Notes under the pieces: model-generated
What the model was told of the DNA's origin: nothing
Databases searched by the model: none
What the model saw: the letters and a program-made list of their open reading frames with translations, nothing else
Made by a program: the position numbers and the translations under genes
In this document: in pieces, positions 1 to 64,000 of the stretch
How the letters are laid out: the number at the start of each line of letters is the position of its first letter
How positions within the stretch are numbered: the stretch's first letter is position 1
Assembly: GCF_947494015.1 (NCBI RefSeq)
Contig: NZ_CANLTL010000004.1
Location: 186,001-250,000, forward strand
DNA length: 64,000 nt
DNA from: an uncultured Cellulomonas sp.
Lineage (GTDB): Bacteria > Actinomycetota > Actinomycetes > Actinomycetales > Cellulomonadaceae
Direction: 5' to 3'

Positions 1-648
1 TACGAGGTGGACCGCGGCGCCATCCGCATCGACGACCGGGACGTGCGCGACGTCACGCTCGGGTCCCTGGCCGACGTGGTGGGGATGGTCACCCAGGACC
101 CGTACCTGTTCCACGCGACCATCGCGGACAACCTGCGTTACGCGCGGCCGGACGCGAGCGACGAGCAGCTCGCCGAGGCGTGCCGCTCGGCGAACATCCA
201 CGAGCGCATCATGTCGTTCCCCGATGGGTACGCGACCACGGTCGGCGAGCGGGGCTACCGGCTGTCCGGCGGGGAGAAGCAGCGGCTGGCGATCGCCCGC
301 GTGCTGCTCAAGGACCCGCGGGTGCTCATCCTGGACGAGGCGACGTCGGCGCTGGACTCGGCCTCGGAGCGGCTCGTCCAGGACGCGCTCGCCACCGCGA
401 TGGCCCGGCGGACCACCCTGGCGATCGCGCACCGGCTGTCGACCATCCGGCACGCGGACGTCATCTTCGTGGTCGACGACGGGCGGGTGGTCGAGCGCGG
501 CACGCACGACGAGCTCATCGGGTCGCCCGACGGCCTCTACGCGCGCCTGTACGCCGAGCAGTTCGGCGGCGGGCGGGTGCAGGCCCGCTTCGCCGACGGC
601 GTCATGTTCACCGACGGGGTGGTCCTGGCGCAGCCGTCCACCGAGTAG
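1..648 (+). CDS. ABC exporter ATP-binding domain, 3' part of gene
   Basis: This is the C-terminal part of an ABC exporter subunit that couples ATP hydrolysis to export across the cytoplasmic membrane. The reading frame is open at base 1, so the start, the membrane domain and Walker A lie outside the window. Visible in order are the Q-loop (VTQDPYLF), the signature LSGGE, Walker B (VLILDEATSALD) with its D-loop, and the switch histidine in IAHRLST. Length and order fit the B-family half-exporter type with a fused membrane domain, but that domain is not seen. After the nucleotide-binding fold there is a tail of about 30 residues. It converges on the next gene with 12 bp between stops and no visible terminator. 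The transported substrate cannot be told. Confidence 0.93.
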   Translation, partial: YEVDRGAIRIDDRDVRDVTLGSLADVVGMVTQDPYLFHATIADNLRYARPDASDEQLAEACRSANIHERIMSFPDGYATTVGERGYRLSGGEKQRLAIARVLLKDPRVLILDEATSALDSASERLVQDALATAMARRTTLAIAHRLSTIRHADVIFVVDDGRVVERGTHDELIGSPDGLYARLYAEQFGGGRVQARFADGVMFTDGVVLAQPSTE

Positions 649-660
649 CAGCCCCGCTGC

Positions 661-1626
661 TCAGACCGGGCCGGGCGACGCCTCGTCGATCGCCGCGAGC
701 TGCTCGAGCGTCGGCTGCCACGAACCGGCGGCCACGTTCGCGCGCACCTGCTCGGCCCGGCTCGCGCCGGCGATCACCGAGGCGACCCCCGGCTGCGCCG
801 CGAGGCCACCCATGGCGACCGTCAGCAGGTCGATCCCCCACTGCCCCGCCAGCGCCTCGAGCGCCTCGATGCGGTCGAAGTCCGCGGCCGCCAGTCGCTC
901 GGGCCGCCGCGCGAGGCGGGTGCCCTCGGCAGCCGGCTCACCACGACGGTACTTGCCGGTGAGCAGACCCGATGCGAGCGGGAAGTAGGGCAGGATCCCG
1001 GCGCCGACCCGCTCGGCCGCCGGCACGACCTCCTTCTCGATGCCCCGCTCCAGCAGCGAGTAGTGGTCCTGCACGGACACGAACGGGGTCAGGCCCTGGG
1101 TACGGGCCGTCCAGTCGGCGTCCACCACCTGCCACGCGCCGAAGTTCGACGAGCCGACGTACAGCACCTTGCCCTCGGTGACGAGCTCGTGCAGCGCGCC
1201 GAGCGTCTCGGCGATGGGCGTCGCGGAGTCGGGCATGTGCATCTGGTACAGGTCGATGTGGTCGGTGCCCAGGCGGCGCAGCGACCCCTCGACGGCCCGG
1301 CGGATGTAGCGGCGTGAGCCGCGCGCGCCGTGGTCGTCCCCGTAGGCGCCGCGCATGTCCGCGCCGAACTTGGTCGCCAGCACGACGTCGTCGCGCCGGC
1401 CGGCCAGGGCCGCGCCGAGCAGGCTCTCGCTCTCGCCGGGCGAGGAGCCGTAGATGTCGGCAGTATCGAGGAGGGTGATCCCGGCGTCGACGGCGGCCGA
1501 GACGACACCCGGCACGTCGTCGGGGTCGATGGTCACCCCGAAGGCGTTGCAGCCCAGGCCCACGGTGGAGACCACCAGGCCCGAGGTGCCCAGACGACGG
1601 TACGAGGGGGAGGAAGTCGTGGTCAC
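661..1626 (-). CDS. aldo/keto reductase
   Basis: NADPH-dependent oxidoreductase of the aldo/keto reductase superfamily, a cytosolic TIM barrel that reduces carbonyl substrates. At 321 residues the length is usual. The N-terminal strand (YRRLGTSGLVVSTVGLGC), the catalytic Asp-Tyr region (LLDTADIYGSSPGESE), the lysine in VVLATKFG and the histidine-bearing DHIDLYQMHMPD are all present. The substrate cannot be read from sequence. Two GTG codons lie side by side; I chose the second (1626) because a TAGGGT -10 box ends exactly 6 nt before it, which would give a leaderless mRNA. The first GTG (1629) is the alternative. It is divergent from rbpA. Confidence 0.9.
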   Translation of the reverse strand: MTTTSSPSYRRLGTSGLVVSTVGLGCNAFGVTIDPDDVPGVVSAAVDAGITLLDTADIYGSSPGESESLLGAALAGRRDDVVLATKFGADMRGAYGDDHGARGSRRYIRRAVEGSLRRLGTDHIDLYQMHMPDSATPIAETLGALHELVTEGKVLYVGSSNFGAWQVVDADWTARTQGLTPFVSVQDHYSLLERGIEKEVVPAAERVGAGILPYFPLASGLLTGKYRRGEPAAEGTRLARRPERLAAADFDRIEALEALAGQWGIDLLTVAMGGLAAQPGVASVIAGASRAEQVRANVAAGSWQPTLEQLAAIDEASPGPV

Positions 1627-1632
1627 CACAGC

Positions 1633-1638
1633 ACCCTA
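1633..1638 (-). promoter_or_regulatory. -10 box (TAGGGT) for a leaderless aldo/keto reductase mRNA
   Basis: TAGGGT on the minus strand followed by 6 nt and then GTG at 1626. This geometry puts the expected transcription start on the start codon. No Shine-Dalgarno sequence fits. Confidence 0.5.
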
Positions 1639-1683
1639 GACGCGCGGGGGCGGGCGGCGTTCACCGGACCTTCACGTCCGGGC

Positions 1684-1709
1684 GGAACACCCCGGCCCCC
1701 CACCTCGTT
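1684..1709 (+). promoter_or_regulatory. SigR/SigH-type promoter of rbpA
   Basis: GGAAC at 1684-1688, then exactly 18 bp, then GTT at 1707-1709. This is the consensus of the ECF thiol-oxidative-stress sigma factors SigR (Streptomyces) and SigH (Mycobacterium). rbpA is a known SigR target in Streptomyces coelicolor. I see no good SigA -10 box between here and the gene. The expected start of transcription is around 1716, leaving a 5' UTR of about 40 nt. Confidence 0.75.
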
Positions 1710-1757
1710 GACCCATCGGTAGAGCACGAGACGACACGGCACCACGGAGGTTTGACG

Positions 1758-2102
1758 ATGGCGAACCGGTCGCTGCGCGGAATGCGCATCGGATCCAACA
1801 GCATGGAGACGGAGGAGGGCGTCGAGTTCGCCCCCCGTGTCCTGGCCCACTACGACGCCCCGAACGGCGTCAGTGTGACCGTCCCCTTCTCGATCGAGGC
1901 GGAGATCCCGCTGGTCTGGGAGATCCCGGGCGGTGGCGAGGCGCTGCTGCGCGGCGCCGAGCGTCCCGAGGCGAAGGCGGGCAAGCCGCCGCGCACGCAC
2001 TGGGACATGCTGCTCGAGCGCCGCACCATCAAGGAGCTCGAGGTGCTGCTCGAGGAGCGCCTCGAGCTGCTGCGTGCGGGCAAGCTGCGCCGCAGCGCCT
2101 GA
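1758..2102 (+). CDS. rbpA: RNA polymerase-binding protein RbpA
   Basis: RbpA binds the principal sigma factor and the RNA polymerase core, stabilises open complexes and is restricted to Actinomycetota. The 114-residue protein starts MANRSLRGMRIGSNSMETEEG, the disordered N-terminal region. The central core domain and a basic linker follow (GAERPEAKAGKPPRTHWDMLLERRT, containing the HWDMLLERR stretch typical of the sigma-interaction region). The C-terminal helix is ELEVLLEERLELLR. ATG at 1758 was chosen over TTG at 1752 because GGAGG lies 7 nt upstream of the ATG. The upstream SigR-type promoter suggests induction by disulfide stress. A strong hairpin follows the gene. Confidence 0.97.
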   Translation: MANRSLRGMRIGSNSMETEEGVEFAPRVLAHYDAPNGVSVTVPFSIEAEIPLVWEIPGGGEALLRGAERPEAKAGKPPRTHWDMLLERRTIKELEVLLEERLELLRAGKLRRSA

Positions 2103-2167
2103 CCCCACGCGCAGCACCGCAGCACCGCATGACGGGCGCGCAGTCGGTCCAGCCGCCCCGCAGGTCC

Positions 2168-2202
2168 ACCGAGCAGCCGGCGCACCGCGCCGGCTGCTCG
2201 GT
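2168..2202 (+). terminator. hairpin after rbpA
   Basis: A perfect 15-bp stem (2168-2182 with 2188-2202) and a 5-nt loop, 66 nt after the rbpA stop. It lacks a U-tract, as is common for GC-rich actinobacterial terminators. It could equally end a minus-strand RNA coming from the promoter near 2750. Confidence 0.6.
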
Positions 2203-2519
2203 GCGTCCCGCGCCGTGGCACGACGCGGATGCCCCGGCGTGAGCCCGGGCACGCTCAGCGCCACCCACGGGACGCTCCCGACGGCGTCGTGGGCCCGGGC
2301 GAGGTGGCAGGAAGAGGACCAGCCCCCGGCCGGACCCGGCCAGGGCGTTCCACCGCGCGCTGTCGCGGCGCAGCACGGCGAACGGCAGCGCCATGCCGAC
2401 GGACGCGGCGCCTCACCACCCGCGCGCCCCGGGAACGCCGACTCGGTGACCAGTCCACCGGCCACGCCCGGCACCCCGACCCAGCGGCGCGACGGCTCAG
2501 GGCGGTGCGGCACGCCGCA

Positions 2520-2561
2520 AGGCCGTGTCAGCGCACCGACAGGCCGTGTCAGCGCACCGAG
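2520..2561. repeat. 21-bp tandem duplication
   Basis: Two head-to-tail copies (2520-2540 and 2541-2561), 20 of 21 bases identical, each carrying GCCGTGTCAGCGCACCGA. It lies directly beside the nested double stem. Confidence 0.9.
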
Positions 2562-2571
2562 CGGTCCGACC

Positions 2572-2639
2572 GGCCCGCGTGTCCTTCGGTCCAAGCGGCG
2601 CGAGGTCGCGCCGCTTGTTTTCTGGTGAACACGCGGGCC
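2572..2639. other. nested double inverted repeat
   Basis: The outer arms 2572-2582 and 2629-2639 pair perfectly over 11 bp (GGCCCGCGTGT). The inner arms 2593-2603 and 2606-2616 also pair over 11 bp (AAGCGGCGCGA). The two stems are separated by asymmetric internal loops of 10 and 12 nt. This makes one long RNA arm or DNA cruciform. Confidence 0.85.
2593..2623 (+). terminator. intrinsic terminator-like hairpin, plus strand
   Basis: An 11-bp GC-rich stem followed at once by GTTTTCT, the only hairpin seen with a run of T after it. Read on the plus strand it would stop transcripts that pass the rbpA hairpin. It is also the inner stem of the nested structure. Confidence 0.5.
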
Positions 2640-2722
2640 CAGCCGGAACCCCGCCCGGGTGCCGCGCCCTCGGCCCCGCAGAGCGGGGACGACACCGTGT
2701 CGAACGGGTGGAACGTCGCACG

Positions 2723-2750
2723 AACCTACCCGGCGACCGGGGGGTGTCAA
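2723..2750 (-). promoter_or_regulatory. near-consensus SigA promoter, minus strand
   Basis: A perfect -35 TTGACA (2750-2745), a 16-bp spacer, and -10 TAGGTT (2728-2723). The expected start is near 2716, pointing into the gene-free stretch and away from the amidohydrolase. It is one of the two strongest sigma-70-type promoters I see in the window. Confidence 0.65.
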
Positions 2751-2827
2751 GCGACCGTCGCCGCAGGCCAGCGACGTCACCGCTGGTCACGAGCAGGTCA
2801 CGAACCACCCGGACGGGGCGGCCGTCC

Positions 2828-2879
2828 GGCGTGTCGGCGGCGTGTCCTGGCGTGTCGTGACGAGCCGGGTGGGCGTGTC
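2828..2879. repeat. four phased copies of GGCGTGTC
   Basis: Exact copies begin at 2828, 2839, 2849 and 2872. The spacings are 11, 10 and 23 bp, close to one, one and two turns of the helix. They lie 80-130 bp upstream of the minus-strand -35 box, where an activator might bind. Confidence 0.8.
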
Positions 2880-2955
2880 GCCCGGAGCAGCGGACGGTGG
2901 CCGACGAGCGGATGAGCATCGGGTGAGCACCGGGTGACCGGCAGCCCGCCCGGCC

Positions 2956-4602
2956 CTACCCCAGGGTGTCGTGCACGACGACGCCGTCGCGGACGGTCCG
3001 GACGCAGACCGGCTCGGGCGCGCCGGGGCCGAGGTCCGGCAGCAGCGGCGTGCCGGACCGCGCGTCGGTGCTCCACGCCGACGACACCCGGCCGTCCGCC
3101 GCCTGCACCGCCAGGTGCTCGGCGCGCCAGACGGCCAGGTGCGCCGGAGACCCGATCCGCAGCTCCCCCGCGCCGGTGTGGTCCAGGCCGGCGGCCCGCC
3201 AGCCGCCGCGGGTGTGCGCCCGGAACGCGGCCCGCGGGGAGATCCGCTGGACCGGCTCGTGGTGGGCCATGGCGGCCCGCACGCCGGCCCAGGGACCGAA
3301 CGGGGTCACCGGCGCGTCGGATCCGAACGCGATCGGGATGCCGGCGGACGCCAGGTCGGCGAACGGGTTGAGGCGCGCGGCGCGCGCCGCACCGAGCCGG
3401 GCGGCGTACATGCCATCCGGGCCGCCCCACGCCGCGTCGAAGGCGGGCTGCATGCTCAGCCGGACCCCGAGCCCGGACAGCGCCGCGATACCGGCTGCGT
3501 CGAGCATCTCGGCGTGCTCCAGGCGATGACCGGCCGCCCGGACCGAGCTGGTCCCGCCGGCGTCGGCCGCGGCCCGCAGACCGGCGAGCACCTCGTCCAT
3601 CGCCCGGTCGCCGATGACGTGGAAGGCGGCGTGCAGCCCGGCCGCCGCGACGGCGCCCAGGTGCGCCGCGATCGCGTCCGCGGCGAGGTACAGCGGACCC
3701 CGGTCGGCGGCGGAGTCGTCGGCGTACGGCTCGCGCAGCGCGGCCGTGCGGGACCCCAGGGCGCCGTCGACGCTGAGGTCGCCGCCGATGCCGGTGAGTC
3801 CGGGGACGGCGGCGGCCAGCTCGCGAGCGTCGTCCGCCGTCCGGCAGAGCTCGCCGCGGTAGCCCACGACCTGGACCAGCCCACCGGCCGGGTCCGCCGT
3901 CATGGCCAGCAGCCGCGCCAGGCCGTCCCGGGTGTCGATGCCCGGGGCGCTGTGCTCGTGCACGGACGCGATCCCGGCAGCCGCGGCCGCGGCCAGGCCA
4001 CGCCGGTACAGCGCGTCGCGCCGGGCGGGCTCGACGGTGCGGGCCGCGGCCCGGGCGGCGTGGTGGGCGTCGCGCTCGACGCGGCCGTCGTCGGTCCACC
4101 CGGGCAGGCCGACCGCGCCGGCGGCCCGGGCGAACGACGTGGAGACGACCGCGGAGTGCACGTCGACCCGGGCCAGGTACACCCGCGCCCCGCGGGCCGC
4201 GTCGTCGAGCTCCTGGCGGGTCGGCGGCCGGCCCTCGGGCCAGTCGAGCTCGTCCCAGCTGTGCCCCAGCAGGGGGCTGTCGCCGGCCGACGCCGGCGCG
4301 GCGTCGACCGCCGCGCGGATCGCGGCGAGCGCCTCCGCGAGCGAGCGCACCCCGGCCGCGGCGGACAGGTCCAGGCTCTCCATCGCGAGCGCCGTCTCCA
4401 GCACGTGCACGTGCGCGTCGACGAACGCCGGCGCGACCAGCGCCCCGTCCAGGTCCACGACCACGTCGGCCCCGGCGGCCAGGCCGGCCGCGGTGTCCTC
4501 CGCCCCGAGCCACGCGACGGTCCCGTCGACGACGAGCAGCGCCTCGGCGAACGGGTCGGCGGGTGAGTGGACGACGCCGTTGCGGTACAGGGTGGAGGTC
4601 AC
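2956..4602 (-). CDS. amidohydrolase family protein, YtcJ-like
   Basis: Metal-dependent hydrolase of the amidohydrolase superfamily, subfamily 3 (YtcJ-like), 548 residues, predicted cytosolic. The metal-binding HxH sits at residues 64-66 (VDAHVHV). Further ligands are likely in HEHSAPG, AAFHVIGDRAMDE and GHRLEHAEM, with the final Asp in FGSDAPVTPFGPWAGV. The small beta-sandwich formed by the two termini is visible at the start (YRNGVVHSPADPFAEALLV). The substrate is unknown; relatives act on N-substituted amino acids, formamides or cyclic ureas. GTG at 4602 is preceded by TAGGGT with an 8-nt gap, so the mRNA is leaderless or nearly so. Confidence 0.88.
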   Translation of the reverse strand: MTSTLYRNGVVHSPADPFAEALLVVDGTVAWLGAEDTAAGLAAGADVVVDLDGALVAPAFVDAHVHVLETALAMESLDLSAAAGVRSLAEALAAIRAAVDAAPASAGDSPLLGHSWDELDWPEGRPPTRQELDDAARGARVYLARVDVHSAVVSTSFARAAGAVGLPGWTDDGRVERDAHHAARAAARTVEPARRDALYRRGLAAAAAAGIASVHEHSAPGIDTRDGLARLLAMTADPAGGLVQVVGYRGELCRTADDARELAAAVPGLTGIGGDLSVDGALGSRTAALREPYADDSAADRGPLYLAADAIAAHLGAVAAAGLHAAFHVIGDRAMDEVLAGLRAAADAGGTSSVRAAGHRLEHAEMLDAAGIAALSGLGVRLSMQPAFDAAWGGPDGMYAARLGAARAARLNPFADLASAGIPIAFGSDAPVTPFGPWAGVRAAMAHHEPVQRISPRAAFRAHTRGGWRAAGLDHTGAGELRIGSPAHLAVWRAEHLAVQAADGRVSSAWSTDARSGTPLLPDLGPGAPEPVCVRTVRDGVVVHDTLG

Positions 4603-4610
4603 GACCGCTC

Positions 4611-4616
4611 ACCCTA
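4611..4616 (-). promoter_or_regulatory. -10 box (TAGGGT) of the amidohydrolase
   Basis: TAGGGT 8 nt before GTG 4602. The spacing allows a leaderless or 1-2 nt leader mRNA. Confidence 0.4.
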
Positions 4617-4683
4617 GGCGAGCAGTCCCACCGCTGCGGCTCACCCGTCCGGCATCCGCCGGTCGTCCGTTCCCGCCCGCGAC

Positions 4684-7545
4684 CTACACCGAGGAGTACG
4701 CCACCACCCCGCGCCGCAGCGCCGTCACCCCGCGTCGGGCCGCCTCGGCGACCCGGGGGCTGGGTGCCGCCTGGGAGAGCTGGTCCAGCAGGTCGATGAC
4801 CTGCTTGCACCAGCGCACGAAGTCGCCGGCGGCCAGGTCGGTGCCCTTGAGCACCGCGTCCAGGCTCCGACCGGAGGCCCACCGGTGCACCGGCTCGACC
4901 AGCCCGAGGTCGAGCGGACCGGTCGACTCGATCGCGTGCTCGGACTCCAGGTCGTCCAGCTCGGACCAGATGCGCACGGTCTCGTCGAGCGCACGCGCCA
5001 GCCGGCCCTGCGGCCCGCCGGGCACGTGCGGCTCGGCGTCACGGTCGTCACGGCGGGCGGAGTACACGACGGTGGAGACCGCCGCCGCCAGCGCCGGGGC
5101 GTCGAGCTCGTCCCACGCCCCGCGGCGCAGGCACTCGGCGACCAGCAGGTCGTTCTCGGCGTACAGGCGCCGCAGCCACCGCCCGTCCGGGGTGACCTCG
5201 ACGTCGCCCGGGACGCCGTCCACGTCCCCGGGCGTCAGGTAGCCCAGGCGCTGCAGCACGTCGCAGATACGGTCGAACACGCGCGCGATCGAGCTCGTGC
5301 GGCCCTGGATGCGCTGGACCAGCGCGTCGTGCTCGCGGCGCAGCCGGTCCCACCGCTCGGCCCAGCGGGCGTGCTCCTCGCGGTCCGGGCAGCCGTGGCA
5401 CGGGTGCGCGCGCAGCCGGCGCCGCAGCGCGGCCAGCTCGGCGTCGTCACCGGACGCGCCGTCCCGCGCGCGCGCCGGACCGCGGCGCCCGCCGCGCGGG
5501 ACCGCCGCGTCGGGCAGGGACTCGCGCAGCGTCGCCGCCAGGTCCCGGCGCGCGGGTGCGTTGCGCCCGTTGAACCCCTTGGGCACCTTGATCCGGGTCA
5601 CCGTGCGCACGCCACCGGGTGAGTCCGCGACCGAGAGCCGCCGCACCTGACGGTCGGTGGTCAGCACCAGCGGCTGGGGTCCGTCGAACCCGGCGTGGGT
5701 GGCCGGCTCGAGCACGACGGCGTACCCCGATCGCCGCCCGGCCGCGATCTCCACCACGTCCCCCACCCGCACCGACTCCAGGGACCGCACCGCGTCGGCC
5801 CGCCGCTCACGGGTCGCCTCGCGGCTCAGGTGATGCTCGCGGTCGGCGATGGACCGGCGGATGGCGGCGTACTCGGCGAAGTCCCCGAGGTGGCACCGCA
5901 TCGCCTCGGCGTACCCGTCGAGCGCCTCGGTGTGCGCCTGCGCCTGCCGGGCCAGCCCGACCACGCCCCGGTCGGCCTGGAACTGCGCGAACGAGGTCTC
6001 CAGCACCTCCCGGGCACGCTCCCGGCCCACCTGGGCGACCAGGTTGACCGCCATGTTGTACGTCGGGCGGAAGCTGGACCGCAGCGGGTACAGCCGCTTG
6101 GACGCGAGGCCGGCCAGCGCCACCGGGTCCAGCCCCGGGTGGTCCACCACGACGGCGTGCCCCTCGACGTCGATCCCGCGGCGGCCGGCGCGACCGGTCA
6201 GCTGGGTGTACTCCCCCGGCGTGACGTCGACGTGGTTGGACCCGTCCCACTTGACGAGCTTCTCCAGCACGACCGAGCGGGCCGGCATGTTGATCCCCAG
6301 CGCGAGCGTCTCGGTCGCGAACACGACCTTGACCAGCCCGCGGGAGAACAGGTCCTCGACGGTCTCCTTGAACAGCGGCAGCATCCCGGCGTGGTGGGCG
6401 GCGACACCGCGCGCGAGCGCCTCGCTCCACTCCCAGTAGCCCAGGACCTGCAGGTCCTCGGGCGGGATGGTCGCGCAACGCTCCTCGACGATCTGGCGGA
6501 TCTGCTCTTCCTGCTGCGGCGTCGTCAGGCGCACCCCGGCGGCCAGGCACTGCGAGACGGCGCCCTGGCAGCCGGCGCGGGAGAAGATGAAGTAGATCGC
6601 CGGCAGCAGCCCGGCGTCGGCGAGGACGTCCACGACGGCGAACCGGGGCGTCGGCCGGAACCCTGCGCTGCCCCCGCTGAACCCGCCCCGTCCCCCGCCG
6701 CCGCGGTAGCCCCGGTCGCCGCGCCCCCGGCCTCCCGGTCCGCGTCCGGGGCCCCCGGGCCCGCCGGTGCCGCCCTCCCGGTCGCGGCGCCGCAGAGCGA
6801 TCATCAGGTCGGGGTTGATCGGCGGGTTGGGCCCCGGCGCGGTCGGGTCGACGTGCCCGGCGTACAGGTCGAGCAGCGCGTCACGGGTCAGCACGTGCTG
6901 ACCCAGCGGGACCGGCCGGTGCTCGCTGACCACCACGGCGGTGTCGCCGCGGACCATCTCCAGCCAGTCCCCGAACTCCTCGGCGTTGGACACCGTCGCG
7001 GACAGCGACACGAGCTGCACGTCGGGCGGCAGGTGGATGATCACCTCCTCCCACACCGGCCCGCGGAACCGGTCGGCGAGGTAGTGCACCTCGTCCATCA
7101 CCACGAAGCCCAGTCCCTGGAGGGCGTCGGAGCCCGCGTACAGCATGTTGCGCAGCACCTCGGTGGTCATCACGACGACGGGGGCGTCCCCGTTGACGGA
7201 CGTGTCCCCCGTCAGCAGGCCGACCCGGTCCGGCCCGTACCGGCGCACCAGGTCGCCGTACTTCTGGTTGGACAGCGCCTTGATGGGGGTGGTGTAGAAC
7301 GCCTTGCGGCCGCCGGCGAGCGCGAGGTGGATGGCGAACTCCCCGACGACGGTCTTGCCCGCCCCGGTGGGGGCGGCGACCAGGACGCCACGGCCGCCCT
7401 CGAGCGCCTCGCAGCCGGCCACCTGGAAGTCGTCGAGCTGGAAGCCCAGCAGGTCGCGGAAGCTCGCGAGCTCCGTCTTCGCCGCCGCTGCCCGACGGCG
7501 GGAGGCCGCGTACCGCTCGGCCGGGCTCAGGTCGACGTCTGCCAT
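4684..7545 (-). CDS. helY: HelY, Ski2-like DExH RNA helicase
   Basis: Superfamily 2 helicase of the Ski2/Mtr4 group, 953 residues, found in most Actinomycetota near the tat genes and thought to act in RNA processing or decay. Motif I is APTGAGKT (58-65), motif II DEVH (151-154), motif III LSAT (181-184), motif VI QLTGRAGRRGID. The winged-helix and helical-bundle regions follow, then a C-terminal DSHCT-like domain ending in VAYSSV. Odd: residues about 255-295, between the two RecA domains, are a Gly/Arg-rich insert with RGG-like repeats. ATG at 7545 lies 6 nt after TAGGGT. The GGAGGG between them touches the ATG and is too close to act as a ribosome binding site, so the mRNA is probably leaderless. 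Confidence 0.95.
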   Translation of the reverse strand: MADVDLSPAERYAASRRRAAAAKTELASFRDLLGFQLDDFQVAGCEALEGGRGVLVAAPTGAGKTVVGEFAIHLALAGGRKAFYTTPIKALSNQKYGDLVRRYGPDRVGLLTGDTSVNGDAPVVVMTTEVLRNMLYAGSDALQGLGFVVMDEVHYLADRFRGPVWEEVIIHLPPDVQLVSLSATVSNAEEFGDWLEMVRGDTAVVVSEHRPVPLGQHVLTRDALLDLYAGHVDPTAPGPNPPINPDLMIALRRRDREGGTGGPGGPGRGPGGRGRGDRGYRGGGGRGGFSGGSAGFRPTPRFAVVDVLADAGLLPAIYFIFSRAGCQGAVSQCLAAGVRLTTPQQEEQIRQIVEERCATIPPEDLQVLGYWEWSEALARGVAAHHAGMLPLFKETVEDLFSRGLVKVVFATETLALGINMPARSVVLEKLVKWDGSNHVDVTPGEYTQLTGRAGRRGIDVEGHAVVVDHPGLDPVALAGLASKRLYPLRSSFRPTYNMAVNLVAQVGRERAREVLETSFAQFQADRGVVGLARQAQAHTEALDGYAEAMRCHLGDFAEYAAIRRSIADREHHLSREATRERRADAVRSLESVRVGDVVEIAAGRRSGYAVVLEPATHAGFDGPQPLVLTTDRQVRRLSVADSPGGVRTVTRIKVPKGFNGRNAPARRDLAATLRESLPDAAVPRGGRRGPARARDGASGDDAELAALRRRLRAHPCHGCPDREEHARWAERWDRLRREHDALVQRIQGRTSSIARVFDRICDVLQRLGYLTPGDVDGVPGDVEVTPDGRWLRRLYAENDLLVAECLRRGAWDELDAPALAAAVSTVVYSARRDDRDAEPHVPGGPQGRLARALDETVRIWSELDDLESEHAIESTGPLDLGLVEPVHRWASGRSLDAVLKGTDLAAGDFVRWCKQVIDLLDQLSQAAPSPRVAEAARRGVTALRRGVVAYSSV

Positions 7546-7551
7546 CCCTCC

Positions 7552-7557
7552 ACCCTA
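7552..7557 (-). promoter_or_regulatory. -10 box (TAGGGT) for leaderless helY mRNA
   Basis: TAGGGT followed by 6 nt and ATG 7545, which gives helY its own promoter downstream of the tat/kinase genes. Confidence 0.5.
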
Positions 7558-7615
7558 GGTCGCGGCCGGGTCACGGTCGCGGCGGGGACGGGCGCCTCGC
7601 CGGGGCCGGTCCTGG

Positions 7616-8518
7616 TCAGGCCAGGACGGCGAGCGCTCCCGCCCGGACCTCGACCTCGAGGGCCAGCGGACCCAGCGGCTCGCCATCGGCGAACGCGGGC
7701 GGTGGCGCGGGACCCGACCCGGCGTCGGCCTCGACCAGGATGCGGCGGCCGCGCAGCACCCGCACCGCGGGGTGCCGGACGTGGCGGCCGGCGTAGGCAC
7801 CGGGCAGCAGCGCCGCGATGCCGCGTCGGGTGACCGGGCCCGCGACCACGACGTCCAGCAGGCCGTCGTCCAGCGCGGCGTCGGGCGCGATGCGGATGCC
7901 CCCGCCGAACCGCGGCGCGTTGGCCACCGCGACGAGGGTGCCGGCGGACTGCCAGACCTCGCCGTCGTCGATGGTCACGCGGTACCCGTAGGGGGCGAAC
8001 CGGGCCAGCTCGGCGGCGACCGCCCGGACGTACCGGGCGCCGCCCTGCGGGTGACGCAGGGTCAGCGCTCGTGCGCTCACGGCCGCGTCGAACCCGCACG
8101 ACAGGACCCCGACGTACCACCTGGCCGTCGCTGCGCCGGGTGGTCCGGCCCGGACCGCGTCGACGCGTCGGGGGCCGCGGGCCAGGGCGTCCTCGAGGCG
8201 GCCGACGGCGCCGTCGACGTCCCCGCGCGGCAGCTCCAGGGACCGGGCCACGTCGTTGCCCGAGCCCGCCGGCACGATCCCCAGCGGGACCCCGGTGCCG
8301 GCGGTGAGCGCGAGGGCGGCGTGGACGGTCCCGTCCCCGCCGACGGCGACCACCGCGTCCAGCCCGTGCGTGCGGTCGCCCGGCGTCACGGTGTCCGCGC
8401 GGGTCAGGACCCGCACGTCGTGCCCGCGACGGCGCAGGCGGTCGACCGTCGCGGCGCCCGCGCGGGCGCCACGGCCGCCGGCGGCGGTGGGGTTGACCAG
8501 GACGCCGAGCCGGGTCAT
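7616..8518 (-). CDS. diacylglycerol kinase-type lipid kinase
   Basis: Lipid kinase of the DagK/YegS family, 300 residues, transferring phosphate from ATP to diacylglycerol or a related lipid at the inner membrane face. The N-terminus LGVLVNPTAAGGRGAR and the nucleotide-binding GGDGT (60-64) are clear. The C-terminal beta domain contains SCGFDAAVSARAL and FGGGIRIAPDAALDDGLLDV, the latter typical of this family. A longer open frame runs upstream but is an artefact. ATG 8518 was chosen because it overlaps the tatC stop by 4 nt (ATGA), implying translational coupling. The lipid substrate is not certain. Confidence 0.9.
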   Translation of the reverse strand: MTRLGVLVNPTAAGGRGARAGAATVDRLRRRGHDVRVLTRADTVTPGDRTHGLDAVVAVGGDGTVHAALALTAGTGVPLGIVPAGSGNDVARSLELPRGDVDGAVGRLEDALARGPRRVDAVRAGPPGAATARWYVGVLSCGFDAAVSARALTLRHPQGGARYVRAVAAELARFAPYGYRVTIDDGEVWQSAGTLVAVANAPRFGGGIRIAPDAALDDGLLDVVVAGPVTRRGIAALLPGAYAGRHVRHPAVRVLRGRRILVEADAGSGPAPPPAFADGEPLGPLALEVEVRAGALAVLA

Positions 8519-9321
8519 CCCCCCTGCTCGGCGAGGAACGCGGCCTCCTCGGCCGCGAGCCGGCGGGCGCGCCGGCGGTCCAGCACGAGGCCGATGCCGA
8601 CCGCGACGAAGTACAGCAGCATGATCGGCACGGCCAGGACCAGCATGGACAGCACGTCGCCCGTGGGGGTGGCGACGGCGCCGAAGACGAACGACAGCAT
8701 GACCGCGACCCGCCAGCCCTGCAGCCAGGTGCGTCCCTCGACCGCGCCGACCATGGTGAGCGCCACCATGACCACCGGCAGCAGGAAGCCCGCGCCGAAC
8801 GCGAGCACCATCCGCATGACGAAGCTGAGGTACTCCTGGGCGTTGATCAGGTTGAGCGCGTCGGCCGGGGTGAACCCGGTGAGGACGCCGACCGCCTTGG
8901 GCAGCAGCCACCACGCCAGGAACGCCCCGGTCAGGAACAGGGGGACCGCCGCCGAGATGAAGCCGACCGTGACCAGCCGTTCACGGTGGGTCAGCCCCGG
9001 GGTCACGAACGCCCACAGCTGGTAGACCCACCAGGGGCTCGAGATCAGGACGCCGACGAACAGCGACACCTTGATCTTCATGTCCAGCGGCGCCATCACC
9101 CCGCCGAAGTTGAGCTGGGTGCCCTGCTCAGCGCCCTGCAGCTGCACGACGGGTGCCTGCAGGATCTCGAACACCACCGGGTAGAGCACCCAGCCGAGCA
9201 CGGCGCCGATCACCAGCCCGAGCGCCGCGCGGCCGACCCGCTTGCGCAGCTCGACGAGGTGCTCGCGCAGTGGCATCCGACCGTCGCCGGTGGTCCGGCG
9301 ACGGGTGCTGCGTGAGCTCAC
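8515..9321 (-). CDS. tatC: Sec-independent translocase subunit TatC
   Basis: Integral membrane receptor of the twin-arginine pathway, which recognises RR signal peptides and exports folded proteins with TatA. 268 residues, six membrane segments expected and visible as hydrophobic blocks. The N-terminal cytosolic MPLREHLVELRKRV carries the conserved EHL-ELRKR signal-peptide site. The tail is short, charged and rich in Arg and Ala. It lies 6 bp after tatA and overlaps the lipid kinase by 4 nt. No tatB is seen here; in many actinobacteria it lies elsewhere. Confidence 0.97.
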   Translation of the reverse strand: MSSRSTRRRTTGDGRMPLREHLVELRKRVGRAALGLVIGAVLGWVLYPVVFEILQAPVVQLQGAEQGTQLNFGGVMAPLDMKIKVSLFVGVLISSPWWVYQLWAFVTPGLTHRERLVTVGFISAAVPLFLTGAFLAWWLLPKAVGVLTGFTPADALNLINAQEYLSFVMRMVLAFGAGFLLPVVMVALTMVGAVEGRTWLQGWRVAVMLSFVFGAVATPTGDVLSMLVLAVPIMLLYFVAVGIGLVLDRRRARRLAAEEAAFLAEQGG

Positions 9322-9327
9322 CGGGAC

Positions 9328-9618
9328 TCAGACCTGCTTGCGGTCGGACGCGTCGGTCGGGAGCACGCTGACGGCGGGGTCGCCGTGCGGTGGCGTGGTG
9401 CCCGCGTGCTGGCTGTCCGGCAGCGCTGCCGGCGTGGCCGTGGCGCCCCCCGACGTCGCGGGACGGTCGTCGTCGCGCAGGTCCTTGACCTCGGTCTTGA
9501 AGATCTTCAGCGAACGCCCGACGCTGCGGGCGAGGTCCGGCAGCCGCTTCGCCCCGAACAGCAGCAGGATGACGAGCACGATGAGAAGGATCTCCATCGG
9601 CTTGAGGTTCATCGGCAT
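9328..9618 (-). CDS. tatA: twin-arginine translocase subunit TatA
   Basis: Pore-forming subunit of the Tat translocase, 96 residues. A single N-terminal membrane helix (PMEILLIVLVILLLFG) is followed by the hinge FGAKRLPDLARSVGRSLKIFKTEV, the hallmark amphipathic helix, then an acidic, disordered tail. ATG 9618 has GAAGGAG about 7 nt upstream; ATG 9612 (residue 3) is less likely. A TAGCAT box about 34 nt upstream may be its -10 element. It forms a tatA-tatC-lipid kinase unit. Confidence 0.97.
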   Translation of the reverse strand: MPMNLKPMEILLIVLVILLLFGAKRLPDLARSVGRSLKIFKTEVKDLRDDDRPATSGGATATPAALPDSQHAGTTPPHGDPAVSVLPTDASDRKQV

Positions 9619-9651
9619 GATGCTCCTTCGCTGGACGAGCAGATGGCCACC

Positions 9652-9657
9652 ATGCTA
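9652..9657 (-). promoter_or_regulatory. candidate -10 box (TAGCAT) of tatA
   Basis: TAGCAT on the minus strand. Transcription starting near 9645 would leave a 27-nt leader holding the GAAGGAG ribosome binding site. Confidence 0.4.
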
Positions 9658-9686
9658 GCTGCGCCGCGGCCCGGCGGACTCACGGA

Positions 9687-10016
9687 TCAGCGACTGAGCC
9701 GCTGCCAGCGGGTGAACGTCCGGGTGTGCCGCCGCCGGCGCTCGGCGCGCCGTGCGTCCCGCGCCGCGCGGAGCCGCACGAGGTGCTCTCGGTGGCGCTG
9801 CGGGTCGGTGAGCACGTCGTGCCCGGACCTCCCCGCTGCGGCGGCCGCGGCGGCCGTGAGCTCGTCCGCGCGGTCGGCCATCTGCCCGACGACGTCGGCC
9901 GCCCGCTCGAGCTCGGCCATCAGGGCGCGGCCCTTGCGCCACAGGTCACGGCCCAGCCAGACGGCGCTCGCGAGCGTCGCGACGACGAGGACCGACCAGA
10001 CCGTGAACCAGAGCAC
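9687..10016 (-). CDS. small membrane-anchored protein, function unknown
   Basis: 109 residues. One N-terminal membrane helix (VLWFTVWSVLVVATLASAVWLG) is followed by a charged, partly Ala-rich helix likely to form a coiled coil and a very basic tail (RRAERRRRHTRTFTRWQRLSR). I do not recognise a family. GTG at 10016 was preferred to GTG at 10022 because TAGCCT ends exactly 6 nt before it, the leaderless spacing. That box lies within the last bases of pafC and the intergenic gap, so the gene can be expressed apart from pafBC. It sits between pafC and tatA. Confidence 0.7.
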   Translation of the reverse strand: MLWFTVWSVLVVATLASAVWLGRDLWRKGRALMAELERAADVVGQMADRADELTAAAAAAAGRSGHDVLTDPQRHREHLVRLRAARDARRAERRRRHTRTFTRWQRLSR

Positions 10017-10022
10017 CGGCAC

Positions 10023-10028
10023 AGGCTA
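10023..10028 (-). promoter_or_regulatory. -10 box (TAGCCT) for a leaderless mRNA
   Basis: TAGCCT overlaps the pafC stop codon (10028-10026) and lies 6 nt before GTG 10016. Confidence 0.45.
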
Positions 10029-11033
10029 GCCGGGTGCGACGGCGCCGCCCTCCCCGGCCGGGCCGTCCTCCCCCGCCAGGTCGCCGTAGGCGGCGATCGC
10101 CGCCCGGGCCGCGGCGGCGACGTCGGCCGCCACGCGCGGCGGGTGCACGTCGCGCACGTGCGCACCGACCTGGAGCAGCAGGTGGCGCAGCCAGGCCGGC
10201 TCGGCCACGCGCAGGGACACCCGGAAGCCGCCGTCGGGCAGGTCCTCGACGCTCTCGACGGGGACCTGCTCGGCGATCCAGCGCACCGGGCTGGCCAGGT
10301 CAAGGGTCACCAGCTCGTCGTCCGGGGACGGGGTGAACGTCTCGGTGTGCCCGGCCACCGGGTGCGCGGTCGCGGGCACGTCGAGGACCTCGGCGGCCAG
10401 GATGCGGTCGACGCGGAACAGCCGCTCGTCGGCGGCACGGTGGCACCAGGCGAGCAGGTAGGAGTGGTCCTCCTCGGTGAGCAGCCGGATCGGGTCGACC
10501 TCGCGCTCGCTGGTCACGTCCGCCGCGGTGACGTAGCGGATCCGCAGCCGGCGTGCGCCGGCCAGCGCCTCGCCGAGGGCGGCGACGACGTCCGGCGCCC
10601 CGTCGACGGCGAGCCGGACGTCGACCGCGGCGGCCGCCTCGCCGGTCGCCGCCGTGAGCTTGTCCAGCGCCGAGCTCAGCACCGCCGCGCGCGCGCGGTC
10701 CAGGCCGGGCGCCACGGCGGCGCGCATCGCCCGCAGCGCCGCGATCAGGGCGACGGCCTCGCGGGTGCCCAGCCGCAGCGGCCTGGTCATGCCGCGCGAC
10801 TCGACCAGCCGCACCACGCCCTGGTCGAGGGACGCCGCGTCGAAGTCGATGAGGTCGTGCGGCCAGTACCCGGGGGTGCCGGTGACCCACAGGGTGTCGA
10901 TGTCCTGGACCACCTGGCGGGTGCTGACGCCGAAGTGCTCGGCCACCTGCTCGACCGGCACCCCGGCGTGCCGGTCCAGGTACGTCACCATGCCGAGCAG
11001 CCGCAGCAGCCGGTCGGTCGCGCGCTCAGCCAC
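10026..11033 (-). CDS. pafC: WYL-domain transcription regulator PafC
   Basis: Second half of the PafBC pair. In mycobacteria PafB and PafC form a heterodimer that activates most of the RecA-independent DNA-damage response, with the WYL domain as ligand sensor. This 335-residue protein has an N-terminal winged helix (RLLRLLGMVTYLDRHAGVPVEQVAEHFGVSTRQVVQDIDTLW). A WYL core (RRLRIRYVTA, then SYLLAWCHRAADERLFRVDRI) and a WCX C-terminal region follow. GTG at 11033 was chosen: it overlaps the pafB stop by 8 nt and has GGGAG 9 nt upstream. The longer frame to 11369 is an overlap artefact. Confidence 0.92.
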   Translation of the reverse strand: MAERATDRLLRLLGMVTYLDRHAGVPVEQVAEHFGVSTRQVVQDIDTLWVTGTPGYWPHDLIDFDAASLDQGVVRLVESRGMTRPLRLGTREAVALIAALRAMRAAVAPGLDRARAAVLSSALDKLTAATGEAAAAVDVRLAVDGAPDVVAALGEALAGARRLRIRYVTAADVTSEREVDPIRLLTEEDHSYLLAWCHRAADERLFRVDRILAAEVLDVPATAHPVAGHTETFTPSPDDELVTLDLASPVRWIAEQVPVESVEDLPDGGFRVSLRVAEPAWLRHLLLQVGAHVRDVHPPRVAADVAAAARAAIAAYGDLAGEDGPAGEGGAVAPG

Positions 11034-12150
11034 GACCGGCTCCCGTCGAGGTCCCGGCCGCGAGCGCCTCGGTACCGCCCGCCGGCGTCGCGACGGCGGG
11101 CCGGGGACCGTCCAGCGTGGCGGCGGCCCGCAGCCGGCGCAGGACGGCGTCCCGCAGGTCGGCCGGTGCGAGCACGACGACGGCGTCGGCGTACCCGGCG
11201 ATCTCGTCGGCGAGCTCCGAGCGGTGCGTGAACGGGACCCGCACCACGTCGCGGTCGGCCGCGACCGCGGCGAGCCGGGGGTCGCTGGCGTCCGGCTCCT
11301 CGGTGCCCCACGGGTCCGTGCCCCACGGGTCCGTGCCCGACGGCTCCGTGCCGGCGACCGCGCGGGCACGCAGCGCGCTGGCCCGCTCGGGCCGCAGCGC
11401 GAGCACCGCGACCCGGGTGCTCTCGGTGCCGCGGTCGCTCAGCACCGCCGCGGCGTCGACGTCGGCCGGGATGAGGTACGCGCCCGGCTCGCCCACGGTG
11501 CGCACGCGACCCTGGACGCGGCTGAGCCGGAAGGACCGCGGCGCGTCGCGGTCGGTGTCCCGCCCGACCACGTACCAGCCGCCGCCACGGGCGAGCAGCC
11601 GCCACGGCTCCAGGGTGCGCTCGCGGACCTCGCCGGTGTTCGCGGCCCGGTAGGTGAACGTGACGGCCTGCCGGGCCTGCACGGCGTCGAGCAGCGGCCC
11701 GAACGCGTCGCCCGCGGGACGCACCCGCGGCGCGAGCCCCGCGACCAGGTCGGTGCCGGCCGGCTCCGAGCCGACCGCGCGGAGCTTGGTGAGCGCGCGT
11801 GCGGCATCGGTGCGCAGCGCCTTGTCCTGCCAGAACTGCACGGCCAGGGACAGCACGCCGAGCTCCCCGGCGGTGAGGTCGACCGGCCGCAGCGCGTAGG
11901 CCTCCTGGTCGATCCGGTAGCCGATGTCGTCGCTGTGCCCGCCGCCGGCCACGGTCAGCACCGGGATGCCCAGCTCGCGCAGCGAGTCCTTGTCGCGCTC
12001 GAACATCCGCTCGAAGGCGTCGTCGGAGGTGGCGTCGGCGTACCCCGCGACGCTGGACCGGATCTGCTCCTTGGTCATCCGGCCGGCGGTGTTGACCAGG
12101 GCGATGACGAGGTTGAGCAGCCGCTCGGCGGGGTGGATCTGTTCGGGCAT
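11026..12150 (-). CDS. pafB: WYL-domain transcription regulator PafB
   Basis: First half of the PafBC DNA-damage regulator, 374 residues. The N-terminal helix-turn-helix is AERLLNLVIALVNTAGRMTKEQIRSSVAGY. The WYL sensor (AVTFTYRAANTGEVRERTLEPWRLLARGGGWYVVGRDTDRD) and the WCX region follow. Odd: an imperfect pentapeptide repeat (SGTDPWGTDPWGTEE) lies in the C-terminal half. ATG 12150 was chosen because TAGCGT ends 7 nt before it; a longer frame to 12204 would run through that promoter. In mycobacteria these genes accompany the proteasome accessory operon, but no proteasome gene is seen here. Confidence 0.92.
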   Translation of the reverse strand: MPEQIHPAERLLNLVIALVNTAGRMTKEQIRSSVAGYADATSDDAFERMFERDKDSLRELGIPVLTVAGGGHSDDIGYRIDQEAYALRPVDLTAGELGVLSLAVQFWQDKALRTDAARALTKLRAVGSEPAGTDLVAGLAPRVRPAGDAFGPLLDAVQARQAVTFTYRAANTGEVRERTLEPWRLLARGGGWYVVGRDTDRDAPRSFRLSRVQGRVRTVGEPGAYLIPADVDAAAVLSDRGTESTRVAVLALRPERASALRARAVAGTEPSGTDPWGTDPWGTEEPDASDPRLAAVAADRDVVRVPFTHRSELADEIAGYADAVVVLAPADLRDAVLRRLRAAATLDGPRPAVATPAGGTEALAAGTSTGAGRG

Positions 12151-12157
12151 CGGCCCC

Positions 12158-12189
12158 ACGCTAGCCGTCCTGCCGACCGCCGGTAGCGT
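12158..12189. promoter_or_regulatory. overlapping divergent leaderless promoters
   Basis: TAGCGT on the minus strand (12163-12158) is 7 nt before ATG of pafB. TAGCGT on the plus strand (12184-12189) is 7 nt before GTG of the DUF3866 gene. The two identical -10 boxes are only 20 bp apart, so each promoter's -35 region overlaps the other's -10 box. Confidence 0.6.
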
Positions 12190-12196
12190 GGACCGG

Positions 12197-13369
12197 GTGA
12201 TCACGTGGCGGGCAGGGGTCGTGGTGTCGCTGGGCGCCCGGTGGGCGGGCGCGACCGAGCTGCGGGTCCGGCTGGAGGACGACGACCAGCGGCCCGAGGT
12301 CCGGGCGCTGGCCTACCCGGCTCTCGTCGGCGAGCCGGCGGTCGGCGACCGGCTGCTGCTCAACGTGTCGGCGCTGGCGCGTGGCCTGGGCACCGGCGGG
12401 TACGCGCTCGTCGTCGGGCCCGCCGGGGCGCTGCCCGCGGACCCGCCCGCGGGGCCGGGACACCTGGTCAAGGCGCGGTACACACCGCTGCAGGCCCTCG
12501 TCCTGGGTGTCGACGAGCAGGAGTCGGAGCACCACGAGAGGCTGCGCGACGCCGACGACCTCGACGGGCTGCCGGTCGTCGTCGCCGACCTGCACTCGGC
12601 CGTCCCCGCGATCGTGGCCGGGGCACGGCACGCCGCCGCGCTCGCGGGCCGTCCCGCGCCCCGGGTCGCCTACGTCATGACCGACGGCGGCGCCCTGCCG
12701 GCCTGGTTCTCCCGCACGGTCGCCAGCCTGCGTGACGCCGGCTGGATCGAGGCCTGCGTGACCGCGGGCCAGGCGTTCGGCGGTGACCTGGAGGCGGTCA
12801 CCGTGCACACCGCGCTGCTCGCGGCCCGGCTCGTGGTCGGAGCCGACCTCGTCGTCCTCGCGCAGGGACCGGGCAACCTCGGGACCGGCACCCGGTGGGG
12901 GTTCTCCGGTGTCGCTGCCGGCGAGGCGGTCAACGCGGCCGGCACGCTGGGCGGCCGCCCGGTCGCCTCCCTGCGCGTCTCGGGGGCGGACCCGCGTCCT
13001 CGGCACCTGGGGGTCTCGCACCACTCCATGACGGCGTTCGGGCGGGTGGCGCTGGTGCCCGCGGACGTGGTGGTCCCGGTGTTCCAGCCCGGCCCGACCG
13101 CCGGCGTGCCCGACGAGGACGGCCGCCCGCCGCTGGAGGACGGCTCACTGACGGCGATCGGCACCCGCGTGCACGGGCAGGCGCTCGCGCTGGTGACGCC
13201 GACCGGCCGGCACCGCCTGATCGAGGTCGCCGCCGGCGCCGACCTGCTCGCCGCGCTCGCCGCGTCCCCGGTGCGGCTGTCGACGATGGGCCGCGGCCTG
13301 GCCGAGGACCCGGCCGCGTTCCTGGCGGCCGCGGTCGCCGGGGTGCACGCGGTCGACCTGCTGGCCTGA
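12197..13369 (+). CDS. DUF3866 family protein
   Basis: 390-residue cytosolic protein of the DUF3866 family, of unknown function. Opening WRAGVVVSLGARWAGATELRV and the glycine-rich segments LAQGPGNLGTGTRWGFSG and SHHSMTAFGRVALVP are typical of the family. There is no signal peptide or membrane segment. GTG 12197 was chosen from the leaderless-type TAGCGT box 7 nt upstream. The gene is head-to-head with pafB over 46 bp, which hints at shared control with the DNA-damage regulator (inference only). It ends at a palindrome that also contains the stop of the opposing gene. Confidence 0.8.
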   Translation: MITWRAGVVVSLGARWAGATELRVRLEDDDQRPEVRALAYPALVGEPAVGDRLLLNVSALARGLGTGGYALVVGPAGALPADPPAGPGHLVKARYTPLQALVLGVDEQESEHHERLRDADDLDGLPVVVADLHSAVPAIVAGARHAAALAGRPAPRVAYVMTDGGALPAWFSRTVASLRDAGWIEACVTAGQAFGGDLEAVTVHTALLAARLVVGADLVVLAQGPGNLGTGTRWGFSGVAAGEAVNAAGTLGGRPVASLRVSGADPRPRHLGVSHHSMTAFGRVALVPADVVVPVFQPGPTAGVPDEDGRPPLEDGSLTAIGTRVHGQALALVTPTGRHRLIEVAAGADLLAALAASPVRLSTMGRGLAEDPAAFLAAAVAGVHAVDLLA

Positions 13370-13380
13370 CCCGCGGGTCA
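13367..13380. terminator. palindrome spanning two convergent stop codons
   Basis: TGACCCGCGGGTCA, a perfect 14-bp palindrome whose ends are the stop codons of the two convergent genes. It may act as a weak bidirectional end signal, or it may be chance. Confidence 0.35.
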
Positions 13381-13863
13381 GTCGTCCTGCGCCGTCCGGG
13401 TGTGGATGGCCACCAGGGCGGCCAGCCGGCCCGCCTCGGCCTCGGCGAAGGCGCCGTCGGCCTGCTGGACCGCCATCACGGCGAGGACGTCGCCGTCGGA
13501 CAGGTCGAGCTGCACCCACGGGCGCCCGCCGCCGAACCGGACCGAGACGACCTGCGCCCACTCCAGCCGGCGCGTGATCACCAGGTTGCGCACGACGACG
13601 CCGCGCTCGTCGACGTCGGCGCGCACGCTCGCCTGACGCCAGCAGAACCAGGCGATCGCCAGCCCGAGCGCCAGCAGCCCGATCGAGCTGGCCAGGCCGA
13701 ACCAGTCCGGCAGGGTGAGCACGAGCGCGACGGTGCCCACCACGACCAGCGCGGCCAGCGTCGCGCTGACCACACGCGCCATCCGCGGCCGGAACGGCGC
13801 GTACAGCCGCGCCCGGTCGGGGCGGGGGCGCTCCGGGGTGCCGTCGGGGGTGGTCATCGACAT
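13378..13863 (-). CDS. PH-like domain membrane protein
   Basis: 161 residues. A Pro/Arg-rich cytosolic start is followed by two membrane helices (about residues 29-50 and 53-72). A C-terminal domain resembling bacterial PH-like domains follows (ADVDERGVVVRNLVITRRLEWAQVVSVRF then WVQLDLSDGDVLAVMAVQ). The function is unknown; such proteins are common next to his genes in this order of bacteria. It lies 21 bp after hisG and is probably cotranscribed with it. ATG at 13863 or 13857 are both possible. Confidence 0.75.
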   Translation of the reverse strand: MSMTTPDGTPERPRPDRARLYAPFRPRMARVVSATLAALVVVGTVALVLTLPDWFGLASSIGLLALGLAIAWFCWRQASVRADVDERGVVVRNLVITRRLEWAQVVSVRFGGGRPWVQLDLSDGDVLAVMAVQQADGAFAEAEAGRLAALVAIHTRTAQDD

Positions 13864-13884
13864 CTCGCTCGGGGCGGCGGTGGG

Positions 13885-14733
13885 TCAGATCCGGCAGGCG
13901 TGGATCGAGGTGACCAGGATCGCGCGCGCGCCGACGTCGTACAGGTCGTCCATCACACGGTTGGTCTCGTCGCGGCGCACCATCGCACGGACCGCGGACC
14001 AGTCCCGGTTGTGCAGCGGGGACACGGTCGGGGACTCCAGCCCGGGCGTGATCGCGACCGCCTGGTCGACCAGGTGCGTGGGGACGTCGTAGTCCATCAG
14101 CACGTACTGGCGCGCGGTCAGCACGCCCTGCAGCCGGCGGGTCAGCACGTCGAGCCCCGCGGGCTCCTCGGCGCCGCCGCGACGGACGAGCACCGCCTCC
14201 GAGCGCAGGATCGGGTCCCCGAAGATCTCCAAGCCGGCCGCTCGCAGGGTCGTGCCGGTCTCGACGACGTCGGCGATCACGTCGGCGACGCCGAGCCGGA
14301 TGGCGGTCTCCACGGCGCCGTCCAGCCGCACCACCCCGGCCGGCTCCACCCCGCGCGAGCGCAGGTGGTCCGCGACCAGCACCGGGTACGACGTCGCGAC
14401 CCGGCGGCCGGCGACCTGGTGCACGTCGGTCAGCTGCCCGGCGGGCGCCGCGAACCGGAACGTCGACCGGGCGAAGCCGAGCTGGAGGTGCTCGGTCGCG
14501 GTGGACGCCGAGTCGAGCAGCAGGTCCCGCCCCGTGACGCCGACGTCGACCGTGCCCTCCCCCACGTACACCGCGATGTCCCGCGGGCGCAGGAAGAAGA
14601 ACTCGACGCCGTTGTCCGGGTCGGGCAGCACGAGCTCGCGCGCGTCGCGGCGCTGGCGGTAGCCCGCCTCCCGGAGCATCTCGGCGGCGGGCTCGGACAG
14701 GGAGCCCTTGTTCGGGACAGCGATCCTCAGCAC
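13885..14733 (-). CDS. hisG: ATP phosphoribosyltransferase HisG, long form
   Basis: First enzyme of histidine synthesis, joining ATP and PRPP to phosphoribosyl-ATP. At 282 residues it is the long form with a C-terminal regulatory ACT-like domain for histidine feedback. MLRIAVPNKGSLSEPAAEML is the standard start; GVTGRDLLLDS and the PRPP loop DVVETGTTLRAAGLEI follow. GTG 14733 was chosen because GAGG lies 5 nt upstream and the protein then begins exactly as homologues do. ATG 14760, in frame and nine codons earlier, is an alternative and overlaps a mini-ORF. It follows hisE in an E-G pair. Confidence 0.95.
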   Translation of the reverse strand: MLRIAVPNKGSLSEPAAEMLREAGYRQRRDARELVLPDPDNGVEFFFLRPRDIAVYVGEGTVDVGVTGRDLLLDSASTATEHLQLGFARSTFRFAAPAGQLTDVHQVAGRRVATSYPVLVADHLRSRGVEPAGVVRLDGAVETAIRLGVADVIADVVETGTTLRAAGLEIFGDPILRSEAVLVRRGGAEEPAGLDVLTRRLQGVLTARQYVLMDYDVPTHLVDQAVAITPGLESPTVSPLHNRDWSAVRAMVRRDETNRVMDDLYDVGARAILVTSIHACRI

Positions 14734-14741
14734 GGGGTCCT

Positions 14742-14781
14742 CGTGGTCGTGGGTGGTCATGCGTGGTCGTGGTTGGTCATG
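14742..14781. repeat. 20-bp tandem duplication upstream of hisG
   Basis: Copies 14742-14761 and 14762-14781 match at 19 of 20 positions. On the minus strand each copy supplies an ATGACC, so the possible start region of hisG is duplicated. Confidence 0.9.
14757..14780 (-). CDS. possible seven-residue upstream ORF (MTNHDHA)
   Basis: ATG 14780 opens a frame of seven codons ending in TGA at 14759-14757. That stop overlaps the ATG at 14760, which is in frame with hisG. Two of the seven residues are histidine. It has no clear ribosome binding site and probably arose from the 20-bp duplication. A true his attenuator would place its hairpin after the peptide; here the hairpin comes before it. Confidence 0.2.
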   Translation of the reverse strand: MTNHDHA

Positions 14782-14817
14782 CGTGGCCGGGCGTGGTCTC
14801 GCGGGTCGTGCGTCGCG

Positions 14818-14845
14818 ACGTGGCCGGTCCGGTGGCCGGCCACGT
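14818..14845 (-). terminator. hairpin between hisE and hisG
   Basis: A perfect 10-bp stem (ACGTGGCCGG, 14818-14827 with 14836-14845) and an 8-nt loop, with no U-tract. It lies 49 nt after the hisE stop and could lower read-through into hisG or stabilise the mRNA. Confidence 0.4.
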
Positions 14846-14894
14846 GCCCGTGCGGCCGGGCACCGGGTCGGTCGTCGTCCGGACGCCGGACGCC

Positions 14895-15158
14895 TCACAG
14901 GTGACGGTAGACGTCCTGGAGCGTCAGGCCGCGGGCGAGCATGAGCACCTGCAGGTGGTAGAGCAGCTGGGAGATCTCCTCCGCGGTCCGGTCGGTGCCC
15001 TCGTGCTCGGCGGCCATCCAGACCTCGGCGGCCTCCTCGACGATCTTCTTGCCGATGGCGTGCACCCCGGCGTCCAGCTCGGCCACCGTCCCCGAGCCGG
15101 CGGGACGGGTGGCGGCCTTGTCGGCGAGCTCGGCGAACAGCGAGTCGAACGTCTTCAC
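14895..15158 (-). CDS. hisE: phosphoribosyl-ATP pyrophosphatase HisE
   Basis: Second step of histidine synthesis, hydrolysing phosphoribosyl-ATP to phosphoribosyl-AMP. The 87-residue all-alpha protein of the MazG-like fold carries the metal site [13 protein letters not shown] and [14 protein letters not shown] 15158 gives the usual start [17 protein letters not shown] ends 7 nt before this GTG, so the mRNA is probably leaderless. The separate HisE (not fused to HisI) is the actinobacterial arrangement. Confidence 0.95.
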
Positions 15159-15165
15159 GTTCCCG

Positions 15166-15171
15166 AGCCTA
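15166..15171 (-). promoter_or_regulatory. -10 box (TAGGCT) for leaderless hisE mRNA
   Basis: TAGGCT, 7 nt, then GTG 15158. This separates the his genes from the rib operon. Confidence 0.55.
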
Positions 15172-15271
15172 GACGTCGCGTCCGCACTCCCCCGCACCGG
15201 GCCCGGCACCACGCGCCGCACCACACCCGGCAGGAGGGACGCGGTACGCCCGTCGGCGTCCACGGAGCTGG

Positions 15272-15739
15272 TCACAGGGCACGCAGCGCGACGACGGTCG
15301 CCACCGCCGCCTCGGCAGCCTCGGCGCCCTTGTCCTCCGAGGACCCGGGCAGTCCGGCGCGGTCCAGCGCCTGCTGCTCGTCGTCGCAGGTGAGCAGGCC
15401 GAAGCCGACCGGGATCCCGGTGGTCACCGCGACCCCCGACAGGCCCTGGGTCGCGGCGGAGCAGACGTACTCGAAGTGCGGGGTGCCGCCGCGGATGACC
15501 ACGCCGAGCGCGACGACGGCGTCGACCCCGGCAGCGGCGGCCCGCGCGGCGGCGACCGGCAGCTCGAAGGAGCCGGGGACCCGGACCTCGCGCACGTCGG
15601 TGACGTTCGCCGCGGCCAGCGCCCGCCGGGCACCGGCCAGCAGGCCGTCCATGACGACGGTGTGCCAGCTCGCGGCCACGACGACGACCCGCAGGCCGGT
15701 CCCGTCGACGGTGATGGTCGGTGCTCCGGCGCCGCTCAT
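15272..15739 (-). CDS. ribH: 6,7-dimethyl-8-ribityllumazine synthase RibH
   Basis: Condenses 5-amino-6-ribitylaminouracil with dihydroxybutanone phosphate, the step before riboflavin; members form 60-mer or pentameric shells. 155 residues with [19 protein letters not shown], the phosphate site [28 protein letters not shown] with its catalytic histidine, and [21 protein letters not shown] 15739 overlaps the ribBA stop (ATGA). It is the last gene of the ribDEBAH operon. Confidence 0.97.
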
Positions 15740-17217
15740 GCGGGTGCTCCTCCGGGGGTGGTGGCGGTGGTGACTGTGCTCGCGGTGGTCGGGGTGGCGG
15801 CGGCGCCGGGCGGCGGGGTGGTGGCTGGGGCGCCGCCGGGCGCGTCGTCGTCGTCGGGCGCGTCGTCGTCGGGCACGGCGAGCAGGTGGCCCATCTCGAC
15901 GGCCTTGGTGCGCAGGTAGGCCGCGTTCTGCGGGGTGCGCCCCACCTCGAGCGGCACCATCTCGGTGACGTCGAGGCCGTGCGCCCGCAAGCCGGCCACC
16001 TTGGCGGGGTTGTTGGTCAGCAGCCGCAGGCGGTGGATGCCGAGGTCGGCCAGGATCGCGGCGGCCGCCCCGTACTCGCGGCGGTCGGCCGGCCAGCCCA
16101 GGTCGATGTTCGCCTGGATCGTGTCCCGGCCGGCGTCCTGCAGCGCGTAGGCGCCGATCTTAGCGAGCAGGCCGATGCCGCGCCCCTCGTGCCCGCGCAG
16201 GTACACCACGACGCCGCCCTCGTCCGCGGCCCGCTCGAGCGCCGCGTCCAGCTGGGGACCGCAGTCGCAGCGCAGGGAACCGAAGGCGTCGCCGGTCAGG
16301 CACTCGGAGTGCACCCGGACCACGGGGTCGTCGCCGGGGGCGTGCACCGACACCAGCGCCACGTGGTCGGCGCCCGTGCGCAGGTCGCGGTACCCGTGCA
16401 CCCGGAAGGAGCCGTGCTTGGTGGGCAGCGCGGCGACCCCGCTGCGGTGCACGCGCGGGCTCGCCGGCTCTCGGCGGCGGGCGGCCTCGTCGGCGGACAC
16501 CGATCCGGGGACCGCGCCTGCGCCGGCGTCCGGGCCGGCGTCCGCGGCGTCGTCGGCCACGTCGGCGTCGTGCTCGCGGCGCCAGGCGATCAGGTCGGCG
16601 ATGGTCAGCAGGACCAGGCCGGTGTCCACGGCGAGGGCGGCCGCCTGCGGCAGCCGGGTCATCGAGCCGTCGTCGTTCACCAGCTCGGCGATCGCCCCCA
16701 CCGGCTCCAGGCCGGCCAGGCGGCACAGGTCCACGGCGGCCTCGGTGTGTCCGGCGCGGTGCAGCACCCCGCCGGGCACGGCCCGCAGCGGCAGCACGTG
16801 CCCCGGCCGGATCAGGTCGCCGGCGCCGGACGCCGGGTCGGCGAGGACCCGCAGGGTCTGCGCCCGGTCCGCGGCCGAGATGCCGGTCGTCACCCCGTGC
16901 GCCGCGTCGACGGTCACGGTGTAGGCGGTCCGGCGAGGGTCCTGGCTGGCGGGCACCATGAGCGGCAGGTCGAGGGCGTCGGCCCGCGGCCCGGTCATGG
17001 GGGCGCAGAGGTAGCCCGAGGAGTGCCGGATCGTCCAGCCCAGCCACTCGGTGGTCGCGGACTGGGCGGCGAGCACGATGTCGGCCTCGTTCTCCCGGTC
17101 CGGGGAGTCGGCCACCAGCACGGGACGGCCCGCGCGGAGCTCGGCGAGCGCCTCCTCGACCGTACCCAGCCGGGGGCCGTCGTCGTGGGCCGGAACGGTC
17201 GGGCTCGCGGCGCTCAC
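15736..17217 (-). CDS. ribBA: bifunctional DHBP synthase / GTP cyclohydrolase II RibBA
   Basis: Makes both riboflavin precursors: dihydroxybutanone phosphate from ribulose 5-phosphate (N-terminal half) and the pyrimidine from GTP (C-terminal half). The RibB part shows DRENEADIV and the RPGHVLPL and HTEAAVDL motifs. The RibA part shows [20 protein letters not shown] with the zinc cysteines and [10 protein letters not shown]. 493 residues, longer than usual because of an Asp/Ala-rich linker between the domains and a disordered tail of about 50 residues rich in Pro, Thr and Asp. GTG 17217 overlaps the ribE stop (GTGA). Confidence 0.95.
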
Positions 17218-17900
17218 GGTGCGGTCCCGTCGGCGGCGACCCGGTCGGCGGTGAGCAGCCGCTCGACGTACTTGGCGATGACGTCGACCTCCAGATTGAC
17301 CGGGGACCCCGCAGCCAGCCCGCCGAGCGTGGTGGCCGCGAGCGTGGTGGGGATGAGGCTCACCCCGAAGCTGTCCGGGCCGACGTGGGTGACGGTCAGC
17401 GAGACGCCGCTGATCGCGATCGAGCCCTTCGGGGCCACGTACCGGGCCAGGTCGGCGGGCAGACCGACGACGACGTCGTCCCACCGGGGTCCGGGGGTGC
17501 GGCGCAGGATGGTGCCGACGCCGTCGACGTGCCCCTGGACCACGTGGCCACCCAGACGTGCGTCGGCGCGCACGGCGCGCTCCAGGTTGACCGGGTCGCC
17601 CGCGGTCAGCGTGCCCAGTGCGGTGCGGCGCAGCGACTCGGGCATGACGTCGGCGGTGAAGGTCCCGTCGCCGGGCAGCTCCGCGACGGTCAGGCACACC
17701 CCGGACACGCTGATGGAGTCCCCGAGGGCGGCGTCCGACGTGACCAGCGGGCCGCGCACGGTGAGCCGGACGTCGCCCTGCCCGCCGGCCGCGGCGGTGC
17801 CACCCGTGCCGCCTGTGCCCTCGGTGCCGGCTGTCCCGGTCGGGGCCCCCGGGGCCACGGACACGACCGTGCCGACCTCCTCGACGATCCCGGTGAACAT
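17214..17900 (-). CDS. ribE: riboflavin synthase alpha subunit RibE
   Basis: Dismutates two lumazines into riboflavin. 228 residues with two lumazine-binding repeats: MFTGIVEEVG to the VSGVCLTV segment, then the second half with GHVVQGHVDGVG and AISGVSLTV. Odd: a Gly/Thr/Pro-rich insert (about residues 20-40) lies in the first repeat, where homologues have a short loop. ATG 17900 shares one base with the ribD stop (TGATG), implying coupling. Confidence 0.95.
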   Translation of the reverse strand: MFTGIVEEVGTVVSVAPGAPTGTAGTEGTGGTGGTAAAGGQGDVRLTVRGPLVTSDAALGDSISVSGVCLTVAELPGDGTFTADVMPESLRRTALGTLTAGDPVNLERAVRADARLGGHVVQGHVDGVGTILRRTPGPRWDDVVVGLPADLARYVAPKGSIAISGVSLTVTHVGPDSFGVSLIPTTLAATTLGGLAAGSPVNLEVDVIAKYVERLLTADRVAADGTAP

Positions 17901-19201
17901 CAGTGCTCCTCCTGCGGTGCGGTGGGTGGTGCCGAGGGTGCGGCCGGCGCAGCGCCGACGGCCGGGGCCTCGGGACGCGGTGGTGCAGCGGCCACCACCA
18001 GGACGTCCGGCCCCAGCGGGACGGGTTCGCGCGGGACGAGCCGGAGCGCGTCGGTGATCGAGGCCAGGCCGAGGTCGCCGACGGCGGACGGCCCGCTGCC
18101 GAGCAGCACCGGCGCGATGTAGGCGTACACCTCGTCGACGAGCCCGGCGCGCAGGAACGCCGCGGCGAGGGTCGGCCCGCCCTCGACGAGCACGTGCCGC
18201 ACCTCGCGGCCGTGCAGGTCGGCGAGCACCTCGGCCGGGTCGTGGGTCGCCAGGTGCAGCAGGTCGCCACCGGGCCCCCGCAGCCGGGCGCCGTCGGGCA
18301 CGGGGCGGTGGCCGACGACGACGCGCAGCGGCTGGTGCGCGGCGAGCTCGCCGTCGGCCGTGCGCGCGGTCAGCGACGGGTCGTCGGTCGCGACGGTGCC
18401 GGTGCCCACCACGACCGCGTCGCAGTCGGCGCGCAGCGAGTGGGCGTGCTGGCGGGCGACCTCGGAGGTGATCCACCGGCTCGACCCGTCGGCCGCGGCG
18501 ACCCGGCCGTCGAGCGTGGTGGCGATCTTGAGCGTGACGAAGGGTCGGCTGCGCTCGACCGCGGGCAGCCAGGTCCGCAGCAGCTGACGCCCCTCGGCCT
18601 CGCGGACACCGGTGACGACGTCGACCCCGGCCGCGCGCAGGTGGTCCGCTCCCCCGGCGGCGACGGGGTTGGAGTCGGCGACCGCGATGACCACGCGGGC
18701 GACACCGGCGTCGAGCAGCGCCTGCGCGCACGGGCCGGTGCGGCCGGTGTGGTTGCACGGCTCCAGGGTCACGACGGCCGTGCAGCCGCGGACGTCGACG
18801 CCGGCGTCGCGGGCCGCGAGCAGGGCCGCCACCTCAGCGTGCGGGGTCCCCACCCCGGCGTGCCAGCCCTCGGCCAGCACCGCGGCCCGGGCCGATGCGC
18901 AGACGACGGCGTCGGGCTGGACGGCGTCACGGTGGACGACGTCGGGCTCGGTGCGGCCGCCCCGGGTGGGGTGGGAGTCGGTGGCGGCGGCGGGAGCCAG
19001 CAAGACGCAGCCGACCCGGGGGTTGGGGCCGTGCACCGGTCCGCGCGCCGCGAGCGTCAGGGCCCGGTCCATCGCGTCGACCTCGGCCGGTGTGGTCCGC
19101 GTCGCCGTGGTCCCCACGGCCGCGCTCGTCGCCGCCGTGGTGGCTGCGGCGGCGGCCCGTGTCGCCGGGCGTCCGGGCACCAGGACGTCGTCGCTGGTCA
19201 C
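17900..19201 (-). CDS. ribD: bifunctional deaminase/reductase RibD
   Basis: Second and third steps of riboflavin synthesis: zinc deaminase, then NADPH reductase. The deaminase shows HAEVAALL and PCNHTGRTGPCAQALL with the zinc ligands. The reductase shows VTLKIATTLDGRVA, SRWITSEVARQHAH and the VEGGPTLAAAFL segment. 433 residues, longer than the usual 340-370, because of an Ala/Thr-rich N-terminal extension of about 40 residues, an insert of about 35 residues between VGCVLL and AVLAEGWH, and a Pro/Ala tail. GTG 19201 has GGAGGTGA 6 nt upstream; a start at residue 44 (MDRAL) would be more like homologues. It lies 108 nt after an FMN riboswitch. Confidence 0.93.
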   Translation of the reverse strand: MTSDDVLVPGRPATRAAAAATTAATSAAVGTTATRTTPAEVDAMDRALTLAARGPVHGPNPRVGCVLLAPAAATDSHPTRGGRTEPDVVHRDAVQPDAVVCASARAAVLAEGWHAGVGTPHAEVAALLAARDAGVDVRGCTAVVTLEPCNHTGRTGPCAQALLDAGVARVVIAVADSNPVAAGGADHLRAAGVDVVTGVREAEGRQLLRTWLPAVERSRPFVTLKIATTLDGRVAAADGSSRWITSEVARQHAHSLRADCDAVVVGTGTVATDDPSLTARTADGELAAHQPLRVVVGHRPVPDGARLRGPGGDLLHLATHDPAEVLADLHGREVRHVLVEGGPTLAAAFLRAGLVDEVYAYIAPVLLGSGPSAVGDLGLASITDALRLVPREPVPLGPDVLVVAAAPPRPEAPAVGAAPAAPSAPPTAPQEEH

Positions 19202-19308
19202 GATCGGTCACCTCCGGTCCGCCTGGGCCTCCGGGGTGACAGGGCGGTGCCGCCGGCACGCGCCGGGCACCACCGCGACGGGCGCCGGAGCAGGCCGGAC
19301 CCACCGCC

Positions 19309-19449
19309 ACGTACTTCCTCCCATCCGGACTTTGACCGTCGGTCCTGGAGTTCCACCAGGTCAACCGTCGTCACCCCCCGGATGGAGGGCGACGCGCGGG
19401 TCGCGGACTTTGACCGCCGGCTCGGATTCTCACCGACCCCGGAGCACGT
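19309..19449 (-). promoter_or_regulatory. FMN riboswitch (RFN element)
   Basis: Read on the minus strand, the conserved blocks appear in order. They are GGGGTCGGTG, GCCGGCGGTCAAAGTCCGCGA, then GGTTGACCTGGTGGAACTCC, GACCGACGGTCAAAGTCCGG and ATGGGAGGAAG. A P1 stem can form between ACGTGCTCC and GGAAGTACGT. These are the core features of the FMN aptamer, which shuts off rib genes when FMN is high. There is no U-rich terminator before ribD. A CTCCGG in the linker can pair with the CCGGAG of the ribD ribosome binding site, so control of translation is more likely (inference). Confidence 0.96.
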
Positions 19450-19464
19450 GTGTGTTCACCCTCG

Positions 19465-19470
19465 ATCCTG
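19465..19470 (-). promoter_or_regulatory. candidate -10 box (CAGGAT) of the rib operon
   Basis: CAGGAT would start transcription near 19458, a few nt before the riboswitch. The -35 is weak. Confidence 0.3.
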
Positions 19471-19569
19471 CCACAGCGGACCCGCACCGGGCGGGGCGCG
19501 TCCCACCCGTCGGGCGTGACGCCGACCACGGTGGTGTCCCGCCCTGCCGGGGTCGGTGCAGGACCCCGA

Positions 19570-19630
19570 GCCGGGCTCGGCGCCGGGCTCGGTGCCGGGC
19601 TCGGCGGGTGGGCCCGGTGCCGGGCTCAGT
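19570..19630. repeat. 12-bp tandem repeats at the 3' end of rpe
   Basis: Three perfect head-to-tail copies of GCCGGGCTCGGY (19570-19581, 19582-19593, 19594-19605) and a fourth, degenerate copy (19619-19630) that contains the rpe stop codon. Confidence 0.9.
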
Positions 19631-20291
19631 GCCGGTGAGCGCCGTCCGCCAGCCCGCGGAGCACGTCGATCTCCGCGGCGACGTCGTCGGCGCCGTAGAC
19701 GGCCGACCCGGCGACGAACACGTTGGCCCCGGCGTCGGCGATGCGCTCGATGGTGGTGCGTGACACCCCACCGTCGACCTGGATCCAGACGTCGAGCCCG
19801 GACTCGTCGACCGCGGCCCGGGCGCGGCGGATCTTCGCCAGCGTCCCCTCGATGAAGGACTGCCCGCCGAAGCCGGGCTCGACCGTCATGACCAGCAGCA
19901 TGTCGATCTCGGCCAGCAGGTCCAGGAACGGCTCGACCGGCGTCGCCGGACGGATCGCCAGGCCCGCGCGGGCGCCCAGTCGCCGCAGCTCGCGGGCCAG
20001 CCGGACGGGCGCCTGCGCCGCCTCGGCGTGGAAGGTCACGGATGCGGCGCCGGCCTCGGCGAAGCCGGGTGCCCAGCGGTCCGGGTCCTCGATCATGAGG
20101 TGGGTGTCGACCGGGACGGGGCAGACCTGCACCAGCCGCTCGACCACCGGCAGGCCGAGGGTCAGGTTCGGCACGAAGTGGTTGTCCATGACGTCCACGT
20201 GCGCGTAGTCGGCGCCGGCGATGGCGGCGAGGTCGCGCTCGAGGTTGGCGAAGTCGGCGGACAGGATGCTGGGGTTGAGGAGGGCGCCCAT
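19626..20291 (-). CDS. rpe: ribulose-phosphate 3-epimerase
   Basis: Interconverts ribulose 5-phosphate and xylulose 5-phosphate in the pentose phosphate pathway; ribulose 5-phosphate is also a riboflavin precursor. TIM barrel of 221 residues with [32 protein letters not shown] (metal His and Asp), [29 protein letters not shown] and FVAGSAVYG, all family signatures. ATG 20291 follows TAGGGT by 7 nt, so it is probably a leaderless mRNA. It sits upstream of the riboswitch-controlled rib operon. Confidence 0.97.
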
Positions 20292-20298
20292 GCCGCCG

Positions 20299-20304
20299 AC
20301 CCTA
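20299..20304 (-). promoter_or_regulatory. -10 box (TAGGGT) for leaderless rpe mRNA
   Basis: TAGGGT, 7 nt, ATG 20291. It lies in the 41-bp gap after rsmB. Confidence 0.55.
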
Positions 20305-20332
20305 ACGGCCCCCGCGCGGGCGGGGCGGCCGC

Positions 20333-22000
20333 TCAGGCGCGGCGGCGCAGCAGGGTCAGGAACATGGCGTCGGTGCCGTGCACGTGCGGCCACAGCTGCA
20401 CGTCCCGCCGGTCGGTCAGCGGGACGTCCGGCCCGGCGACGTCGCGCACCGCGTCCCGGGCGTCGAGGACCTCGACGTCGTCGCGCCTGCGCAGCACGTC
20501 CTTGACCACGAGCTGGGTCTCGGCCAGGTGCGGCGAGCAGGTCACGTAGGCGACGACGCCCCCGGGGCGGACGGCCGCCAGCGCGGAGGTGAGCAGGGCC
20601 CGCTGCAGCTGCCCGAGCTGCGCCAGGTCGGCCGGGGTGCGGCGCCAGCGCGACTCGGGGCGGCGTCGCAGCGCCCCCAGGCCCGTGCAGGGCGCGTCGA
20701 CCAGCACCCGGTCGTAGCCGGCCGGCTCGTCCTCGCCGACGGTCCGGCCGTCGCCGACCCGGACGGCCTCGACCGCGTCGGTCGGGACCGCCGCCAGCGC
20801 ACGCTCCACCAGCCGGGCGCGGTGCGGCTGCACCTCGTTCGCCACCAGGCGTGCGCCGCGTCCGTGCGCGAGCGCCGCGAGGAGCGCGGACTTGCCGCCG
20901 GGCCCCGCGCACAGGTCCAGCCACCGGCGGTCGGGCCCCTCGAGCGCGGCCCCGGCCAGCGCGAGGGCCACCACCTGGCTGCCCTCGTCCTGCACGCCCG
21001 CGCGCCCGTCACGCACGGCAGGCAGCGCGCCGGGATCCCCGCCGGACAGGACGACGGCGTACGGCGACCAGCGTCCGGCGGCGGACCGGTCCCGGGTCTG
21101 CTCGCGCACCTCGGCGACGTCGGCCAGCCCCGGCCGGGCCACCAGGGTGACCCCGGGTGCGTCGTTGTCCGCGGTGAGCAGCGCCTCGATCTCGTCCACC
21201 TCGCGGCCGTGCCCCACCAGCGCCTCGCGCAGCGCCCGCGTGACCCACACCGGGTGGCTGTGCGTCACGGCCAGGCGGGCGACGCCGTCGGTGCCGGCCG
21301 GGTCGGCGGCGTCCGCGACCCGCTCGAGCCAGGTGTCGAGGTCCTGCGCACTGACGGCGCGCAGCACCGCGTTGACGAACTGCGCGCTGCCGGCGCCGGT
21401 GCGGGCGCGGGCGAGCCCGACGGTCTCCGACACCGCGGCGTGCGGCGGGACACGCATACCCAGCAGCTGGTGCGCGCCCAGACGCAGCAGGTCCAGGACG
21501 GGCGGGTCGATGCGGTCCAGGGTCCGGCCACCCGCGCACTGCTCGATGATCGCGTCGTAGCGTCCGCGCAGCCGCAGCGTGCCGTAAGCGAGCTCGGTCG
21601 CGAAGCCGGCGTCTCGACCGCTGATGCCGCGCTCGCGCAGCATCGGTGGCAGCACGAGGTTGGCGTACGCGTCGGAGCCGTCGACCTCCCGCAGCACGTC
21701 GAACGCGGCGCCGCGGGCCGGGTCGGCGTCGCGTCGCCGCGCGGACGGTGCCGACGCCGTGCGGGAGACCCGGCCGGCGCTGCGGGCCGCCCCGCGCTCG
21801 CGGCCGGCGGCATCGCGCCGACCCGGCGCGCCGGCACGGTCGCGCCCGTCCCCCGCACCGGCGGGATCGCGCCCATCCCGTGCACCGGCGGGGTCGCGCC
21901 CGGCCCGTGCACCGGAGCGCCCACGGCGGGCCGGTCCGGCGCCGTCCCCGGACCCGGGCCGGCGTGCACCGCGGGGGGCGTCGTCGTCGCGGGGGGTCAC
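20333..22000 (-). CDS. rsmB: 16S rRNA cytosine-5 methyltransferase RsmB
   Basis: SAM-dependent methylation of C967 of 16S rRNA. An N-terminal NusB-like domain ([20 protein letters not shown]) precedes the catalytic domain. That domain shows [16 protein letters not shown] (SAM), [18 protein letters not shown] and [12 protein letters not shown], the last two carrying the two catalytic cysteines. 555 residues against a usual 450-480: the first 80 or so residues are a disordered Arg/Gly/Ala/Asp-rich extension with tandem repeats. GTG 22000 overlaps the fmt stop (GTGA). If the extension is not translated, the start would lie near residue 85. Confidence 0.93.
21841..21918. repeat. 27-bp tandem repeats in the 5' part of rsmB
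   Basis: Three imperfect copies (21841-21867, 21868-21894, 21895-21918) encoding nine-residue units such as DPAGARDGR. The length is a multiple of three, so copy changes keep frame. Confidence 0.85.
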
Positions 22001-22935
22001 GCGGCAGCCCCCAGGACGGTCCCCTCGTCCAGGCGCGCACCGCGGGCCCAGTCGGTCGCCGGCATGGCGCGCCGCCCGGCGGGTGACACGTCGCCGAGCC
22101 GGACCGCGTGGGTCGCGGTGCCGACCAGCACCGCGTCCCGGGTGACGCGCAGCGCGCCGGGCGCGAGGTCGGTCACCGACGGCTCCGGGGCGACGGGGCC
22201 GAGCTTGAGCCGCGCCCCGTCCGGCGCCGTCGTCCACGCGCCGGGTGCGGGCGTGCACCCGCGGACCCGGCGGTCCACCGCGGGCGCGGGGTGCTCCCAG
22301 CGGACCCGCGCGTCCGCGACCTCCAGCCGCGGGGCGTGGCTCACGCCGTCGGCCGGCTGCGGGACGGGCTGCGCGACACCGTCCTCGATCGCGTCCAGGG
22401 TGGCCACCAGCAGCCCGGACCCGGCCCCGGCGAGCCGGTCCAGCAGCTGACCGGCGGTGTCGCGCGGGCCGATCGTCTCGGTGAGCATGCCGAACACCGG
22501 CCCGGTGTCCAGGCCGGCCTCGATCCGGAACGTGCTGGCCCCGGTGACCTCGTCGCCGGCGATGATCGCGTGCTGGACCGGCGCGGCGCCGCGCCATGCC
22601 GGGAGCACGGAGAAGTGCAGGTTGACCCAGCCGTGGACCGGGACGTCGAGGACGGTCGGCGGCAGCAGCGCGCCGTACGCCACGACGGGTGCGCAGTCGA
22701 CGGCGAGCTCGGCGAGCCGCGCCTGGAAGTCGTCCTCGCGGGGGCTGCGCGGGGTCAGCACCTCGAGCCCGGCCGCGACGGCGCGCTCCTTGACCGGGCT
22801 GGCTGCGAGCGTGCGACCGCGACCGGCGCGCGCATCGGGGCGGGTCAGCACGGCGACCACCTCGTGACGGGAGGCCAGCAGCGCCTCGAGGGCGGGCACA
22901 GCCACGGCCGGGGTGCCGGCGAACAGCAGACGCAT
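21997..22935 (-). CDS. fmt: methionyl-tRNA formyltransferase
   Basis: Formylates initiator Met-tRNA using 10-formyltetrahydrofolate. 312 residues: N-terminal Rossmann domain [20 protein letters not shown], the catalytic [21 protein letters not shown] with the SLLPRWRG-type signature, and [11 protein letters not shown]. The C-terminal tRNA-binding barrel follows. ATG 22935 lies 7 nt after TAGGAT, indicating a leaderless mRNA. It overlaps rsmB by 4 nt, a common fmt-rsmB pairing. Confidence 0.97.
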
Positions 22936-22942
22936 GGGCTCG

Positions 22943-22948
22943 ATCCTA
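22943..22948 (-). promoter_or_regulatory. -10 box (TAGGAT) for leaderless fmt mRNA
   Basis: TAGGAT, 7 nt, ATG 22935. Confidence 0.55.
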
Positions 22949-22997
22949 GGTGCGCCCGGGAGGACGGCTCGGCGGGGGCCGGCGCGGCCGCGCGTCG

Positions 22998-25193
22998 CTA
23001 CAGCATCTCCTTGGGGTCGATCTGCACCCGGACAGTCCCGCCCTCGCGGCGCGCGCTGCGCACGGCGGCGGACGCCGCCAGGCCCGCGGCGAGGTCGGGC
23101 CCCGCGGACACCGGGACCCGGACCAGCGCGCGCACCGGGTGCTCGAGCGCCGCGGCGCCGTCCCGCCCGCCGGACGGGTCGACCGGGACGGGGCCCAGGA
23201 CGGCGCCCCCCTCTGGGACCCGGACGCGGGCGAGGAAGGTCTCGACGGCGTCGCGCGTGCCGGTCACGGCCGCCACCCGCACCGCGGGCGGCAGGTCGAG
23301 CTCGACCCGCTCGGCGAGCTCACGCTCGGCGAAGCCCACCGGGTCCCACCGGACCAGGGCCTGCGTCGGGGCCGGCGCCGCATCCCCCACCAGCAGGACG
23401 CGCCCGCCGGCGGACGCCGGCCGCACGAGCGCCGCGGCGGTCATCCACCGGTGCAGCGCCTCCTCCCCCACTCGCAGGGCGGCGCGCGCGGTGGAGACCG
23501 CGGCGTCCAGCAGGAGCGCGGCCGGGTAGCCCCCGTCCGCGACGGGCTCCGCGCCCGGGGTCGCGACGACCAGCGCCGGCCGGGCGTCCACCGTGGCGAG
23601 CACCCCGGTCGCGGCGGTCGCACCCGAGACGCGGACCGGGACGCCGGGGAACGCCCGCCCGAGCTCCTCGGCGGTCCGGTCGGACCCGACACGCACCGAG
23701 CGCAGCGCCGCGGAGCCGCACTCGGCGCACCGCCAGCCGCCGGCGAGCGTCCCGCACCACCGGCACTGCGGGACCTGCCCGGCCGCACCGAGTGCGAGCG
23801 GGCCGGCGCACCGGCGGCAGCGGGCGACCGCGCGGCAGCGCGCGCACGCCACCACGGGCAGGTACCCCGCGCGTGGCACCTGGACCAGCACCGGACCCGT
23901 CGCCAGCGCATCCCGGGCGGCCCGCCAGGCCGGGGCGGGCAGGCGCGCCGCGGCCGCCGGTCCCTCGCGGGCCAGCTCCACGGAGGTGAGCGCCTGGACG
24001 CGGGGGGTCCGCTCGCGCACCACGGCACGATCGGCGACCAGCGGTCGCGCCCACCCGGACGCGACCAGCCCCTGCGCCTGCGTGGTGCGGGTGAGGCCGC
24101 CGATCAGCGCGGCGCTGCCGGACTGCTCGGCGCGCAGGGTCAGCACCTCGCGCACGTGCGGGTACGGGGACCGCGGCTCGGCGTGCAGGTCGTCCGCGTC
24201 GTCCCAGCACACCACCAGGCCCAGGTCGGCCACGGGCGCCCACGCCGCGGCCCGGGTGCCGACGACGACGGGCGCCGCGCCCGTGAGCGCTGCCAGGAAC
24301 GCGCGGTACCGGGGCGCCGGACCGTGGTCGGCCTCGAGCCGGACGAAGCCGCCGGTGCGGCCCGCGGACCAGGCCGGCACGCCGGCGCCGGGCAGCGCGG
24401 TCACGACCCGCTCGACGTCGCGCGCGTCGGGCAGCACCACCACGGCGCCGCGGCCGCCGCGGACGGTCGCGGCCACGGCCTGCGCGACCGCGTCCGGCCA
24501 GCCCTGGCCGGGTGCGCCGGGCAGTGCCGTCCACACCGCGCGCGGGGAGCGGCTGGCGGCGAGGTGCTCGAGGAAGGCGGGCCCGCCGCGGTACGCGTCC
24601 CACGCCCTGGCTGCCGGCGCGGCGTCGGCCGGGGCGGCGGGATCGTCCGGGGCTGCGGAGTCGGCCACGACTACGCCGCCGGCGGGCTCCGACGCGGGCG
24701 CCGCGCCCGGACCGCCCGCACCGACCTCCGCCTCGACCCGGGCATGCCGCGGCGGGACGGCCAGGCGCAGCACGTCGCCCAGCGTGCCCGCGTAGCGGTC
24801 GGCGACGGCGCGCGCCAGGCGCAGCACCTCCGGGGACAGCACGGCCACCGGCGACACGACGCGGCGCAGCGGCGCCAGCTCGCCGTCGTGCTCGGCCTCC
24901 TCGACCCGGTCCAGCACGAAGCCGTCGACGTCGCGTGGCCCGAAGCGGACCTTGACCCGGCAGCCGGGCCGGACGTCGTCGTCGACCGACGCCGGGACGA
25001 GGTACTCGAAGGTCCGGTCCAGGTGGACCGCCGGGACGTCGACCAGCACGCGCGCGACCGGCAGCCGCGGCGCGGGCTCGACCGGTCCGGCGGCGCGCGG
25101 TCGCCGGGGCCGCGGGGCGGGCAGGCCCGCGAGGGCGCCCTGCTCGCCGTGCGGCACCGCGCCCTCCGCCTCCCTCACGACCGTCCCCGTCAT
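22998..25193 (-). CDS. priA: PriA-like primosomal protein N', helicase motifs degenerate
   Basis: Replication-restart protein family, 731 residues. The N-terminal 3'BD ([42 protein letters not shown]) is intact. The zinc module with eight cysteines ([13 protein letters not shown], then QCRWC and RCAEC) and the C-terminal domain are also intact. The ATPase motifs are not. Walker A (normally GVTGSGKT) is replaced by [10 protein letters not shown], and the DEEH box by a WDDADDL segment. Such non-helicase PriA proteins are a known actinobacterial feature, so this one likely acts as a structural loader. ATG 25193 was taken; the open frame continues upstream without support. It follows metK. Confidence 0.9.
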
Positions 25194-25356
25194 GCCCTCA
25201 TCCCAGCACCGGCCACCCACACGACCGTCCGGCGTCCTCGGCGGGCCGCACGGGTCGGCGCCTGCCGACGCCACGCCCGGCACCAGCCCGCGCCGACCCC
25301 GGGCCCGGCAGCCGAACCATCCGCCAGCGCCGACGCCGACCGGCGCCCTCGGAACC

Positions 25357-26559
25357 TCAGCCCAGGACGGAGCGCAGGGCGTCGACGCGATCGGTGCGCT
25401 CCCAGGTGAACTCGGGCAGCTCGCGGCCGAAGTGACCGTAGGCGGCGGTCTTGCGGTAGATCGGCCGCAGCAGGTCGAGGTCCCGGATGAGGGCGGCCGG
25501 GCGCAGGTCGAACACCTCGTGGATGGCCGCGGTCAGGGCGGCCGGGTCGACCGTGTGCGTGCCGAACGTCTCCACGTACAGGCCGACCGGCTGCGCCTTG
25601 CCGATCGCATAGGCCACCTGCACCTCGCAGCGCCGCGCGTAGCCGGCCGCGACGACGTTCTTGGCGACCCAGCGCATCGCGTACGCCGCCGACCGGTCCA
25701 CCTTGGACGGGTCCTTGCCGGAGAACGCCCCGCCGCCGTGCCGCGACATCCCGCCGTAGGTGTCGACGATGATCTTGCGGCCGGTGAGCCCGGCGTCACC
25801 CTGCGGACCACCGATGACGAACTGGCCGGTCGGGTTGACCAGCAGCCGGTGGTCGCTCACGTCCAGCTCGAGCGCCGCCAGCACGGGCGCGACCACGTGC
25901 TCGGCGATCGCCGGCTCGAGCTGACGGGAGAGCTCGACGCCGGGGTCGTGCTGGGTCGAGAGCACCACGGTGTCCACCCGGGCCGGACGGTCCCCGTCGT
26001 ACCCGATGGTGACCTGCGTCTTGCCGTCCGGGCGCAGCCCCTCGACGATCCCCGCCTTGCGCACGTGGGCGAGCCGCTCCGACAGGCGGTGCGCGACCCA
26101 CACCGGCAGCGGCATCAGCGACGGCGTCTCGTCGCTCGCATACCCGAACATCAGGCCCTGGTCCCCGGCGCCCTGCGCGTCCAGCGGGTCGAGGTCGGCG
26201 TCGTCCTGACGCATCTCCCAGGCCTTGTCGACGCCGGCGGCGATGTCCGGCGACTGCGCACCGATGGACACCGAGATGCCGCACGAGTCGCCGTCGAAGC
26301 CGATCGACGACGAGGTGTAGCCGATCCCGCGCACGACCTCGCGCACGAGCTGGGGGATCTCGACGTACGCGCTCGTGGTCACCTCACCGGCGACGTGCAC
26401 CAGGCCGGTGGTGACCATGGTCTCCACGGCGACCCGCGCGGCCGGGTCCTGCTCGAGCATCGCGTCGAGGATCGCGTCGGAGATCTGGTCGCAGATCTTG
26501 TCGGGGTGCCCCTCCGTCACCGACTCGGAGGTGAACAGGCGCAGGTCGGGAACGGTCAT
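25357..26559 (-). CDS. metK: S-adenosylmethionine synthase
   Basis: Makes SAM from methionine and ATP in the cytosol. 400 residues with all signatures: [21 protein letters not shown], the GAGDQG-type loop (here [14 protein letters not shown]), [19 protein letters not shown] and the active-site loop. ATG 26559 lies 7 nt after TATCCT, a leaderless-type start. No SAM riboswitch is visible in the 118 bp upstream. Confidence 0.98.
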
Positions 26560-26566
26560 GCCGCTC

Positions 26567-26572
26567 AGGATA
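26567..26572 (-). promoter_or_regulatory. -10 box (TATCCT) for leaderless metK mRNA
   Basis: TATCCT, 7 nt, ATG 26559. Confidence 0.55.
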
Positions 26573-26677
26573 GGCGCCCGCGACCACCCGGCCCGGCGAC
26601 GCCCAGCGGACGGACCGACGCCCGGCGCCCGGGCCGCGGCCGACCGCTGCGCGCAGGCCGGCCGGCGGAGGCGCAGC

Positions 26678-27949
26678 TCACAGCAGGCGGACGACGGCGT
26701 CCCACAGCGCGCCGGCGACGGCGTCCTTGGACCCGGCCGCGGACGCGACCACCTCACCGGACGCGTCCAGCACGGTCACCGCGTTGTCGTCGGTGCCGAA
26801 CCCCAGCCCGGCGCCGACCGCGTTGACCGCCAGCAGGTCGGCGCCCTTGCGGCGTGCCTTGGCCCGGCCGTGATGCAGGACGTCGCCGTCGGTGTCGCCC
26901 GTCTCGGCGGCGAACCCGACGACGACCTGACCGGGGCGCCGGGCGGCGGTCAGCTCGGCGAGCACGTCCGGGTTCGGCTCGAGGACCAGGGGCTCGACGA
27001 CGCCGTCGGCGCGCTTCTTGAGCTTGTGCCCGGCGGTCCGGGCGGGACGGAAATCGGCGACGGCGGCCGCCATCACCACGACGTCGGCGTCCGGTGCGGC
27101 GTGGTGCACCGCGCCGCGCAGCTGCGCGGTGGACTCCACGGCCACGACCTCGACGCCGCTCGGGTCGGGCAGCGTGACGTTGGCCGCGACGAGGGTCACG
27201 CGCGCCCCCCGGGCGCGAGCGACCCGGGCCAGCGCGTACCCCTGGCGGCCGCTCGACCGGTTGCCGAGGTACCGGACCGGGTCGATCGGCTCCCGGGTGC
27301 CACCGGCCGAGATGACCACGTGCCGGCCCGCCAGGTCCTGCGGGGCGGGGTCGGTGGCGTCGGCCAGGTCGTCGGCGGCCGCGCCGTGGGCCGCGGCGTC
27401 CGCGACCGGTGCGCCGGCCGCACCGGGTGTCACCAGCGCCAGGGCCGCCGCCGCGATGTCGGCCGGCTCGGGGAGCCGTCCGGGGCCGGTGTCCGAGCCG
27501 GTGAGGCGCCCGGACGCCGGCTCCATGACGTGCACGCCGCGGTCCCGCAGCGTCGCGACGTTGGCGCGGGTGGCGGCGTGGTCCCACATCTCGGTGTGCA
27601 TCGCCGGGGCCAGCAGCACGGGGCACCGCACCGTCAGCAGGGTGCTGGTGAGCAGGTCGTCCGCCCGGCCGGTGGCGGCGCGGGACAGCAGGTCGGCCGT
27701 GGCCGGGGCCACCACGACGAGGTCCGCGCCCTGCCCGAGCGCCACGTGCGGGACGTGCTCGACGTCCTCGAACACCTCGGGCGTCGCGGGGTGCCCGGAC
27801 AGCGCCTCCCAGGTGGGGCGCCCGACGAACTCCAGCGCGGACCGGGTGGGCACGACGCGCACGTCGTGACCGGCTTCCTTGAGCAGCCGGAGCAGGAGCG
27901 CGGCCTTGTAGGCGGCGATCCCGCCGGCGACGCCGAGGAGGATGCGCAC
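26678..27949 (-). CDS. coaBC: bifunctional phosphopantothenoylcysteine decarboxylase/synthase CoaBC
   Basis: Two steps of coenzyme A synthesis: CoaB joins phosphopantothenate and cysteine with CTP, CoaC decarboxylates the product with FMN. 423 residues. The CoaC part shows [13 protein letters not shown] (catalytic His replaced in register by the usual flavoprotein pattern), [12 protein letters not shown] and the PAMHTEMW substrate loop. The CoaB part shows [24 protein letters not shown] and KIKK-type lysines ([10 protein letters not shown]). Odd: the linker between the halves is Ala/Asp-rich and longer than usual. GTG 27949 follows rpoZ by 7 bp. Confidence 0.95.
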
Positions 27950-27956
27950 GCGGCCG

Positions 27957-28229
27957 TCAGGCCCCGGGCTGCTCGGTCGACTCGACGGTCAGCAGGCCGT
28001 CGTTGATCTCACGCATGGCGATGGACAGCGCCTTCTCCTGCGGCCGGGTCTCGACCAGCGGCCCGACGTACTCGAGCAGGCCCTCGTTGAGCTGGGAGTA
28101 GTAGGCGTTGATCTGCCGGGCACGCTTGGCCGAGTAGACCACGAGCGCGTACTTGGAGCTGGCCTTCTCGAGCAGCTTGTCGATGGGCGGGTCGGTGATG
28201 CCGACGGGCTCTGCCACGGTTCCGGACAC
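27957..28229 (-). CDS. rpoZ: RNA polymerase omega subunit
   Basis: Small RNA polymerase subunit that helps assemble beta-prime. 90 residues with [32 protein letters not shown], the conserved omega core, and a Glu-rich end. GTG 28229 has AGGAG 7 nt upstream. It stands between gmk and coaBC as in other actinobacteria. A TAGACT box near the end of gmk may give it its own promoter. Confidence 0.97.
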
Positions 28230-28297
28230 GGGTGCTCCTGCGGGATCGGGGTGGTGATCGAAGATGATCGGGGGCGACCCTCGCGGGCCGACCGCCC

Positions 28298-28303
28298 AGT
28301 CTA
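28298..28303 (-). promoter_or_regulatory. candidate -10 box (TAGACT) of rpoZ
   Basis: TAGACT overlapping the gmk stop. A start near 28291 would give a 60-nt leader. Confidence 0.35.
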
Positions 28304-28870
28304 CCGGGTGGTCAGACCCATCAACCGGACCAGCTCGTCGGTCGCGCGGTGCACCTCGTCGTTGACGATCGTCACGTCGAACTCCGGCTCCGCGGCGAGC
28401 TCGACCGTCGCGGTCGCCAGCCGCCGCGCGCGCTCCTCGGGTCCCTCGGTCCCGCGGCCGACCAGGCGCCGCTCGAGCTCCTCCCACGACGGCGGGGCGA
28501 GGAAGACGAACAGCGCGTCCGGCATGGTCTCGCGCACCTGCCGGGCACCCTGCAGGTCGATCTCCAGCAGCGCCGGCTCCCCGGCGGCCAGCCGCTCCTC
28601 GACCGGCTTGCGGGGCGTGCCGTAGCGGTTGCGCCCGTGCACGACCGCCCACTCCAGCAGGTCGCCGCGGGCCGCCATGGCCTCGAACTCCCCGGCGGAC
28701 AGGAAGTGGTAGTGCACCCCGTCGATCTCGCCCGGGCGCGGTGACCGCGTCGTCGCGGACACCGACAGCCACACCTCCGGGTACCGCAGGCGCACATCGG
28801 CGGAGACGGTGCCCTTGCCGACGGCGGTGGGTCCGGCGAGAACGGTGAGCCGGGCTGGCGTCGTCGTCAT
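28301..28870 (-). CDS. gmk: guanylate kinase
   Basis: Phosphorylates GMP to GDP with ATP. 189 residues: P-loop [37 protein letters not shown] (GMP binding), [16 protein letters not shown] and [15 protein letters not shown]. The P-loop has AVGKG where the E. coli enzyme has GAGKS. ATG 28870 was chosen as the start giving the family length; the nearest GGAG is 14 nt upstream, so the start is not certain. It is downstream of mihF. Confidence 0.95.
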
Positions 28871-28949
28871 GGGTGGTGCGGCGCTCCTGGTAGGACGAGT
28901 GCTCGGACGGGTGGCTGGCCGAGTGGGCTGGACGGCGGGGACGGGCGGG

Positions 28950-29261
28950 TCAGCCGAAGCGGTCGACGAGCGCCTTGGCCTGGTGCGGGCCGAGCCCGCG
29001 CACACGGCGGGTCTCGGAGATCCCGACCTCGGCCATGATGGCGCGCGCCTTGACCTTGCCGACGCCGGGCAGCGACTCGAGCAGCGCGACGACCTTGAGC
29101 TTGCCGATCGTGTCGTCGGTGCGCCCCTGCTCGATCACCTCGGACAGGGAGCCCTGGGAGTACTTGAGTCGGTTCTTCACCTCGGCCCGGGCCTGGCGCG
29201 CCGCGGCGGCCTTCTCCAGCGCGGCGGCGCGTTGTTCGGGTGTGAGCGGCGGTAGGGCCAC
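28950..29261 (-). CDS. mihF: actinobacterial integration host factor
   Basis: Nucleoid-associated protein (mIHF, sIHF), unrelated to proteobacterial IHF, that binds and bends DNA through a helix-two-turn-helix domain. 103 residues: N-terminal helices [31 protein letters not shown], then the H2TH domain with [28 protein letters not shown] 29261 has GAGGTGA 6 nt upstream. Located between pyrF and gmk as in Streptomyces and Mycobacterium. Confidence 0.97.
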
Positions 29262-29298
29262 GCGTGGTCACCTCATCGATAGCGGGAACGTGACCCCG

Positions 29299-29327
29299 AA
29301 CCTAGCGACCGACCCTGCCCGGGGCAA
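29299..29327 (-). promoter_or_regulatory. SigA-type promoter of mihF
   Basis: -35 TTGCCC (29327-29322), 17-bp spacer, -10 TAGGTT (29304-29299). The start near 29292 leaves a 31-nt leader with a good ribosome binding site. It is one of the two best sigma-70-type promoters in the window. Confidence 0.65.
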
Positions 29328-29433
29328 CGCGGCGGTCCCGGCAGGACCGGGCAGCGGTGCAGGTCAGGCGTCCGGGACGCCCGGCGGACGGCCGCCCGAG
29401 CGGGTGCGAGGGCGGCCCGGGACCGCCTGCCGG

Positions 29434-30365
29434 TCAGGCCAGCGCCGACGCGGCGTCGTCCGCGGCACGGCGTGCGGCCTCCCGCAGCGCCCCCGCCTGC
29501 GGACCGGCCGCCAGCACGCCGCGGGACGACGACGCCAGCACGCCGGAGCGGGCGGCGCCGAAGACGCGGGCGAGCTCGGCCGGACCCGCGCCCTGCGCGC
29601 CGACGCCCGGGGCGAGCAGCGGTCCGCGGACGGCGGCGAGGTCGATGCCCAGCCGCTCGGCGGCGTCCCCGACGGTCGCGCCGACGACGAGCCCCATCGA
29701 GCCGAGAGCCACCGAGCCGGAGCCGACGGCGGCGAGCCCCGCGAGCTCGGCGGCGTTGAGGGCCGCGGCCTCCTCGGCGACCGTCCGGGCGACGCTGCGG
29801 CCGTCCGCGGCGACGGCGTGCTGCACGGCGGCGCCCTCGGGGTTGGAGGTGAGCGCGAGCACGAACAGGCCGCGCCCGGTCGCGGACGCGACCTCGACCG
29901 CGGGCGCCAGCGAGCCGAACCCGAGGTACGGGGACACGGTCAGCGCGTCCCCGGCCAGCGGCGACCCGTCGCGCAGGTAGGCGTCGGCGTAGCCGGCCAT
30001 CGTCGACCCGATGTCGCCGCGCTTGGCGTCCACCACGACCAGAGTGCCGGTCGCCCGTCCGGCGGCGACGACCTCCTCGAGCACCGCGACCCCGGCCGAG
30101 CCGTGCCGCTCGAACAGTGCGGACTGCGGCTTGACCGCGGCCACCCGGCCGGCCACCGCGTCCAGCACGCGCAGCGCGAAGGACCGCAGGCCGGCGGCGT
30201 CGTCGGGCAGGCCCCACGCGGCCAGCAGCCCGGGGTGCGGGTCGATGCCCACGCACAGCGGTCCGTGCTCGGCCATCGCCGCGGCGAGCCGCGCACCGAA
30301 CGGCTGCCGGGTCCCGGGTCCGGTTCCCTGCCCGGTCCCCGGCGCGCCCGTCGACGCCGGCACGC

Positions 30366-30369
<4 letters not shown>
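29434..30369 (-). CDS. pyrF: orotidine 5'-phosphate decarboxylase, type 2
   Basis: Last step of UMP synthesis. 311 residues, the longer type 2 form of mycobacteria and relatives. [17 protein letters not shown], the lysine in [14 protein letters not shown], the catalytic [14 protein letters not shown] and [12 protein letters not shown] are seen. GTG 30369 overlaps the carB stop (GTGA). The first 20 or so residues are Gly/Thr-rich and may be poorly ordered. A longer frame upstream runs antisense-free over carB and is an artefact. Confidence 0.96.
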
Positions 30370-33692
<3,323 letters not shown>

Positions 33693-33697
33693 GGTGG

Positions 33698-34921
33698 TCA
33701 GGCGTCCTTCTGCTCGGCGGTGTCGGTCATGAGGGCGAGGAAGCGGTCGAACAGGTACGCGGCGTCGTGCGGGCCGGCGGCGGCCTCGGGGTGGTACTGC
33801 ACCGAGAACGCCGGCAGGTCCAGCGCGGACAGGCCCTCGACCACGTCGTCGTTGAGGTCGACGTGGGAGACGACGACGCGGCCGTAGCGGCCGCCGTCGT
33901 GCGGGGCGACGCTCTCCCCGTCCAGCGGGGCATCGACGGCGAACCCGTGGTTGTGGGCGGTGATCTCGACCTTGCCCGTGGTGCGGTCCATCACCGGCTG
34001 GTTCACCCCGCGGTGGCCGTAGGCCAGCTTGTAGGTGCCGTAGCCGAGCGCGCGGCCGAGCAGCTGGTTGCCGTAGCAGATGCCGAAGAAGGGGATCCGG
34101 CGGTCCAGCACGTCCCGCAGCAGCTCGATCTCGTGCACCGCGGCCGACGGGTCGCCCGGGCCGTTGGAGAAGAACACCCCGTCCGGACCGGTGGCGAGCA
34201 CCTCCTCGATGGTCGCGGTGGCGGGCAGGACGTGGACCTCGACCCCGCGCTGGGCCAGCGACCGGGGCGTGTTCGACTTGATGCCGAGGTCGACCGCCGC
34301 GACCGTCGCGACCGGGGTGTCCAGCCGCTCGCCGTCCGGGCCGAGCGCCGGCACGACGTAGGCCGCGTCGGTCGACACCTCGCCGGCCAGGTCGGCGCCG
34401 GCCATCGCGGGCGCGTCGGCGACCTCCGCGAGCAGGCTCTCCACCGGGCGCGGGGCGCCGTCGGCGTCGACCAGCGCCTCGCCGGAGAACACGCCGGCGC
34501 GCATGACGCCCCGCTCGCGCAGGTGCCGGGTCAGCGCCCGGGTGTCGATCGCGCTGATCCCGACCACACCCTGCTCGGCGAGCTCGTCGTCCAGGTCGCG
34601 CGTGGCGCGCCAGCTCGACGCCCGGCGGGCGGGGTCACGCACGACGAACCCCGCCACCCAGATGCGGGTCGACTCGTCGTCCTCCTCGTTGACGCCCGTG
34701 TTGCCCACGTGCGGCGCCGTCATCACGACGATCTGCCGGTGGTACGACGGGTCGGTGAGGGTCTCCTGGTAGCCGGTCATGCCGGTGTTGAAGACGATCT
34801 CGCCGACCGTGCGTCCGGCGGCGCCGTAGGCGCGGCCGGTGAACGTGCGGCCGTCCTCCAGGACCAGGACCGCGGGCCCCTGGGCACGCACAGGCCGGAC
34901 GGGCGGGGTGTGGTCGCTCAC
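33698..34921 (-). CDS. carA: carbamoyl-phosphate synthase small subunit
   Basis: Class I glutamine amidotransferase feeding ammonia to CarB. 407 residues: N-terminal domain [18 protein letters not shown] to [25 protein letters not shown], then the amidotransferase. The catalytic Cys is 282 in [17 protein letters not shown], with His 377 and Glu 379 in VQYHPEA. GTG 34921 overlaps the upstream membrane-protein gene (GTGA). Part of pyrR-B-C-x-carA-carB-pyrF. Confidence 0.98.
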
Positions 34922-35511
34922 GCTGTCTCCTCGGTGGGGATGGTCGTGGTGGCCGCGGCGGCGAGGTCACGCGCGGCGCGCAGCAGCGCGGCGCGGTCCT
35001 CCGCGCGGCGGGGCCGCAGGCCGGTGTCGAGCCGGGCGGCCGGGGCGCGGTCGGCGGTGGCGTCGCTGGGTGCGTCGGCGGTGGCCCCCGAGCTCGGCGG
35101 CTGCCAGGTCAGGACGACGAGGCCGTCGCCGCCCACGTACTTGCCGGCCATGCCGGGCGCGGTGCCGGCGGCGAGCAGCGCACCGGCCGGGACCCACAGG
35201 TCGGCGGCGCCGTGGCGCCGGACCCGGACGCCGCCGGTGAACACCTGGACCACGGCGCCGGACCGGACGCCGAGGTCGTGGGCGACCACGCGCTCGAGCC
35301 AGTCACCGGCCACGGTGCTGGACACGTAGGTCGCCTCGATCGGTGCGGTCAGCGCACGGCCGAGCGCCGGGTCGTCGTCGGCCGGGACGGCCGGCAGCGA
35401 CGGCACGACGGCGCCGGTGCGCTCGGCGCGGTGCCGCCACCCGGCCCGCATCCCCCACAGCGCGCTCGCACCCAGCAGGGCCAGGATCGTCACGGTCACG
35501 GCGGGCGGCAT
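34918..35511 (-). CDS. membrane-anchored protein of the pyr operon, function unknown
   Basis: 197 residues with one N-terminal membrane helix ([20 protein letters not shown]) and a cytosolic domain. The segment [44 protein letters not shown] resembles the small conserved protein found between pyrC and carA in many actinobacteria (for example mycobacteria), whose role is not known. The C-terminus is Ala/Thr-rich. ATG 35511 shares one base with the pyrC stop (TGATG), and its own stop overlaps carA, so it is tightly coupled to pyrimidine genes. Confidence 0.85.
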
Positions 35512-36926
35512 CAGGACCTCACCCCCGGGACGTCGGCGACGCCCCCGCCGGCGTGCTGGCCGGCGTGCTGGCCGGCGCGGTCGACCGCCTGGCCGTCGAG
35601 CACGGTCGCGCGCCCGCGCAGGAAGGTCGCCACCACGCGGCCGGGCAGCTCGCGGCCGCGGAACGGGGAGTTCACGCTCGCCGTGCCCTGCCGCTCGGGC
35701 ACCACGACGGTCCGGGCCGCCGGGTCGACGAGCGTGAGGTTGGCGGGCTCGCCGACGGCGATCGGCCGTCCGTGGTCCTCGACGCGGCCGATCGCCGCGG
35801 GCGCGGTGGACATCACCCGGGCGACGTCGGCCCAGGTCATCCGGCCCGTGTCGACCATGGTCTGCTGCACCACCGACAGCGCCGTCTCGAGCCCGGTCAT
35901 GCCCATCGCGGCGGCGCCCCACTCGCAGTCCTTGTCCTCACGGGTGTGCGGGGCGTGGTCGGTCGCGACGATGTCGATGGTGCCGTCGGCCAGCCCGTCG
36001 CGGACGGCGTCCACGTCGGCCTGGGTCCGCAGCGGCGGGTTGACCTTGTAGATCGGGTCGTAGTCCCGGGCCAGCTCGTCGGTCAGCACGAGGTGGTGCG
36101 GCGTGACCTCGGCGGTGACGGCGATCCCCCGCGACTTCGCCCAGCGGATCAGCTCGACCGAGCCGGCGGTGGACAGGTGGCACACGTGCAGCCGGGAGCC
36201 CACGTGCTCGGCGAGCAGCACGTCGCGGGCGATGATCGCCTCCTCGGCGACCGCCGGCCAGCCCGCCAGACCCAGCTCGGCGGACACCACGCCCTCGTGC
36301 ATCTGCGCGCCGACCGTCAGGCGCGGCTCCTGGGCGTGCTGCGCGACGACGCCGTCGAACGCCTTGACGTACTCCAGCGCGCGGCGCATGAGGACCGGGT
36401 CGTGGACGCACTTGCCGTCGTCGCTGAAGACCCGCACGCGCGCCGCCGACGCCGCCATCGCGCCGAGCTCGGCGAGGGACGCGCCCTCCAGGCCGACGCT
36501 CACGGCGCCGACCGGGTGGACGTCGACCCAGCCGGCGTCGCGCCCCAGGCGCCACACCTGCTCCACGACGCCGGCGGTGTCGGCGACCGGGGACGTGTTC
36601 GCCATGGCGTGGACGGCGGTGAACCCGCCGAGCGCGGCGGCGCGCGTGCCGGACCCGACCGTCTCGGCGTCCTCCCGGCCGGGCTCGCGCAGGTGGGTGT
36701 GCAGGTCCACCAGGCCCGGCAGCGCGACCAGGCCGGCGCCGTCCACGGTCACGACGTCGTCGAGCCCGTGGCCGCCGTCGGCCCCGGTGCCCGTGCCCAG
36801 CGCGGCGCGGACGTCGTCGGCCCCGACCGCGGCGACGACGCCGCCGGCCAGCAGCAGGTCGGTGGGCTCGCCGCCCAGCGGTGCGACGCCCGTGAGCAGG
36901 TACCTCTGCGCCGTCCCCGAGCTCAT
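35511..36926 (-). CDS. pyrC: dihydroorotase
   Basis: Cyclises carbamoyl aspartate to dihydroorotate. 471 residues, type I dihydroorotase of the amidohydrolase superfamily. The metal motif PGLVDLHTHLREPG, the CHLSTAGSVELIRWAK segment, PHHLVLTDE and ATDHAPHTREDK are clear. A lysine at the usual carbamylated position is not obvious to me, and some members lack it. ATG 36926 shares one base with the pyrB stop (TGATG). Confidence 0.97.
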   Translation of the reverse strand: MSSGTAQRYLLTGVAPLGGEPTDLLLAGGVVAAVGADDVRAALGTGTGADGGHGLDDVVTVDGAGLVALPGLVDLHTHLREPGREDAETVGSGTRAAALGGFTAVHAMANTSPVADTAGVVEQVWRLGRDAGWVDVHPVGAVSVGLEGASLAELGAMAASAARVRVFSDDGKCVHDPVLMRRALEYVKAFDGVVAQHAQEPRLTVGAQMHEGVVSAELGLAGWPAVAEEAIIARDVLLAEHVGSRLHVCHLSTAGSVELIRWAKSRGIAVTAEVTPHHLVLTDELARDYDPIYKVNPPLRTQADVDAVRDGLADGTIDIVATDHAPHTREDKDCEWGAAAMGMTGLETALSVVQQTMVDTGRMTWADVARVMSTAPAAIGRVEDHGRPIAVGEPANLTLVDPAARTVVVPERQGTASVNSPFRGRELPGRVVATFLRGRATVLDGQAVDRAGQHAGQHAGGGVADVPGVRS

Positions 36927-37945
36927 CACGCGATCCCCGTCCTGTCGTCCAGCCGTTCGTGCCCGCCCGCGGGGCTGACCTCGCCTGCGAGCAGCAGGTA
37001 CAGCACCGCCATCCGCACCGCGACGCCGTTCGCGACCTGCTCCACGATCACCGCGCGCGGCGAGTCCGCCGCGTCGGCGGAGATCTCCAGTCCCCGGTTC
37101 ATCGGTCCGGGGTGCATGACGATCGCGTGGTCGGGCAGCAGGGCGAGGCGTCGGGCGTCGAGCCCGTACCCGCGGGTGTACTCCAGCGGCGTCGGGAAGT
37201 ACCCGCCGCCGGCGGCACCGGCGCCCATCCTCTCGCGTTGCACGCGCAGCATCATCACGGCGTCCGGTCGCTGGTCGGCCAGCACCGGGTCCAGGTGGTA
37301 CGACACCCGGCACGGCCACGCCTCGACCCCGACCGGGACGAGGGTCGGCGGCGCGACCAGCGTCACCTCGGCGCCCAGCGTGGTCAGCAGGTCGACGTTG
37401 GACCGGGCGACCCGCGAGTGCAGCACGTCCCCCACGACCGCGACCCGCAGTCCGGCCAGGTCGCGGCCGGCGGGGTCGGCGGTCCCGCCGGCGCCGACGA
37501 GGTGCCGGCGGATCGTGTAGGCGTCGAGCAGGGCCTGCGTCGGGTGCTGGTGCGTGCCGTCACCGGCGTTGACGACGGCGCCGTCGACCCAGCCCGAGCG
37601 TGCCAGCGTGTGCGGGGCGCCGGACGCGCTGTGCCGGATCACGACGGCGTCGGCGCCCATGGCCTGCAGGGTCAGCGCGGTGTCCTTGAGCGACTCGCCC
37701 TTGGACACGCTCGAGCCCTTGGCGGAGAAGTTGATGACGTCGGCCGACAGCCGCTTGGCGGCGGTCTCGAACGAGATCCGGGTGCGGGTGGAGTCCTCGA
37801 AGAACAGGTTGACGACCGTGCGCCCGCGCAGCGTCGGCAGCTTCTTGATCTCCCGGGACTGGGTCGCGGCCATCCCCGCCGCGGTGTCCAGGACGTGGAC
37901 GGCGGTCTCCCGGTCCAGGTCACCGGTGGAGAGCAGGTGCCTCAT
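36926..37945 (-). CDS. pyrB: aspartate carbamoyltransferase catalytic subunit
   Basis: Commits carbamoyl phosphate and aspartate to pyrimidines. 339 residues with the carbamoyl phosphate loop [19 protein letters not shown], the lysine loop [28 protein letters not shown], and [12 protein letters not shown]. No regulatory PyrI is present. ATG 37945 overlaps pyrR (ATGA). Confidence 0.98.
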
Positions 37946-38556
37946 CGGGCGGGTCCCTCCTCGCCGGCCTCGATGTGGACGGCGTCCTCGCCGTCGATCT
38001 CCTCGACCAGCACCCGGACCCGCTCGGCTTGGGCGGTGGGCAGGTTCTTGCCGACGTAGTCGGCGCGGATCGGCAGCTCCCGGTGGCCGCGGTCGACCAG
38101 GGTCGCGAGCTGGACGGCACGGGGCCGGCCGAGGTCGTTGATCGCGTCGAGGGCGGCGCGGATCGTGCGGCCGGAGAACAGCACGTCGTCGACCAGGACG
38201 ACGACCTTGCCGTCGATGCCCGACGCCGGCAGCCGGGTGGTGCCGATCGGACGGGTGGGGTGCCGGGACAGGTCGTCGCGGTACATGGTCACGTCGAGCA
38301 CGCCCACCAGGGCGGCCGGGTCGACGCCGGCCTCCACGGCCGCGACCCGGCGGGCCAGCCGCTCGGCGAGCGGGAGCCCGCGGGTCGGGATGCCGAGGAG
38401 CACGAGGTCGTCGGCACCCTTGTTGCGCTCGAGCACCTCGTGCGCGATGCGGGTGAGCGCTCGACCGATCTCGGGAGCGCCCAGGACGACAGCGGTGCCG
38501 CGATCGGGCCGGTCCCGCCGGTCGGGACGGTCGGGCGCAGTGGGGCCAGACGTCAT
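37942..38556 (-). CDS. pyrR: PyrR, pyr regulator and uracil phosphoribosyltransferase
   Basis: Binds pyr mRNA when UMP is high and has weak uracil phosphoribosyltransferase activity. 204 residues; PRPP loop [22 protein letters not shown] and [15 protein letters not shown] typical of PyrR. The first 20 residues are Arg/Asp-rich and extra. ATG 38556 has AAGGAGG 7 nt upstream, and that ribosome binding site sits inside the PyrR-type leader element. Confidence 0.96.
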
Positions 38557-38562
38557 CTGGCG

Positions 38563-38600
38563 ACCTCCTTCCCCGCCTCACCGGACGGGCCTTAAAGGAA
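38563..38600 (-). promoter_or_regulatory. PyrR-binding leader covering the pyrR ribosome binding site
   Basis: Minus-strand leader with TTCCTTTAAGGCCCG, the conserved loop TCCGGTGAGG, then CGGGGAAGGAGG. CCCG pairs with CGGG and TTCC with GGAA, so the Shine-Dalgarno sequence lies at the base of the stem. This matches the mycobacterial pyr leader, where PyrR represses translation. There is no terminator, which supports translational rather than attenuation control. Confidence 0.8.
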
Positions 38601-38616
38601 TGTCTGTCAGGCGACC

Positions 38617-38622
38617 ACCCTA
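38617..38622 (-). promoter_or_regulatory. -10 box (TAGGGT) of the pyr operon
   Basis: TAGGGT would start transcription near 38610, about 10 nt before the PyrR leader. The -35 is weak. Confidence 0.5.
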
Positions 38623-38805
38623 CCTGTCGGCACCGACCGGCCTGCTCGGCGGTCGTCCGGGGGCGGTCGGGGCGCCGCGGGGCGGTCGGCCGGACGGTCG
38701 GCGGGGCGGTCGGCACGAGCTCGGCACGGGCTCGGGCCGGCCCGGTGATCGGGTGAAACTGTCGGCCGACCGGAGGATTCCGCGCCGCGCACACGGGACG
38801 TGGAC

Positions 38806-38832
38806 TTCAGTCATGGACCGCATGACCGATAC
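38806..38832 (+). promoter_or_regulatory. candidate FliA/WhiG-type promoter of the GGDEF-EAL gene
   Basis: TTCA (38806-38809), 15 bp, ACCGATAC (38825-38832), 8 nt before ATG 38841. It resembles the actinobacterial sigma-28 pattern CTCA-N15-17-GCCGATAA. The same bases can also be read as a leaderless-type GATACT box 7 nt before the ATG. Confidence 0.4.
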
Positions 38833-38840
38833 TCGGGGGC

Positions 38841-41063
38841 ATGTCCGAGGCAGCGTCGTCGATCGCGGTGGTCACGCAGAGCGTGATCGCCGGCCTGGTC
38901 GCGGGCCTGTGCCTCCTCCAGGTGATCTGGTGGCGCAGCGACCGCGGCCGCAGCGGGTCGGGCTGGCTGCTCACGTGGACGGTCGCGATCGCGGTGCTGC
39001 TGTCGGTCAACATCGGCCTGTCGACGCTGGCCGTCACCGACGGCTCCTACAGCTCGGTCGTGTTCGTGCGGGCGCAGGTGCTCGCGGTGTGCGTCGTGCT
39101 CGCCGTGCCCACGGTCCGGGCGTTCACCGGTGGGCCACCCGTCCGGCCGTGGGTGATCGCGGCGACCGCGGCGTTCGCGCTGCGGGCCGGGATCTGGCTC
39201 ACCACCGACCTGGTGCTGGTGGACGGAAGCGGGGCCGCGATGGCCCGGGGGCCGCTGTCCGTGCCCACGTTCTGCCTGCCGCTCGCCGCGGTGGCCGCCT
39301 ACGTGGTGCTCGCGCTGCGCCGGGTGCGGGACCGTCGCACGCTCGTGGTGATCGCGGGAACGAGCGTCGTCTCGGTCGTCCTGCTCACGCTGCCGTACCT
39401 CGCCCCGGTCGGACCCTGGACCCATCCGCTGACCGTCGTGTGGACCGTCCCGCTGGCCGGGGGCCTCACCGCGCTGGGTCTGCGCCGGCTCGCCGTCGTG
39501 GAGCGCGACGCCCGCCGCCAGCACGCGATGCGCGACGCGGTGGCCGACCTGGGCACGTCCGCCTGGTACGCGACCGACGCGGACGGGCTGCTCGTCGAGG
39601 CGGAGAGCGCCGCGCAGCGCGTGCTGCGTGACCCGTCGATCCACGCCAGCCTCGAGCCGCTGCCGCGCGGGCGGTTCGCGGCGCGGCTCGTGGGCGCCGG
39701 GGGGCCGTCGGAGCACGACGACACCCGTCGGTTCCTCGACGAGCTGGCACGCGTGGTCTCGACGGCGGCCGAGCGCATCACCCTGGGTCGTGACCTCGAG
39801 CGGGCGGCGTTCACCGACTCGCTCACCGGACTGCCCAACCGCCGAGCCCTGGACCGGCACCTGGCCGACGTGCTCGTGCGCGCCCGGCAGGACCGCTCAC
39901 GCCAGGCCGTCCTGCACTGCGACATCGACGGGTTCAAGGTCGAGAACGACCTGCACGGGCACACCTGGGGGGACGAGCTGCTGGTCCGCACGGCGGCGCA
40001 CCTGCGCCGGTGCGTCGCCGCGGACGACGTGGTCGCGCGCTTCGGCGGTGACGAGTTCGTCGTCGTGGTCCAGCAGCCGGGCAGCGACGACGAGCTGGTC
40101 GCGCTCGCCAACCGGATCCGCCACGGGCTCACCGACGACGGCGACCGTGCCCTGCCGCTGCTGTCCGTCGGGGTCGCGGGCTGGTGCCCGCTGGCCGGCG
40201 GCGAGCCGGACCACCTGCTGCGGCAGGCCGGCACCGCGATGCTCGAGAGCAAGCGCCGCCGGTCCGGCGTCGTGGTGTTCGACGACGCGCTGCGGGCCCG
40301 GATGCAGGCCGACGAGGAGCTGCGCCGAGAGCTGGGGATCGCGCTCGTGGAGGACGAGTTCACGGCGTACTTCCAGCCCGTCGTGGAGGCCGCGTCGATG
40401 CGGGTCGTGGGGGTCGAGGTGCTCGCCCGCTGGGACCACGGGGGCCGGATCCGGATGCCCGGCGAGTGGCTGTCGTTCGCCGAGGAGACCGGGCTCATCG
40501 TGCCGATCGGGCGGCGCGTGCTCGCCGTCGCGCGTACCGGCGCGCAGGGCATGGGGCTGCCGGTCATGGTGAACGTCGCGGCCCGGCAGCTCGCCGAGCC
40601 GGGCTTCGTCGACCAGCTTATCGCCGACTGGGGCTCCGCGGACTGGCGCACCCTGACCCTGGAGATCACCGAGAGCGCCCTGCTGCAGGACATCCCCCAC
40701 GTGCTCGCAGCGCTCCAGGTGCTGCGGGGACTCGGCGCCCGCATCGCGATCGACGACTTCGGGACCGGCTACAGCTCGTTCGCCCGGCTCGCCACCCTGC
40801 CGGTCGACGTGCTGAAGATCGACCGCGCCTTCGTCGACGCGGTGACGACCGATCAGGGCCGGGCCGTGGTCGCCGCGATCGTGTCGCTCGCGGACGCCTA
40901 CGACCTGGACGTGGTCGCCGAGGGCGTCGAGACCGTGCAGCAGCTCGACGCGCTCGTGGAGCTCGGGGTCCCCAAGCTCCAGGGGTACCTGCTCGGTCGT
41001 CCGGCGCCGGGCCGGCCACGGCCGGTCGCGGTGCCCCGGCCGGCCCCGGCCGCACAGTCCTGA
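38841..41063 (+). CDS. membrane GGDEF-EAL cyclic-di-GMP enzyme
   Basis: 740 residues. About seven N-terminal membrane segments (residues 10-215) carry a diguanylate cyclase domain. That domain has DSLTGLPNRRALDRHL, DIDGFKVENDLHGHTWGDELL and GGDEF at 402-406. The EAL domain follows with EVLARW (526 on), NVAARQL, EITES, DDFGTGYSSFARL, LKIDRAFV, VAEGVET and LQGYLLGRP. All catalytic residues of both domains look intact, so it may make and degrade c-di-GMP. The inhibitory RxxD site before GGDEF is absent. It is the only large plus-strand gene in the right two-thirds of the window and sits between nusB and pyrR. Confidence 0.95.
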   Translation: MSEAASSIAVVTQSVIAGLVAGLCLLQVIWWRSDRGRSGSGWLLTWTVAIAVLLSVNIGLSTLAVTDGSYSSVVFVRAQVLAVCVVLAVPTVRAFTGGPPVRPWVIAATAAFALRAGIWLTTDLVLVDGSGAAMARGPLSVPTFCLPLAAVAAYVVLALRRVRDRRTLVVIAGTSVVSVVLLTLPYLAPVGPWTHPLTVVWTVPLAGGLTALGLRRLAVVERDARRQHAMRDAVADLGTSAWYATDADGLLVEAESAAQRVLRDPSIHASLEPLPRGRFAARLVGAGGPSEHDDTRRFLDELARVVSTAAERITLGRDLERAAFTDSLTGLPNRRALDRHLADVLVRARQDRSRQAVLHCDIDGFKVENDLHGHTWGDELLVRTAAHLRRCVAADDVVARFGGDEFVVVVQQPGSDDELVALANRIRHGLTDDGDRALPLLSVGVAGWCPLAGGEPDHLLRQAGTAMLESKRRRSGVVVFDDALRARMQADEELRRELGIALVEDEFTAYFQPVVEAASMRVVGVEVLARWDHGGRIRMPGEWLSFAEETGLIVPIGRRVLAVARTGAQGMGLPVMVNVAARQLAEPGFVDQLIADWGSADWRTLTLEITESALLQDIPHVLAALQVLRGLGARIAIDDFGTGYSSFARLATLPVDVLKIDRAFVDAVTTDQGRAVVAAIVSLADAYDLDVVAEGVETVQQLDALVELGVPKLQGYLLGRPAPGRPRPVAVPRPAPAAQS

Positions 41064-41078
41064 GTCGTCGGCGTCCTG

Positions 41079-41095
41079 CGCGGGTGTCACCCGCG
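41079..41095. terminator. short hairpin between convergent genes
   Basis: CGCGGGTG and CACCCGCG (8-bp arms, at least 7 usable) between the GGDEF-EAL stop and the nusB stop. It may terminate both ways. Confidence 0.45.
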
Positions 41096-41100
41096 GGACC

Positions 41101-41517
41101 TCAGGCGAGCAGGGTCGGCTTCAGGTCGACGATCCGCCCGAGCAGCCCGTTGACGAACGTGGGCGAGTCGTCCGTGGACAGCGCCCGCGCCATCTCCACC
41201 GCCTCGTCCACCGCGACGGCGTCGGGCACGTCGTCGTTGAACAGGACCTCCCACGCGCCGATGCGCAGCACCGCGCGGTCCACGGCGGGCATGCGCTCGA
41301 GGGTCCAGCCGTGCGCGTGCGTGGAGAGCAGCTCGTCGATGCGCCCGCGCTCGGCCAGGACGCCCTCGACGATGTCGACGGAGTACTGGGGCAGCGCCGC
41401 CTCGGTGCCGGGCTCGGCGATGCGCTCGGCCAGCAGCGTCAGCGGGTCGCGCTGACGCTGCTCGGCCTCGAACAGCACGTCGAGGGCACGCTTGCGGGCC
41501 TTGGTCCGGGCTCCCAC
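41101..41517 (-). CDS. nusB: transcription antitermination factor NusB
   Basis: With NusE (S10) it binds boxA RNA during rRNA transcription. 138 residues, all-alpha: ARKRALDVLFEAEQR, YSVDIVEGVLAERGRIDELL, DRAVLRIGAWEVLF and AVAVDEAVEMARALSTDDSPTFVNGLLGRI, the family signature. GTG 41517 follows the efp TAA without a gap, so it is translated from the efp mRNA. Confidence 0.97.
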   Translation of the reverse strand: MGARTKARKRALDVLFEAEQRQRDPLTLLAERIAEPGTEAALPQYSVDIVEGVLAERGRIDELLSTHAHGWTLERMPAVDRAVLRIGAWEVLFNDDVPDAVAVDEAVEMARALSTDDSPTFVNGLLGRIVDLKPTLLA

Positions 41518-42081
41518 TTAGTCGTTCACGCGACCCAGGTAGCCCGAGTCCCGGGTGTCCACCTTGACCTTGGTGCCGGTCTCCAGGAACAGCGGGACCT
41601 GGATCTGGTGGCCGGTCTCGAGGGTGGCGGGCTTGGTGCCGCCAGTCGAGCGGTCCCCCTGCAGGCCCGGCTCGGTGTAGGTGATCTCGAGCACCACCGA
41701 CGGCGGCAGCTCGACGTAGAGCGGGACACCCTCGTTGGTGGCGACCATCGCGCTCTGGCTCTCGAGCAGGAAGTTGGCGGCGTCGCCGACCGTGGCCTCG
41801 GAGACCATCAGCTGGTCGTAGGTGTCCGTGTCCATGAACACGTAGTCGGCGCCGTCCTTGTACAGGTACTGCATGTCGCGCTTGTCGACGTTCGCCGTCT
41901 CGATCTTCAGACCCGCGTTGAAGGTCTTGTCGACGACCTTGCCGGACAGCACGTTCTTGAGCTTGGTGCGCACGAAGGCGCCGCCCTTGCCCGGCTTGAC
42001 GTGCTGGAACTCGACCACGGTCCACAGCTGGCCGTCGATCTTGAGGACGGTGCCGTTCTTCAGGTCGTTCGTGGTGGCCAC
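41518..42081 (-). CDS. efp: translation elongation factor P
   Basis: Relieves ribosome stalling at polyproline. 187 residues in three beta-barrel domains: [37 protein letters not shown] with the tip lysine loop KPGKGG, then the OB domains with [17 protein letters not shown]. None of the known modification enzymes for the lysine is in the window. GTG 42081 is preceded by a purine-rich GAGAGAG. It is in an efp-nusB pair. Confidence 0.98.
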
Positions 42082-42165
42082 AGTGGGTGCTCTCTCGTCG
42101 AAGGGGCTGTACGTGCCGGCGCACCGTGCGGTCGTTCTCGGGCAGGGCGCGGCAGACCGCCGTCG

Positions 42166-42171
42166 ATCTTA
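42166..42171 (-). promoter_or_regulatory. -10 box (TAAGAT) of efp-nusB
   Basis: TAAGAT, start expected near 42159, leader about 78 nt. The -35 is weak. Confidence 0.5.
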
Positions 42172-42184
42172 GCCTGCGGCCCGT

Positions 42185-42240
42185 CCCGCTGCTCCGACCC
42201 GTTCTGCCGCTCAGCCCCGGTCCGCTGCTCCGACCCCTTC
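42185..42240. repeat. 20-bp direct repeat
   Basis: 42185-42204 and 42221-42240 share YCCGCTGCTCCGACCCSTTC (18 of 20), 36 bp apart, upstream of the efp promoter and just after the membrane-protein gene. Confidence 0.8.
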
Positions 42241-42260
42241 CGTCGCTGCCGGCGGATCGG

Positions 42261-42743
42261 TCAGACCGCCAGCACGGAGGTCCCCAGGAGGACCGCGCCG
42301 AGGATTCCGCACCCGGCCGCCCAGACCAGGGACCCCAGCGTCCCGATCACGAACCGCTCGGAGCTGCCCGGGTGCTCGCGGAGCTCGGGGTAGCGCCCCA
42401 GCCCCTTGATCGCGATGACGAACGCGACACCGGCCGGGTAACCGGCCAGCAGCACGCCGGTCACCGCGACCCGCTCCAGGACGCCGATCCACGTGCCTCC
42501 CCGCAGCGGGCCCGGCTCGTCGGGCTCGGTGGCGCGGGCGGGCTCGGGCGGCAGGACCGGCCCCGGCGGCACCCAGCCGCCCGGCGTGACGGGCTGCGAC
42601 GGCGGGGGGTCGTCGGCGTCGACGGGCCCGGAGTCGGGTGAGCGCGAGGCGACGCGCAGCAGGCCGGCGACGGCCCCCCAGCCGCCGAGCGCCGACACGG
42701 CCAGCGCACCCACGACGACGAGCGCCGTCAGCCCCGCGTTCAT
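42261..42743 (-). CDS. small membrane protein, partner of the SatD-type gene
   Basis: 160 residues: an N-terminal membrane helix (AGLTALVVVGALAVSALGGW), a Pro-rich cytosolic or extracellular loop, and two further hydrophobic segments (VAVTGVLLAGYPAGVAFVIAI, VIGTLGSLVWAAGCGILGAVLLG). The function is unknown. ATG 42743 overlaps the upstream gene (ATGA), so the pair is coupled; two-gene SatD/membrane-protein units are common in actinobacteria. Confidence 0.75.
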   Translation of the reverse strand: MNAGLTALVVVGALAVSALGGWGAVAGLLRVASRSPDSGPVDADDPPPSQPVTPGGWVPPGPVLPPEPARATEPDEPGPLRGGTWIGVLERVAVTGVLLAGYPAGVAFVIAIKGLGRYPELREHPGSSERFVIGTLGSLVWAAGCGILGAVLLGTSVLAV

Positions 42744-43396
42744 CGGTCCCCCTCCGTCCGTGCCGCCGTGCGCGCGGGGGTCCCGGCGGCGACCAGCAGC
42801 CGGCCGAGCAGCGGCCGGGCCGCGAGCTCCTCCGCCCACAGGGCCGTGCGCAGTCGTTGGCTCACCGCCTGCTGCGTGATCCCGAGGCGCCCGGCGACAT
42901 CCTCCTGCCGGGCACCCACATCGAGGTCCCGCAGGGTGTCGATGACCGCCCAGCCGGCCGGCGTGCGCCGCCCGGCCACCGCGGCCACCAGGGTGAGGAC
43001 GGCCTCGGCGTCGGCTGCGGCGACCGGGTCCTCCCCCGCGACCGCCGCCGGCACCGCGCCCGGCCGCGACTTGGCGCGCTCCACGGCCTCGCGCGCCAGG
43101 ACGAACGCCGGCCCGGACCCGGCGCGGCTGCTGGCGGGCAGGGGATGGTCCACCGCGCCGCAGCCCACACCGACACTCCACCCTCCGAGGCGCAGGACGC
43201 TGAGCACCAGGTCGACGGCGAGGTCGCCGTCGTCCACGACCGCCTGGACCTCGTCGCCGACCGTGCGCTCGAAGGGTCGGACGAGCCCGCCGGTGGCCGG
43301 CGTGCGCGCCAGGTGGCGGTCCAGGTGGATCAGGAGCACGTCGACGCGGTCCCCCACCCGACGGCTGCCCTGCTGGTCGATCGTGAGGACGAGCAT
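42740..43396 (-). CDS. SatD-family protein with C-terminal helix-turn-helix
   Basis: 218 residues. The body (VLTIDQQGSRRVGDRV, FERTVGDEVQAVVDDGDLAVDLVLSVLR, then SSRAGSGPAFVLAREAVERAKSR) matches the SatD family, named from streptococcal acid-tolerance genes but of unknown biochemistry. Its first half is laid out like a nucleotide-cyclase-type fold (inference). The C-terminal segment ARQEDVAGRLGITQQAVSQRLRTAL is a clear helix-turn-helix. ATG 43396 lies 6 nt after TAGCCT with a good -35, so it is leaderless. Nested inverted repeats over the promoter suggest self-regulation. Confidence 0.75.
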   Translation of the reverse strand: MLVLTIDQQGSRRVGDRVDVLLIHLDRHLARTPATGGLVRPFERTVGDEVQAVVDDGDLAVDLVLSVLRLGGWSVGVGCGAVDHPLPASSRAGSGPAFVLAREAVERAKSRPGAVPAAVAGEDPVAAADAEAVLTLVAAVAGRRTPAGWAVIDTLRDLDVGARQEDVAGRLGITQQAVSQRLRTALWAEELAARPLLGRLLVAAGTPARTAARTEGDR

Positions 43397-43402
43397 CGGA
43401 CA

Positions 43403-43431
43403 AGGCTACGGCCTAGTGCGATCGACAACAA
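43403..43431 (-). promoter_or_regulatory. promoter of the SatD-type gene, leaderless
   Basis: -35 TTGTTG (43431-43426), exactly 17 bp, -10 TAGCCT (43408-43403), then 6 nt to ATG 43396. Confidence 0.65.
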
Positions 43432-43453
43432 GGCGGAGAACTTGTTCGTAGCC
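43404..43453. promoter_or_regulatory. nested inverted repeat over the SatD-type promoter
   Basis: GGCTACG (43404-43410) pairs with CGTAGCC (43447-43453), and AACAAG (43427-43432) pairs with CTTGTT (43441-43446). The inner repeat covers the -35 box and the outer one touches the -10 box, as expected of an operator. Confidence 0.55.
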
Positions 43454-43530
43454 GTACCAGGGTCGATCTGCTCGGGCTCGGTCGCCGTCCACGGGACCTC
43501 CGCGGGACCTCCGCGGGACCTCCGTGGGAT

Positions 43531-43986
43531 TTACGTGGGACGGTCGGCCAGGGCGTCGGCGATGGCGGCCAGGGCGTAGCGGTAGGAGCGGAACCCGAAG
43601 CCGGCCACCGTGCCCGTCGCGACCGCGCCCACGACGGAGTGCTGGCGGAACGACTCGCGCGCCGCCGGGTTGGACAGGTGCACCTCGACCAGCTGCAGAC
43701 CTGCCGTGGTGACCTGCGCGGCGGCGTCGCGCAGGGCGTAGGAGTAGTGCGTGAAGGCCGCCGGGTTGAGCACCACGTGGCTGCGGGTGTCGACGGCCTC
43801 GTGCAGCCAGCCGACGATCTCGGACTCGTCGTCGGTCTGCCGGACCTCGACGTCCAGACCGACGTCGGCGCCCCACCTCCCCGCGGCGTCCACGAGGTCG
43901 GCGTGGGACGCAGAGCCGTACACCTCCGGCTCTCGCACCCCGAGGCGGCCGAGGTTGGGTCCGTTGAGCACGAGCACGTGGGTCAT
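43531..43986 (-). CDS. aroQ: 3-dehydroquinate dehydratase, type II
   Basis: Third shikimate-pathway step, anti elimination of water by the dodecameric type II enzyme. 151 residues: VLVLNGPNLGRLGVREPEVYG with the catalytic Arg/Tyr region, NPAAFTHYSYALRDA, and VEVHLSNPAARESFRQHSVVG with the catalytic His. ATG 43986 lies 7 nt after TAGGCT, a leaderless-type start, so it is separate from aroCKB. Confidence 0.96.
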   Translation of the reverse strand: MTHVLVLNGPNLGRLGVREPEVYGSASHADLVDAAGRWGADVGLDVEVRQTDDESEIVGWLHEAVDTRSHVVLNPAAFTHYSYALRDAAAQVTTAGLQLVEVHLSNPAARESFRQHSVVGAVATGTVAGFGFRSYRYALAAIADALADRPT

Positions 43987-43993
43987 GCGCGCG

Positions 43994-43999
43994 AGCCTA
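43994..43999 (-). promoter_or_regulatory. -10 box (TAGGCT) for leaderless aroQ mRNA
   Basis: TAGGCT, 7 nt, ATG 43986. Confidence 0.55.
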
Positions 44000-44042
44000 G
44001 GGGGCGGACCGCCGCAGGACGGACCGCGGGGGGAGGCGCAGT

Positions 44043-44101
44043 GCACCCGGGACATCGCCCGGTGCTCGTCGCGCGCGATGAGCGCGGCCCCACGGGGGGC
44101 C
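44043..44101 (-). terminator. two hairpins after aroB
   Basis: GGCCCC/GGGGCC (44086-44091 with 44096-44101) and GCACC-GGG/CCC-GGTGC with one bulge (44043-44065), both in the 209-bp gap between aroB and aroQ. No U-tract. Confidence 0.35.
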
Positions 44102-44195
44102 GTTGACCGTGCGCTCCGCCCGGCCGACGTCGAGCGCCTGGGCACCAGCGCCGAGCACCACGCGGACGGCGACCCGGCGCACCCCACGCCGTCAC

Positions 44196-47124
<2,929 letters not shown>

Positions 47125-47155
47125 GGCGCGATCATCCCATCCGGACGGGACCGCC

Positions 47156-47188
47156 CCGGCCAGCGTCCGGGCTCCGGACGCTGGCCGG
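47156..47188 (-). terminator. hairpin ending the pilus cluster
   Basis: A perfect 15-bp stem (47156-47170 with 47174-47188) and a 3-nt loop, 11 nt after the pilO stop. No U-tract. It insulates aroC from pilus transcription. Confidence 0.7.
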
Positions 47189-47199
47189 CGACCACCGGG

Positions 47200-48036
47200 T
47201 CAGCCGACTCCGACGGTGCCCGACGACGCGCTGGTCAGGCCGGCCGTGCCCCCCTCGGTCACCGGCGCACCGCTCGCCTCCGGCTGCGGGGTCGGGGCGA
47301 CCGCGAGGTGGTCGACCAGCACGTACGCGAGGCCGTCGACGCGCATCTCGACGTCGCCGGTCCGGGTCGCCGGACGGCCGCCGGCCGGCTCGGCGTCGGG
47401 CTGCCCCGTCCCGGTCAGGGCGGTGACCAGGAGCAGCCGCGTGGTCGTCGTCTGGAGCGCCTCGAGGAACGCGAGCACGTCGTCCGTGGCTCCGAGGGCC
47501 GTCAGCTGCACCGGGACCGCGACGAAGCCGGGGATCGGGCTGACGGCGGCGGTGGTCGAGGTGGTCGCGGGCGCCGTCTGCTCGGCGACCGGGTCCGTCG
47601 TGGCGTCCGCCGCCGGCTCCGTGGACGCTGCGCCGTCCGCGACCGCAGCCGCGGGTGCGGCCTCGCTCGGCGCCACGGCCGTCGGCGTGCCGGGCGTGAC
47701 CGCGAGCAGGGTCACGGCGTGGGTGTCGGCGAGCGCGGAGAGCTCGTCGAGGAGCGCCGGCAGCCGCGCGTCCGGCGGCAGCTGCGCCTGCAGGGTGACG
47801 AGCTCGGACTCGAGCGCGGGAAGCTCGGCGTCCTGCTGCTCGAGCGCGGTCAGCTGCGCGTCGAGCACGAGGTTGCGCTCCTCGACCGACGCGGCGTCGG
47901 TCCGGGTGTCGGCCGCCTCGGCGAGCCGGGGACCGATGGCGAGGAACCAGCCACCGGCCATCATCGCCGCAGCGATCATCGCGGTCGCGGCGAGCCAGTT
48001 CGACGTGGTCGCGGGGGTGCGGCGCACGGTGGCCAT
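47200..48036 (-). CDS. pilO: PilO-like type IV pilus assembly protein
   Basis: 278 residues. Part of the inner-membrane PilM-N-O platform that links the motor to the pilus. A short basic cytosolic start and one membrane helix (SNWLAATAMIAAAMMAGGWFLAIGP) are followed by a coiled coil (LDAQLTALEQQDAELPALESELVTLQAQLP). The PilO ferredoxin-like domain follows. Odd: an Ala/Thr/Pro/Ser-rich spacer of about 50 residues splits the domain. The call rests on topology and on position after pilN (1-nt gap). Confidence 0.8.
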   Translation of the reverse strand: MATVRRTPATTSNWLAATAMIAAAMMAGGWFLAIGPRLAEAADTRTDAASVEERNLVLDAQLTALEQQDAELPALESELVTLQAQLPPDARLPALLDELSALADTHAVTLLAVTPGTPTAVAPSEAAPAAAVADGAASTEPAADATTDPVAEQTAPATTSTTAAVSPIPGFVAVPVQLTALGATDDVLAFLEALQTTTTRLLLVTALTGTGQPDAEPAGGRPATRTGDVEMRVDGLAYVLVDHLAVAPTPQPEASGAPVTEGGTAGLTSASSGTVGVG

Positions 48037-48037
48037 G

Positions 48038-48727
48038 TCAGCTGTCCTCCTGGACGTCGAAGCGGTGCGTAAGGGCCTGGTCGGTCACCTGCACGCTGGC
48101 GCTGACGTCGTAGTGCAGCGCCCCGTCCTCGTCGGCGGTGAGGGTCACGGCGGACACCCACGCGTCGGAGAGCCCCGGCGTGGCGTTCAGGGCGGAGACC
48201 CAGTCCGCGGTGGCGGGCAGGGTGGTGGTGCTGGCGGTGAGGGTCAGCCGAGCCAGGCTCGCGGCCTGCAGCGGGTCGACGGCGGGCGCCGCGGCCACCA
48301 TCGGTGTCGCCGCGGTGAGGGTGGCCGAGTGCAGCTCGGCTCCGTCGGGCAGGACGGCGAGGACGGATCGCAGCACGGGTGCCCACGACACCTCGGTGGA
48401 GAAGCCCTGGGCGCGCGCCTCCTGCAGGAGGGCGACCCGGTTGAGCACGGTCGGGACGTCGGCGTAGGCGAGCTGCTGCTGCGTGAGGGTGGCCGTCCTG
48501 GCCTGCGCGGCCTCGAGCACGGCGTCGGCCGCGTCGACCTGGCGGTCCGCGGCGACGTAGCCGGCGACCAGCGCCAAGGTGAGCGCGGACAGGCCCCCGA
48601 CGAGCCACCGGGACAGCCGCTGCACGGCCCGGCGGGCCCGGATCTCGGGCGGCAGCAGGTTGACCTGGGCGAGGGGCGGTGCGGACGACGTGTGCGTCGT
48701 CGAGGGACGGTCGAGGGTGACGGTCAT
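48038..48727 (-). CDS. pilN: PilN-like type IV pilus assembly protein
   Basis: 229 residues. The cytosolic N-terminus contains AQVNLLPPEI, the conserved PilN motif (I/V-NLLP) that docks into PilM. One membrane helix (WLVGGLSALTLALVAGYVAA), a short coiled coil and an extracytoplasmic domain follow. ATG 48727 overlaps pilM (ATGA). With no outer membrane, no pilP or pilQ is expected, and none is seen. Confidence 0.88.
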   Translation of the reverse strand: MTVTLDRPSTTHTSSAPPLAQVNLLPPEIRARRAVQRLSRWLVGGLSALTLALVAGYVAADRQVDAADAVLEAAQARTATLTQQQLAYADVPTVLNRVALLQEARAQGFSTEVSWAPVLRSVLAVLPDGAELHSATLTAATPMVAAAPAVDPLQAASLARLTLTASTTTLPATADWVSALNATPGLSDAWVSAVTLTADEDGALHYDVSASVQVTDQALTHRFDVQEDS

Positions 48728-49797
48728 GCTGCAGCTCCGAACGCGAGTCCGAGCGGGATGGCGAGCGCGTGCTGGTCCCGGACGAGGTCGGGGTCGGGCG
48801 CGGCGCCCTTGCCCGTGCTCAGCTGGAGGGTGGACAGCGGCTGGCCGTGCGTGACCGCCGTCCGGCTGACGCTGGCCAGGTGCTGACCGAGCCCCGGCAG
48901 CTGCGACCCGCCGCCGGTGAGGACGACGAGCTCCACGGCGGCGCCCGGGTTGTTGCTCGCGTAGTAGACGAGCGTGTTGCGCACCGCCTCGACGAGCGAG
49001 GTGGTCACCGCCGCGATGCGCTCGGCTGCCGCCGCCCGCTCGGGGTCGACCGTCGAGCCGATGCCGATGTGCCGCTTGACCTGCTCGGCGTCGGCACGGC
49101 TGATCCCGAGCGCGATCGCGACGGCGTCGGTCACGTCCTGGCCGCCCATCGGCAGCATCCGGACGAACTTGGGGGTGCCCGCGGCGGTGATCGCGAGGGT
49201 GGTCACGCGGGCTCCGATGTCGAGCAGCGCGACGGTGCGCTCGCCGACGTCGCCGCGGGTCATCACCCGCGACAGGGCGAACGCGCCGAGGTCGACCATG
49301 ACGGGCCGCAACCCCGCGGCCTCCACGGCCGAGGTGTTGGCGAGCACGGTCTCCTTCGTGGCGGCGACGAGGAGGCCCTGGAGCATCGCGCCGTGCTCGC
49401 CGGTCACGGACCCGGTGGTGACGTAGTCCAGCAGCGCGTCCTCGACCGCGACGGGCAGCAGGTCCTCCACCTGGAACGGCAGCGCGGTCCGCACCTTGTC
49501 GGCGGGCATCCACGGCAGGTCGAGGTCACGGACGACGACCCGCTGGTTGCCGATGCCCACGACGACGTCCTTGTGGCTGAACCCGGTCCGGGCCCACAGC
49601 TGTCGGAGCGCCGCGGCGACCGTGGCGGTCTCGGCCACCTCCCCGTCACGCACGGCTCCGCGCGGCAGGTCGACCTGACCGACCCGCACCACCGTGGCGC
49701 TGCCGGCGCGCGACGGACCACCCTTGCCGAACTCGAGCTCGGCCGCGCGCACGTGCGTCGTGCCGATGTCGAGCCCGATGACTCGTCCTCTGGCCAC
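48724..49797 (-). CDS. pilM: PilM, actin-like pilus assembly ATPase
   Basis: Cytosolic actin-fold protein that binds the PilN tail. 357 residues: phosphate-1 RVIGLDIGTTHVRAAEL, DLPWMPADKVRTALPFQVEDLLPVAVEDALLDY (the family-specific region), phosphate-2 ALLDIGARVTTL and adenosine VVLTGGGSQLPGLGQHL. GTG 49797 was chosen. It lies 29 nt after the start expected from a FliA-type promoter in the 91-bp gap after pilD. Confidence 0.93.
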   Translation of the reverse strand: MARGRVIGLDIGTTHVRAAELEFGKGGPSRAGSATVVRVGQVDLPRGAVRDGEVAETATVAAALRQLWARTGFSHKDVVVGIGNQRVVVRDLDLPWMPADKVRTALPFQVEDLLPVAVEDALLDYVTTGSVTGEHGAMLQGLLVAATKETVLANTSAVEAAGLRPVMVDLGAFALSRVMTRGDVGERTVALLDIGARVTTLAITAAGTPKFVRMLPMGGQDVTDAVAIALGISRADAEQVKRHIGIGSTVDPERAAAAERIAAVTTSLVEAVRNTLVYYASNNPGAAVELVVLTGGGSQLPGLGQHLASVSRTAVTHGQPLSTLQLSTGKGAAPDPDLVRDQHALAIPLGLAFGAAA

Positions 49798-49832
49798 GTG
49801 ACCGTCCCTTCCCCGGAGATCTCTCGCGCCAC

Positions 49833-49860
49833 CCATCGGCGCCCCACCGGTCCGCGTGAG
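49833..49860 (-). promoter_or_regulatory. FliA/WhiG-type promoter of pilM
   Basis: CTCA (49860-49857), 16 bp, GCCGATGG (49840-49833). Two positions differ from the GCCGATAA class consensus, and the -35 matches CTCA exactly. Confidence 0.55.
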
Positions 49861-49888
49861 GGATCGCCCCCGGGCAAGCCGTGCCGGG

Positions 49889-50731
49889 TCAGACCAGCAG
49901 GCCGAGGTAGGCAGCCCACAGCGGCTCCCCCACCACGACGCCGGCGGCGGCGCCAACGAGCATCCACGGGCCGAACGGGATGCCCGACGTGCGGCTCGCG
50001 CGTCCCGTGACGAGCAGCCCGACCGCGAACACCCCGCCGAGCACGAAGGCGGCGAAGGCGCCGACGGCCAGGGCGCCCCAGCCGACCCACCCCAGGTGCA
50101 GACCGAGCACGCCCGCGAGCTTGACGTCGCCGAAGCCCATGCCCGTCGGGTAGGCCAGCACCATCGCGAAGTACGCGGTCCACAGCACGGCCGCCCCGAC
50201 GACGCCGCGCACCAGCGCCGCCCAGTCGCCGGTCGCCGCGCTCGCGACGGCGAGCAGGACCAGCCCGACGAGGTAGGAGGGCAGCACGATCCGGTCCGGC
50301 AGCCGGTGGGTGTCGATGTCGATCAGGGCGAGCGCGACGGCCACCGCCGCGAGGTACCAGAACGCCGGCAGGGCCCACGCCCCGCCCGGATCCAGCCCGA
50401 ACCGCGCGGCGACCGCGACGAAGAGCACGGCGGTCCCCGCCTCGACGAGCGGGTAGCGCGTCGAGATCCGCATGCCGCAGGCGCGGCACCGCCCGCGCAG
50501 CGCCAGCCACGACACCACCGGCACGTTGTCCCGCGGCGCGACCCGCCGGCCGCAGCCCGGGCACGCGCTCGGCGGCCGGGACAGCGACTCCCCGCGCGGC
50601 AGGCGCCACACCACGACGTTGACGAACGAGCCGACGGCGAGCCCGAGCAGCGCCACGAGGAGGGTGAGCAGGCCGGCGAGCGCCGGGTCGACCGGCACGT
50701 GGAGCGGCCCGGCCGCCGTCGCACCGGTCAT
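49889..50731 (-). CDS. pilD: prepilin peptidase PilD
   Basis: Polytopic aspartyl protease that cleaves and N-methylates type IV prepilins. 280 residues: first helix LLVALLGLAVGSFVNVVVWRLPRGES, the four-cysteine cytosolic domain (CPGCGRR, CRACGMR), the first Asp in DIDTHRLPD and the second in GMGFGDVKLAG. ATG 50731 overlaps the gene upstream (ATGA). It will process the four prepilins of the cluster. Confidence 0.96.
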   Translation of the reverse strand: MTGATAAGPLHVPVDPALAGLLTLLVALLGLAVGSFVNVVVWRLPRGESLSRPPSACPGCGRRVAPRDNVPVVSWLALRGRCRACGMRISTRYPLVEAGTAVLFVAVAARFGLDPGGAWALPAFWYLAAVAVALALIDIDTHRLPDRIVLPSYLVGLVLLAVASAATGDWAALVRGVVGAAVLWTAYFAMVLAYPTGMGFGDVKLAGVLGLHLGWVGWGALAVGAFAAFVLGGVFAVGLLVTGRASRTSGIPFGPWMLVGAAAGVVVGEPLWAAYLGLLV

Positions 50732-52533
50732 CGGTACGACCCGTCCGCACGCATCGCCCGGCCCACCTCGACCCACACGTTCACGCCGTAGGTCACGTTC
50801 ACCGGCGAGAGGAACTTCGGAGGTCCCACCGACGTGAACCTCTCGTCGTACACGTAGTTCTTGGCGTAGCCGTTGGTGCCGCTGCCGCCCCGCACGATGC
50901 CCCGGAACCGCTGGGCGATGGCGCCGTTCACGGTCAGCGTGCCGCGGTTGCCGCCACGGTCGTAGTTCTGCACCCCGAAGGTGTGCGCGACGGACATGAT
51001 CGCCGCGTCGATCCGGCGGTTCGAGCCGCCGAGCAGGCTCTGCCTGGACGAGGTCACCGGGTTCCACACGAAGACGGCGTTGTTCCCGATGAGCCCGAGC
51101 ATGTCCCGGCGCGCGTCGGCCAGCTTGACGTCCCCGACGGCGTAGATGTAGTTCTCCGCGGCGATGGTGACCTGGCCCTGCAGCACCCCGGAGACGAACA
51201 CGTCGCCGTTGCGGGGTCCGTAGGCGGGTTGCGCCTGGGTGGACCCCAGGGGCGCGGCCTCGGTCGGCAGCGGGTAGCCGAGCCCGTTGCCGGCGTCGGT
51301 CGCCGTGGACGGGGTCAGCCCGGCCGGGGGCGTCGCGGCGTAGTTCGGGTCGGTGTCCCGGGTGGGGACGTTCTGCACGTAGACGACGTTGTCGTCCGGG
51401 ACGGGCACCACCGCACCGGTCGGCCCGCCCAGGCTCCCGGGGTCGCTCCCGGGACGGCCGCAGTGCGCCGGCGCGCTGCCGGACGTCGGCGTGTCCCCGA
51501 CCACGTTGGTGGCCCGTGTCCACGGCGACCGCACGACCATCGTGCCGTCCCCGACCAACGTGATCGCCGTGGGCCCGGTGTAGAGGCAACCCGGGGTCGA
51601 CACGCCCTGACCGACCAGGTCAGAGCGCATCTCCTTGCGCAGGAGCGTGTTCGTGGCGGGCATCGCGATGACCGGGTGGTAGGCGGGGCTGCCGGGGATC
51701 TCGAAGGTCCCGGCGCCGCACGCCACCCCCGGGGAGTCCTGCCGCACGTACCGGGGCCCGGTCGCCGGGTTGAACGCCGTGCTCACCCGGGCCTTGAACG
51801 TCGCGCTGCAGGCGGTGCGGAGGGTGTCGTTGGAGTGCAGCGGCCCGCGGATGACGTCGCCGGACCCGAACGTGATCTCGGAGCACAGGCCGTCCGAGCG
51901 GCGTCCGGCCCATGCGTACCTGCCGCACTCGGTGTCCCAGAGGGCCCGGAGCTGCTCCCTGGTCCCGTACCCCGCAGCCACCCACTGCGCGACGAGGATG
52001 TCGGGGTCCTGGATCTCGAAGTCGGTGAAGTAGAGGAAGTCGGCGAAGCCCTGCTGACGCAGGTCGGCGACGACGGTCCGGGTCTGGCCGTTCGCCCGGC
52101 CCGTGGACCGGACCCGGACGGTGCCGTCGGCGTAGAAGCGCCGGCTGTCCACCTCGTACCGGAACGACGACGCGCCACCGCTGCCGGCCACGGTGGCCCA
52201 CGTCCCGCCCACCCCGACGCCGAAGGCGGGGTTCGTGGCCGCGGCCGGGGGCAGCGTGACGGCGCTGCCCGCGCTGAAGGCGTGCGCAGGGTTGCCGTAC
52301 CGGAAGTACGTCGTGTCGTCCGCGAGGCGGCTCTCGAACTCCTCGATGCCCGCGTAGGCCGCGGCCAGCGCCGCGTTCCAGTCCTGCGTCGCGCGCGCCG
52401 AGCGCGTCGAGGCGATCGAGTACGAGATGGCGGCGACCATGAGGATCGACAGCACGACGCCGGCGCCGATGACCGTGATCAGCGCGACGCCGCGGTCACG
52501 GTCCGCCCCACCGGGACGTCGTCGCCGGTTCAT
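50728..52533 (-). CDS. PilX-like large minor pilin
   Basis: 601 residues. The N-terminus DRGVALITVIGAGVVLSILMVAAISYSIAS is a prepilin-like helix of the PilX type: cleavage after Gly 15 is possible, but the +5 residue is Thr, not Glu, as in GspK/PilX-like tip subunits. The large exported domain contains FADFLYFTDFEIQDPDI and GDVIRGPLHSNDTL, which I know from similar actinobacterial proteins without assigned function, and six or so cysteines that could form disulfides. It is likely a pilus-tip subunit (inference). ATG 52533 overlaps the preceding gene (ATGA). Confidence 0.75.
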   Translation of the reverse strand: MNRRRRPGGADRDRGVALITVIGAGVVLSILMVAAISYSIASTRSARATQDWNAALAAAYAGIEEFESRLADDTTYFRYGNPAHAFSAGSAVTLPPAAATNPAFGVGVGGTWATVAGSGGASSFRYEVDSRRFYADGTVRVRSTGRANGQTRTVVADLRQQGFADFLYFTDFEIQDPDILVAQWVAAGYGTREQLRALWDTECGRYAWAGRRSDGLCSEITFGSGDVIRGPLHSNDTLRTACSATFKARVSTAFNPATGPRYVRQDSPGVACGAGTFEIPGSPAYHPVIAMPATNTLLRKEMRSDLVGQGVSTPGCLYTGPTAITLVGDGTMVVRSPWTRATNVVGDTPTSGSAPAHCGRPGSDPGSLGGPTGAVVPVPDDNVVYVQNVPTRDTDPNYAATPPAGLTPSTATDAGNGLGYPLPTEAAPLGSTQAQPAYGPRNGDVFVSGVLQGQVTIAAENYIYAVGDVKLADARRDMLGLIGNNAVFVWNPVTSSRQSLLGGSNRRIDAAIMSVAHTFGVQNYDRGGNRGTLTVNGAIAQRFRGIVRGGSGTNGYAKNYVYDERFTSVGPPKFLSPVNVTYGVNVWVEVGRAMRADGSYR

Positions 52534-53258
52534 GAGGTGGCCCTTCGGGACAGGCCCAGGTTGGGCAGCCCGACGCTGTTGCGCAGGACGACGGGCCGGG
52601 CCCGCCCGGTGGCATCGGCCTGGACGGAGACGGTGACGGTGACGCTCGCGACGCCGGCGAGCTGGTTGGCGGCGAGGCCGGCGGAGCCCGGGACGAGCTC
52701 GTCGCCGTCGGCGTCGTGGTAGCGGAAGGTGCTCACCGAGCCCGTGGCCGGCGGGGTGAGGCCCCGACCCAGGGTGCGGGTCCACGCGGCCCCGGTCCAG
52801 GTGTCGGGCGCGAGCTGGAACGGGGCGGCGGGCAGGCCCGCGAAGGTCCAGTACGGCGCGCTGCCGGCGACGGCCGGCCACCGGCTCTCGGTCAACTGGC
52901 CGGCGTCGGTGACGTCGAACCGCACCACGACCGGGCTCGGAGCGTCCGAGTCGGTGTCGACGTAGGTGCGCACGACGAGGGCATGCGGGCCGGCGACCAG
53001 GAACGCGGGGTCGTCCGTGGCCTGGCCCGCCACCTTGACGGTGGCGGCCGACCGGATGACCCGGGTGACCTCCCGCATGACGACGGACGCCTCGCGCGTG
53101 CTGTCGGTGAGGGACCGGTCGCGGGTGAAGGCGCCGGACACGGTCACGGTGAGTCCGACGAGCAGCACCCCCAGCAGCGAGAGCACCGTCATCGTGACGA
53201 GCAGCTCGGCGAGGGTCGTGCCCGCCTCGGCGTCACGCCCGCGCACCCGACGCCTCAT
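52530..53258 (-). CDS. PilW-like minor pilin
   Basis: 242 residues. Prepilin signal with cleavage after Gly 13: AG, then TTLAELLVTMTVLSLLGVLLVGL with Glu at +5. The remaining exported domain is beta-rich (RTYVDTDSDAPSPVVVRFDV, STFRYHDADGDEL). It belongs to the PilW/PulJ-type minor pilins that start pilus assembly. ATG 53258 overlaps the previous gene (ATGA). Confidence 0.8.
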   Translation of the reverse strand: MRRRVRGRDAEAGTTLAELLVTMTVLSLLGVLLVGLTVTVSGAFTRDRSLTDSTREASVVMREVTRVIRSAATVKVAGQATDDPAFLVAGPHALVVRTYVDTDSDAPSPVVVRFDVTDAGQLTESRWPAVAGSAPYWTFAGLPAAPFQLAPDTWTGAAWTRTLGRGLTPPATGSVSTFRYHDADGDELVPGSAGLAANQLAGVASVTVTVSVQADATGRARPVVLRNSVGLPNLGLSRRATS

Positions 53259-54670
53259 GACGCGGATCGCGGGTCGAAGGTGACCACGCCCGACGGCGTG
53301 ACGGTCGTGCGCACCGGGACGCCGACGGGGACGATGCGGTCCGCGGTGAGCGCGACGGGGGGGTCGGCGGAGCCGACCACCCCATGGTCCAGGCTCCACG
53401 AGCCGTACGGCAGCAGGAGGGTCAGGCGGCCGTCCTCCGGGACCGGACGGGCCGCCGTCCCGGCGAAGGTCAACGTCGTGGGGTCGCACCCGGGCTGCCC
53501 CGGCACGGAGCCGGCCGCCGCGACCGCGCGCACGAAGCGGACCGTGCCGGCCGGGGCGACTCCGAGATCGACCCGGACCACACCGGTCCGCACCGACGCC
53601 GCGACCGCGGACCCGGGCGCCACGGCGATCCCGGCGCCCCGCCGCCCGGTCAGCGTCTGAGCGTTGTCGACGACCGGCTCCCAGGCGGCGGGGTCGGCCG
53701 CCGCGCAGGTTCCGGCGAACACCTCGTAGCCCGACGGGAACGGGTAGACGCGGAAGCGCATCGAGGGATCCGTCGTCGTCGTGGCCGGCCGCAGCGCGAA
53801 CACACCCCCCGACGCGTAGGTGCTCACGAATGACGTCGGCAGGTCGCCCGGGGCCCAGACGCTCTCGCCGGGCGCCGCGACGTACCCCGCGCCGAGCGCG
53901 GCGTCCACCTGCGCGTGCTGGTCGAGCTCGACCACCACCGCGACCGACGTCCCCTGCACGACACCGACCGACTGGGTCGACGACTCCGCCTGGCGGGTGT
54001 CGACGTACCCGGTGCGCGCGACCGTGACGTCGTACACGCCGGGCGTGACCATGAGGACGTAGCTGCACCCCTGCGCGTCGGTGAGCGCCGGCGCCCGGGT
54101 CAGCGGCCGGGCGGTGTTGCCGCTGACCGAGGCGGTCGGCGTCGCGGTGACCGTGACGCCCGAGCGGCCGGTGCCGCCGGCGCCGAGGACCGAGACGAGG
54201 ATGGTCCCCTTGGTGGGGTCGTTCACCTTGTCGCGCGGGTTCAGCACGGTCACGGACTGCACCGGCGTGGTCGCCGCGCGCATGCCGTCCCAGGTGACGG
54301 TGACCCGGACCCGCTTGTAGCGCAGCCCCGTGCCGCCGGCTCCGCACCGCACCTCGGTGGCCGGGTCCGCCACCCACTGGGTGGTCCGCCGCACCGTGAA
54401 GCGGTCGCCGTTGAGGGTGACCGTCCGGTCTCCGTCGAGCAGCGCGAACAGGTCGGCGCTGTCGCGGGCCAGGTCGATCTCCTCCGCGGCGAGGTTGGCG
54501 GCGACCTCACGGGCCCGCGAGTCCCGGGTCATCGACAGCACCTGGAGCATCCCGTAGATCACGCTGGTCGAGATGACCGCGAGGATCATCATCGCCACGA
54601 CCACCTCGACCAGCGTGAGACCGTCCTCACCCTGTCGCACGCGGTGGAGCGGGCCGGGGATGGTGCGCAC
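53255..54670 (-). CDS. PilV-like minor pilin with a carboxypeptidase-regulatory-like domain
   Basis: 471 residues, very long for a minor pilin. Prepilin signal GEDG, then LTLVEVVVAMMILAVISTSVIYG with Glu at +5. A pilin-like region is followed (about residues 150-230) by a beta-sandwich of the carboxypeptidase regulatory/PEGA-like type. Its segments are GTILVSVLGAGGTGRSGVTV, then LTDAQGCSYVLMVTPGVYDVTVARTGYVD. Another beta-rich region with cysteines (FAGTCAA, GQPGCDP) ends the protein. An adhesive tip role is plausible (inference). GTG 54670 has AGGAG 11 nt upstream. Confidence 0.78.
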   Translation of the reverse strand: MRTIPGPLHRVRQGEDGLTLVEVVVAMMILAVISTSVIYGMLQVLSMTRDSRAREVAANLAAEEIDLARDSADLFALLDGDRTVTLNGDRFTVRRTTQWVADPATEVRCGAGGTGLRYKRVRVTVTWDGMRAATTPVQSVTVLNPRDKVNDPTKGTILVSVLGAGGTGRSGVTVTATPTASVSGNTARPLTRAPALTDAQGCSYVLMVTPGVYDVTVARTGYVDTRQAESSTQSVGVVQGTSVAVVVELDQHAQVDAALGAGYVAAPGESVWAPGDLPTSFVSTYASGGVFALRPATTTTDPSMRFRVYPFPSGYEVFAGTCAAADPAAWEPVVDNAQTLTGRRGAGIAVAPGSAVAASVRTGVVRVDLGVAPAGTVRFVRAVAAAGSVPGQPGCDPTTLTFAGTAARPVPEDGRLTLLLPYGSWSLDHGVVGSADPPVALTADRIVPVGVPVRTTVTPSGVVTFDPRSAS

Positions 54671-54735
54671 GGGCGACGACTCCTCTCGGGACGGTCTCGG
54701 GTGGGGCGGGGGGGAGCACGCGGGTCGCAGCGAGC

Positions 54736-54768
54736 GTGTGGGGCGCCGCGGCACGCGACGCCCCACAC
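54736..54768 (-). terminator. hairpin after pilA
   Basis: A 15-bp stem (54736-54750 with 54754-54768, one U-G wobble) and a 3-nt loop, 13 nt after the pilA stop. No U-tract. It probably stabilises pilA mRNA or limits read-through to the minor pilins, giving more pilin than tip protein. Confidence 0.6.
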
Positions 54769-54781
54769 GACTGCGCCTGCG

Positions 54782-55204
54782 TCAGTTGGCCGTGGGGCCG
54801 GTGACCACGCCGGTCGAGCTGGTGTAGGTGTAGGTGTCCTTGTCGGCGGGCAGCTTCGAGTGCGTCGCCTTGATCGTGAACAGCGTGGTGTTCGTGGTGT
54901 CGACCGCCGGCGTCGTGGTGACGTCCGCGGTCGAGCGGAACCCGTTGGTGGTCAGCGCGGTGGAGTTGAGGCCGGTGAAGGTGCCGCCGTTGTCGACGCC
55001 GAAGGACTCCGCGGCGATGGCCGCGTTGCGCAGGTCGGCCTTCGTCTGGGTGGCCCAGCCCTTCTCCCGCTGGCTGAGGAACGTCGGGATGGCGATGGCG
55101 GCGAGGATGCCGATGATGACGATGACGACGAGGAGCTCGATGAGGGTGAAGCCCTTGTCGCCCTTCGCGCGCTCCTCCATGGTCTTGCGGATGCGAGCCT
55201 GCAT
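54782..55204 (-). CDS. pilA: major type IV pilin PilA
   Basis: 140 residues. Class A-type prepilin: leader of 18 residues ending in KGDKG, cleavage before FTLIELLVVIVIIGILAAIAIP with Phe +1 and Glu +5. A short globular domain rich in Thr and Asn and without cysteines follows, so there is no D-region disulfide. ATG 55204 has AAGAGG 7 nt upstream. The single copy with its own promoter and downstream hairpin marks it as the major subunit. Confidence 0.93.
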   Translation of the reverse strand: MQARIRKTMEERAKGDKGFTLIELLVVIVIIGILAAIAIPTFLSQREKGWATQTKADLRNAAIAAESFGVDNGGTFTGLNSTALTTNGFRSTADVTTTPAVDTTNTTLFTIKATHSKLPADKDTYTYTSSTGVVTGPTAN

Positions 55205-55278
55205 GGTCGTGCCTCTTTCGAGTCGTGATGATGTGGGGTGGGGCCCGCTGGTCGGGCTGTGTGTGTCAGGCACCCGGC

Positions 55279-55306
55279 CCATCGGCCGGTGGTGGACCCG
55301 GCGTAG
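55279..55306 (-). promoter_or_regulatory. candidate FliA/WhiG-type promoter of pilA
   Basis: CTAC (55306-55303), 16 bp, GCCGATGG (55286-55279), the same -10 as pilM. Start near 55272, leader about 68 nt. Confidence 0.45.
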
Positions 55307-55311
55307 CAATT

Positions 55312-55344
55312 CCTCCGGGGGTCCGCGGGGGATTCACCCGGAGG
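55312..55344 (-). terminator. hairpin between pilC and pilA
   Basis: CCTCCGGG (55312-55319) pairs with CCCGGAGG (55337-55344) around a 17-nt loop, downstream of pilC and just upstream of the pilA promoter. Weak on its own. Confidence 0.35.
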
Positions 55345-55420
55345 GCGGACCAGCGAGCCGGAAAGGGCGTGACCGGGCGGGAAGAACGCGACCAGGAATG
55401 CACGCGCGGGCGTCGACGCG

Positions 55421-56647
55421 TCAGCCGACGAGCTCGAAGATGGAGAAGATCGGCAGGTACAGGGCGACGATCATCCCGCCGACCACCACGCCGAGGACCG
55501 CGATCATGAGCGGCTCGATGAGGGAGGTCAGCTGGTCGGTGGTGGCGGCGACCTCGTCGTCGTAGAAGTCGGAGATCTTGCCGAGCATCGTCTCCATGGC
55601 GCCGGCGTCCTCGCCGGTCGCGATCATCTGCACCACCATCGGCGGGAACACCGGGTGCCTGGCCAGCGGCCCCGCGAGCGACTGCCCGGACCGCACGCTC
55701 TCGCGCACCTCCCGCACGGCGCGCTCGACGACCCAGCTGCCGCTCGTCTGCCCCACGATGTCCAGCGCCTGCAGGATGGGCACGCCCGCGCCCAGCATGG
55801 TGCCGAGGTTGCGGGTGAACCGTGCGACCGAGACCTTCGCGAGCAGCGGTCCGAAGACCGGGAGCCGGAGCAGCGCCGGATCCACCCGGGCGCGGACCGC
55901 CTCGTCCCGGCGGTGCGCGCGCCACCACAGCGACAGGGCGACCAGGACCACCGCGAGCGCCGGCGCGATCCACCTCATGAGCCCGGACAGCACCACGAGC
56001 ACCCGGGTCGGCAGCGGCAGCGTGCCGCCGAGGTCGGCGAACATGTCCTCGAACACCGGGACGATGAACAGCAGCATGCCGACCACGGCGAGGATCGCCA
56101 TGACGAACACCATCACCGGGTACGTCAGCGCGGACTTGATCCGGGCGCGCAGCTTGACCTCGGCCTCGTAGTTGTCGGCCACCGACCGCAGCGAGTCCTC
56201 GAGGAACCCGCCGATCTCGCCGGCCCGGATCATGTTGACCATCAGCGGGGGGAAGACGCCGGGGTGACGGCCCAGGGAGTCCGACAGCGCCGACCCGGCC
56301 TCGACGTCGACGCAGATCTGGCCGAGCACCTTGGCCAGGCCCTTGCTCGGAGTCTGCTCGGCGAGGATCGACAGCGCCTTGAGCAGCGACAGCCCGGCGG
56401 AGATCATCGTGGCCATCTGCCGTGACATGACGGCCAGGTCCTTCAGGACGACCCGTTCGGCCAGTGCGGGCAGCGTGATCTCCCGTTGCAGGCCGCTCGT
56501 GCGGACCTCTCCCACGGTGAGCGGTGCCATGCCCATCGTCCGCAGCCGGGTGACGACCGCGGCCTCGTTGCTGGCGTCGATGCGGCCCTTGACGACCTTG
56601 CCGTTCCTGTCGGCGACGGAGTACTCGAACGCGCGCGTGGCGACCAT
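55421..56647 (-). CDS. pilC: pilus platform protein PilC
   Basis: Inner-membrane platform on which PilB and PilT act. 408 residues of the T2SSF family: a N-terminal cytosolic region (FEYSVADRNGKVVKGRIDASNEAAVVTRLRTMG), then two homologous domains. Membrane segments include YPVMVFVMAILAVVGMLLFIVPVF and the C-terminal LIEPLMIAVLGVVVGGMIVALYLPIF. The MIRAGEIGGFLE and MIATGEDAGAMETML repeats are family signatures. ATG 56647 shares one base with the pilT stop (TGATG). Confidence 0.96.
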   Translation of the reverse strand: MVATRAFEYSVADRNGKVVKGRIDASNEAAVVTRLRTMGMAPLTVGEVRTSGLQREITLPALAERVVLKDLAVMSRQMATMISAGLSLLKALSILAEQTPSKGLAKVLGQICVDVEAGSALSDSLGRHPGVFPPLMVNMIRAGEIGGFLEDSLRSVADNYEAEVKLRARIKSALTYPVMVFVMAILAVVGMLLFIVPVFEDMFADLGGTLPLPTRVLVVLSGLMRWIAPALAVVLVALSLWWRAHRRDEAVRARVDPALLRLPVFGPLLAKVSVARFTRNLGTMLGAGVPILQALDIVGQTSGSWVVERAVREVRESVRSGQSLAGPLARHPVFPPMVVQMIATGEDAGAMETMLGKISDFYDDEVAATTDQLTSLIEPLMIAVLGVVVGGMIVALYLPIFSIFELVG

Positions 56648-58170
56648 CAGTGCACCCCCGTCCCGGGCATCCGGTGACCGGGTGCGGCCAGCCCGCTCGT
56701 GGTCAGTGCACTCATCGCCGAGGCCCCCTGGTTCATCCGGGCCGACCGACCCGCGAGGTTGTTGTAGTCGTCGACGTGCCGGGCCTTCTCGAGCCCGGTC
56801 TCGTAGGTGATGCGCCCCTCGCGCACGAGGCGCGCCAGGCTCTGGTCGAGGGTGTGCATGCCGTGGTCGGCGCCCGACTGCATGGCCGAGGAGATCTGGT
56901 GCGTCTTGCCCTCGCGGATGAGGTTGCGGATGGCGGGGGTCGCGAGCATGACCTCGGTCGCGACGACGCGGCCCAGACCGTTGGCCGTCCGGCACAGCGA
57001 CTGCGACACCACGGCCTGGGTGGCACCCGCCAGCTGGGTGCGGACCTGCGCGTGCTGCCCGGCCGGGAAGACGTCGATGATGCGGTCGATCGTCTGGGCG
57101 GCGTCCTGGGTGTGCAGGGTCGCGAAGACCAGGTGCCCCGTCTCGGCCGCTGTCAGGGCGACCGACATGGTCTCGAGGTCACGCAGCTCGCCGACCAGGA
57201 TGATGTCCGGGTCCTGCCGCAGGGCGTGCTTGAGCGCGCTCGCGAAGGACAGCGTGTCGGCGCCGACCTCGCGCTGGTTGACCAGGCAGCCCTTGTGCCG
57301 GTGCAGGAACTCGATCGGGTCCTCGACCGTCATGATGTGGTCGTTGCGGGTCCGGTTCGCCAGGTCGATGATCGACGCGAGCGTCGTGGACTTGCCCGAG
57401 CCGGTCGGTCCGGTGACCAGGACCAACCCCCGGGGCAGGCCGGCGAGGCCACCGACGACCGAGGGCATGCCGAGCTCCTCGAGGGGCTTGATCTCGTGCG
57501 GGATCAGCCGGAACGCGCCGCCGATCGACTCGCGCTGGCGATACAGGTTCACCCGGAACCGCGCCAGCCCCGGCACCGCGAGGGCGAGGTCGAGCTCGAG
57601 CTCGGCGTCGAACTGATCTCGCTGCCGCTGGGTCAGGCTCGCGAAGATCGACCGCTGGAGCGCCTCGCTGGTCAGGGCGGCGAATCCGTCCAGCGGCCGC
57701 AGCGCACCGTTCACCCGAACCATCGGCGTGGTCCCGCTCGTCAGGTGCAGGTCGGAGGCGCCGACCTCGACGGTGGCCCGCAGCGCCGCGTCCAGGTCGA
57801 CGCCGCCCTCCGACGACTCGGCCCGCATGCCCAGCCGCGCGCCGGGCCCCGCGGCCACCGCCGGGAGCGGCCCACCGGCCGCACCGGATGCGGGGTAGCC
57901 GGCCGCGCCGGGTGCGGGGAAGCCGGCCGGACCGGTCGGACCGGTCGGCAGCGGGCTGGCGAACAGGTCCTGCGCCGGCGGCGGGGGCGCGGTGGGCACC
58001 GTGGCGCCGGTGGCGGCCGCTGCCGGCACGTCGGGCGAGGGGACGTACGTCACGGGCATCAGGGACCTGGTGGTCCCAGGTGGTCCGGCCGTGTCGACGG
58101 GCCCGGTCGACATCGTGGTCGGCGCCCGGTCGGACCAGGACGGCGTCGGGTACGGCTCGGTCACGGGCAT
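56647..58170 (-). CDS. pilT: pilus retraction ATPase PilT
   Basis: Hexameric ATPase that depolymerises the pilus, giving twitching and DNA uptake. 507 residues. The PAS-like domain ASDLHLTSGTTPMVRVNGALRPL is followed by Walker A VTGPTGSGKST (254-261), Asp box TVEDPIEFLH, Walker B PDIILVGELRD and the PilT-specific AIRNLIREGK. Odd: the first 120 residues are a Pro/Ala/Gly/Thr-rich, probably disordered extension. ATG 58170 has GGAGG only 3 nt upstream; GTG 58164 has 9 nt and may be the true start. Confidence 0.94.
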   Translation of the reverse strand: MPVTEPYPTPSWSDRAPTTMSTGPVDTAGPPGTTRSLMPVTYVPSPDVPAAAATGATVPTAPPPPAQDLFASPLPTGPTGPAGFPAPGAAGYPASGAAGGPLPAVAAGPGARLGMRAESSEGGVDLDAALRATVEVGASDLHLTSGTTPMVRVNGALRPLDGFAALTSEALQRSIFASLTQRQRDQFDAELELDLALAVPGLARFRVNLYRQRESIGGAFRLIPHEIKPLEELGMPSVVGGLAGLPRGLVLVTGPTGSGKSTTLASIIDLANRTRNDHIMTVEDPIEFLHRHKGCLVNQREVGADTLSFASALKHALRQDPDIILVGELRDLETMSVALTAAETGHLVFATLHTQDAAQTIDRIIDVFPAGQHAQVRTQLAGATQAVVSQSLCRTANGLGRVVATEVMLATPAIRNLIREGKTHQISSAMQSGADHGMHTLDQSLARLVREGRITYETGLEKARHVDDYNNLAGRSARMNQGASAMSALTTSGLAAPGHRMPGTGVH

Positions 58171-58240
58171 GCGCCTCCACGTCTCGTCCGCCCACGGGTG
58201 GCGGGAGCGGTGCACCGTGGTCCGGTGCCTCTGCGGCTGT

Positions 58241-58270
58241 CCTATCGACCCGGTCGGTGCCGTCCATGAG
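58241..58270 (-). promoter_or_regulatory. FliA/WhiG-type promoter of pilT
   Basis: CTCA (58270-58267), 17 bp, GTCGATAG (within GGTCGATAGG, 58250-58241). The 10-mer is identical to that before pilB. Start near 58235, leader about 65 nt. Confidence 0.6.
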
Positions 58271-58379
58271 GGAGACGGGGTGGCGACGTCGGGCGGTCCG
58301 CACGCGGTCGCCGGGCCGGGGTTCGCGCCGACGACCAGGGCCACCCGCCCCGGTGGACCGTGCGGGGCGCGCCACGGCG

Positions 58380-60050
58380 TCAGGCGACGACCCGCAGCAC
58401 CTCCTCGACGGAGGTCAGCCCGGCGGTGACCTTGTCCCAGCCGTCCTGGCGCAGCGGCACCATGCCCTCCGCGCGCGCCGTCCGGGCGATCTCCGCGCTG
58501 GACGACCGGGCGACCACGTGCCGCTCGATGGCCTCCGTGACCTGCATGACCTCGTGCACCGCGAGCCGTCCGCGGTAGCCGGTCTTCGAGCACGAGACGC
58601 ACCCCACCGCGCGGTGCAGGACGGGCAGGTCCTCCCCCGGCGCCCAGGGGAACCCCGCCGCCGCGAGCTCGGCGGGGGTCGGTGCGTACGGCTGCTTGCA
58701 CTTCGCGCACAGCCGGCGCGCGAGGCGCTGGGCGACCACCGCATCCAGGGCGGAGCCGACGAGGAAGGGCTCGATGCCCATCTCGACCAGGCGGGTCACC
58801 GCCGACGGTGCGTCGTTGGTGTGCAGCGTGGACAGCACGAGGTGACCGGTCAGGGCGGCCTCCACGGAGATCTGCGCGGTCTCGTGGTCGCGGATCTCGC
58901 CGAGCAGCACGACGTCGGGGTCCGACCGCAGGATGGAGCGCAGCGCGCCGGCGAAGGTCAGCCCGGCCTTGGGGTTGACCTGCACCTGGTTGATGCCCGG
59001 CAGCCGGTACTCGACCGGGTCCTCCACGGTGATCACGTTGATCTCCGGACGCGAGACCGCGTTCACGGTCGCGTAGAGCGTCGTCGACTTGCCCGAACCG
59101 GTCGGCCCGGTCACCAGGATCATCCCGTAGGGCTTGGCGTACGATCGGCGGTACGCGGCCAGGTTGCCGTCCGTGAAGGACAGCTCGCGCAGGTCCAGGC
59201 TCGCGGTGGAGTTGTCGAGGATCCGCAGCACGATCTTCTCGCCCCACACGGTCGGCAGGGTGGCGACCCGCAGGTCCACCTTGCGACCGTTGTGGGTCAC
59301 CGACATGCGGCCGTCCTGGGGCTTGCGGCGCTCGGCGATGTCGATGTCCGCCAGGATCTTGATCCGGGAGACGACTCCGCTCTGGATCTGCTTGGGGGCC
59401 CGCTGGGTCTCGTGCAGCACACCGTCGATGCGGTAGCGCACCCGCAGGTGGTGCTCGGTCGGTTCGATGTGGATGTCCGAGGCCCGGTCGGTGATGGCCT
59501 GCGTGACCAGCAGGTTGACGAACCGGACGATCGGGGCCTCGGAGTCCGCGACGGCACCGGCGCGGGCGAGGTCCTCCTCGACGACCTGGAGCACCTCGAA
59601 CGCCGAGGACAGATCCTCCATCTCGCCGTCGGCGCGGCAGTAGCGGTCGATGGCGCGCAGCAGGTCGTCGTGGGTCGCGACCACCGGACGCACGGTCATC
59701 CCGGCCATGGCCCGGACGTCGTCGACGGCCACCACGTTGCCGGGGTTGGACGTCGCCACCACGAGAACGCCGTCCTTGACGGCGATCGGGAGCACGTCGT
59801 GACGCCGGCACAGGGCCGCCGGCACGCGGGCGACCGCGGCGCGGTCGACGGCGTAGTCCTCCAGGTCGATGAACTCCATGCCGACCTGCGTGGCGAGGGC
59901 GGCCGTCAGCTGCGCCTCGGAGACCACACCCGTGTCGACGAGCGTGCGCCCGAGCGACGTCCCGCGGGTGGACTGCTCGTCCAGGGCGGTCAGCAGCTGG
60001 GCCTGCGTGATGACGCCGCCGTCGAGCAGGATCTCGCCGAGCTGCTTCAC
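58380..60050 (-). CDS. pilB: pilus extension ATPase PilB with MshEN-type domain
   Basis: Hexameric ATPase that drives pilus assembly. 556 residues. The N-terminal domain (1-135) holds two 24-residue repeats at 3-26 and 32-55 (QLG-x-x-L pattern ending in Q), the layout of the c-di-GMP-binding MshEN domain. Then SDIHIEP, Walker A GPTGSGKS (315-322), Asp box TVEDPVEYRL, Walker B VVLLGEIRD (380-388), His box LSTLHTNDA and four zinc cysteines (448, 451, 484, 487). GTG 60050 has GGAGG 7 nt upstream. First gene of the cluster. Confidence 0.95.
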   Translation of the reverse strand: MKQLGEILLDGGVITQAQLLTALDEQSTRGTSLGRTLVDTGVVSEAQLTAALATQVGMEFIDLEDYAVDRAAVARVPAALCRRHDVLPIAVKDGVLVVATSNPGNVVAVDDVRAMAGMTVRPVVATHDDLLRAIDRYCRADGEMEDLSSAFEVLQVVEEDLARAGAVADSEAPIVRFVNLLVTQAITDRASDIHIEPTEHHLRVRYRIDGVLHETQRAPKQIQSGVVSRIKILADIDIAERRKPQDGRMSVTHNGRKVDLRVATLPTVWGEKIVLRILDNSTASLDLRELSFTDGNLAAYRRSYAKPYGMILVTGPTGSGKSTTLYATVNAVSRPEINVITVEDPVEYRLPGINQVQVNPKAGLTFAGALRSILRSDPDVVLLGEIRDHETAQISVEAALTGHLVLSTLHTNDAPSAVTRLVEMGIEPFLVGSALDAVVAQRLARRLCAKCKQPYAPTPAELAAAGFPWAPGEDLPVLHRAVGCVSCSKTGYRGRLAVHEVMQVTEAIERHVVARSSSAEIARTARAEGMVPLRQDGWDKVTAGLTSVEEVLRVVA

Positions 60051-60116
60051 AGGTGGTCCTCCGGGTGCGGGGCGCGGCCTCCGGACGTCGGGCACGACGT
60101 GGAGGGTGTCGCTGCG

Positions 60117-60145
60117 CCTATCGACCGCGGGGTCCCCGCGCTGAG
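60117..60145 (-). promoter_or_regulatory. FliA/WhiG-type promoter of pilB
   Basis: CTCA (60145-60142), 16 bp, GTCGATAG (within GGTCGATAGG, 60126-60117). Start near 60111, leader about 61 nt. Confidence 0.6.
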
Positions 60146-60171
60146 GCGTCCCGCCCCGGCGTCCGGGGCCG

Positions 60172-61044
60172 TCAGCCGGCCAGCCGCTCCCGCAGCGCGT
60201 CGTCCATCGCCGCCAGCGGCGCGACCCGCCCGGTCATCAGGCGGACCTGCTCGGCCGCCTGGTGCAGCAGCATGCGCTCACCGCCGACGACGACGCCCCC
60301 GGCCGCCGCCCACGCCGTCGACAGCGCCGTCGGGCGGGGGTCGTAGACGACGTCGAGCAGGACGCCGTGCACCTGTCGTCCACCCAGCTCGGCGGCCAGC
60401 CCGTCAGCGGCGTGCGCGGGCACCGTGGAGACCACGACGTCCGCGCCGGCCGCGGCCGCCGCGGCGGTGTCCAGCCCGGCGTACCGGGGCTCGACGCCCA
60501 TGCGGTGCGCCGCCCGGATCAGCGACCCGGCGCGGCCCAGCGAGCGCAGGTGCACCGACGGCGTCGAGCAGCCCAGCTGGCCCAGGGCCGCGAGCGTGGA
60601 GGCAGCGGTCGCCCCGGCACCGACGACGACGGCGGTCAGCGGCCCGGAACCCGCGGGTCGCTGCTGCAGTCCCTCCTCGAGCGCCGCCACGAGCCCGTGC
60701 ACGTCGGTGTTCGCGCCCACGAGCACCGGACGGCCGGGGGCGTGCTGGACGAGCACGGTGTTGACCGCGCCGACGACCTCGGCGAGCGGCTCGACGTGGT
60801 CCAGCAGCGGCACGACGGTGTGCTTGAGCGGCATGGTCAGGCTCAGACCGGCCCAGGTGCCGTCGAGCGTGGCCAGCACCTCGGGCAGCATCTCGGACGT
60901 CACGTCGAGCCAGTCGTACCGCCAGTCGGTCAGGCCCAGGGCGGTGTACGCCGCGCGGTGCAGGACCGGTGACAGGGAGTGCTGGACCGGGTGGCCCAGC
61001 ACGGCCGCCCGGCTCAGCTGTCCGTGCCGTTCGCGGCCAACCAC
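60172..61044 (-). CDS. aroE: shikimate dehydrogenase
   Basis: NADPH-dependent reduction of dehydroshikimate. VLGHPVQHSLSPVLHRAAY (shikimate site), SLTMPLKHTV with catalytic Lys 74, GANTDVHGL with Asp 114, and the nucleotide loop VVVGAGATAASTLAAL are seen; GAGATA rather than GAGGTA. The start is unclear. GTG 61044 (used here, 290 residues) overlaps mltG by 31 nt and lacks a usable ribosome binding site. Homologues begin at the leucine encoded by CTG 61017, which overlaps the mltG stop as CTGA. GTG 61002 would cut the first strand. Confidence 0.92.
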   Translation of the reverse strand: MVGRERHGQLSRAAVLGHPVQHSLSPVLHRAAYTALGLTDWRYDWLDVTSEMLPEVLATLDGTWAGLSLTMPLKHTVVPLLDHVEPLAEVVGAVNTVLVQHAPGRPVLVGANTDVHGLVAALEEGLQQRPAGSGPLTAVVVGAGATAASTLAALGQLGCSTPSVHLRSLGRAGSLIRAAHRMGVEPRYAGLDTAAAAAAGADVVVSTVPAHAADGLAAELGGRQVHGVLLDVVYDPRPTALSTAWAAAGGVVVGGERMLLHQAAEQVRLMTGRVAPLAAMDDALRERLAG

Positions 61045-62237
61045 TCCTGGTACCGCGCCTTGCCGGCGAGGAACTCGTCGTAGGAGTCGGTGAAGATGGT
61101 CTCGCCGGTGTCCAGGTCCACGGTGATGAAGTAGACCCAGTCGCCGTCGGCGGGGTTCATCGCCCCCGCGATCGACGCCTCACCCGGGTTGGAGATCGGC
61201 GTCGGCGGCAGGCCCAGGTGCATGCGGGAGTTGTACGGGTTGTCGATGTCGAAGTCGGACCCGACGAGCTCGATCGCGGGCTTGCCGAGGCCGTACGCGT
61301 TGATGGTGTCCATGCCGAGCGGGATCTCGCGCTCGAGCCGGTTCTCGATGACGCGGGCGACCTTGGGGTACTCCTCGGCGAACGCGACCTCCTTCTCGGC
61401 CACGGAGGCGATGGTCAGGACCCGCTGGCGTTCCTCGGCGGGGACGGCCAGCCCGTCCAGGACCGACACGGTCTTCGCGACCATCTCGGCCAGGATCGTC
61501 GTGGCGGTCGAGGCGGGCTCGAAGGCGTAGGTGGCCGGGAACAGCCACCCCTCGACGTTGCCGCCGGCCTGCGGCGGCAGCCCGATGGCGGCCGGGTCGG
61601 CGGCGGCGGCCTGCAGGTCGGCGACCGGGATGGCGGTCACCGCCGAGATCCGCTCGTAGGTCTGGGCGGCGGTCAGCCCCTCGGGGACGGTGACCCGGTA
61701 GGACACCCGACGTGCCGGGTCGAGCAGCGCCGAGACGGCGTCGGACGCCTTCATCTCCAGCGCGAGCTCGTAGGTGCCCGGCGCGATCGTCGACGCGTCC
61801 GGGTTCGCGGTGTACGCGGTGGTGAACGCCCCGACGCTGGCGACCACGCCGGCCGCCTCGAGGGTCTGGCCGATCACCGCACCGCTGTCACCCGGGTTCA
61901 CCACGACCTGGGCGGCGCCGTGCCCGGGGCCGGGGTGGTCGGCGACGGACGGCGCCTCCTGGGTGCCCCGGTCGAACAGCGGACCGAGCACCGCGACGAC
62001 GGCGAACCCGCCGCCGACGAGCAGCAGCGCGGCCACGACGATCGCGATCGCGCCCCGACGACGTCGCTTGCGACGCAGCCGCTCACGGTCGCCGTCGCGC
62101 CGGCGAGCGCGCTGGGCAGGGGCGACCGGCTGGGTCGCCTCGCTGCCGAACATCTCGCCCACGGCGGTGCCGCCACCGCTGTCGACGGACGGCCACTGCC
62201 AGTCGGCCGGCTGATCGCCGCGTTCTTCGTTGTGCAC
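61014..62237 (-). CDS. mltG: endolytic murein transglycosylase MltG
   Basis: Membrane-anchored lytic transglycosylase that cuts nascent peptidoglycan. 407 residues: a long charged cytosolic tail (1-60), membrane helix (AIAIVVAALLLVGGGFAVVAVL), a LysM-like domain (YRVTVPEGLTAAQTYERIS), then the YceG fold. The catalytic Glu 281 sits in IASVAEKEV, with NRLEREIPLGMDTINAYG and NPYNSRMHLGLPPTPISNPG. GTG 62237 follows ruvX by 3 bp. Confidence 0.96.
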   Translation of the reverse strand: MHNEERGDQPADWQWPSVDSGGGTAVGEMFGSEATQPVAPAQRARRRDGDRERLRRKRRRRGAIAIVVAALLLVGGGFAVVAVLGPLFDRGTQEAPSVADHPGPGHGAAQVVVNPGDSGAVIGQTLEAAGVVASVGAFTTAYTANPDASTIAPGTYELALEMKASDAVSALLDPARRVSYRVTVPEGLTAAQTYERISAVTAIPVADLQAAAADPAAIGLPPQAGGNVEGWLFPATYAFEPASTATTILAEMVAKTVSVLDGLAVPAEERQRVLTIASVAEKEVAFAEEYPKVARVIENRLEREIPLGMDTINAYGLGKPAIELVGSDFDIDNPYNSRMHLGLPPTPISNPGEASIAGAMNPADGDWVYFITVDLDTGETIFTDSYDEFLAGKARYQEWLAANGTDS

Positions 62238-62240
62238 TGT

Positions 62241-62825
62241 CTACCGTTCCGTCGTCTCGCCGTCGCCTGCCGCGCCACGTGCCGGTGAGTCGGGGTCCGA
62301 CCGGACCCGCTCCCCCGCTCGCGACCCCCCGGCGCGCTCCGCCTCGAGTGCGGACTGCAGGATCACCACCGCGGCCGCCTGGTCGACGACCTCGCGGTGG
62401 CGACGTCCGGACCGCCCGGACGCGTGCAATGCCTGGTGCGCGGACACCGTGCTCATCCGCTCGTCCACGAGCCGGACCGGGATGGGTGCGACCGCGGACG
62501 CCAACGCTCCAGCGTAGACGCGTGCACCGGCAGATGCCGAACCTTCCTGCCCGGACAGGTGACGCGGCAGCCCGACGTAGACCACTGCGGCGAGCCGTTC
62601 GGTCGCCTCCGCGGCGATCCTCCGCACGTCGCCGGGCAGCGGTGCGACGGCCCGGCCCTTCAGGTACCGGGTCCAGCCGGCGGCGTCCCGGGGGACGGTC
62701 TCGATCGGGGTGGCGACGATCCCGTCCGGGTCGCTGGCGGCCAGCCCGACCCGGACCGAGCCGACGTCCACGCCGAGCCGCGCCCCGCGGGGCAGCGCCG
62801 CCGCGTCGCCGTCGTCGGGCTGCAC
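62241..62825 (-). CDS. ruvX: RuvX/YqgF putative pre-16S rRNA nuclease
   Basis: RNase H-fold nuclease family, linked to 16S rRNA 5'-end maturation or Holliday-junction resolution. 194 residues: RLGVDVGSVRVGLAASD (first Asp), YVGLPRHLSGQEGSAS, LVDERMSTVSAHQALHASG and VVDQAAAVVILQSALE. There is an extra loop with YLKGRAVAPLPGD after the first strand pair, and an Arg/Asp/Gly-rich tail. GTG 62825 lies one base after the alaS stop. Confidence 0.93.
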   Translation of the reverse strand: MQPDDGDAAALPRGARLGVDVGSVRVGLAASDPDGIVATPIETVPRDAAGWTRYLKGRAVAPLPGDVRRIAAEATERLAAVVYVGLPRHLSGQEGSASAGARVYAGALASAVAPIPVRLVDERMSTVSAHQALHASGRSGRRHREVVDQAAAVVILQSALEAERAGGSRAGERVRSDPDSPARGAAGDGETTER

Positions 62826-62826
62826 G

Positions 62827-64000
62827 TCAGAGCGCCGAGCCGAGCTGGGCGGCGACGCCGGCCAGCGCCGCGGGCAGCGCGGCGACGTCGGTCCCGCCGC
62901 CCTGCGCCATGTCGTCCTTGCCGCCTCCGCCGCCGCCGAGCGTGGCGGACGCCGCCTTGGCCAGCGCACCGGCGCGGACCCCCTTCGCGCGCGCCTCGGC
63001 GTTGGTCACCACGACGACCAGCGGGCGGTCCTTGCTGACGCCGCCGACCGCGACGACCGACGGCGCCGACTCCCCGAGGCGACCGCGCACGTCCAGCGCC
63101 AGGGCGCGCAGGTCGTCGGCCGACGACACCTCGCCCGCGTCGTGGGTCACGACCCGGGTCCCGTCGGTCGTGGTCACCGGGTCGGCGGCCAGTGCGCCGG
63201 CTACCGCGAGCAGGCGTCCCTGGCGCAGCGACGCCAGCTCCTTCTCGGTCTCCTTCAGGCGTCCGACCAGCGCCGAGACCCGGTCCGGCAGCTCGTCGGT
63301 GCGCACGTTGAGCAGCCCGGTGAGCTGACCGACCAGCGCGTGCTCCTTGGCGTGGAACCCGTACGCGCCGTCACCGACGAGGGCGTCGACACGCCGCACG
63401 CCGGAGCCGATCGACGACTCCCCGAGCAGGGTCACCAGGCCCAGCTGTCCCGACCGCCCCACGTGGGTGCCGGCGCACAGCTCGCGGGACCAGTCCCCGC
63501 CGATGGACACCACGCGCACGCGGTCGCCGTACTTCTCGCCGAACAGCGCCATCGCGCCCGAGGCACGTGCCGCCTCGATGTCCATGACGGCCTCGGTGAC
63601 CTCGAGGTCGTCGGCGAGCCGGGTGTTGACCCGCTCCTCGATCTCGCCCAGCGCACCCGCGGGCAGCCCGCTGCCGTGCCGGAAGTCGAACCGGATGCGG
63701 TGCGGGGCGTTCTCCGACCCCGCCTGGGTCGCGGTGTCGCCGAGCGCCTCGCGGACCGCCTTGTGGACCATGTGCGTCGCGGTGTGCGCGCGGCTGATCG
63801 CGCGGCGCCGGTCGGTGTCGATGGTCGCGGTCCCCGGGTCGCCCAGCGCCACGGTGCCCTCGATCAGCCGGCCGCGGTGCACGGACAGACCCTTGATCGG
63901 TGCCTGGACGTCGTCGACCTCGATGGTCGCGCCCGAGTCGAGCTGGATGGTCCCGTGGTCGGCGAGCTGGCCACCGGCCTCGGCGTAGAACGGCGTCCGG
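62827..64000 (-). CDS. alaS: alanyl-tRNA synthetase, C-terminal part
   Basis: The 3' part of alaS, entering from the right edge of the window; the N-terminal catalytic and tRNA domains lie outside. Visible are the start of the editing domain (RTPFYAEAGGQLADHG), the editing zinc motif HTATHMVH and the matching CAGTHVGRSGQLG, the following DHHA1-region helices, and the C-Ala domain with the Gly-rich GGGGGKDDMAQGGG. All editing residues appear intact. The alaS-ruvX-mltG-aroE order is conserved in actinobacteria. Confidence 0.97.
   Translation of the reverse strand, partial: RTPFYAEAGGQLADHGTIQLDSGATIEVDDVQAPIKGLSVHRGRLIEGTVALGDPGTATIDTDRRRAISRAHTATHMVHKAVREALGDTATQAGSENAPHRIRFDFRHGSGLPAGALGEIEERVNTRLADDLEVTEAVMDIEAARASGAMALFGEKYGDRVRVVSIGGDWSRELCAGTHVGRSGQLGLVTLLGESSIGSGVRRVDALVGDGAYGFHAKEHALVGQLTGLLNVRTDELPDRVSALVGRLKETEKELASLRQGRLLAVAGALAADPVTTTDGTRVVTHDAGEVSSADDLRALALDVRGRLGESAPSVVAVGGVSKDRPLVVVVTNAEARAKGVRAGALAKAASATLGGGGGGKDDMAQGGGTDVAALPAALAGVAAQLGSAL

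Follow-up and report, generated by a model that had tools for sequence, protein, structure and literature searches.

A sigma-28-type motif, probably a promoter read by WhiG, at type IV pilus and c-di-GMP enzyme genes of a Cellulomonas-like genome

In the 64,000-nt stretch of DNA analysed here (the window, to whose positions all coordinates refer), genes of a type IV pilus and a gene for a c-di-GMP enzyme are preceded by similar two-block sequences. Do these constitute one set of promoters, such that a single sigma factor of the FliA/WhiG class controls a pilus together with its second-messenger enzymes, as a preliminary description of this DNA had proposed from five sites?

Candidate promoters at the pilus locus

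Three of the five sites match exactly, all on the minus strand and letter for letter as first described. These are CTCA-N16-GTCGATAG (60118..60145) before pilB (58380..60050, minus strand), CTCA-N17-GTCGATAG (58242..58270) before pilT (56647..58170, minus strand) and CTCA-N16-GCCGATGG (49833..49860) before pilM (48724..49797, minus strand); the 10-mer said to be common to the pilB and pilT sites, GGTCGATAGG, is borne out. The product of pilB is the ATPase for pilus extension and has an MshE-type c-di-GMP domain at its N terminus (TIGR02538, NF053729, PF05157), its best family, TIGR02538, scoring 644.8 bits, under the cut-off of 675.65. PilT, the retraction ATPase, matches TIGR01420 at 478.5 bits (cut-off 319.1), and PilM matches TIGR01175 at 168.5 bits (cut-off 133). 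A pilC-like platform protein (55421..56650, minus strand; NF052606, 400.4 bits, under the cut-off of 700) and a major-pilin-like protein, PilA (54782..55204, minus strand; prepilin N-terminal domain TIGR02532, 39.6 bits, cut-off 16.3), are also encoded here. Three exact sites in 10.3 kb are improbable (Poisson p 4e-5) even when the expectation is taken from the enriched rate of this genome, and the pilB, pilT and pilM sites are not chance matches.

The other two sites are weak, and no more than plausible as candidate promoters. The one before pilA, CTAC-N16-GCCGATGG (55279..55306, minus strand), carries two mismatches, the same best number as is found at 46 of 329 control genes, and falls under the 95th control percentile of matrix score. 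The one before the GGDEF-EAL gene of the window (38841..41063, plus strand; PF00990, 113.3 bits; PF00563, 191.1 bits), TTCA-N15-ACCGATAC (38806..38832, plus strand), lies three mismatches from the strict pattern, which equals the best site in 204 of the 329 controls; with a matrix built from pil sites of relatives it scores 13.8, a value that two of the 329 controls reach. Between the end of the -10 block and the called start lie 35 nt at pilM, 67 at pilB, 71 at pilT and 74 at pilA, so the near-equal leaders claimed for the last three are real. At the GGDEF-EAL gene the distance to the ATG is 8 nt, and a leaderless mRNA would result.

Distribution of the motif in this genome and its relatives

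The pattern CTCA-N15-17-GYCGATRG has 26 matches in the genome, against three for the reversed pattern. Twenty-one of the 26 overlap no called gene, although coding sequence makes up 85.5% of the control bases (binomial p 8e-14), which settles a concern raised in the preliminary description, that the motif might be equally frequent in coding sequence. Outside the pilus locus, flagellin has the site CTCA-N16-CCCGATGA and flgN a further site, each with one mismatch.

Sites are enriched at genes for c-di-GMP enzymes. Of the 30 GGDEF genes tested, nine carry one that departs from the pattern by a single mismatch or none, compared with two of the 329 control genes (p 3e-9). A matrix derived solely from the relatives' pil sites identifies 13 of the 30, compared with four of the 329 controls (p 1e-12), although this matrix is not fully independent since its training sites were picked with the consensus of the preliminary description; 17 of the 30 score below 12 bits. 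At five GGDEF genes the -10 block ends 6-8 nt upstream of the start codon, an arrangement from which leaderless mRNAs would result. It is GGDEF genes at other loci of the genome that make the strongest c-di-GMP targets, and the GGDEF-EAL gene of the window is not one of them.

Among relatives, when up to one mismatch is allowed, a site precedes pilB at nine of 15 loci, pilA in nine of 11 genes and pilM in eight of 10 called genes, and at the nine pilB-positive loci no other called gene has such a site. For pilT it was found at only three of 11 clear pilT genes, measured at called starts that are themselves uncertain. Four relatives that encode WhiG (L044, L045, L049 and L050) have no clean pilB site. 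Two further genomes of the genus extend the range of targets: in G001, a 13-kb stretch has sites at a histidine kinase gene and at three GGDEF/EAL genes, and in G002 a chemoreceptor and CheA have sites. Contig C13 of G001, taken from the spacing of its hits for a pilB-pilT locus, proved to be a GGDEF/EAL region.

Within the family, two genomes encode WhiG, G000 (the genome analysed here) and G060, and the motif counts are 23 in the first and 13 in the second (2 and 0 for the reversed pattern); G012, G030, G045 and G074, which lack WhiG, contain 7, 0, 2 and 2 (control 3, 2, 1 and 1). In a set of 79 genomes of the order, motif density is 2.16 per Mb without WhiG (reversed control 0.66) and 3.43 per Mb with it (control 0.56), a difference (p 1e-5) that supports the association only weakly because the lineages are not independent. 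Since genomes without WhiG also exceed the reversed control, part of the raw count can be coding background; the reversed pattern was therefore rejected as a sufficient control, and we rely instead on where the sites lie relative to genes, on their enrichment at GGDEF genes and on how well they are conserved.

Which protein would read the motif

The genome encodes a sigma factor of the class that the preliminary description presupposed. Its WhiG scores 263.1 bits against TIGR02479 (cut-off 189.6) and 342.1 bits against the WhiG equivalog model NF004935, 0.9 bit short of the cut-off of 343. It also matches chain 6pfj_A, which we take to be Streptomyces venezuelae WhiG within the RsiG complex, at 303.5 bits. 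The motif is probably a promoter, and WhiG probably the sigma factor that reads it. The proposal that a FliA/WhiG-class sigma factor serves both pilus and c-di-GMP genes gains from the motif's genome-wide distribution, the presence of WhiG and conservation.

Two further FliA-class sigma factors are encoded, one on contig C18 adjoining flagellin (168.9 bits) and one on contig C15 (161.4 bits). The sites could be genuine sigma-28-type promoters read by either of these paralogues, which would place the pilus in the flagellar regulon proper; the upstream region of the C18 gene itself contains CTCA-N17-GCCGAAGG, and the one-mismatch sites at flagellin and flgN fit the same reading. We regard it as unlikely. 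Flavimobilis rhizosphaerae (L041) encodes WhiG and, in a draft genome of unstated completeness, has no sigma factor scoring in the range from 114 to 260 bits, yet it keeps the pilB, pilA and pilM sites. The four family genomes without WhiG mostly show no motif excess, although WhiG loss is not separable there from flagellar loss, and the published precedent in Rubrobacter is WhiG (PMC8325347). That WhiG, rather than a FliA-like paralogue, reads the sites is what we infer from these comparisons.

The geometry of the sites bears on a second alternative, that the two blocks form the operator of a transcription factor. Five of the 22 sites are separated from the next start by over 100 nt, as an operator might be. 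The remaining 17 have a start at most 86 nt downstream, some only 6-8 nt away, and the spacing is nearly fixed: although 15-17 nt were allowed, the spacer is 16 in 18 of 20 sites and 17 in two (p 2e-7), counted after removal of four sites inside genes and one repeat pair (L008 and L024, not retained as promoters, both within one 373-bp repeat of 97% identity). The -10 octamers (GYCGATRG) agree at five to seven of eight positions with GCCGATAA, the -10 half of the published sigma-28-class consensus (TAAA / GCCGATAA; PMC8325347). Against the assignment to WhiG, the -35 block here is CTCA, and CTCA-N15-17-GCCGATAA has no match in the genome. Near-fixed spacing, proximity to starts and likeness of the octamer fit a promoter better, and an operator is improbable. 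Least credible of all is chance matching in G+C-rich DNA, which is contradicted for pilB, pilT and pilM and, more broadly, by the excess over the reversed pattern, extragenic position, GGDEF enrichment and conservation, but which is possible for the pilA and GGDEF-EAL sites, no better by mismatch count than those of many control genes.

We therefore consider it probable that one sigma-28-type motif regulon, likely read by WhiG, switches on pilus parts and c-di-GMP enzymes together. CTCA-N16/17-GYCGATRR stands before pilB, pilT and pilM and, with at most one mismatch, before the GGDEF genes counted above and flagellin; these sites are presumably active promoters, at which RNA polymerase would be directed by WhiG, so that pilus parts and c-di-GMP enzymes would be co-expressed as one regulon. 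By making or removing c-di-GMP, these co-expressed enzymes may then influence the pilus post-translationally, the second messenger acting at the MshE-type domain of PilB. As in the c-di-GMP control of pilus extension by MshE/PilB proteins, PilB here matches both NF053729, an MshE-related c-di-GMP model (60.5 bits, cut-off 38), and MshEN PF05157 (87.1 bits, cut-off 23.1). In the MshE-type 24-residue repeat motif the first residue is R, whereas the two repeats of this PilB begin with Q and S; binding of c-di-GMP is predicted.

RsiG and the WhiG regulon of other actinobacteria

RsiG, an anti-sigma factor, is the usual c-di-GMP-sensing brake on WhiG. The RsiG model PF22802, which matches in 24 of 79 genomes of the order, has no match at E<=1 in this genome, and the locus corresponding to that of rsiG in other lineages holds no RsiG-like gene. 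A hit in G060 under the cut-off (25 bits) led to a Cellulomonadaceae family of degenerate RsiG-like proteins, encoded between nth and crp and represented for example in C. aerilata; because its profile matches that of true RsiG weakly (probability 19.5, E 0.0012), kinship with RsiG is likely but not proven. In this genome (G000) the nth-crp slot is empty of any RsiG-like gene, an assembly error being possible, and for this reason a divergent RsiG hidden in this genome was rejected.

A more speculative and less probable reading is a history in which an RsiG-like brake decayed stepwise in the Cellulomonadaceae, the c-di-GMP signature eroding in the RsiG-like protein of many members before the gene was lost here, and in which WhiG shifted from downstream to upstream of c-di-GMP. 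After such decay, production of the pilus and of the c-di-GMP enzymes would fall to WhiG, with c-di-GMP acting solely on the finished machine via PilB.

The preliminary description held the link between a motility sigma factor and Gram-positive pili to be one not normally described. It had already been published. Among the 12 WhiG sites predicted in Rubrobacter radiotolerans for which a start has been mapped, five precede DGC/PDE genes and three fall within the type IV pilus cluster (Schumacher et al. 2021, PMC8325347); in Actinoplanes missouriensis, WhiG-like sigma factors direct type IV pilus and flagellar genes, with WhiG present and RsiG absent (Kimura 2019 and others, as cited in PMC8325347). 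The present genome resembles Rubrobacter in having a WhiG-class sigma factor with motifs in the pilus cluster (pilB, pilT, pilM) and before several GGDEF genes. Rubrobacter, searched with TAAA / GCCGATAA, has a single-motif RsiG (PMC8325347), whereas here RsiG was not found, the motif is CTCA / GYCGATRG, and flagellin has a site too. Actinoplanes is filamentous and sporulating, and c-di-GMP enzyme genes are not described in its regulon in the part of that paper that deals with it (PMC8325347). The system of the homologous WhiG in chain 6pfj_A differs from the present one in that no RsiG was found here and the predicted WhiG targets are pilus and signalling genes in place of sporulation genes. 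What this genome presents is a predicted variant of the WhiG regulon, in a Cellulomonas-like bacterium with flagellar genes in which RsiG was not found. In the literature searched, we found no publication on WhiG and type IV pili in Cellulomonas, although a passing mention is possible.

The predicted regulon thus comprises pil genes, 9 to 13 of the 30 tested GGDEF genes and flagellin, with CheA and a chemoreceptor in a species of the same genus. It suggests that a WhiG regulon of pilus and c-di-GMP genes can outlive its c-di-GMP-sensing anti-sigma factor, a question that becomes testable in culturable Cellulomonas.

The motif in the pilus cluster and across the genome

The window (C4:186001-250000 of the whole genome, G000) holds on its minus strand a type IV pilus cluster in which family models recognize pilB, pilT, a pilC-like gene, pilA, and pilM. 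A protein of G001, a second genome of the genus, is identical to a Cellulomonas aerilata protein, and Cellulomonas fimi is among the best named matches of PilB (80%); G000 is therefore treated as Cellulomonas-like. The preliminary description of sigma-28-type promoter candidates is exact for the sites before pilB, pilT, and pilM, while those before pilA and the plus-strand GGDEF-EAL gene (38806-38832) are present but weak.

Throughout G000, CTCA-N15-17-GYCGATRG yields 26 matches versus three for the same pattern read backwards. Using genes called with a simple purpose-made codon-usage caller, 21 of the 26 exact matches lie outside every called gene (binomial p 8e-14 against a coding share of 85.5% of bases in 400 kb of control stretches); four of the others are intragenic, and the match in locus L030 overlaps the end of the gene upstream. 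With spacers of 15, 16, and 17 permitted, and with the four intragenic matches and the L008/L024 repeat pair left out, the spacer is 16 in 18 of 20 sites and 17 in two. When the repeat pair and L030 are included, 17 of 22 sites fall within 86 nt upstream of a start.

The genes downstream of exact sites comprise pilB, pilT, and pilM; GGDEF genes at L009, L010 (with PAS and EAL), L011 (whose full-length gene contains the GGDEF match L062), L021 (with a 7TM sensor), and L025 (with MASE1); two histidine kinases (L023, L028); a response regulator (L020); VanY (L013); an amidase (L031); an acyltransferase (L027); a 4-alpha-glucanotransferase lying 206 nt from its site (L022); an Ig/fn3 protein (L007); and four short proteins without family (L018, L019, L029, L030). 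Separately, L008 and L024, on two contigs, share a 373-bp repeat of 97% identity (approximately positions 1444-1816 of the reversed loci) that has an inverted part inside and encloses CTCA-N16-GTCGATGG. The repeat matches no Rfam family at the gathering threshold, and G001 has two 28-mers resembling its motif match.

GGDEF genes and conservation in relatives

GGDEF profiles match G000 34 times; 30 genes with a start were tested, and four matches (two split pairs), for which there was no locus, were left out. Scored against CTCA-N15-17-GYCGATRR in the 200 nt upstream, five genes carry a site with zero mismatches and four a site with one (9/30), compared to 2/329 controls (Fisher p 3e-9). A weight matrix derived only from 28 sites at pil genes of other genomes gives at least 12 bits at 13/30 GGDEF genes versus 4/329 controls (p 1e-12), the GGDEF-EAL gene of the window being one of the 13 (13.8 bits); 11 of the 30 stay under 7 bits. 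At five of the 13 (L072, L078, L081, L084, and the window's 38806-38841), the predicted -10 ends 6-8 nt upstream of the called start, a proximity that would give leaderless mRNAs.

With one mismatch at most, the pilB site recurs in nine of 15 relatives' loci (L038-L043, L047, L052, L059) and is absent from six (L044, L045, L046, L048, L049, L050). Among called genes of relatives, 9/11 pilA and 8/10 pilM genes have such a site; the pilT site occurs in only 3/11 clear pilT genes, whose called starts are uncertain. None of the remaining called genes in the nine pilB-positive loci carries one. WhiG exceeds the cut-off in 13 of the 15 genomes. The relatives lacking it, Planctomonas (L046) and a Nitriliruptorales MAG (L048), are both without a clean pilB site, which is also missing from four WhiG-positive relatives. 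The promoter motif is absent from the Planctomonas pil genes, and by eye the Planctomonas PilB is also without the MshEN repeat found in the other relatives.

A 13-kb stretch of G001 (C13:157905-170788, L168-L169) carries the motif before each of three GGDEF/EAL genes and one histidine kinase, three sites being exact and one having one mismatch. This amounts to 4/39 tested genes versus 1/179 in a separate 200 kb of G001 (Fisher p 0.004), and in G002, another genome of the genus, the motif precedes CheA and a chemoreceptor. Since the G001 C13 and G002 C5 stretches were picked for having pattern-search matches, these sites tell which genes the motif precedes and yield no unbiased rate.

The probable sigma factor for the motif

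G000 encodes WhiG on C9 (TIGR02479, 263.1 bits, cut-off 189.6; NF004935, 342.1 bits, just under its cut-off of 343; 6pfj_A, 303.5 bits), followed by genes that we take to be rpsB and tsf. FliA-like proteins are also encoded on C18 (168.9 bits), adjoining flagellin, and on C15 (161.4 bits). The latter (L003, C15:66179-66823) is the third FliA/WhiG-family sigma in G000, and its 3.6-kb locus contains no flagellar-looking gene.

Within the family, CTCA-N16-17-GCCGATRR occurs 23 and 13 times in two genomes with WhiG versus 7, 0, 2, and 2 times in four without (reversed, 0-3). Across the order (79 genomes), the motif occurs at 3.43 per Mb where WhiG is present versus 2.16 where it is absent (reversed, 0.56 versus 0.66), a comparison confounded by kinship and coding background. 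The draft genome of Flavimobilis rhizosphaerae (L041) encodes WhiG, has zero sigma matches in the range 114-260 bits, and still keeps the pilB, pilA, and pilM sites, which favors WhiG as the reader. Because the flagellin of G000 has its own site, CTCA-N16-CCCGATGA (18.0 bits by the pil-site matrix), the flagellum could be part of the same regulon.

RsiG and a proposed pilus/c-di-GMP regulon

A PF22802 search of G000 finds no RsiG at E<=1. The same profile recovers RsiG in 24 of the order's 79 genomes, 23 over the cut-off, and all 24 have WhiG. In eight RsiG loci, the neighbors of rsiG are presumably gcvT-like, dtd, or further members of a single gene block; at C1:140001-144695 of G000, rsiG-type neighbors flank an unrelated 370-aa gene. 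A small RsiG-like protein is found in 19/41 Cellulomonadaceae genomes (E<=5.5e-7; the count includes the query's genome and two of the genus). Its gene sits between nth-like and crp-like genes in 15 loci (L117-L131), four more loci with few or no gene calls being left out. PF22802 matches 12 of 13 aligned RsiG-like proteins (alignment A1), mostly weakly (best E 1.8e-6). Their c-di-GMP signature is degenerate: the first helix has lost the signature E and S in 13/13 and Q in 11/13 and has kept R in 13/13 and D in 12/13; true RsiGs have E-S-R-Q-D in 7/8, with H instead of Q in the eighth. In the corresponding slot of G000 (C1, approximately 148279-148538), the genes lie some 260 nt apart and the RsiG-like gene is missing. 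As RsiG is found neither by PF22802 nor at either syntenic place, WhiG of G000 would lie outside c-di-GMP control by any detectable RsiG. On the same contig, L165 (C1:154049-158927), with genes that we take to encode an integrase, a small excisionase-like protein, and an FtsK-like protein, suggests an integrated element.

The preliminary description held this link to be one not normally described for Gram-positive pili; a connection of WhiG with type IV pili and c-di-GMP enzymes is, however, already in print (PMC8325347). As described there, RsiG of Streptomyces is an anti-sigma that c-di-GMP equips to act against WhiG, and a related switch operates in Rubrobacter, whereas RsiG is not detectable in G000. 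A literature search, partly at listing level, found no publication on the link in Cellulomonas. The variant here is a predicted regulon of pilus and c-di-GMP genes whose Cellulomonas-like genome has flagellar genes and no detectable RsiG.

From the motif evidence, we propose that WhiG polymerase would transcribe the pil genes jointly with a set of GGDEF/EAL enzymes. The N-terminal domain of PilB matches an MshE-related c-di-GMP model (60.5 bits, cut-off 38), and on the identity of this domain we propose that pilus extension would then be tuned by c-di-GMP via PilB.
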